Source: a virus
DNA length: 24,590 nt
Strand: one strand, 5' to 3'
IMG/VR virus record: IMGVR_UViG_3300042540_000242
Span: 1 to 24,590 of that record
This document shows, piece after piece, positions 1 to 24,590 of this stretch (positions within the stretch are counted from its first letter, which is position 1; the number at the start of each line of letters is the position of its first letter). Both the position numbers and the translations under genes were made by a program. The notes beneath the pieces were generated by a model, which was not told where the DNA came from, made no database searches, and worked only from the letters and a program-made list of their open reading frames with translations.

Positions 1-1
1 G

Positions 2-82
2 GCGGGAAATACTGAAAAAGCATCTGATGATGTAACACCAGATGGGTGGTCTGACGGACAGGTTGTTTGGTATCCCTCATAA
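2..82 (+). CDS. C-terminal end of an unidentified upstream protein (partial)
   Basis: An open frame enters from the left edge and ends at TAA 80-82, giving 26 residues that finish in ...GQVVWYPS. The tail is acidic and aromatic (DD, DGW, DGQ). In T4 the gene before 18 is 17, the large terminase, but nothing in this fragment resembles a terminase end that I recognise, and a structural protein is equally possible. It is called coding because it is open to a stop placed just before a late-promoter-like box and the next gene. Function not assigned. Confidence 0.45.
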   Translation, partial: AGNTEKASDDVTPDGWSDGQVVWYPS

Positions 83-89
83 AAAATCT

Positions 90-97
90 TATAAATA
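90..97 (+). promoter_or_regulatory. Late promoter of T4 type (TATAAATA) for gp18
   Basis: The octamer TATAAATA is the exact T4 late -10 consensus read by RNA polymerase carrying gp55. It lies 15 bases before the ATG of the sheath gene, with an AGGA ribosome-binding site at 104-107 in between. A late structural gene directly downstream fits this use. Confidence 0.75.
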
Positions 98-112
98 CTA
101 GCGAGGAATATT

Positions 113-1990
113 ATGGGATTACCAACAGGACCAGGATCACTATCTTCAGTACCAAACAGCCCCTTTACGGATTTTATTGACACTCAGGCTCGTAATTTTG
201 AGTCAGAAACACCACCAAGTGATGTTACAAAGGCACTAGTGGCTGCTTTATCTGCTGGATACTGGCAAAGCGCATCAGCAACTCCAGGAAATCAATTCCC
301 AGGATTAACTGCATGTGGTCTTTATGGTCTTTTAAAGATAGTACAGGAGTCAAATCTGCCAGAAGTTGCAATATATAATTTAACCAGTACTGACTTTTCA
401 AATAGAGATTATGAGTTTGCTCAAGAAACACAGGCATTTATTTTTAAAAATCCACAGGGATTTATTGGTTATTTGAATGCCATACACAATAACATAAATG
501 CTATTATTAGAAACTATTTGCCACAAACTCCCGACTCACTGGGTTACGGAAGAACCGACGCAGCATATGCGCAAGATAGTCAAGCAACGGCAAATAATAC
601 AAATAGAAACAGATTTTTATTTTTAAGAGATATATTTTTACCGGGATCCTATACTGGAAACACTGGCGGTGTTTTGCCAGAAGATGAGCTCACAGGTGAG
701 GTTGATTTTAAAGGCGGCGGCATAACTGGAGCATTTGTTGTCTATGACAATACAAACAGTCAATATACTCTAAGTCGAACTGGAATTGAATTTTATACAG
801 TTTTAAATTATCTTTCTTATGGCGGTATAGCATGCGTTGGTGGTGATTATGCTGTGTTGGATAATAATATGACTACTCCGCTCCAACCAGGTGCAGATGT
901 CATTATGACGTTGGACATGGCTTCATACCTTGATGCTCAAGGAATTACTACTGGAAATAATAGAGCTGTGTATGGAGCTCTTCCATACTCATATGCAAGC
1001 GGAAACACATATAACTTCTGCCATGGATCAAGTGCAGATTTCTTAAACAACAGCTATGCAAACGTTGTTAGACGTAATAATATATTCAACGCTTTGTTGG
1101 ATACCGGAAATGCTTTCCGTGAAAATTTTGTAATCATTCACTCAGGCCTCTCCGGTTCCGATTTTAGTTTAGCACAGAACAGTACAACTGGAACTTACAG
1201 CGATGTAAATCGCTATCCAGGTTTGGATGGAAGGTCTTCACTATATCAAAATATTGAAAACGTTGCAGGTCTAACTGCTTATGTTCTAAATGGAGCAGCA
1301 CTTAACAAGACCTTCTGTATTATGGGTCTAAAAACTAAGACAATTGCTACAAATAATTTTGGTCAAAATGGTACACTGCAAATCACCATTCCACTGATCA
1401 GTGACGTAGCAGGTGCAATGCACAGAGCAAAGGTTGCTGGAAACGTCTACATCGCCGCCACCGGATCAAATTTGGCATCGGTTCTCAATGTAGATACTAT
1501 TACTCCAGCGGCTCCTAGTTCTTCTTGGCAGTATAGCGATACATTGAAGCGCAAGCGCATCAACTATTACCAATCGGGAGTTGGAAGTGGCTATTATCTG
1601 GCTTCAGATTACGTAGGCGTCACTGGCGGATATACTGCAAACAACAGAGTCGGTGTTCCAAGTTTGATTCAACAAGTAAAAACCATTGCAGAAGATGCTA
1701 TTGCACAGTACGTAGATGCCGCAATAAGCAACACTGCAACATGGGCAGCTGCACGTACCAGCGTAATAAATGCACTCAGTAATGCTGGTTCTAATCTATT
1801 GAATGCTCTTGATACTACTGGTACCAGATCTTTTGATTCACCCGGAATTGTAGTTTGCGATTCAACAAATAACACTACTACCAGTGGAACTTTGCGAGTT
1901 GACATTAAAATTTATCCAAAGCAAACCTTTACGTCAAATCCCGGAACTGCAGTCAATGGCTTCCTCGTAACTGTCACAGCACAGGAGTAA
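113..1990 (+). CDS. gp18: Tail sheath protein gp18-like
   Basis: Protein of 625 aa (T4 gp18 is 659). Sheath subunits surround the tail tube and contract during injection. The call rests on position, directly before two gp19-type tube genes and gp20, and on sheath-like C-terminal features: a YQNIENVAGLTAYVLNG stretch near residues 380-400, a long helix-rich segment with ATWAAARTSVINAL near 540-560, and a final beta strand region (RVDIKIYPKQ) that in sheaths forms the inter-subunit handshake. The N-terminus (MGLPTGPGSLSSVPNSPF) lacks the usual LLSPGVEVKE opening of sheath proteins, so the N-terminal arm is divergent. The start is supported by AGGA at 104-107. A late promoter lies just upstream. 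I am fairly sure of sheath, less sure of domain borders. Confidence 0.78.
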   Translation: MGLPTGPGSLSSVPNSPFTDFIDTQARNFESETPPSDVTKALVAALSAGYWQSASATPGNQFPGLTACGLYGLLKIVQESNLPEVAIYNLTSTDFSNRDYEFAQETQAFIFKNPQGFIGYLNAIHNNINAIIRNYLPQTPDSLGYGRTDAAYAQDSQATANNTNRNRFLFLRDIFLPGSYTGNTGGVLPEDELTGEVDFKGGGITGAFVVYDNTNSQYTLSRTGIEFYTVLNYLSYGGIACVGGDYAVLDNNMTTPLQPGADVIMTLDMASYLDAQGITTGNNRAVYGALPYSYASGNTYNFCHGSSADFLNNSYANVVRRNNIFNALLDTGNAFRENFVIIHSGLSGSDFSLAQNSTTGTYSDVNRYPGLDGRSSLYQNIENVAGLTAYVLNGAALNKTFCIMGLKTKTIATNNFGQNGTLQITIPLISDVAGAMHRAKVAGNVYIAATGSNLASVLNVDTITPAAPSSSWQYSDTLKRKRINYYQSGVGSGYYLASDYVGVTGGYTANNRVGVPSLIQQVKTIAEDAIAQYVDAAISNTATWAAARTSVINALSNAGSNLLNALDTTGTRSFDSPGIVVCDSTNNTTTSGTLRVDIKIYPKQTFTSNPGTAVNGFLVTVTAQE

Positions 1991-1993
1991 TGA

Positions 1994-2569
1994 ATGAGTC
2001 AAACCATTTCAGACTTTAAAAATGGGTTTAACGGCGGCACTAGAGCCAATCGGTTTTCAATTAAATTCAATTGGCCAGCTGCTGTTCAAGCAGGTGATGT
2101 AAATTTGACATATCACGCAGTTGCTGCAAAGCTTCCCGAAGGAGAACTTGGAAGCATTTCTATTCCTTATAGAGGTCGCGTGGCACACTTTGCAGGCGAC
2201 AGAGATTACAAGCCGTGGACTGTTACTATAATAGATGATACTGGAAACAACGAGTCTTGGTCACTGTTTCACAAGTGGTCAAATCTTTTAAATAGCCATG
2301 CAACTAATAAATCATTAGATCCAACATTTGCTGCAAATGGTAGCAACCTATTACTAAAAACAATTGAGGTAAATCAACTATCTCATTCTTTAGGAAATAG
2401 TACTACTAATACAGCAGGACACGGTGTTCTTAGAAAAATTACTTTAAATCATGCTTGGCCGTCTGAAGTAGGTCAAATTGGATTTGATATGGGCGAAGGT
2501 GGAAGTTTAGTATCATTTACCGTAACTTTTAGCTACGATTACTACGACCTAACAACTATACAAACTTAA
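1994..2569 (+). CDS. gp19: Tail tube protein gp19 (first copy)
   Basis: Protein of 191 aa (T4 gp19 is 163). It builds the inner tail tube through which DNA passes. The T4 gp19 core pattern is visible: GRVAHFAGDRDYKPWTVTIIDD near residues 57-77 matches the T4 segment with AGDR, a WTVT strand and an acidic turn, and the C-terminal HAWPSEVGQIGFDM matches LWPTNVGELQLDW. It starts 3 bases after the gp18 stop, with CAGGAG inside the end of gp18 as ribosome-binding site, so the two are probably translated together. The N-terminal motif DFKNGFNGGTRANRF is shared with the next gene. Confidence 0.88.
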   Translation: MSQTISDFKNGFNGGTRANRFSIKFNWPAAVQAGDVNLTYHAVAAKLPEGELGSISIPYRGRVAHFAGDRDYKPWTVTIIDDTGNNESWSLFHKWSNLLNSHATNKSLDPTFAANGSNLLLKTIEVNQLSHSLGNSTTNTAGHGVLRKITLNHAWPSEVGQIGFDMGEGGSLVSFTVTFSYDYYDLTTIQT

Positions 2570-2582
2570 GAAATAATTTAAT

Positions 2583-3185
2583 ATGGATTTATCAGACTTC
2601 AAGGATCAATTTAATGGTGGTACCAGACCAAATAGATTTTTGGTAACAGGTGCAGTTGGTGAGTATGGTGGTGCTGCAACTCCACATACTTTCCACGTTC
2701 GTTCAACATTTCTGCCACCTGTAACAAACATTACGTTAACTTTAAATGCTTACGGTAGAAAAGTAAATATTCCAGGAGATAGAGAATATTCTCCATGGCA
2801 AATGACCATATATGATGATATCAAAAATGGATCAACAACTGAAGCCAATCCTACACATTTATGGGATTTATTTACCAAATGGCAAAATGAAATTAATAGC
2901 CACAACTCCAATCAACCAGATAGCGGTGGAGCTCCCGGTCCTGCTCCATTTTTGCAATATAAACAAAATTGGACAATTCAGCATTTAAATTTAAATGGTA
3001 ATTCGACTCCACTAAAAACATTTGAACTGAGAGGGTGTTGGCCCAAAACCGTCAGCGATATCGATCTAAACATGACTCGTCGTAATTTTATGAATACTTT
3101 TTCAGTAATTATGCTTTACGATGAAATAAGAATTAATGATACGACTTTAGATACGACCGCTACCGGTCAAGACTTGCTGTCTTAA
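2583..3185 (+). CDS. Second gp19-type tail tube protein (tandem paralogue)
   Basis: Protein of 200 aa, plainly a paralogue of the gene before it. Both begin DFKxxFNGGTRxNRF, both carry the core G-R-[KV]-x-x-x-[AP]-GDR-[DE]-Y-x-PW followed by a beta strand and DD, and both end with a CWPK/AWPS block. This copy has extra loops (a GSTTEANPT segment and a GGAPGPAP segment near residues 83-120). It may be a minor tube ring, a tube initiator or terminator, or a second tube subunit. Which copy forms the bulk of the tube cannot be told from sequence. The 13-base gap to the previous gene holds no promoter-like box. Confidence 0.85.
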   Translation: MDLSDFKDQFNGGTRPNRFLVTGAVGEYGGAATPHTFHVRSTFLPPVTNITLTLNAYGRKVNIPGDREYSPWQMTIYDDIKNGSTTEANPTHLWDLFTKWQNEINSHNSNQPDSGGAPGPAPFLQYKQNWTIQHLNLNGNSTPLKTFELRGCWPKTVSDIDLNMTRRNFMNTFSVIMLYDEIRINDTTLDTTATGQDLLS

Positions 3186-3190
3186 TTGCA

Positions 3191-3198
3191 TCTAAATA
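3191..3198 (+). promoter_or_regulatory. Late-promoter-like box (TCTAAATA) before gp20
   Basis: TCTAAATA lies in the 28-base gap before the portal gene, 15 bases before its ATG, the same spacing as the TATAAATA box before gp18. Similar CTAAATA boxes precede gp22 and gp23 in this window, which supports a phage-specific late motif. The use as promoter is inferred. Confidence 0.55.
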
Positions 3199-3213
3199 TT
3201 GTGAAAGATCATC

Positions 3214-4776
3214 ATGAACATCGAAGTATTTGGATTTGAATTTGGTAAAAAACGCTCTGCACAAGATGCAAGCGCATATGATGTTTTAAGTGGCCCAAAA
3301 AGATTAATTGCCAAAGAAGAATTTGATGGAACCGTCGCGGTTGAAGCTGGCGGTGTATTTGGCACTTACGTAGATTATTCGGCATCTTTAAAGGACGAAA
3401 ATGCAAACATCGTCCAGTACCGGAACATGTCACTGTACCCGGAAGTTGATGCCGCAATAGATGAGATCGTAAACTCCTCCATAGTATGGGGTACAGATCG
3501 CAAGCCAGTAAAATTAGACTTGACTGATGTACCACTTTCTGACATGGTAAAACGCAAGATGCATCTCAGCTTTGAGCGCATTCTGAAGATGATGGATTTT
3601 AATTCAAAGGCATATGAAATCTATCGCCGATGGTATGTTGACAGCAAACTTTTTTACTATGTCATCATTGATGAAAAAAATCCAAAAGACGGAATTCAAG
3701 AACTAATTCCTCTTGATCCGTTAAAAATTAAAAAGATTCGAAATGTCCAAAAAGAACCAGCTAGCCTGAGCACTGGCATGGTAGCCCTGATTAAGAATAT
3801 TGAAGAGTTTTATCTTTATTCGAATACAGATAAAGAATCTTTTTTGACTACTCCAAATCAAGGAATTAGAATTGCCAAGGATGCTATTGGATACGTCCAC
3901 TCAGGCATCATTGACCTGAATAGCAAGCGCGTAATTGGCTATTTACACAAGGCAATCAGACCTATCAACATGTTGCGCCAGTTGGAAGACGCACTGATGG
4001 TTTACCGCGTTGCTCGCGCACCGGAAAGAAGAGTATTTTACGTAGACGTTGGTCAGCTTCCAAAGCAAAAAGCAGAGCAATATCTACGTGACATGATGTC
4101 TCGTTTCAGAAATAAAATTGTTTACAACCAAGGATCTGGTGAAATTAAAAATGATCTCAACCATTTATCGCTTCTTGAAGACTATTGGATTCCTCGCAGA
4201 GAAGGCTCCAGAGGCACCGAAATTTCAGTGCTGCCGGGGGGCCAAGCAATGTCCCAGATCGAAGACGTTGACTACTTCAAAAAGAAACTGTACTCAGCGC
4301 TAAACGTTCCTATCTCCAGACTTGATACCAATTCTGGTTTCAATATGGGTCGTACAACCGAAATCTCCAGAGAAGAGATTAAGTTTTACAAATTCATTGA
4401 ACGGCTTCGTCACCAATTTGGTCAAATTTTCTTGCAACTGTTAAAAGTCGAATTGCTTTTGTCAGGAACAATGACCGAAGACGATTGGAACAGTATTAAG
4501 TATTATGTTAAACTCCAATACAATACTGACAACTACTTCTGGGATATCAAAGAAACAGAAATTCTTGCTGAACGTCTAAAGATGGTATCTGTAGCTGAAG
4601 GATTTGTAGGCAAATACATTTCTCAAAGTTATATTCGTAAAAATATTCTTCGTATGACTGATGAAGAAATGAAAATAATGGACGGTGAAATTCAAGAAGA
4701 TGCAATGAAACTTCAGGCCCAACAAGCTGCTGAAGCTGCGCAGGGAGTTCCCCCTGAAGGAGAGCAGCAGGCATGA
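3214..4776 (+). CDS. gp20: Portal vertex protein gp20
   Basis: Protein of 520 aa (T4 gp20 is 524). Twelve copies form the ring at one capsid vertex through which DNA is packed and to which the neck binds. The typical T4 portal series is present: MSLYPEVDAAIDEIVNSSIV near residues 72-92, HLSFERILKMMDFNSKAYEIYRRWYVDSKLFYYVIID near 111-147, a PERRVFYVDVGQLPKQKAEQYL block near 272-292, and RREGSRGTEISVLPGGQ near 328-344. The C-terminus is rich in Ala and Gln. Its stop overlaps the next ATG by four bases. Identification is secure. Confidence 0.97.
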   Translation: MNIEVFGFEFGKKRSAQDASAYDVLSGPKRLIAKEEFDGTVAVEAGGVFGTYVDYSASLKDENANIVQYRNMSLYPEVDAAIDEIVNSSIVWGTDRKPVKLDLTDVPLSDMVKRKMHLSFERILKMMDFNSKAYEIYRRWYVDSKLFYYVIIDEKNPKDGIQELIPLDPLKIKKIRNVQKEPASLSTGMVALIKNIEEFYLYSNTDKESFLTTPNQGIRIAKDAIGYVHSGIIDLNSKRVIGYLHKAIRPINMLRQLEDALMVYRVARAPERRVFYVDVGQLPKQKAEQYLRDMMSRFRNKIVYNQGSGEIKNDLNHLSLLEDYWIPRREGSRGTEISVLPGGQAMSQIEDVDYFKKKLYSALNVPISRLDTNSGFNMGRTTEISREEIKFYKFIERLRHQFGQIFLQLLKVELLLSGTMTEDDWNSIKYYVKLQYNTDNYFWDIKETEILAERLKMVSVAEGFVGKYISQSYIRKNILRMTDEEMKIMDGEIQEDAMKLQAQQAAEAAQGVPPEGEQQA

Positions 4777-5198
4777 GTAGTGCTCTAAGAGTGCATAGAT
4801 TGATAGAAAGCCTAATTGAGGGCGACGAAGACTTATTTCAACAGGGCTTAAATCAAGAGCTAAGCCTAAGAAAAGAAGACTTTTGTAAATTTTTATCTAT
4901 TAAAATTTTTGAGTCTATGCAAGAAAAAATTGTCGAAAAGGAGATAAATCTGACTGAAGAAGTTAAAGATTTTATCTCTTTGTTGGAGCAATTTAAAGAT
5001 AAAAAGACTCTTAAAATACAATTTAAAAACAAGTCTATTATAAATATTTCGGAAAATGAAATTTCACCAGTTAAACAGCTTTTTGACAATCTTAACTCAG
5101 AAAATCAAAAGCTTTTGGCACGCAATTTGTTTGAAAGTCCACAACACTTTAAACAAGCTACCGAATTTGCAAAGAAAGTAAAAGGATTATTTACATGA
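4773..5198 (+). CDS. Small protein of the head module, possible prohead core component
   Basis: Protein of 141 aa that overlaps gp20 and the next gene by four bases each, so it is translated with them. It is mostly helical and charged. The N-terminus, with LIESLIEGDEDLFQQGLNQEL, resembles the start of the next small gene (LIESIVNENAVDFRQ) and the helical start of T4 gp67. LIE-S and LIE-G match the T4 prohead-protease consensus [LI]xE before A/G/S. T4 has genes 67 and 68 at this place and T4 gp68 is of similar length, but I do not see a sequence match strong enough to name it. The core role is inferred from position. Confidence 0.6.
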   Translation: MSSALRVHRLIESLIEGDEDLFQQGLNQELSLRKEDFCKFLSIKIFESMQEKIVEKEINLTEEVKDFISLLEQFKDKKTLKIQFKNKSIINISENEISPVKQLFDNLNSENQKLLARNLFESPQHFKQATEFAKKVKGLFT

Positions 5199-5479
5199 CC
5201 GACAAACTCTCACTAATCGAATCAATCGTCAACGAAAACGCCGTAGATTTTCGCCAAATCGTCAACAAAGTTTTGTTGGAAAAACTCGCAATTCGTCTTG
5301 ATGAACAATACCACGACGTAGCTAAGACTATGTTTGTTCTCTCAGAAGCTGAAGAAGATCTGGAAGAAGATGACACTGAGTCTGAAGACTACAACGAAGA
5401 AGGCGAAGAGGAAATGGAAGCTGACCTAGCCCCAGAGGCTGGCACCGACCGCATTAGTCGCAGCTACGGAACATACTAA
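5195..5479 (+). CDS. gp67: Prohead core protein gp67-like, acidic
   Basis: Protein of 94 aa with the build of T4 gp67, the internal core protein that is cut to small peptides as the head matures. A helical N-terminal half (LIESIVNENAVDFRQIVNKVLLEKLAIRL is the region from residue 7) is followed by a very acidic tail (residues 51-78, largely Glu and Asp). Between them, VLSE-AEED near residues 48-55 sits where T4 gp67 has LVE-GEEP and fits the gp21 cleavage rule [LI]xE before A/G/S. It overlaps the preceding gene by four bases and ends 3 bases before gp21. Sequence similarity is low, as usual for this family, so the name rests on architecture and position. Confidence 0.7.
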   Translation: MTDKLSLIESIVNENAVDFRQIVNKVLLEKLAIRLDEQYHDVAKTMFVLSEAEEDLEEDDTESEDYNEEGEEEMEADLAPEAGTDRISRSYGTY

Positions 5480-5482
5480 ACC

Positions 5483-6127
5483 ATGAAACTTATCACCGAA
5501 CTAGTAGAAGACGTAAGATACATTCAAGAAGACGCCGCTGGCGGTGGTAAGGATTATTTCATTGAGGGCGTCTTTCTTCAGAGCGAAGTAAAGAACCGCA
5601 ATGGTAGAGTGTATCCTACTCCCACCATGATCAAAGAGTGCCGCCGTTACATCAAAGAATATGTTGACAAGGGTCGTGCTTTGGGTGAACTTAACCACCC
5701 AAGCGGACCTACAGTCAACCTTGACCGTGTTTCACACATGGTTAAGAATTTGAATGAATCTGGTAGAGACATGATTGGTCGTGCCAAGATTTTAAACACC
5801 CCGATGGGAAATATTGTAAAAAATCTCATCAACGAAGGTGCTAAACTTGGCGTTTCCAGCCGTGGTATGGGTTCTCTCAAAGCACGCAACGGATACCAAG
5901 AAGTCCAAGAAGATTTTATGTTAGCCGCAATTGATATTGTTGCCGACCCCTCTGCTCCAAATGCATTCGTAAACGGAATCATGGAAGGAAGAGAATGGGT
6001 TTGGGACAATGGAGTTTTGCGCGCCGAAGTTGTCGAAGGTTATCATAACACCATTAAAAAGAGCTCAAGCAGAAACCTTGAAAAAAACATGCTTAAGGTC
6101 TTTGGTCAATTCTTAAAAAGCATATGA
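5483..6127 (+). CDS. gp21: Prohead maturation protease gp21
   Basis: Protein of 214 aa (T4 gp21 is 212). It is a herpes-assemblin-like serine protease that sits in the prohead core and cuts core and shell proteins before DNA packaging. Visible active-site segments are GELNHP with His72, LGVSSRGMGSL with Ser125/126, and AAIDIVADPSAPNAFVNG with Asp151/155. The N-terminal block SEVKNRNGRVYP (34-45) is also typical. It overlaps the next gene by four bases (ATGA at 6124-6127). Substrates are expected among its neighbours: gp67-like, gp22, gp23 and perhaps the two small proteins without names. Confidence 0.95.
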   Translation: MKLITELVEDVRYIQEDAAGGGKDYFIEGVFLQSEVKNRNGRVYPTPTMIKECRRYIKEYVDKGRALGELNHPSGPTVNLDRVSHMVKNLNESGRDMIGRAKILNTPMGNIVKNLINEGAKLGVSSRGMGSLKARNGYQEVQEDFMLAAIDIVADPSAPNAFVNGIMEGREWVWDNGVLRAEVVEGYHNTIKKSSSRNLEKNMLKVFGQFLKSI

Positions 6128-6627
6128 GATCTTCAACCGTATCAGCCTTATACTATATTGCCGAGGCCGGTGGCTTCGGCAGTGGTACTTCAACCCCAAG
6201 CTCAGCAAGACCAACAACTTCAGTTGGTCCCAGCGTGTCTTCGTCAACTGGAAAGAAAAAAGTTTTTCCATTAATTGACCCATCCATAATGGGAAAAGAA
6301 AAGTTTCCAGACTTTGCCAGGGGTGCTGTAGAAACCATCGCCAAAGGTCCACGCTCTGCGTTTGGTCTTGCTGGTGATGCCAAGGGTGAAGCATTTTTAG
6401 CTACCACTGCTGGTGTATTGGCCGCAAAACAAGCTGCAAATCTTCCAAAGACATTTGAAAAAGAAACCCAAGCACAGCAAGAGGGTATTCGTAACATGAC
6501 CAATGTTGCTAATTTTTACAAAGGCATTGGAGCCCAGCCAAGACCCCTACACGAACCCGATCAACTTGGTCTATTGCAGACAATTTTGAAAAACTTTGGT
6601 GGAGCCTCTGGGCTTGCATCAAAGTAA
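6124..6627 (+). CDS. Unknown head-module protein with possible gp21 cleavage site
   Basis: Protein of 167 aa, translationally coupled to gp21 by the ATGA overlap. I do not recognise a family. The N-terminus reads YYIAE-AGGFGSG: IAE followed by A at residues 12-15 fits the prohead-protease rule exactly, and the Gly/Ser/Thr/Pro-rich stretch after it (15-45) looks like an exposed linker. The remainder has an Ala-rich helical part (AFLATTAGVLAAKQAANLPK near 90-110) and ends before a 66-base gap with a promoter-like box. Location between protease and scaffold suggests an internal or core head protein. That is an inference. Confidence 0.65.
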   Translation: MRSSTVSALYYIAEAGGFGSGTSTPSSARPTTSVGPSVSSSTGKKKVFPLIDPSIMGKEKFPDFARGAVETIAKGPRSAFGLAGDAKGEAFLATTAGVLAAKQAANLPKTFEKETQAQQEGIRNMTNVANFYKGIGAQPRPLHEPDQLGLLQTILKNFGGASGLASK

Positions 6628-6664
6628 GTCGGTAATTAAATTTTAATACAAAAACTAAGAATTG

Positions 6665-6672
6665 ACTAAATA
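6665..6672 (+). promoter_or_regulatory. Late-promoter-like box (ACTAAATA) before gp22
   Basis: ACTAAATA followed by AT lies 21 bases before the gp22 ATG, in the largest gap of the head module. AAAGGAA at 6682-6688 is the ribosome-binding site. The same ten bases, ACTAAATAAT, occur again before gp23. Confidence 0.55.
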
Positions 6673-6693
6673 ATAAAGCACAAAGGAACTCAT

Positions 6694-7680
6694 ATGAGCG
6701 ACCCAGTAACAAACGAATACCTAATGAATATTATCAAAGAAAATGTGGGAATGCCAGTACACGACTCCAACATGAAGGGCGCATTTGCTTCTAACGGAGC
6801 AACTCCCGTTCTTCCCGGTTCTATCGCAACTCCACAGACTGCCATGATGAACCAAGCCACCCTTCGTCCCCAAGGTGCCGCTGCTGCAACAATTGCACAA
6901 AATGCTGCTGCCCAAGGAGAAGAAGAAGAAGAAGACGAGACTGACATGCAAGAAGCAATAGCATTCGAAGCCAGCCTTCGTTCACTGCTTTCTGAAGTCA
7001 ATGTTTCTGAAAGCTTCTTTGTCCAAGCCAAGACACTTTTTGAAGCCGCTGTCGATACCAAGCTCAAGGCAATCGCCGAAGAGATTGCTCCGGCTCTTCA
7101 AGAAGAGTTTGAAGGCAAAGTCGGTGAAATCACCGTCACTTTGACCGAAAAGATCGATGACTATCTTGACTATGTCGTAGAAGAATGGATGCAAGAAAAC
7201 AAACTGTCAGTTGAAACTGGCATCAAGTCAACTCTTGCTGAGAACTTCATTCTTGGCCTCAAGAAGCTCTTTGAGATGCACTATGTTGATGTCCCCGCCG
7301 AGAAGTACAACGTTCTTGACGGCCTATACGAGCAATCCAACAAGCTTCAGGGCGACCTAAACGAAGTCATCCATGAAAACATGCGTCTTCGCAAGGATCT
7401 TCTTATCTCTGAGTGCGCCGGAATTTTTGTCAACGAGACAAAGGATATGGCTGACACCCAAGTAGAAAAGCTTGCTTCCTTGGTTGAAAATATTGAATTC
7501 AACTCAATCGAAGATTACAAGACTAAACTGCTCACCCTAAAGGAACACTACTTAGGGCAGAGAGTAGCCATTCCAGAGCAGCCAGTGCCGGAAATGACTT
7601 TCAGTTCAGTACCTAGCGTTCCAACAACTCTCGTAGAGAGTTACGCCAGCACATTGAATAGACTGGCTAAGAAAGTTTAA
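6694..7680 (+). CDS. gp22: Prohead scaffolding core protein gp22
   Basis: Protein of 328 aa (T4 gp22 is 269). It is the major internal scaffold of the prohead and is degraded by gp21. It shows a run of acidic residues (EEEEEDE near 75-82), then a long alpha-helical, coiled-coil-like body: EEIAPALQEEFEGKVGEITVTLTEKIDDYLDYVVEEWMQENKLSV from about residue 129 is the typical gp22 block, including YVVEEWMxEN. A C-terminal helix follows. The longer, Ala/Gln-rich N-terminal 70 residues account for the greater length. Position between gp21 and gp23 agrees. Its own late-type promoter and ribosome-binding site fit the large amounts a scaffold requires. Confidence 0.93.
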   Translation: MSDPVTNEYLMNIIKENVGMPVHDSNMKGAFASNGATPVLPGSIATPQTAMMNQATLRPQGAAAATIAQNAAAQGEEEEEDETDMQEAIAFEASLRSLLSEVNVSESFFVQAKTLFEAAVDTKLKAIAEEIAPALQEEFEGKVGEITVTLTEKIDDYLDYVVEEWMQENKLSVETGIKSTLAENFILGLKKLFEMHYVDVPAEKYNVLDGLYEQSNKLQGDLNEVIHENMRLRKDLLISECAGIFVNETKDMADTQVEKLASLVENIEFNSIEDYKTKLLTLKEHYLGQRVAIPEQPVPEMTFSSVPSVPTTLVESYASTLNRLAKKV

Positions 7681-7686
7681 ATTTTT

Positions 7687-7694
7687 ACTAAATA
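7687..7694 (+). promoter_or_regulatory. Late-promoter-like box (ACTAAATA) before gp23
   Basis: ACTAAATAAT, identical to the box before gp22, stands 28 bases before the gp23 ATG. A good ribosome-binding site (CAGGAG, 7706-7711) lies between. A separate strong late promoter is expected for the most abundant virion protein. Confidence 0.6.
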
Positions 7695-7722
7695 ATTACA
7701 ATCCACAGGAGATATAACTAAA

Positions 7723-9150
7723 ATGAGCTTTAGAGACGAAACCCCATATGACATTCTCACTGAAAAGTGGAATCCCGTGCTTAAGCACGATGCGCTTCCC
7801 TCAATCGGTGACGAGTGGAAATCAAAAGTTACCGCAGTTCTGCTTGAGAATCAAGAGCAGTCCATGCGCGACCAGTACCTCACCGAGAACATGACAACCG
7901 GTAGCGACATCGGTAACGTAGTTGCTACAACTGCTGCTGGTGGTCTGCGCGGATATGACCCAATCCTCATCAGCTTGGTTCGTCGCGCTATGCCAAACCT
8001 CATGGCTTACGACATCTGCGGCGTTCAGCCAATGACTGCTCCAACTGGCCTCATCTTCGCGATGCGTGCTAAGTACGGCGACAGCTCAATCAACGCTATC
8101 ACCAACGAAGCTCAGTTCCAAGAGCCCGATGCTCGCTTCTCAGGCGTAAGCGGTGCATCAGGTGGCTTTACCGCAGCAGGCGGCACTTCACCAAGCGCAA
8201 TTGGTGTTAACCCAACTGCAACATCTGCAGCATTCACCAGCGGCAAAAACCTTGCCACTTTCACTGGTCTTCGCGCACAGCTCACCTCAAACGGTGAAAA
8301 CCTCAGCTACGATGCAGGTTCAACTGCTACCAACGTACTGAACAAGATGTCTTTCACCATCGACCGTGTCGCAGTAGCAGCCGCAACCCGCGCTCTGTCT
8401 GCAGGCTACACCGTTGAATTGGCACAAGACCTCAAGGCTGTTCACGGTCTTGACGCTGAAGCCGAACTCGCTAATCTTCTCAGCACAGAAATTCTTGCTG
8501 AAATCAACCGCGAGATCGTCCGCAGCATCTACTGGGTTGCCCGTGCAGGATCTCAGCAAACTGACATCACTGGCGCAGGAACCTATAACCTCGACCTCGA
8601 CTCCGATGGTCGTTGGTCAGCCGAGCGCTTCCGTGGTCTGGTCTTCCAGATTGAACGTGAGTGCAATGCAATTGCCAAGGAGACTCGCCGTGGTAAGGGT
8701 AACTTCGTCATCGTCTCAAGCGATGTCGCATCAGCCCTCGCTATGTCAGGCTTCCTCAACCTCTCACCCGCACTAAACACACAACTCGCAGTCGATGACA
8801 CTGGCAGCACCTTTGCTGGTCTCTTGAACGGTAAGCTCCGTGTTTACATCGATCCTTATTCTCAGCTCGGCGTTAACTTCTTCTGCGCTGGTTATAAGGG
8901 CGAGTCACCGTATGATGCAGGTATCTTCTACTGCCCATACGTTCCTCTCCAAATGATGAGAGCTATCGATCCCGCTACCTTCCAACCCCGTATCGCGTTC
9001 AAGACCCGTTACGGCATGGTTGCCAACCCATACGTTCTGAAGACTGACGGAACCCCCTACGGTTCTGACTTCACCACTCAGAGCGGAGCTAACCAATACT
9101 ACCGCCTCACCGCAGTAACTGGTCTCCACGGCAACACCTACGGATCCTAA
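7723..9150 (+). CDS. gp23: Major capsid protein gp23
   Basis: Protein of 475 aa (T4 gp23 is 521). It forms the hexamers of the head shell (HK97 fold). Diagnostic blocks are VRRAMPNLMAYDICGVQPM with PTGLIFAMRAKYG (about residues 86-120), VELAQDLKAVHGLDAEAELANLL near 227-249, EILAEINREIVRSI, RGKGNFVIVSSDVASAL near 323-339, and AGIFYCPYVPLQMMRAIDPATFQP with FKTRYGM near 404-436. The N-terminal propeptide is present. By alignment with T4 (cut after LTE65), cleavage is expected after YLTE at residue 55, although the next residue is Asn rather than Ala. This gene is much richer in G+C than the sugar block (35 of 60 bases at 8161-8220). Confidence 0.98.
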   Translation: MSFRDETPYDILTEKWNPVLKHDALPSIGDEWKSKVTAVLLENQEQSMRDQYLTENMTTGSDIGNVVATTAAGGLRGYDPILISLVRRAMPNLMAYDICGVQPMTAPTGLIFAMRAKYGDSSINAITNEAQFQEPDARFSGVSGASGGFTAAGGTSPSAIGVNPTATSAAFTSGKNLATFTGLRAQLTSNGENLSYDAGSTATNVLNKMSFTIDRVAVAAATRALSAGYTVELAQDLKAVHGLDAEAELANLLSTEILAEINREIVRSIYWVARAGSQQTDITGAGTYNLDLDSDGRWSAERFRGLVFQIERECNAIAKETRRGKGNFVIVSSDVASALAMSGFLNLSPALNTQLAVDDTGSTFAGLLNGKLRVYIDPYSQLGVNFFCAGYKGESPYDAGIFYCPYVPLQMMRAIDPATFQPRIAFKTRYGMVANPYVLKTDGTPYGSDFTTQSGANQYYRLTAVTGLHGNTYGS

Positions 9151-9173
9151 TCCTAGGTAAGGTTAAGTAAAAC

Positions 9174-9207
9174 AAAAAACCCTCGGGCTAAACACCCGAG
9201 GGTTTTT
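9174..9207. terminator. Bidirectional rho-independent terminator after gp23
   Basis: A perfect 8-base stem (CCCTCGGG 9180-9187, CCCGAGGG 9195-9202) with a 7-base loop is flanked by six A on the left and five T on the right. It can end the + strand head transcript and also the convergent - strand transcript that runs out of the gene at 9229. Confidence 0.92.
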
Positions 9208-9228
9208 CATTTGTTAAATTTTTTTAAA

Positions 9229-9711
9229 TTAATCAATGCGATAATGTGAATAAGTAAATCTAACAGTAGAAGTCACTGGGTTGGTATCGCTGATATCTGA
9301 TCTAAAATTAAGTGCGCTAAGGTCTGTTGGTATTACATTATAAAAAGTAAAATTTCGATTAGACAGAGGGTAGTAATTTGATTTTAAAATTTGTAAGTTA
9401 GCTGTAGTAGCCCAAGACGAATAATTACTGCCTTCTTTGTCGTTATCAATATTACCTATAGATTTCATCCAATCATAAATGCTTTTCCAGTTATCAATGT
9501 TTTCATCTACAATAAAGTTTAATTCTAATGGATTAAAATTAAATGTGTTTACTGAAATTGGAATCTGGACACCCAAAGCTGTTGGCTGAGGCTGTACGTT
9601 CATAGCTAAGCCCGGGACCGCCACTTGTTGGCCAAATAATTTAAGTTTATCGTCTCCGCGATCTATCGTAAAATTATAGCAATTTGAAAATAATGGATTA
9701 ATGTTTGTCAT
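9229..9711 (-). CDS. Structural protein with tail-tube-like fold
   Basis: Protein of 160 aa. The pattern NCYNFTIDRGDDKLKLFGQQVAVPGLAM near residues 10-37, a strand-rich middle, then FNPLELNFIVDENIDNWKSIYDWMKSIG near 55-83, is the signature of short tube-like structural proteins: FxVxxPGL, a strand ending in VDE, then a NWxxIYxWM helix. It is a third tube-fold protein in this window but belongs to a different branch from the gp19 pair. Some cyanophage genomes carry a short tail-completion gene (gp3) between 23 and uvsW, which is an alternative name I cannot confirm. It overlaps the next upstream gene by four bases and probably shares its late promoter. Confidence 0.7.
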   Translation of the reverse strand: MTNINPLFSNCYNFTIDRGDDKLKLFGQQVAVPGLAMNVQPQPTALGVQIPISVNTFNFNPLELNFIVDENIDNWKSIYDWMKSIGNIDNDKEGSNYSSWATTANLQILKSNYYPLSNRNFTFYNVIPTDLSALNFRSDISDTNPVTSTVRFTYSHYRID

Positions 9712-10340
9712 TTCAAATAATCTTCTGGATTGTCTGACCAGCTTTTGGGATCTTTAATATCACCGTCTGGTGTATAAGGCATTTTTAATTCTTCTTTTTT
9801 AAACTTACGTTTCTTCTTGGGTTTCTTTTCGGCTTCAGTTTCTTTTTCCCACAATTTATTTATTTCTTCTTCCTCAATTAAGTCTTCTTCTTCGATTTCT
9901 TCAAAATCGATATGACTGTCTTCGTATAATTCTTGTAAAAAGTTTACGAAATGAGTATCAGAAAACAAAGTCCAAGCAATGTCAAGTGCATCGCCATCTT
10001 CTTCAAGTTCAGCAGTTACTATTCCACCAGTCTGTCCTTCCATAAACGACAGGTAGGCATCATACATCTTGAGTATATCTTCTGACGGTTCGGACATATA
10101 CATGATGTAATCTTTTAATACAGTAATTGCTTTTTCTTTAATGTTTGCCAGATACGAGGTTAAACGCAAACATTCAATGACATGTCCTTCTTCGTTGGTT
10201 GTAGTATAAATTACAATTTTTGCGGGATTGGAGAGGACAACTTCCGTATCATTATCTATTACGACAGAAACTACTTCTTCACCTGATGAAAACTTCACAA
10301 CACGAATAGACGATGAAGCTTGGTCTTTATTTTTTTCCAT
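9708..10340 (-). CDS. Charged protein with Sm/SH3-like N-terminal domain
   Basis: Protein of 210 aa. Residues 10-60 (IRVVKFSSGEEVVSVVIDND, then LSNPAKIVIY) have the build of a small beta-barrel of Sm/SH3 type, as in LSm-like proteins: a strand, a G-E-x turn, a strand, an NP turn, then a strand. The middle part is helical. From about residue 145 the chain is very acidic (DFEEIEEEDLIEEEEINKLWE), then very basic (KKPKKKRKFKKEELK), ending PDGDIKDPKSW. It has a strong ribosome-binding site (GAGGAGGAAG) and a late-type box upstream. Similar proteins sit near uvsW in other T4-like phages of marine origin, as I recall. The function is unknown. Being co-transcribed with a virion-type protein it may act late. 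Confidence 0.65.
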   Translation of the reverse strand: MEKNKDQASSSIRVVKFSSGEEVVSVVIDNDTEVVLSNPAKIVIYTTTNEEGHVIECLRLTSYLANIKEKAITVLKDYIMYMSEPSEDILKMYDAYLSFMEGQTGGIVTAELEEDGDALDIAWTLFSDTHFVNFLQELYEDSHIDFEEIEEEDLIEEEEINKLWEKETEAEKKPKKKRKFKKEELKMPYTPDGDIKDPKSWSDNPEDYLK

Positions 10341-10355
10341 GCTTCCTCCTCACTA

Positions 10356-10363
10356 TATTTATG
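10356..10363 (-). promoter_or_regulatory. Late-promoter-like box (CATAAATA), - strand
   Basis: Read on the - strand, CATAAATA lies 15 bases before the ATG at 10340, the same spacing as at gp18 and gp20, with GAGGAGGAAG in between. It would drive the two - strand genes ending at 9229. Confidence 0.6.
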
Positions 10364-10374
10364 GTTGTGGGTTT

Positions 10375-11871
10375 TTATAATTTGATCTTAAAAACTTTAT
10401 AATCAAATTTTTCTTTGTCGTAGATCTTCAGTCTTTGTTCAAAGTGTTTTAGTACATGGTTTTTGTAACTTTTCCATGAAAGGTCATCAACAATGTCAAA
10501 CACCTTTAAGGTCTTTTTAGTGGCTGAGGTTCTCAGTCCTCTTCCAATGCTCTGTAGTAGTCTAATAATTGATTTAGTGGGATGTGCAAATATGATGTTG
10601 TCAAGGTGGACAATGTTGATCCCGGTGCTCGTAGTACCGAAAGAAGCGACAAGTATTGCGTCTGTTTCTTTGTCAATGATTTTTCTGATTGCTTCTCTAT
10701 TTTCTGCATCAGTTTTCCCCGAAATGAAATAAACTTTCTTACTGGGATACTTGGCTTGTATGAGGTCATATAATGGCTTTCCGTGTCGTTCCACATAGTT
10801 AAACAATACTAAAGTATTACCTTTAGTTTCACCACAAAGTTTGGCAATAAACTCGTTTCTAGCGTGGCAGTCTACCAAGAATCCGGTCTCCTCTTGGTAT
10901 TTGGCTTTCTTTAGTCGGTCGCGGGAGGTATCGTCGTAATCCAGTTTTATACAGTCTATAGCCAGCCTAGCGAGGACTCCTTGACCAATTAGCCCTTTGG
11001 TCGTAATAAACTGTACGGAAGCCCCTAGGGTGCCTTCTATGGACAATTTATGGGCCATAGTTTGGTCTAGGGTGCCCGTAGTTCCCAACCTAAACCATGC
11101 TTTGGTCAATTTTTTACCAATATTAACCAAAGAGTCAGCTTTTACCAGATGGCATTCATCAAAAATTACAGCATCAAACTGATCAAACCATTGTTTAGGA
11201 AGTTTATATACGGACTGCCAAGTGGATACAATTATTGGTTTATGTGTGTCCTTTTCCTTGCCTGCAGTAATTTTATGTAAATATTTGGTAACTGACCAAG
11301 ATTTATCATTTTTTGAATAGTCAAAAAAGTCAGCCTCCATCTGTTGTACTAGCCCCACAGTGGGAACCAATAATAAAATTTTCTTAGGTGCTTGCACGAA
11401 AAATCTTAACAGATATCGAATAATTAAATAAATGATCAATGATTTTCCGCTTCCTGTTGGGGAAACAATCACTGATCTACTTTGGTTAAGAGCATGGATA
11501 ACAGCTCTTTTTTGGTGACTATGTGCTACCGCTTTGTTCTTTTTTACGGTAACATTTAAAGATTCAAAAAACTGATCAAAACTATAATCAGTCATGTCAA
11601 TGTTTTTTAAATCTTTTTCATCAAATAACAAGTAATAATTTCTTTCTTCACAAAACTTTTGCAAGTAAGTCTTTAGACCTCTAGGCAAAGTTGAACTATT
11701 AATTTCGTATAATTTAATTTTGCCATCCCATATACGGGACTTGTAAAGTGGCATATACTCTGCACCAGGAACTTTAAATGAAAAATATGAGCGAAGTTCA
11801 CGTTTTACTGAATCTTCACAATCAATTTTATATTTGGTTTGATCCTCTGCGGACGCTATAATAGTATACAC
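10375..11871 (-). CDS. uvsW: UvsW DNA/RNA helicase
   Basis: Protein of 498 aa (T4 UvsW is 502). It is a superfamily 2 helicase that reverses stalled forks, moves branched recombination structures and dissolves R-loops at early origins. Motif I is SPTGSGKS (137-144), motif II DECH (238-241), motif III TTGT (264-267), and motif VI QSIGRGLR near residue 446. The small N-terminal double-stranded-DNA-binding domain is recognisable by YKIDCEDSVKRELRSYFSF (14-32), which matches T4 (VRIDCEESTFHELRDFFSF). The start is GTG at 11871. Homology supports it, but AGG lies directly against it, so initiation is unusual. Paired with uvsY upstream on the same strand, as in T4. Confidence 0.96.
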   Translation of the reverse strand: MYTIIASAEDQTKYKIDCEDSVKRELRSYFSFKVPGAEYMPLYKSRIWDGKIKLYEINSSTLPRGLKTYLQKFCEERNYYLLFDEKDLKNIDMTDYSFDQFFESLNVTVKKNKAVAHSHQKRAVIHALNQSRSVIVSPTGSGKSLIIYLIIRYLLRFFVQAPKKILLLVPTVGLVQQMEADFFDYSKNDKSWSVTKYLHKITAGKEKDTHKPIIVSTWQSVYKLPKQWFDQFDAVIFDECHLVKADSLVNIGKKLTKAWFRLGTTGTLDQTMAHKLSIEGTLGASVQFITTKGLIGQGVLARLAIDCIKLDYDDTSRDRLKKAKYQEETGFLVDCHARNEFIAKLCGETKGNTLVLFNYVERHGKPLYDLIQAKYPSKKVYFISGKTDAENREAIRKIIDKETDAILVASFGTTSTGINIVHLDNIIFAHPTKSIIRLLQSIGRGLRTSATKKTLKVFDIVDDLSWKSYKNHVLKHFEQRLKIYDKEKFDYKVFKIKL

Positions 11872-11886
11872 CTAAAAATATTTAGG
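11871..11886. repeat. Small perfect inverted repeat over the uvsW start
   Basis: CCTAAA (11871-11876) and TTTAGG (11881-11886) form a 6-base inverted repeat with a 4-base loop in the short gap between uvsY and uvsW. Read on the - strand, one arm lies in a CCTAAATA box and the other overlaps the first base of the GTG start. The hairpin would be weak because it is rich in A-T pairs. Confidence 0.5.
11879..11886 (-). promoter_or_regulatory. Possible late box (CCTAAATA) before uvsW
   Basis: CCTAAATA on the - strand matches the CTAAATA boxes before 20, 22 and 23. T4 uvsW is a late gene, so a late promoter between uvsY and uvsW is expected. However, the box is only 7 bases from the GTG, so transcription would begin about at the start codon. 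Use is inferred. Confidence 0.4.
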
Positions 11887-11890
11887 GGTA

Positions 11891-12328
11891 TCAAGAAATG
11901 CCATTTACAAGTTTGTTCCAATCGATAGCAGACTTAATGGCATAATTACGGTTAGAAAGAACTTTTAAAAAGTCTTCAACCATTTTAATTTTTATTTCAA
12001 GAATGTTAAGATCAGTTTTAATTTTAAGCAGTGTAGGATCTGCATCCATGAATTTGTCTAGTGCGGTTTTTAATACGTCTAACTCAAAGGGATCTTCTTG
12101 CCACTGTTCCAATTCTTCCTTTGATGCTTTCCCGCTGTATATTTTCCACTTACGAAGTTTCATTATGGCAAATGCATTTTGTAACTTTTGGTATTCTATT
12201 CTAAGATCTGCATGGATAGAGAGGTACTTTCCATGTATTGCAGGAGTCCTTAAGGCTTCTTTAGCTAACTCTGTAGAGTCTATTAAAGAATCCTTTTTAA
12301 GTTCTTCTTTAAGGGTTTCTAGATTCAT
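11891..12328 (-). CDS. uvsY: UvsY recombination mediator
   Basis: Protein of 145 aa (T4 UvsY is 137). UvsY loads the UvsX recombinase onto gp32-covered single-stranded DNA. The N-terminus MNLETLKEELKKDSLIDSTELAKEA aligns well with T4 MRLEDLQEELKKDVFIDSTKL, which also fixes the start. YSGKASKEELEQW near residues 64-76 corresponds to YYSGRGDGDEF, and the C-terminal LSNRNYAIKSAIDW near 125-138 to IKSRGFAIKHIQDM. A sigma70-type promoter lies so close that only about three bases of leader are predicted, and no ribosome-binding site is seen. It lies directly upstream of uvsW. Confidence 0.93.
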   Translation of the reverse strand: MNLETLKEELKKDSLIDSTELAKEALRTPAIHGKYLSIHADLRIEYQKLQNAFAIMKLRKWKIYSGKASKEELEQWQEDPFELDVLKTALDKFMDADPTLLKIKTDLNILEIKIKMVEDFLKVLSNRNYAIKSAIDWNKLVNGIS

Positions 12329-12337
12329 TATAAGTAT

Positions 12338-12366
12338 ACTATAGAGTACTTTAAAAGAGTTGTCAA
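12338..12366 (-). promoter_or_regulatory. Sigma70-type promoter for uvsY (- strand)
   Basis: On the - strand, -35 TTGACA (12366-12361), a 17-base spacer and -10 TATAGT (12343-12338) make a near-consensus host-type promoter. The predicted RNA start is around 12331, three bases before the uvsY ATG. Expression early, by unmodified host polymerase, is inferred. Confidence 0.75.
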
Positions 12367-12380
12367 GAGATACTTGACAA
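12360..12380. repeat. Perfect inverted repeat holding both divergent -35 boxes
   Basis: Arms TTGTCAAG (12360-12367) and CTTGACAA (12373-12380) are perfect complements around AGATA. Each arm contains TTGACA, the -35 box of one of the two divergent promoters. The shape is that of an operator as well as of back-to-back promoters. No regulator gene was recognised in this window. Confidence 0.8.
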
Positions 12381-12401
12381 TATTTTAAAATAGATTATAA
12401 T
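12374..12401 (+). promoter_or_regulatory. Sigma70-type promoter for the sugar block (+ strand)
   Basis: Consensus -35 TTGACA (12374-12379), a 16-base spacer and consensus -10 TATAAT (12396-12401) stand upstream of the first sugar gene. The predicted leader is about 20 bases. No clear Shine-Dalgarno is seen before the ATG at 12429 (only GTTGAAAAT). No other good sigma70 promoter was found further into the block, so it may serve many of the following genes. Confidence 0.8.
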
Positions 12402-12428
12402 AGTGCAAGTTTTTAAAAAGTTGAAAAT

Positions 12429-13106
12429 ATGATAATAGACTTACGAACTATTCCCACCGTGTGGATCAATCTAGACAGCGCCACTGTAAACGCAAGTTTA
12501 ATGGAACAACGTTTCCGTGAACATCGTTTTCAGACAACTTTTAGAAAGTCGGCTAGACAGATTGCACCACCATCCAATACTCCTAAAGTAATTGAACATT
12601 ACGTAGGGTGTGCGCAATCTCATATCGATATTTTAGAGGACATGACTTATGCATGTCCTTTATTAATTTTAGAAGATGATTGTGAATTTACTAAAGACTT
12701 TCATCCAATGATTGAAATTCCAGATAATACTGATGCAGTGTATCTTGGCGTTTCTTCTGGCAATCCACATTACATTACCAAAGAAGTAAACAAATATTTT
12801 ATGAGAATTGGTAAAATTTTAGCAACACATGCGATTTTATATATCAACAATGATTATAGAAAAATGATTGCTGAAATTGCCAAATTGTATGCATATAGGT
12901 TAAGGATACCATTTGATAATGGCTGCGCGCTTATTCAAGAGCGATTTAATGTTTTAACTCCCAATAAACCATTTTTTGTTCAATCTGATGCAAGAGAAAG
13001 TGCAAATCGCTGGGAAGCTATTACGGCCAGACCTCTTGTAAATAAAAATAGTGAATTTCCTGTTAGGGAAGAAAACGTCACTCTTCAATTTCAGGTGCCA
13101 GCATGA
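12429..13106 (+). CDS. Glycosyltransferase, GT25-like (copy 1)
   Basis: Protein of 225 aa of the LPS-biosynthesis type GT25: VWINLDS (11-17) near the start, CAQSHIDIL (61-69), and the nucleotide-sugar/metal motif LILEDDCEF (79-87) with Glu-Asp-Asp. DAVYLGVSSG near residue 105 and CALIQERFNVLTP near 180 are further conserved places. It probably adds a sugar to a lipopolysaccharide or capsule chain in the cytoplasm. The donor is unknown. It has a clear paralogue at 13888. Its stop overlaps the next start by four bases. It is the first gene after the consensus promoter at 12374-12401. Confidence 0.8.
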   Translation: MIIDLRTIPTVWINLDSATVNASLMEQRFREHRFQTTFRKSARQIAPPSNTPKVIEHYVGCAQSHIDILEDMTYACPLLILEDDCEFTKDFHPMIEIPDNTDAVYLGVSSGNPHYITKEVNKYFMRIGKILATHAILYINNDYRKMIAEIAKLYAYRLRIPFDNGCALIQERFNVLTPNKPFFVQSDARESANRWEAITARPLVNKNSEFPVREENVTLQFQVPA

Positions 13107-13891
13107 TTACATTTCAACATTTAGGAAAGTATGGGCGTCTTGGAAATCAAATGTTTCAATATGCCACTTTGTACTCGCTAGGAAAAACTTTAAACTATTC
13201 GATTGGGGTTCCATATAAAGCCAGAAGTTCAAATGACAAATTGGATTTTTGTTTATCTGATGGATTTGAAATTAGCGCATCCGATTCTTCAAATGCATTT
13301 TCTACTTCAGTTTATGTCGAACCACATTTTAATTATGACTCAAACATTTTAAATATTCCAGATGGCTGTGATATTAGAGGGTATTTTCAATCTGAAAAAT
13401 ATTTTAAAAGTCATAAAAATGATTTAAAAAACAAAGAATTTAAATTTAAAACAGATGTTGAAAACAAAGTCAAATCTTTATTTGATGGAAACGATTCAGA
13501 ATTAATATCTGTACATATTAGACTGGGTGATTATGTGCATATTCAGGATTGTCACCCTATTTGTTCAATAGAATATTATAAACAAGCTTTATCTCAATTA
13601 CCAAAAGACTGCCAAGTTATTTTGTTTAGTGATGATTATCCAAAAGCATTGGAGATGTTTAAGTCTTTTGGTATTAATGTTATGCTTATGGGAGGCAATG
13701 ATAAATTTGTTGATATGTGTATGATGACAAAATGCGATTATCACGTAATTGCAAACAGTTCTTTTAGCTGGTGGGGAGCGTGGCTTTCTAATAGTAAAAA
13801 AATAATTGCTCCTAAGATATGGTTTGGCAATTCTCCTAATGTTGCAAAAAATTGGGATGATATTTATTGTGATGGGTGGGAATTAATATGA
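13103..13891 (+). CDS. Alpha-1,2-fucosyltransferase, GT11
   Basis: Protein of 262 aa, somewhat short for GT11 (about 280-300). Family blocks in order: GRLGNQMFQYA (11-21), GYFQSEKYF (93-101), SVHIRLGDYVH (136-146, the HxRRxD donor-binding motif), a YYKQAL helix after HPICS, FSDD (175-178), and ANSSFSWWGAWLS (217-229). It transfers fucose from GDP-fucose to the 2-position of galactose, the step that makes H-type antigens in animals and in some bacterial O-antigens. The second Arg of HxRRxD is Leu here. Four-base overlaps on both sides couple it to the GT25-like genes. The acceptor is not known. Confidence 0.88.
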   Translation: MITFQHLGKYGRLGNQMFQYATLYSLGKTLNYSIGVPYKARSSNDKLDFCLSDGFEISASDSSNAFSTSVYVEPHFNYDSNILNIPDGCDIRGYFQSEKYFKSHKNDLKNKEFKFKTDVENKVKSLFDGNDSELISVHIRLGDYVHIQDCHPICSIEYYKQALSQLPKDCQVILFSDDYPKALEMFKSFGINVMLMGGNDKFVDMCMMTKCDYHVIANSSFSWWGAWLSNSKKIIAPKIWFGNSPNVAKNWDDIYCDGWELI

Positions 13892-14559
13892 TTATCGACA
13901 TACCTTCTGTAAAAACATATTATGTTAATATGGATAATAAACCAGAAAGAAAACAACAAACAGAAAAGTTGTTAAACGACTTAAATTTTACAAATTATCA
14001 AAGGTATTCGGCCAAAACTGGACAAAATGCAATTGAAGGTTGTGCCCTATCACACATTGATATTTTACGTTCAAATAAAGGAAATACTCCATTTCTAATT
14101 TTAGAAGATGATGTTACTGCTGCACAAGGGTATAGAAAACAAATTGAAGTTCCAGATGATGTAGATGCAATTTATTTGGGATATTCAATGTGGGGGTATG
14201 ACGCGGAGAGAGCAAAAAAGTTTTCTAAAATGGATACTCCGACTACATTTAAAAAGATTACAAAAAACATATATAAAATTTCAAACATGTTATCTACACA
14301 TGCAATCATGTATTGCAGTGAAAGATATTCTAGCGCTGTAGCAGACGTAATGGAAACAGTGTGGAAAAATGAACAATGGCACTGTGATTATGCGTGTGCG
14401 TTAATACAAGAAGAATTTAATGTTTATGCTCCTTCAAATCCATATTTTTTCCAATATGATTACTGGACTATGCCGTGGACTTACGTCCCTTTAGAAAAAT
14501 TTTATGAAATTAACATGGCATATAAGAAAGCAACTAATGACCAAAGAATCAACCCCTAA
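13888..14559 (+). CDS. Glycosyltransferase, GT25-like (copy 2)
   Basis: Protein of 223 aa from the ATG at 13888, which overlaps the fucosyltransferase stop as ATGA. A GTG four codons earlier is also open but less likely, because the paralogue also begins MIID. Motifs are YYVNMDNKPERK (11-22), GCALSHIDIL (51-60), FLILEDD (69-75), DAIYLGYS near 92-99 and CALIQEEFNVYAP near 172-184. It shares order and wording of motifs with the gene at 12429, so the two arose by duplication and now lie either side of the fucosyltransferase. Probably a cytoplasmic transferase of glycan assembly. Donor and acceptor unknown. Confidence 0.8.
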   Translation: MIIDIPSVKTYYVNMDNKPERKQQTEKLLNDLNFTNYQRYSAKTGQNAIEGCALSHIDILRSNKGNTPFLILEDDVTAAQGYRKQIEVPDDVDAIYLGYSMWGYDAERAKKFSKMDTPTTFKKITKNIYKISNMLSTHAIMYCSERYSSAVADVMETVWKNEQWHCDYACALIQEEFNVYAPSNPYFFQYDYWTMPWTYVPLEKFYEINMAYKKATNDQRINP

Positions 14560-15241
14560 AGTCGGCCTATTGGTCATTGCAACCAATAAGTATATTTCAT
14601 TTGTAGATCCATTAGTTGAAAGTGCTGATAAATGGTTTTTGCCAGAATGTGATGTAACATATTGCATTTTTACAAACAATTCAAAGCAATTGCAGACCAA
14701 CCGACACTTTAATATGATGCAAATAGAGCATGAACCTTGGCCTGCACCTACCTTAAAGAGATATGATTATTTTGATCAATATGAAGATTACTTAAAATCT
14801 TTTGATTATTTGTACTATTGTGATGCAGATATGAAATTTGTAGACATGGTAGGAAATGAAATCTTAGGAGAACTTGTTTCCACACTACATCCAGGATTTT
14901 GGGGTCAGTTAAATTTACAGTTTTCATACGAACGCAGACCAAATTGTAAAGCATATATTCCGTATGGCAGTGGAAATGCTTATTATGCTGGAGGATTTAA
15001 TGGAGGAAATGCGGAACAATTTTTAAAAATGTCAAAAATTATTGTGTCATGGAGAAAAGAAGATGAACAAAATGGATTGGTTCCGGTTTGGCACGATGAG
15101 AGTTACATGAATAAATACATGTACTTGAAACCACCTACAAAGGTGTTAACTCCAAGTTATTGTTATCCAGAATCTTGGAATATTCCTTTTGAAAAAAAGT
15201 TATTAGCATTAGATAAAAATCACAGCGAAATGAGATCATAA
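14537..15241 (+). CDS. GT6 glycosyltransferase, ABO blood-group enzyme family
   Basis: Protein of 234 aa from the ATG at 14537. An ATG at 14504 adds 11 residues that are unlike the family. The whole GT6 catalytic core is present: KVGLLVIATNKY (8-19), EHEPWPAPTLKRYDYF (64-79), LYYCDADMKFV (92-102) with an intact DxD metal motif, GNEILGELVSTLHPGFWG (106-123), YERRPNCKAYIP (131-142), YYAGGFNGG (149-157) and VWHDESYMNKY (184-194) with the Glu188 equivalent to the key Glu303 of human GTA/GTB. GT6 enzymes retain configuration and add Gal or GalNAc alpha-1,3 to galactose, often to H antigen. The substrate-choosing site reads A-G-G. It follows the GT11 gene by one gene. Confidence 0.92.
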   Translation: MTKESTPKVGLLVIATNKYISFVDPLVESADKWFLPECDVTYCIFTNNSKQLQTNRHFNMMQIEHEPWPAPTLKRYDYFDQYEDYLKSFDYLYYCDADMKFVDMVGNEILGELVSTLHPGFWGQLNLQFSYERRPNCKAYIPYGSGNAYYAGGFNGGNAEQFLKMSKIIVSWRKEDEQNGLVPVWHDESYMNKYMYLKPPTKVLTPSYCYPESWNIPFEKKLLALDKNHSEMRS

Positions 15242-15242
15242 T

Positions 15243-15785
15243 ATGTGGCAAGTCGATACGATTAAAAAATATAAAAACAATTTAGATTGCTTTGTAGAAA
15301 CTGGTACGTGGAAGGGAGATGGCATACAAGTTGCTTTGGATTTAGGCTTTACATCTGTTTTGAGTTGTGATATTGACGAAGAAAATGTAAATAATGCTTT
15401 ACGGCGATTTGCCGGAAAAGACGTAAGAGTATTTTTTTCTGATTCTTCGTCGTTTTTAAATAATATAATTCCAAAATTAACACAACCAGCATTGATATGG
15501 TTGGATGCACATGTGATGGCAGATCACACTGGTATTGTTTTTTCGCAACATCAGTTAAATTTGGCAAATCAACTAAATGTTGGTGTATGTCCTATTCTCA
15601 AAGAATTAGAATCAATAATTACCAACAACACCATTCAGCATACTATTTTAATAGATGATTATCATTGTTTTGGTACTTGGGAATTTAATAATTTACAGGT
15701 GGATGAAGTAAAAAATTACATTTTAAATTTAAATTCAAATTATAAATTTTTAGTAGAACAAAACATACTTTGTTGTTATATTTAA
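15243..15785 (+). CDS. SAM-dependent methyltransferase-like protein (copy 1)
   Basis: Protein of 180 aa starting one base after the GT6 stop. A class I methyltransferase build is suggested by FVETGTWKGDG (17-27, the glycine loop with preceding acidic residue), SCDID (41-45, strand 2 acidic end), FSDSS near 66-70, LIWLDAH (84-90) and LIDDYHCFG (136-144). The WLDAH/DD blocks may bind a metal. The same set is found in the protein at 20981, a clear paralogue. Such small proteins are common in phage and bacterial surface-glycan clusters, where O-methylation of sugars is a likely role. The substrate is unknown. Confidence 0.6.
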   Translation: MWQVDTIKKYKNNLDCFVETGTWKGDGIQVALDLGFTSVLSCDIDEENVNNALRRFAGKDVRVFFSDSSSFLNNIIPKLTQPALIWLDAHVMADHTGIVFSQHQLNLANQLNVGVCPILKELESIITNNTIQHTILIDDYHCFGTWEFNNLQVDEVKNYILNLNSNYKFLVEQNILCCYI

Positions 15786-15801
15786 GACATTTAAAACATT
15801 T

Positions 15802-16674
15802 ATGAAAATTATTATTTGGGGACATAAGTTACACAGCCACACACATTCTTATATTCATGCAGGATTTTACAAAGCTTTTAAATTTCTTGGTTATGATACT
15901 TATTGGTTTGATAATAATGATGATGTAAAAACGTTTAATTTTGATAATTGTTTATTTATAACAGAAACACAAGTTGATCAAAATATTCCTATATCGGTTT
16001 CTAGTAAATACGTTTTGCACAATTGTGATCCAAACAAATACAAAAATTTAAATATTTTAAATTTACAAGTTTACTCTAATGGGATTGAAAATTCTGTTGG
16101 CGTGAGTGGCCAAAAAATAAACGACTGTATTTATTATGATTCAATTAAAAAATGTTTATACCAACCGTGGGCTACAGATCTATTGCCAAATGAAATATAT
16201 GACTATTATCATACTGCCGACAATAAAACAGCAGTTTGGATTGGATCAATATGGAATGGATACCACGGAAATGTCAGTGAAATAAATCCCTTTATTGAAT
16301 CATTGAGTTTGACTAATTATAAATTTTTAACATACTATTCCGGTAAAACTTCATTTGATGAAAATAAATTTATTGTTCAATCAAACGAACTTGCACCAAG
16401 TATAGTTGGAAGATGGCAAAAAGTTAATGGTTATCTCCCTTGCAGAATATTTAAAAATATTAGTTATGGAAAACTGGGTATGACCAATAGCAAAACAGTG
16501 TATGAGCTTTTAGAAAATAATGTATTATACTCAGAAGATACGTCAAATCTTTTGTCTTTGTATCTTGGTACAGACGATACTACAAAAAGAAATATGTTTA
16601 AAAATTCTTTAAAACTAGTAAAAGAAAACCATACTTATATTAATAGAATAAATACTATTTTACAAATAATTTAA
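15802..16674 (+). CDS. Probable GT-B-type glycosyltransferase, family not recognised
   Basis: Protein of 290 aa. It begins MKIIIWGHKLHSHTHSYIHAGF and has two half-domains. The first half ends near VLHNCDPNKYKN (70-82). The second opens with KTAVWIGSIWNG (about 138-149) and holds CRIFKNISYGKLGMTNSKTVYEL near 212-234, where GT-B enzymes bind the nucleotide sugar. No family name can be given with certainty. The stop touches the ATG of the next gene. Base use is very A+T-rich. Function as a glycosyltransferase is inferred from build and neighbours. Confidence 0.55.
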   Translation: MKIIIWGHKLHSHTHSYIHAGFYKAFKFLGYDTYWFDNNDDVKTFNFDNCLFITETQVDQNIPISVSSKYVLHNCDPNKYKNLNILNLQVYSNGIENSVGVSGQKINDCIYYDSIKKCLYQPWATDLLPNEIYDYYHTADNKTAVWIGSIWNGYHGNVSEINPFIESLSLTNYKFLTYYSGKTSFDENKFIVQSNELAPSIVGRWQKVNGYLPCRIFKNISYGKLGMTNSKTVYELLENNVLYSEDTSNLLSLYLGTDDTTKRNMFKNSLKLVKENHTYINRINTILQII

Positions 16675-17508
16675 ATGATATATTCAATATGCACTCAGTA
16701 TAGAAATGAAGAAAACAAATTAAAACCTTGGATTTTATATCATGTTGAACAAGGGTTTAATACGTTTATTCTTTATGATGACCATTCTTCTGATAATTCT
16801 ATTTTAATTTTAAAAGATATAATTCAAAGTTATAAAATTAATGTTATAATAAATCAAACAGACGTTAAAGAAAAAATGTATTCAAGTTCTTTACAGACAG
16901 AAGAATATCAAACAGATATACCATTAAACAAAAGAATTGCCAGATCATTTTTAAATGGGTTTAATACTTTTAATAAATTAAATACCTCTGTCGAAGGAAA
17001 AAATAAATCATTTTGTGCGTTTGTAGATGTAGATGAGTGTTTGACAACTGATACTAACAAATCTGTAGTAGAAACAATTAATTTATTATTTGATTTACAA
17101 AAAACAAATCATTTATACGTTCCAAGTTTTGATGTAAATACTTCTTTTTTAAATACAGATTTTGAAGTATTTTTACAAAAAGATACACAATATCGTTGGT
17201 CTGAAACAGAAAGGCAAACATTTAAGAATGGAAAATTTTTACACAGAGGAAAATCTATTGTTAAATTTGGATATGACTTTCCAATCAAACATGATTTACA
17301 TTCATGGTCTATAGTACATTGTGCAGGAGCAGTCGGAACAAATTTTGAAACTGCAATTCCTTTAGACTCTAATAAAAATTGCAATAGCACAGATTTAAGA
17401 ATACATCATTATCGGGTACCACCTAATGATGGATGTACATCTTTTTCTCAAAAAGATCCAACAACATATAACGAGTTTAAGAAAGTATACAGTAAATATG
17501 AAATATGA
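16675..17508 (+). CDS. Glycosyltransferase, GT92/GT2-like (DUF23 type)
   Basis: Protein of 277 aa, ATG immediately after the previous stop. Features of the GT-A group known as Glyco_tranf_2_4/GT92: YSICTQYRNEENKLKPWILYHVEQGF (3-28), FILYDDHSSDNS (31-42) and CAFVDVDECLT (114-124) with DxD. A late HSWSIVHCAG near 204-214 and IHHYR near 243-247 agree with the family. Members of GT92 add galactose to glycans, but the bacterial and viral ones are diverse, so the donor is left open. The end overlaps the mutase gene by 11 bases. Confidence 0.72.
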   Translation: MIYSICTQYRNEENKLKPWILYHVEQGFNTFILYDDHSSDNSILILKDIIQSYKINVIINQTDVKEKMYSSSLQTEEYQTDIPLNKRIARSFLNGFNTFNKLNTSVEGKNKSFCAFVDVDECLTTDTNKSVVETINLLFDLQKTNHLYVPSFDVNTSFLNTDFEVFLQKDTQYRWSETERQTFKNGKFLHRGKSIVKFGYDFPIKHDLHSWSIVHCAGAVGTNFETAIPLDSNKNCNSTDLRIHHYRVPPNDGCTSFSQKDPTTYNEFKKVYSKYEI

Positions 17509-18598
17509 TTACCTGATTGTGGGTTCTGGTCTTTTTGGTTCTATATATGCACAACAGTTAACCAAAGCTGGAAAAAAGTGCCTTATTATCGATAAAAGAA
17601 ATAAACTCGGTGGAAATGTACGAACAGACGAAGTAGAAAGTATACACGTACATTCATATGGACCTCATATTTTTCATTGTAATGATTTAAAAATTTGGAA
17701 ATATGTTAACTTGTATGCAAATTTTAATTCTTTTGTAAACAGACCAAAGGTAAATTATAATGAAAAAATTTATTCCTTTCCAATAAATTTGTTTACTATG
17801 TATCAGCTTTGGGGAACAAAAACGCCACAAGAAGCTGAAAAGAAACTAAATGAAGTGCGTGTTAAAATTTTAAATCCTAAAAATTTAGAAGAATGGATTT
17901 TATCTCAAGTAGGAGAAGAAATATATCAAACATTTGTTTATGGATATACAAAGAAACAATGGGGAAAATCTCCAAACGAATTGCCATCTTTTATTATAAA
18001 ACGTTTGCCAATACGTTTAAATTATGATGACAACTATTATACGAGTAAATACCAAGGTATACCTATTGGAGGATATACAAAAATGATGGAAAATATCATT
18101 GAAGGTATTGACATTGAACTTAATGTTGATTTTTTGAAAGATAGATCATATCTAGAGTCAAAAGCCAACAAAATCATTTACACTGGTATGATTGATGAGT
18201 TTTTTGATTATTCATTAGGAGAATTAGAGTATCGTGGATTGGAGTTCAAACATGAAGTGTTAGATATTCCCGACTACCAAGGAAATGCATTGGTCAATTA
18301 CACTAATTTTGAAATTCCTTACACCAGAATATGCGAACATAAACATTTTGAATTTGGAAATCAACCAAAAACTGTTATCACTAAAGAATATCCAAAAGCA
18401 TGGAAACGAGGCGAAGAAGCATACTATCCAATCAATGATGAAAAAAATAATTTAATGTTTTCCAAATATAAAGAATTGGGTATGTCTGAAAAAAAATATT
18501 TATTTGGCGGTAGGCTGGCTGACTATAAATATTATGACATGCACCAAGTTATTGGATCTGCATTAGTTAGAAGCCAAGTTGAATTGGAACAACAATGA
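17498..18598 (+). CDS. glf: UDP-galactopyranose mutase
   Basis: Protein of 366 aa, the usual length for bacterial Glf. It is a flavoenzyme that converts UDP-galactopyranose to UDP-galactofuranose. The start at 17498 (MKYDYLIVGSGLFGSIYA) gives the proper FAD-binding beginning. An ATG 24 codons upstream would add an unrelated sequence. Conserved sites include GSGLFGSIYA (9-18), LIIDKRNKLGGNV (28-40), HSYGPHIFH near 52-60, FVYGYTKKQWGK near 147-158, RLPIRLNYDDNYYTSKYQGIPIGGYTKM from about 169, ITKEYPKAWKRGEEAYYP near 298-315, and LFGGRLADYKYYDMHQVIGSAL near 335-356. It implies that the glycan contains Galf. Overlaps both neighbours (11 bases and 4 bases). Confidence 0.95.
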   Translation: MKYDYLIVGSGLFGSIYAQQLTKAGKKCLIIDKRNKLGGNVRTDEVESIHVHSYGPHIFHCNDLKIWKYVNLYANFNSFVNRPKVNYNEKIYSFPINLFTMYQLWGTKTPQEAEKKLNEVRVKILNPKNLEEWILSQVGEEIYQTFVYGYTKKQWGKSPNELPSFIIKRLPIRLNYDDNYYTSKYQGIPIGGYTKMMENIIEGIDIELNVDFLKDRSYLESKANKIIYTGMIDEFFDYSLGELEYRGLEFKHEVLDIPDYQGNALVNYTNFEIPYTRICEHKHFEFGNQPKTVITKEYPKAWKRGEEAYYPINDEKNNLMFSKYKELGMSEKKYLFGGRLADYKYYDMHQVIGSALVRSQVELEQQ

Positions 18599-19212
18599 AT
18601 AACAATTTTTTAAGTTTGTCTAAAAATAATTTAATTCAAGTTATTTTAGATAACAAGTTATACTGTGATGATAGAGGTAATATATATCATCCGGACTATG
18701 AACATGCATTATCTAAAAGTACAGGCATGTGGCAGTTTCCAGATGAATTTGCCGACCTGATGTTATTTCTTTACGATAAACCTATAAATACATTTTTAAA
18801 TATAGGAACATATAATGGCGTTTCTTTTAATTTATTGGCATCTTTTTTAAATGCATGTAGAAAAGTTAAATGTATTTCCATAGACCCAATAAATCATAAT
18901 CCCATAATACTTCCTAATTTTGAATATAACGATAAAATAAGTTTAAACTATAAAGATCAAAAATTTGATTTGGTATTTATTGATGGTGATCATTCTTATG
19001 ATTCCGTTAAAACTGATTATGAAAACGTAGGTAAATTTGCTAAATACTGTGTCTTTCATGACATTGATGATGATTTTATTAGAAATGATCCATCTTTAAA
19101 TGGTGGTGTTGCTAGATTTTGGGATGAAATAAAAAGTTCAAAATCCCATATAGAATTTAATTCCTCAAAAAAGATTATAAAAATGATGGGAATAGGCGTC
19201 TTATATGAATAA
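18595..19212 (+). CDS. SAM-dependent methyltransferase (Methyltransf_24-like)
   Basis: Protein of 205 aa overlapping glf by four bases. FLNIGTYNGVSFNLLASF near residues 67-84 is the cofactor loop, CISIDP near 93-98 the strand-2 acidic end, and DLVFIDGDHSYDSVKTDYE near 124-142 the typical block of the Methyltransf_24/cephalosporin-hydroxylase-like group. CVFHDIDDDF follows. It is not closely related to the other two small methyltransferase-like proteins of this block. Probably methylates a sugar of the surface glycan. Substrate unknown. It overlaps the next gene by eight bases. Confidence 0.72.
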   Translation: MNNNFLSLSKNNLIQVILDNKLYCDDRGNIYHPDYEHALSKSTGMWQFPDEFADLMLFLYDKPINTFLNIGTYNGVSFNLLASFLNACRKVKCISIDPINHNPIILPNFEYNDKISLNYKDQKFDLVFIDGDHSYDSVKTDYENVGKFAKYCVFHDIDDDFIRNDPSLNGGVARFWDEIKSSKSHIEFNSSKKIIKMMGIGVLYE

Positions 19213-20035
19213 AGAATACAAATGCGTAGTCGTTACTCCAGCTGGTAGACAAAGATACATGGAACTTTTGCTTCCATATATTTTAAGAGAAAAAAATTTT
19301 ATAGATGAATATCGTATCTGGGTCAATACAAAAAATGAAAATGACATTCAATATTTTTATTCATTAAAAGAAAAATATCCTGATTTTATTACTTTAGATT
19401 TTTCTGCTGACATTGATCCCAAAAAAGGCGAAGGTGGTTGGGCAATTCATCATTTTTTTAAAAATACAATTGACGAAAAAACAATTTACATTCGTCTAGA
19501 TGATGATATTGTTTGGTTAGAAAATAATTTTATACAAAATTTATATAATTTTAGAAAACAAAATCCTCAATACTTTTTAGTATATGGAAATATTATCAAT
19601 AATGCAATTATTGATCATATTCATCAACGATTTGGATGTTTGGAGATGGATCTTAAAATTAGCTATAATTGTATGGATTCTATTGGTTGGGAAAGTCCTC
19701 ATGTAGCGGAACTTAAACATAGAGCATTTTTAAATTCTTTGCAACTTGGAACAATTGATAATTACAAATTTAAAAAATGGGTTTTACACCATTATGAACG
19801 AGTTTCAATTAATGGAATTTCTTGGTTTGGATCAGAATTTGCAAAATTTAATGGATGTGTTGGCTTGGACGAAGAGCAATGGTTAGCAGTAGATAAACCA
19901 AAAGAAATACAAAAATTAAATGCTATTTGCGGTAGCGCAATGTGTTCTCATTTTGCATTTTATACACAAAGACAACACATGGATTCTACAAATATTTTGC
20001 AAGAATACAAAAATTTAATAAAGGAAAACAATTGA
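19205..20035 (+). CDS. GT-A-type glycosyltransferase with DDD motif
   Basis: Protein of 276 aa. It opens with KCVVVTPAGRQRYMELLLPYI (6-26), has FSADIDPKKGEGGWAIHHFF (66-85), and IYIRLDDDIVWLE (94-106) with the DxD metal/nucleotide motif. SWFGSEFAKFNGCVGLDEEQWLAV near 203-226 holds an acidic cluster where GT-A enzymes have their catalytic base. No exact family is recognised, and similar proteins are annotated as glycosyltransferases in marine phages and bacteria as far as I recall. It is one base from the following epimerase gene. Confidence 0.68.
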   Translation: MNKEYKCVVVTPAGRQRYMELLLPYILREKNFIDEYRIWVNTKNENDIQYFYSLKEKYPDFITLDFSADIDPKKGEGGWAIHHFFKNTIDEKTIYIRLDDDIVWLENNFIQNLYNFRKQNPQYFLVYGNIINNAIIDHIHQRFGCLEMDLKISYNCMDSIGWESPHVAELKHRAFLNSLQLGTIDNYKFKKWVLHHYERVSINGISWFGSEFAKFNGCVGLDEEQWLAVDKPKEIQKLNAICGSAMCSHFAFYTQRQHMDSTNILQEYKNLIKENN

Positions 20036-20036
20036 T

Positions 20037-20975
20037 ATGAAGTGTTTAGTTACAGGTGGAGCTGGATTTATTGGATCTAATTTGGTTGACCGTTTGATTT
20101 TAGAAGGACATGATGTAACTGTTATTGATAATGAATCATCAGATGCACATGATCATTTTTATTGGAATCCTTTAGCAAATAATTACAAATACAACATATG
20201 TGATTATATAATGTGTTCTGATGTCTTTAAAAGACATAATCCAGATGTAGTATTTCATATTGCTGCAGAGGCAAGAATTCAGCCATGCATTGAAGATCCA
20301 CTTAAAGCGGTAGAATCAAATATGGTTGGAACAGCAACTATACTTGAGTTGTGTAGACGTTATAAAGTAAAAAGAGTCATGTACTCTTCAACTTCATCTG
20401 CATATGGATTAAAAAATTCTTGCCCCCTTTCAGAAGACATGCCAAATGATTGTTTGAATCCATACTCCGTATCTAAAGTTTCTGGCGAAGAATTGTGCAA
20501 AATGTATTCAAGTTTATATAATCTTGAGACAATAATTTTTAGATATTTTAATGTCTATGGTGAAAGACAACCACTTAAAGGACAATATGCTCCTGTCATT
20601 GGAATATTTCAAAGACAAAAAAAGAATAATGAACCATTGACAATTGTAGGAGACGGTGAACAAAGAAGAGACTTTACTCACGTCTCAGATGTTGTTAATG
20701 CAAATATTTTAGCAGCAACCAAAAAATTTGAAGAATGGCAAACAGAAAATGCAAAACAATATTTGTATAAGTTTGGTCAAATTTATAATGTAGGAACTGG
20801 AACAAATTATTCTGTAAATGAAATTGCCAAGCTGATTGGCGGCAATACCATTAACATTCCTGCAAGATTGGGTGAGGCTAGAATTACTTTGGCCAATATA
20901 GATAAAATTAAAAAACATTTGAATTGGAAGCCTTCAATAGATTTGCCTACTTGGATTAAATCAAACTCTAATTAA
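20037..20975 (+). CDS. NAD-dependent UDP-hexose 4-epimerase (extended SDR)
   Basis: Protein of 312 aa, usual for GalE/WbpP-type epimerases. Rossmann motif GGAGFIGSNLVDRL (7-20), acidic end VIDNES (29-34), HIAAEARIQPCIEDP near 74-88, active-site YSSTSSAYG (116-124) and NPYSVSKVSGEE (141-152) with Tyr143 and Lys147, RYFNVYGERQPLKGQYAPVI near 169-188, and RRDFTHVSDVV near 211-221. It probably converts UDP-Glc/GlcNAc to UDP-Gal/GalNAc. That product is the donor for GT6 and the substrate of Glf in the same block. Whether it prefers the acetylated sugar cannot be told. GDP-fucose synthase is a less likely alternative, because the sequence follows the 4-epimerase pattern. Confidence 0.87.
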   Translation: MKCLVTGGAGFIGSNLVDRLILEGHDVTVIDNESSDAHDHFYWNPLANNYKYNICDYIMCSDVFKRHNPDVVFHIAAEARIQPCIEDPLKAVESNMVGTATILELCRRYKVKRVMYSSTSSAYGLKNSCPLSEDMPNDCLNPYSVSKVSGEELCKMYSSLYNLETIIFRYFNVYGERQPLKGQYAPVIGIFQRQKKNNEPLTIVGDGEQRRDFTHVSDVVNANILAATKKFEEWQTENAKQYLYKFGQIYNVGTGTNYSVNEIAKLIGGNTINIPARLGEARITLANIDKIKKHLNWKPSIDLPTWIKSNSN

Positions 20976-20980
20976 ACTAT

Positions 20981-21514
20981 ATGCCAACACAATTTGACGG
21001 AAGACTTTTTTTAAAATATAAAAATAATTATTCCACTTTTATCGAAACTGGAACATATCTGGGAGATGGTGTTCAAGCAGCACTTAATGCTGGATTTTCA
21101 AAAGTAATAAGTATTGAGTTAGCTCCAACACACTATAGTATTTGTAAAAATCGTTTTATAGAAAATCCAAATGTTGATATATTATTCGGTGACAGTCGTT
21201 TGCTGTTACCAAATATTTTAAAAACATATAATAAAAATATTTTATTTTGGTTAGACGCACACTGTTCTGGTGGTCAAACATCAGGAGACGGCGTAGAAAA
21301 TACCATAGAAAAAGAATTAACAGCATTAAAAGATGCAAAAATAAAAAACTTTACTCTATTGTTGGATGACATGAATGAAGAGTTAATTGATTTGTATTCT
21401 ATAAAATGCACAGAACTATTTGATGTTAAAAATATTCAAGTAGAAAATGGTTATCAAGAACATACTGGAAAAATATTTGATAATAGCATTCTAAGTATTG
21501 TAATTAGTGAATAA
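20981..21514 (+). CDS. SAM-dependent methyltransferase-like protein (copy 2)
   Basis: Protein of 177 aa, a paralogue of the protein at 15243. FIETGTYLGDGVQAAL (20-35) compares with FVETGTWKGDGIQVAL, ISIE (43-46) with the strand-2 end, ILFWLDAH (87-94) with LIWLDAH, and LLLDD (126-130) with LIDDY. The SGGQTSGDGVENTIEKEL insert after WLDAH is different, so the two have diverged in the substrate region. Likely a sugar methyltransferase. Substrate unknown. It begins five bases after the epimerase stop. Confidence 0.62.
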   Translation: MPTQFDGRLFLKYKNNYSTFIETGTYLGDGVQAALNAGFSKVISIELAPTHYSICKNRFIENPNVDILFGDSRLLLPNILKTYNKNILFWLDAHCSGGQTSGDGVENTIEKELTALKDAKIKNFTLLLDDMNEELIDLYSIKCTELFDVKNIQVENGYQEHTGKIFDNSILSIVISE

Positions 21515-21522
21515 GTTAAAAA

Positions 21523-22545
21523 ATGAAAATTTTACATATTTCTCATCACTACGGTTGTTTAAAAGATCATCAATATATTTGTAAAAAATTAAATCTATGT
21601 TTAGAAAGTATTTTTACTCCTTGGATGGGAGATGGTACAAATTTTCCAAGAGGATATTTTACACCCACAAAAGATTTATGTAATGATATTTGGAACAAAA
21701 ATAAAGATTATTTTAATAGCTTTGATTATATAATTACAAGTGACACCGCACCTTTGTCAAGAATATTTTTACAAAATATTAATAATTTTAAAGGTAAATT
21801 AAATATTTGGGTATGCAATCGTTTTGATTATGATGTGCAAGGAGATTATTATTATTATTCTTTATTTAGAGAAGCAAGTAAAAATCCAAATATTAATATA
21901 ATTCCATATACTAATTTTGAAACATATTGGATGAATAGTTTTGGAATATCTCCAAATAAAGAAACTATAACCCCCATGGGATTATCATTAACAGAAAAAA
22001 TAAATTCAAGAGAACAGCATTATATTGGATATGATGATACACAGTCAATGACAGAAGCTTTTGGAGACGTTTTAGTTTCAAGATATCACAATGATAGTAA
22101 ATTTCAAAATACAGTTTCGATATGTAAAAATCAAAATTTAAAAGCGACTGTAGCAAATTACAGAGGACCTCAAGAAATTAAAAATATTGTTAATAATTTT
22201 ATTTGTTTTTTTGTTCTTCCAGAGCAATATTCTAAATTAGTTACATTTGAATTTATGCAAAATTTAATGCCAGTTATTATACCAAGTAAAAATTATTTAT
22301 TAAATTTAGCAAAACAACCTAATTATTTTTTTGGTTCAGGAATAAATGAACAGACTGTTAATTTTTGTGAATGGTATAATGAATATTATTCAAAATATGC
22401 AATTTATATAGACAGCATGGATGAATTATACGATTGCGTTCAATTTATTAAAAAAAATAAAAAAGAAATTCAATCGACAATTAAAGAGCAGGCAGATATT
22501 CATACAAAAAAAACATTAATGCAATGGAAAAACATTTATGTTTAA
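21523..22545 (+). CDS. Probable GT-B-type glycosyltransferase, family not recognised
   Basis: Protein of 340 aa. MKILHISHHYGCLKDHQYI opens the first domain. WVCNRFDYD near 105-113 and PYTNFETYWMNSFGI near 132-146 lie at the domain border. The second domain carries SICKNQNLKATVANYRGPQEIKNIV near 198-222 and FFVLPEQYSKLVTFEFMQNLMPVIIPSK near 228-255, where a GT-B enzyme would hold the nucleotide sugar with a Glu. The protein is one of the most A+T-rich of the window. Function is inferred from build and place. The next gene follows after 41 bases. Confidence 0.52.
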   Translation: MKILHISHHYGCLKDHQYICKKLNLCLESIFTPWMGDGTNFPRGYFTPTKDLCNDIWNKNKDYFNSFDYIITSDTAPLSRIFLQNINNFKGKLNIWVCNRFDYDVQGDYYYYSLFREASKNPNINIIPYTNFETYWMNSFGISPNKETITPMGLSLTEKINSREQHYIGYDDTQSMTEAFGDVLVSRYHNDSKFQNTVSICKNQNLKATVANYRGPQEIKNIVNNFICFFVLPEQYSKLVTFEFMQNLMPVIIPSKNYLLNLAKQPNYFFGSGINEQTVNFCEWYNEYYSKYAIYIDSMDELYDCVQFIKKNKKEIQSTIKEQADIHTKKTLMQWKNIYV

Positions 22546-22565
22546 TATCTTTAAATTTATTTAAA

Positions 22566-22573
22566 ATTAAATA
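22566..22573 (+). promoter_or_regulatory. Possible late-type box before gmd
   Basis: ATTAAATA followed by AT resembles the ACTAAATAAT boxes before 22 and 23 and lies 13 bases before the gmd ATG. The surrounding gap is very A+T-rich, so a chance match is likely enough to keep this tentative. Confidence 0.25.
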
Positions 22574-22586
22574 ATGAAGTCATAAT

Positions 22587-23561
22587 ATGAAAACTGCAAT
22601 AATCTCCGGCATTAATGGCCAAGATGGTTCTTATTTAGCAGAACATCTTTTGGATTTGGGTTATTTTGTAGTTGGTCTTAAAAGAAGAACTAGTACAATT
22701 ACAACTCAGAGAATTGATCATATTTATAGTAATCCAAATTTTAAATTGGAATATTATGATTTGAATGATGCTTCAGCGTGTTACCGTTACATTAACCAAT
22801 ATAAACCACAAGAAATCTATAATCTCGGGGCACAGTCTCACGTAAAGGTATCTTTTGACATACCAGAGCATACTGTCGAAGGTATTGTGTCTGGTACATT
22901 GCATTGGTTAGAAGCAATTAGAAACACGGATCCAACAATTAAATTTTATCAAGCCTCTTCATCAGAAATGTTTGGAGATAATCCAAATGTGCCAGAGCAA
23001 GGGTATAATGAATCTTCCAGACTATGCCCAGTATCTCCATATGCTGCAGCAAAAGTATGTGCACACAATTTAGTAAATATTTACAGAAACTCCTACAGTA
23101 TACATGCATCTTCTGGTATTTTGTTTAACCACGAATCTCCAAGACGAGGAGAAACCTTTGTCACCCGCAAGATAACAATGGCGGCAGCTAAGATTAAATT
23201 AGGTCTACAAAAGGAATTATGTTTGGGAAATCTACATGCCAAACGAGATTGGGGATTTGCTGGAGATTATGTAAAAGCAATGCATCTGATGCTTCAGCAA
23301 CCAAAGGCAGATGACTATGTTATATCAACAGGAAAGACATATTCTATTTGTGAATTTTTGGAAGAGGTATTTAATTATGCTGGGCTAAGTTGGAAAGACC
23401 ATGTTGTGGTTGATCCAAAGTTTTTTAGACCAATGGAAGTTCCGTATTTGTTGGGAGACTCGTCTAAGGCACAAAATACACTAGGATGGAAGCCGAGCGT
23501 AGACATGGTAGAACTATCCCATATGATGTATGATGAAGATTTAAAACTACTACAGGCTTGA
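22587..23561 (+). CDS. gmd: GDP-mannose 4,6-dehydratase
   Basis: Protein of 324 aa, near the short bacterial GMDs. It converts GDP-mannose to GDP-4-keto-6-deoxymannose, the first step to GDP-fucose, GDP-rhamnose or GDP-perosamine. Motifs are GINGQDGSYLAEHLL (8-22), QASSSEMFGD (122-131), SPYAAAK (150-156) with Tyr152 and Lys156, and NHESPRRGETFVTRKI (181-196), the GMD signature. YDLND (57-61) and NLGAQSHVKVSF (79-90) agree. No GDP-fucose synthase is seen in this window, so the partner would be elsewhere in the phage or in the host. Its G+C is higher than that of the genes just before it, which hints at a separate origin. Confidence 0.96.
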   Translation: MKTAIISGINGQDGSYLAEHLLDLGYFVVGLKRRTSTITTQRIDHIYSNPNFKLEYYDLNDASACYRYINQYKPQEIYNLGAQSHVKVSFDIPEHTVEGIVSGTLHWLEAIRNTDPTIKFYQASSSEMFGDNPNVPEQGYNESSRLCPVSPYAAAKVCAHNLVNIYRNSYSIHASSGILFNHESPRRGETFVTRKITMAAAKIKLGLQKELCLGNLHAKRDWGFAGDYVKAMHLMLQQPKADDYVISTGKTYSICEFLEEVFNYAGLSWKDHVVVDPKFFRPMEVPYLLGDSSKAQNTLGWKPSVDMVELSHMMYDEDLKLLQA

Positions 23562-23586
23562 TTTTGTAATATAATTGTGGTATAAT
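23558..23586 (+). promoter_or_regulatory. Sigma70-type promoter for gene 55
   Basis: -35 TTGATT (23558-23563) overlaps the gmd stop codon. A 17-base spacer and consensus -10 TATAAT (23581-23586) follow. A second TATAAT lies at 23570-23575 without a good -35. The expected RNA start is at or next to the ATG at 23593, and no ribosome-binding site is present. Confidence 0.72.
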
Positions 23587-23592
23587 TAGCAC

Positions 23593-24171
23593 ATGGCAAA
23601 GGAAAAACCAAAGAAACCAAAGAAGAAAAAGGATAAAGACGGCGATTACGTTGATAACGCCCGATTATATCAAGAGTTAGTAGATTACAAGAAGAAGAGA
23701 GAAGATGCTGAGAACTCTGGTAGAAAAAAACCAAAGCTACCAGATTACATAGGTGAATCTATTTTAAAGATAGCCAGCCGACTCTCTTATAGACCCAACT
23801 TTGCCAATTACAGTTACCGCGAGGAGATGGTCTCCGACGCGGTTTTAAACTGCATCACCTATATTGACAATTTTGATCCAGATGTTTCAAAGTCGCCATT
23901 CGGATATCTAACCCAGATTTGCTGGTTTTCCTTTGTAAGAATCATCAACAAGGAAAAGAAAGAAAAGTACATTCAGTTTAAGCTCGCTGAAAGCAAAAAC
24001 GATCCAGAGTTTCATAAGTGGTTCAATGAAAAGTTTTCTGGTGTGGAAAATGGCTTCAAGGATGCATTTGGTATCGGTGAAACCGAAGTAGAAAAGATGG
24101 ACAAACTTCTTGAAGGCAAGAAAAAAGGAAGAAAGAAGAAGGCCAAGGATACAGGTTCGTTAAATGTGTAA
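23593..24171 (+). CDS. gp55: Late transcription sigma factor gp55
   Basis: Protein of 192 aa (T4 gp55 is 185). It binds host core RNA polymerase and reads late promoters (TATAAATA type). The conserved core is visible: IGESILKIASRLSYRPNFANYSYREEMVSDAVLNCITYIDNFDPDVSKSPFGYLTQICWFSFVRIINKEKKEKYIQ covers about residues 53-129 and corresponds to sigma region 2, with T4 matches at the [20 protein letters not shown] and [24 protein letters not shown] places. Both ends are very rich in Lys. The C-terminus ends TGSLNV and lacks the SLDFLYE-like clamp-binding tail of T4 gp55. It overlaps gene 47 by eight bases. Confidence 0.93.
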   Translation: MAKEKPKKPKKKKDKDGDYVDNARLYQELVDYKKKREDAENSGRKKPKLPDYIGESILKIASRLSYRPNFANYSYREEMVSDAVLNCITYIDNFDPDVSKSPFGYLTQICWFSFVRIINKEKKEKYIQFKLAESKNDPEFHKWFNEKFSGVENGFKDAFGIGETEVEKMDKLLEGKKKGRKKKAKDTGSLNV

Positions 24172-24590
24172 AGCAGTTATTCTAAACGATACGCACTTTG
24201 GATTCAAAGGCGATTCGACTACGGTAAATGAGTATTTCATTCGCTTCTTTGAGGAACAACTGTTTCCTTATATTGAAGAAAATAAAATTCAATATGTGTT
24301 CCATCTAGGTGATTTATTTGATCGCCGTAAGTATATAAATTTCCGAACTCTAAACCAAGTCCGGGAAAGAGTACTTGATGTGTTTGAGCAACTTGGAACA
24401 GAAAACCATATCATATGTGGTAACCACGATACATTTTTTAGAAACAACAACTCACTGAACTCTCTATCAGAGTTGCTGGCGAAGTATCCAAACTGGCACA
24501 TTTACTCCAATCCAACTCTCGTTCACTTTGGTCCCAACAAGGAGTACTGCACTGCTTTGTTGCCTTGGATTAACGATGAGAATGAACAAG
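24164..24590 (+). CDS. gp47: Recombination nuclease gp47 (SbcD/Mre11-like), 5' part
   Basis: The first 142 residues of a metallophosphoesterase, cut by the window edge. Start ATG at 24164 (MCKAVILNDTHFG) lies inside the end of gene 55. Metal-binding motifs are NDTH (8-11), HLGDLFDRR (47-55) and GNHD (86-89), the Mre11/SbcD pattern. With gp46 (SbcC/Rad50-like, expected downstream) it forms the nuclease that resects double-strand ends for UvsX/UvsY recombination and degrades host DNA. T4 gp47 has 339 aa, so more than half is missing here. A 55-47 order is usual in T4-like phages. Confidence 0.93.
   Translation, partial: MCKAVILNDTHFGFKGDSTTVNEYFIRFFEEQLFPYIEENKIQYVFHLGDLFDRRKYINFRTLNQVRERVLDVFEQLGTENHIICGNHDTFFRNNNSLNSLSELLAKYPNWHIYSNPTLVHFGPNKEYCTALLPWINDENEQ

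Follow-up and report, generated by a model that had tools for sequence, protein, structure and literature searches.

A glycosyltransferase gene of family GT6, intact and with a DXD metal motif, lies near a GT11-family gene in a fragment of a T4-like phage, a 24.6-kb virus record (the whole stretch of DNA that was analysed, henceforth referred to as the window), and most viral GT6 copies that we compared are likewise near a fucosyltransferase-family gene. Because GT6 stands beside the gene of a fucosyltransferase that would make its acceptor in many phages, A-blood-group-like sugars are probably built during infection, and on balance we favour the reading that GT11 and a metal-dependent GT6 form a phage mini-pathway of the blood-group type, ending in an A-like (or B-like) cap. 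The GT11 gene is the most informative feature of the cassette and was not remarked on in the initial annotation of this DNA; phage GT6 as such is already known (the copy with a DVD motif in cyanophage P-SSM2 is a deposited gene), and the GT11 linkage is what the present analysis adds and the pairing the part worth following. Our literature search, which was incomplete, found no report of a phage GT11-GT6 pair, only a remark on GT6 in two cyanophages.

Genomic context of the GT6 gene

The initial annotation had called the enzyme viral, and the genes that flank the glycan cassette (gp20, gp23, UvsW, UvsY, a late sigma factor and, also on the right, an SbcD-like, gp47-type nuclease) bear this out. 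The best phage relatives of the major head protein of the window are those of Synechococcus phages (about 54% identity), to which the portal protein is about 46% identical. The cassette itself is an 11-kb block between UvsW/UvsY on the left and the late sigma factor on the right, and the features recognised in and around it are as follows:

3214..4776, + strand: T4-like portal protein gp20 (phrog_213, 2.7e-184), which marks the contig as viral
7723..9150, + strand: T4-like major head protein gp23 (phrog_138)
10375..11871, - strand: UvsW-like helicase, left cassette border with UvsY
11891-12328: UvsY, left cassette border with UvsW
12429..13106, + strand: GT25-like protein, first in the cassette (PF01755 0.0012; phrog_2835 5.5e-6)
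13103..13891, + strand: GT11 transferase (alpha-1,2-fucosyltransferase family), 262 amino acids (PF01531 1.4e-21; phrog_2644)
13876..14559, + strand: GT25-like protein between GT11 and GT6, overlapping both (PF01755 8e-5, slightly under the curated cut-off)
14537..15241, + strand: GT6 glycosyltransferase with D96-A-D98 metal motif, A151-G152-G153 donor site and further residues H118, W185, D187, E188, K227 and R233
16675..17508, + strand: GT2/GT92-like glycosyltransferase (PF13704, PF01697)
17504..18598, + strand: UDP-galactopyranose mutase (TIGR00031, 375 bits; cut-off 303.75)
18595..19212, + strand: methyltransferase (PF13578)
20037..20975, + strand: NAD-dependent nucleotide-sugar epimerase/dehydratase, GalE-like (PF01370; TIGR01179 below its cut-off)
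22587..23561, + strand: GDP-mannose 4,6-dehydratase (GMD), first enzyme of the GDP-fucose route (TIGR01472, 423 bits; cut-off 415)
23593..24171, + strand: late sigma factor, gp55-like (phrog_234, 1.4e-50), right cassette border

The G+C content of the cassette is mostly lower (0.26-0.34) than that to its left (0.34-0.54) and in the last full bin (0.38), and this low G+C between positions 12429 and 23561 suggests that the cassette was acquired separately. Family searches recognised no flippase or polymerase in the window and, with GMD present, no GDP-fucose synthase.

Family, fold and active site of the window GT6

The 234-amino-acid frame is intact from ATG to stop in the translation, and its start codon at 14537 is backed by a 78%-identical relative (L017) with the same start position. 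The assignment to GT6 is firm: the protein matches Pfam PF03414 (CAZy GT6) over its full length (residues 8-233, E 2.2e-48, 165 bits, where the curated cut-off is 25 bits), and its nearest solved structures by sequence are BoGT6a of Bacteroides ovatus (2.9e-51) and human GTA (7.5e-45), E-values that exclude a chance match. The NCBIfam Gltr_6 score (216 bits) is below that model's own cut-off of 250. All the sequence blocks named in the initial annotation were located in the translation, with DAD at residues 96-98, HPGF at 118-121, YERR at 131-134, AYIP at 139-142, GGFNGG at 152-157 and WHDES at 185-189. In the alignment, D96-A97-D98 falls on D211-V-D213 of GTA and N95-A-N97 of BoGT6a, and the equivalents of GTA D211/D213, H233, W300, D302, E303, K346 and R352 are all kept, W185, H186, D187 and E188 forming the WHDE(S) block with the catalytic Glu, and H118 and K227 being the equivalents of His233 and Lys346. 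An AlphaFold model, for which the input alignment consisted of 34 window and locus proteins, reached a pLDDT of 95.3 and a pTM of 0.92, and each of its 50 best Foldseek matches was a GTA/GTB variant or BoGT6a (TM about 0.92, normalised by query length), so that the predicted structure has the GT-A fold in its GT6 form. Judged by its sequence, the gene is intact and predicted to be catalytically complete, and the window enzyme is an ordinary, well-formed GT6 member in its DXD form. A 958-amino-acid giant-virus (Megaviridae) protein in BFVD, A0A5J6VM96, also has a GT6 domain (TM 0.93 to the window model by query length).

Comparison with described enzymes bears on both metal use and donor. BoGT6a (4AYJ, 4CJ8) resembles the window GT6 in fold (TM 0.92, 38% identity), in its AGG triplet and in the other catalytic residues checked, but has NAN in place of DAD and is metal-independent, whereas human GTA and GTB (ABO), about 35% identical to the window GT6, have its fold (TM 0.92 by query length) as well as DXD and the catalytic residues and differ in donor site (LGG/MGA), Golgi stem region and host context. 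It has been reported that most bacterial GT6 enzymes are NXN, that BoGT6a needs no metal and that two cyanophages have GT6 (PMC3961637). The premise from which the initial annotation started, namely that characterised bacterial GT6 enzymes are NXN and metal-free, is incomplete, for the DXD enzyme of Parachlamydia acanthamoebae requires Mg2+ or Mn2+ (PMC3961637). The latter is, like the window GT6, a prokaryotic DXD enzyme, although its gene is on the bacterial chromosome of a protist symbiont (compared here by description), and by analogy metal dependence is an expected property of the window GT6. With regard to the donor, A151-G152-G153 sits at the columns of GTA residues 266-268, as the initial annotation had read it. 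There the triplet had been taken for a weak guide to specificity; it appears to be a better one, since the human AT scaffold, when given AGG, shows strong A (GalNAc) but no B activity (PMC6351642), and since AGG is also present in BoGT6a, which synthesises the A antigen (PMC3961637). On these grounds we favour UDP-GalNAc as the donor, the window triplet being that of A transferases if the meaning given to it in PMC6351642 carries over.

Linkage of GT11 and GT6 in viral loci

To place the pair in a wider context, GT6 and GT11 profiles were built and all loci scored; viral GT6 loci were thinned to 80% identity, and 5 kb of upstream and 3 kb of downstream sequence were required. Of 74 non-redundant viral GT6 loci, 51 had a GT11 gene no more than 3 kb away on the same strand, but only 5 of 76 control loci did (odds ratio 31, p 3e-16), the controls being anchored on GMD or UDP-Galp mutase, without GT6, and thinned and flank-matched alike. 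When thinned at 60% identity, 13 of 22 viral GT6 loci had a close GT11, and part of the linkage count is thus shared descent. The dependence is one-sided, GT6 being present in just 13 of 80 GT11-anchored viral loci; GT6 usually with GT11, and GT11 often without GT6, is the pattern expected if GT11 makes the acceptor. Furthermore, GMD occurred in 34 of 76 viral GT6 loci compared with 8 of 53 mutase-anchored loci, and GDP-fucose synthase in 21 of 76 compared with 1 of 53.

GT11 is usually upstream of GT6 (in 30 of the 34 pairs that lie within 1 kb). The two genes overlap by 4 bases, GT11 first, in B23, S-CAM9, S-8S53 and Bellamy, lie end to end in DSL-LC02 and are two genes apart in P-SSM2 and ACG-2014f, the last three phages also carrying GMD and GDP-fucose synthase; in the window the GT25-like gene intervenes. 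At least three viral groups can be told apart by their donor sites, AGG (window and P-SSM2), QNC and QGC (ACG-2014f, S-CAM9 and Bellamy; 100/100). GT11 was nearby in all 67 flanked QGC loci, with the two genes abutting in 52, and within 3 kb in none of 11 QNC loci (both unthinned), so some viral GT6 genes do not fit the GT11-GT6 scheme. The QNC (L019-L030) and QGC (L107-L186) triplets are absent from the vertebrate triplets tested in PMC6351642, and in the QGC group the C-terminal Arg is replaced by His or Gln. The described cassette most like that of the window is in P-SSM2, whose GT6 (PSSM2_268; 46% identity to the window GT6) has AGG and, in our alignment, DVD, which agrees with the initial annotation that it keeps DXD, and has GT11 a few genes upstream; the P-SSM2 cassette, however, has GMD with GDP-fucose synthase where the window has GMD with UDP-Galp mutase, and the other neighbouring genes differ.

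DXD and NXN enzymes in the GT6 tree

The GT6 alignment comprised 274 rows, which were drawn from phage records, IMG/VR and one-genome-per-species GTDB contigs and included BoGT6a and human GTA. Searches of viral records found GT6 in hundreds of viral contigs, where previously described GT6 enzymes were from vertebrates, bacteria and two cyanophages, and nearly all the fetched copies have the metal motif (DXD in 187 of 188, the window left out). The single NXN copy labelled viral comes from a faecal contig of 7.7 kb (L009, MT838506.1) that is unverified and possibly of bacterial origin. Among bacteria, the copies closest to the window enzyme (from the best 80 of 177 loci) were DXD in 26 cases, NXN in 49, NXT in 4 and NXD in 2; 55 of these 81 readable copies are thus Asn-first, nearly all NXN, and one more copy was unreadable. 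As near copies are included in both the viral and the bacterial counts and the bacterial set is such a selection, these are not natural frequencies. Mixed Asn-first motifs occur in or beside the NXN clade (NGT in L211, L245, L250 and L251, NGD in L221, NAD in L264) and may represent intermediate states or additional cases in which the metal site was lost. Among 101 genomes of the Dependentiae, the phylum of L191, 27 have a GT6 match that exceeds the family cut-off, and the four loci read (L511-L514) are DXD; bacteria that parasitise protists seem rich in metal-type GT6.

The phylogeny with attention to DXD and NXN that the initial annotation had called for places the window outside the NXN clade in both trees. 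The N-type rows form one clade in a quick tree of 183 rows (SH-aLRT 99), which persists at 82/88 in a careful tree of 93 rows computed without the columns of the motif and the donor site. The window and two IMG/VR relatives group at 100 inside the DXD part of the 183-row tree. Most of the DXD bacteria fall in a single clade of Dependentiae and Chlamydiae (99/99 in the 93-row tree), which in the 183-row tree takes in Babeliales and Verrucomicrobia too; the few remaining ones are dispersed across phage lineages. Several viral DXD lineages are intermixed with DXD bacteria (Dependentiae, Chlamydiae and Verrucomicrobia).

It is extremely improbable that the DXD of the window arose by reversal from within the bacterial NXN clade: the NXN-type rows hold together in both trees and none of 400 bootstrap trees had the window branching among NXN rows alone, although a looser arrangement, in which the window pair joins the NXN clade, was not rejected by an AU test (p 0.185), which means that the deep branching order is not firm. 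We therefore set the reversal aside as disfavoured by the trees and the bootstrap inspection. The initial annotation had also proposed a phage branch that bridges the vertebrate and bacterial enzymes, and the window enzyme does group with phage DXD enzymes, on a side of the tree (92/97) that also holds human GTA; a transitional lineage, perhaps one that served as a transfer vehicle, is nevertheless very unlikely, as human GTA, the sole vertebrate sequence used, is a very long branch whose placement is unresolvable (AU test of window with GTA, p 0.51), DXD bacteria of the Dependentiae and Chlamydiae are on the phage side and there are several separate viral lineages. The trees therefore support phage DXD branches and lend no support to a bridge. 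A cyanobacterial host origin was also considered and rejected: in the phylum to which L211 belongs, 11 of 386 genomes have GT6, and the four copies read were NXN or NGT, so that no DXD donor was seen among them.

Proposed function and alternatives

From its family and motifs we infer that the window GT6 would be a retaining, divalent-metal-dependent alpha-1,3-(N-acetyl)galactosaminyl- or galactosyltransferase. GT11 would put fucose on a terminal galactose to form an H-like Fuc-Gal acceptor, which GT6 would then cap with GalNAc, or less likely Gal, from the UDP-sugar; the product would be a branched A-like (or B-like) cap, with GT6 as the last step of the phage-borne pathway. During infection the cap may be added to precursors of the host's surface glycans or to glycans of the virion, and its purpose would most plausibly be to alter recognition by later phages or grazers. 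The reviewed bacterial GT6 enzymes BoGT6a, WbnI and BgtA use Fuc-alpha-1,2-Gal acceptors (PMC4202792), and Escherichia coli O86 has a like set, WbwK (GT11) and WbnI (GT6), which makes a blood-group-B-type O antigen (PMC4202792); unlike the window genes, these belong to a complete bacterial O-antigen cluster, and WbnI transfers Gal.

Several observations count against this mini-pathway, namely the altered motif of the window GT11 (see below), the GT25-like gene between GT11 and GT6, GMD without a recognisable GDP-fucose synthase, the lower linkage (13/22) on stricter thinning and the QNC loci (0/11 with GT11). In a rather improbable alternative, the DXD GT6 would act on an unfucosylated galactose end, in the manner of alpha-1,3-galactosyltransferase, while GT11 works elsewhere on the same large glycan, the two being near each other by co-membership of a cassette. 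The vertebrate GT6 paralogues GGTA1 and iGb3S do use non-fucosylated acceptors (PMC6351642), and the QNC viral and many DXD bacterial loci are without a near GT11; mere co-membership, however, sits poorly with GT11 being nearby in 5/76 other glycan cassettes against 51/74 with GT6, and with GT11 being the commonest glycosyltransferase family beside viral GT6, any other being found in at most 24 of 76 loci. It also seems unlikely, if less so, that the glycan product decorates the virion (capsid or fibre proteins) and not the host envelope: the window encodes several transferases and a methyltransferase and, with no flippase or polymerase recognised, lacks a full set of genes for lipid-linked export, but the same absence is expected if the phage edits the lipid-linked precursors of its host, and such genes are read as LPS modification in cyanophage papers (PMC9602691).

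Beyond the window, the GT11-GT6 pathway can be extended only tentatively to the suggestion that tailed phages, chiefly T4-like cyanophages but also members of other lineages, have a portable module of the ABH type, in which GT11 is followed by a metal-dependent GT6, and make blood-group-A-like or related branched caps in the open environment, with uncharacterised QGC and QNC donor sites in two viral subfamilies. If this were true, viruses would be a main reservoir of DXD-type GT6 outside animals.

In the window GT11 the HxRRxD motif of most others is changed to HIRLGD, so that the first Arg, which has been described as critical (PMC4202792), is kept and the second lost. This loss would predict a less active enzyme or one with a different donor. 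At least one alpha-1,3-fucosyltransferase belongs to GT11 (PMC4202792), and family membership alone thus does not fix an alpha-1,2 linkage. Leu or Ile takes the place of the second Arg in GT11 proteins from the window clade and from several QNC loci (window 13103-13891; L017, L020-L022, L026, L030 and L031).
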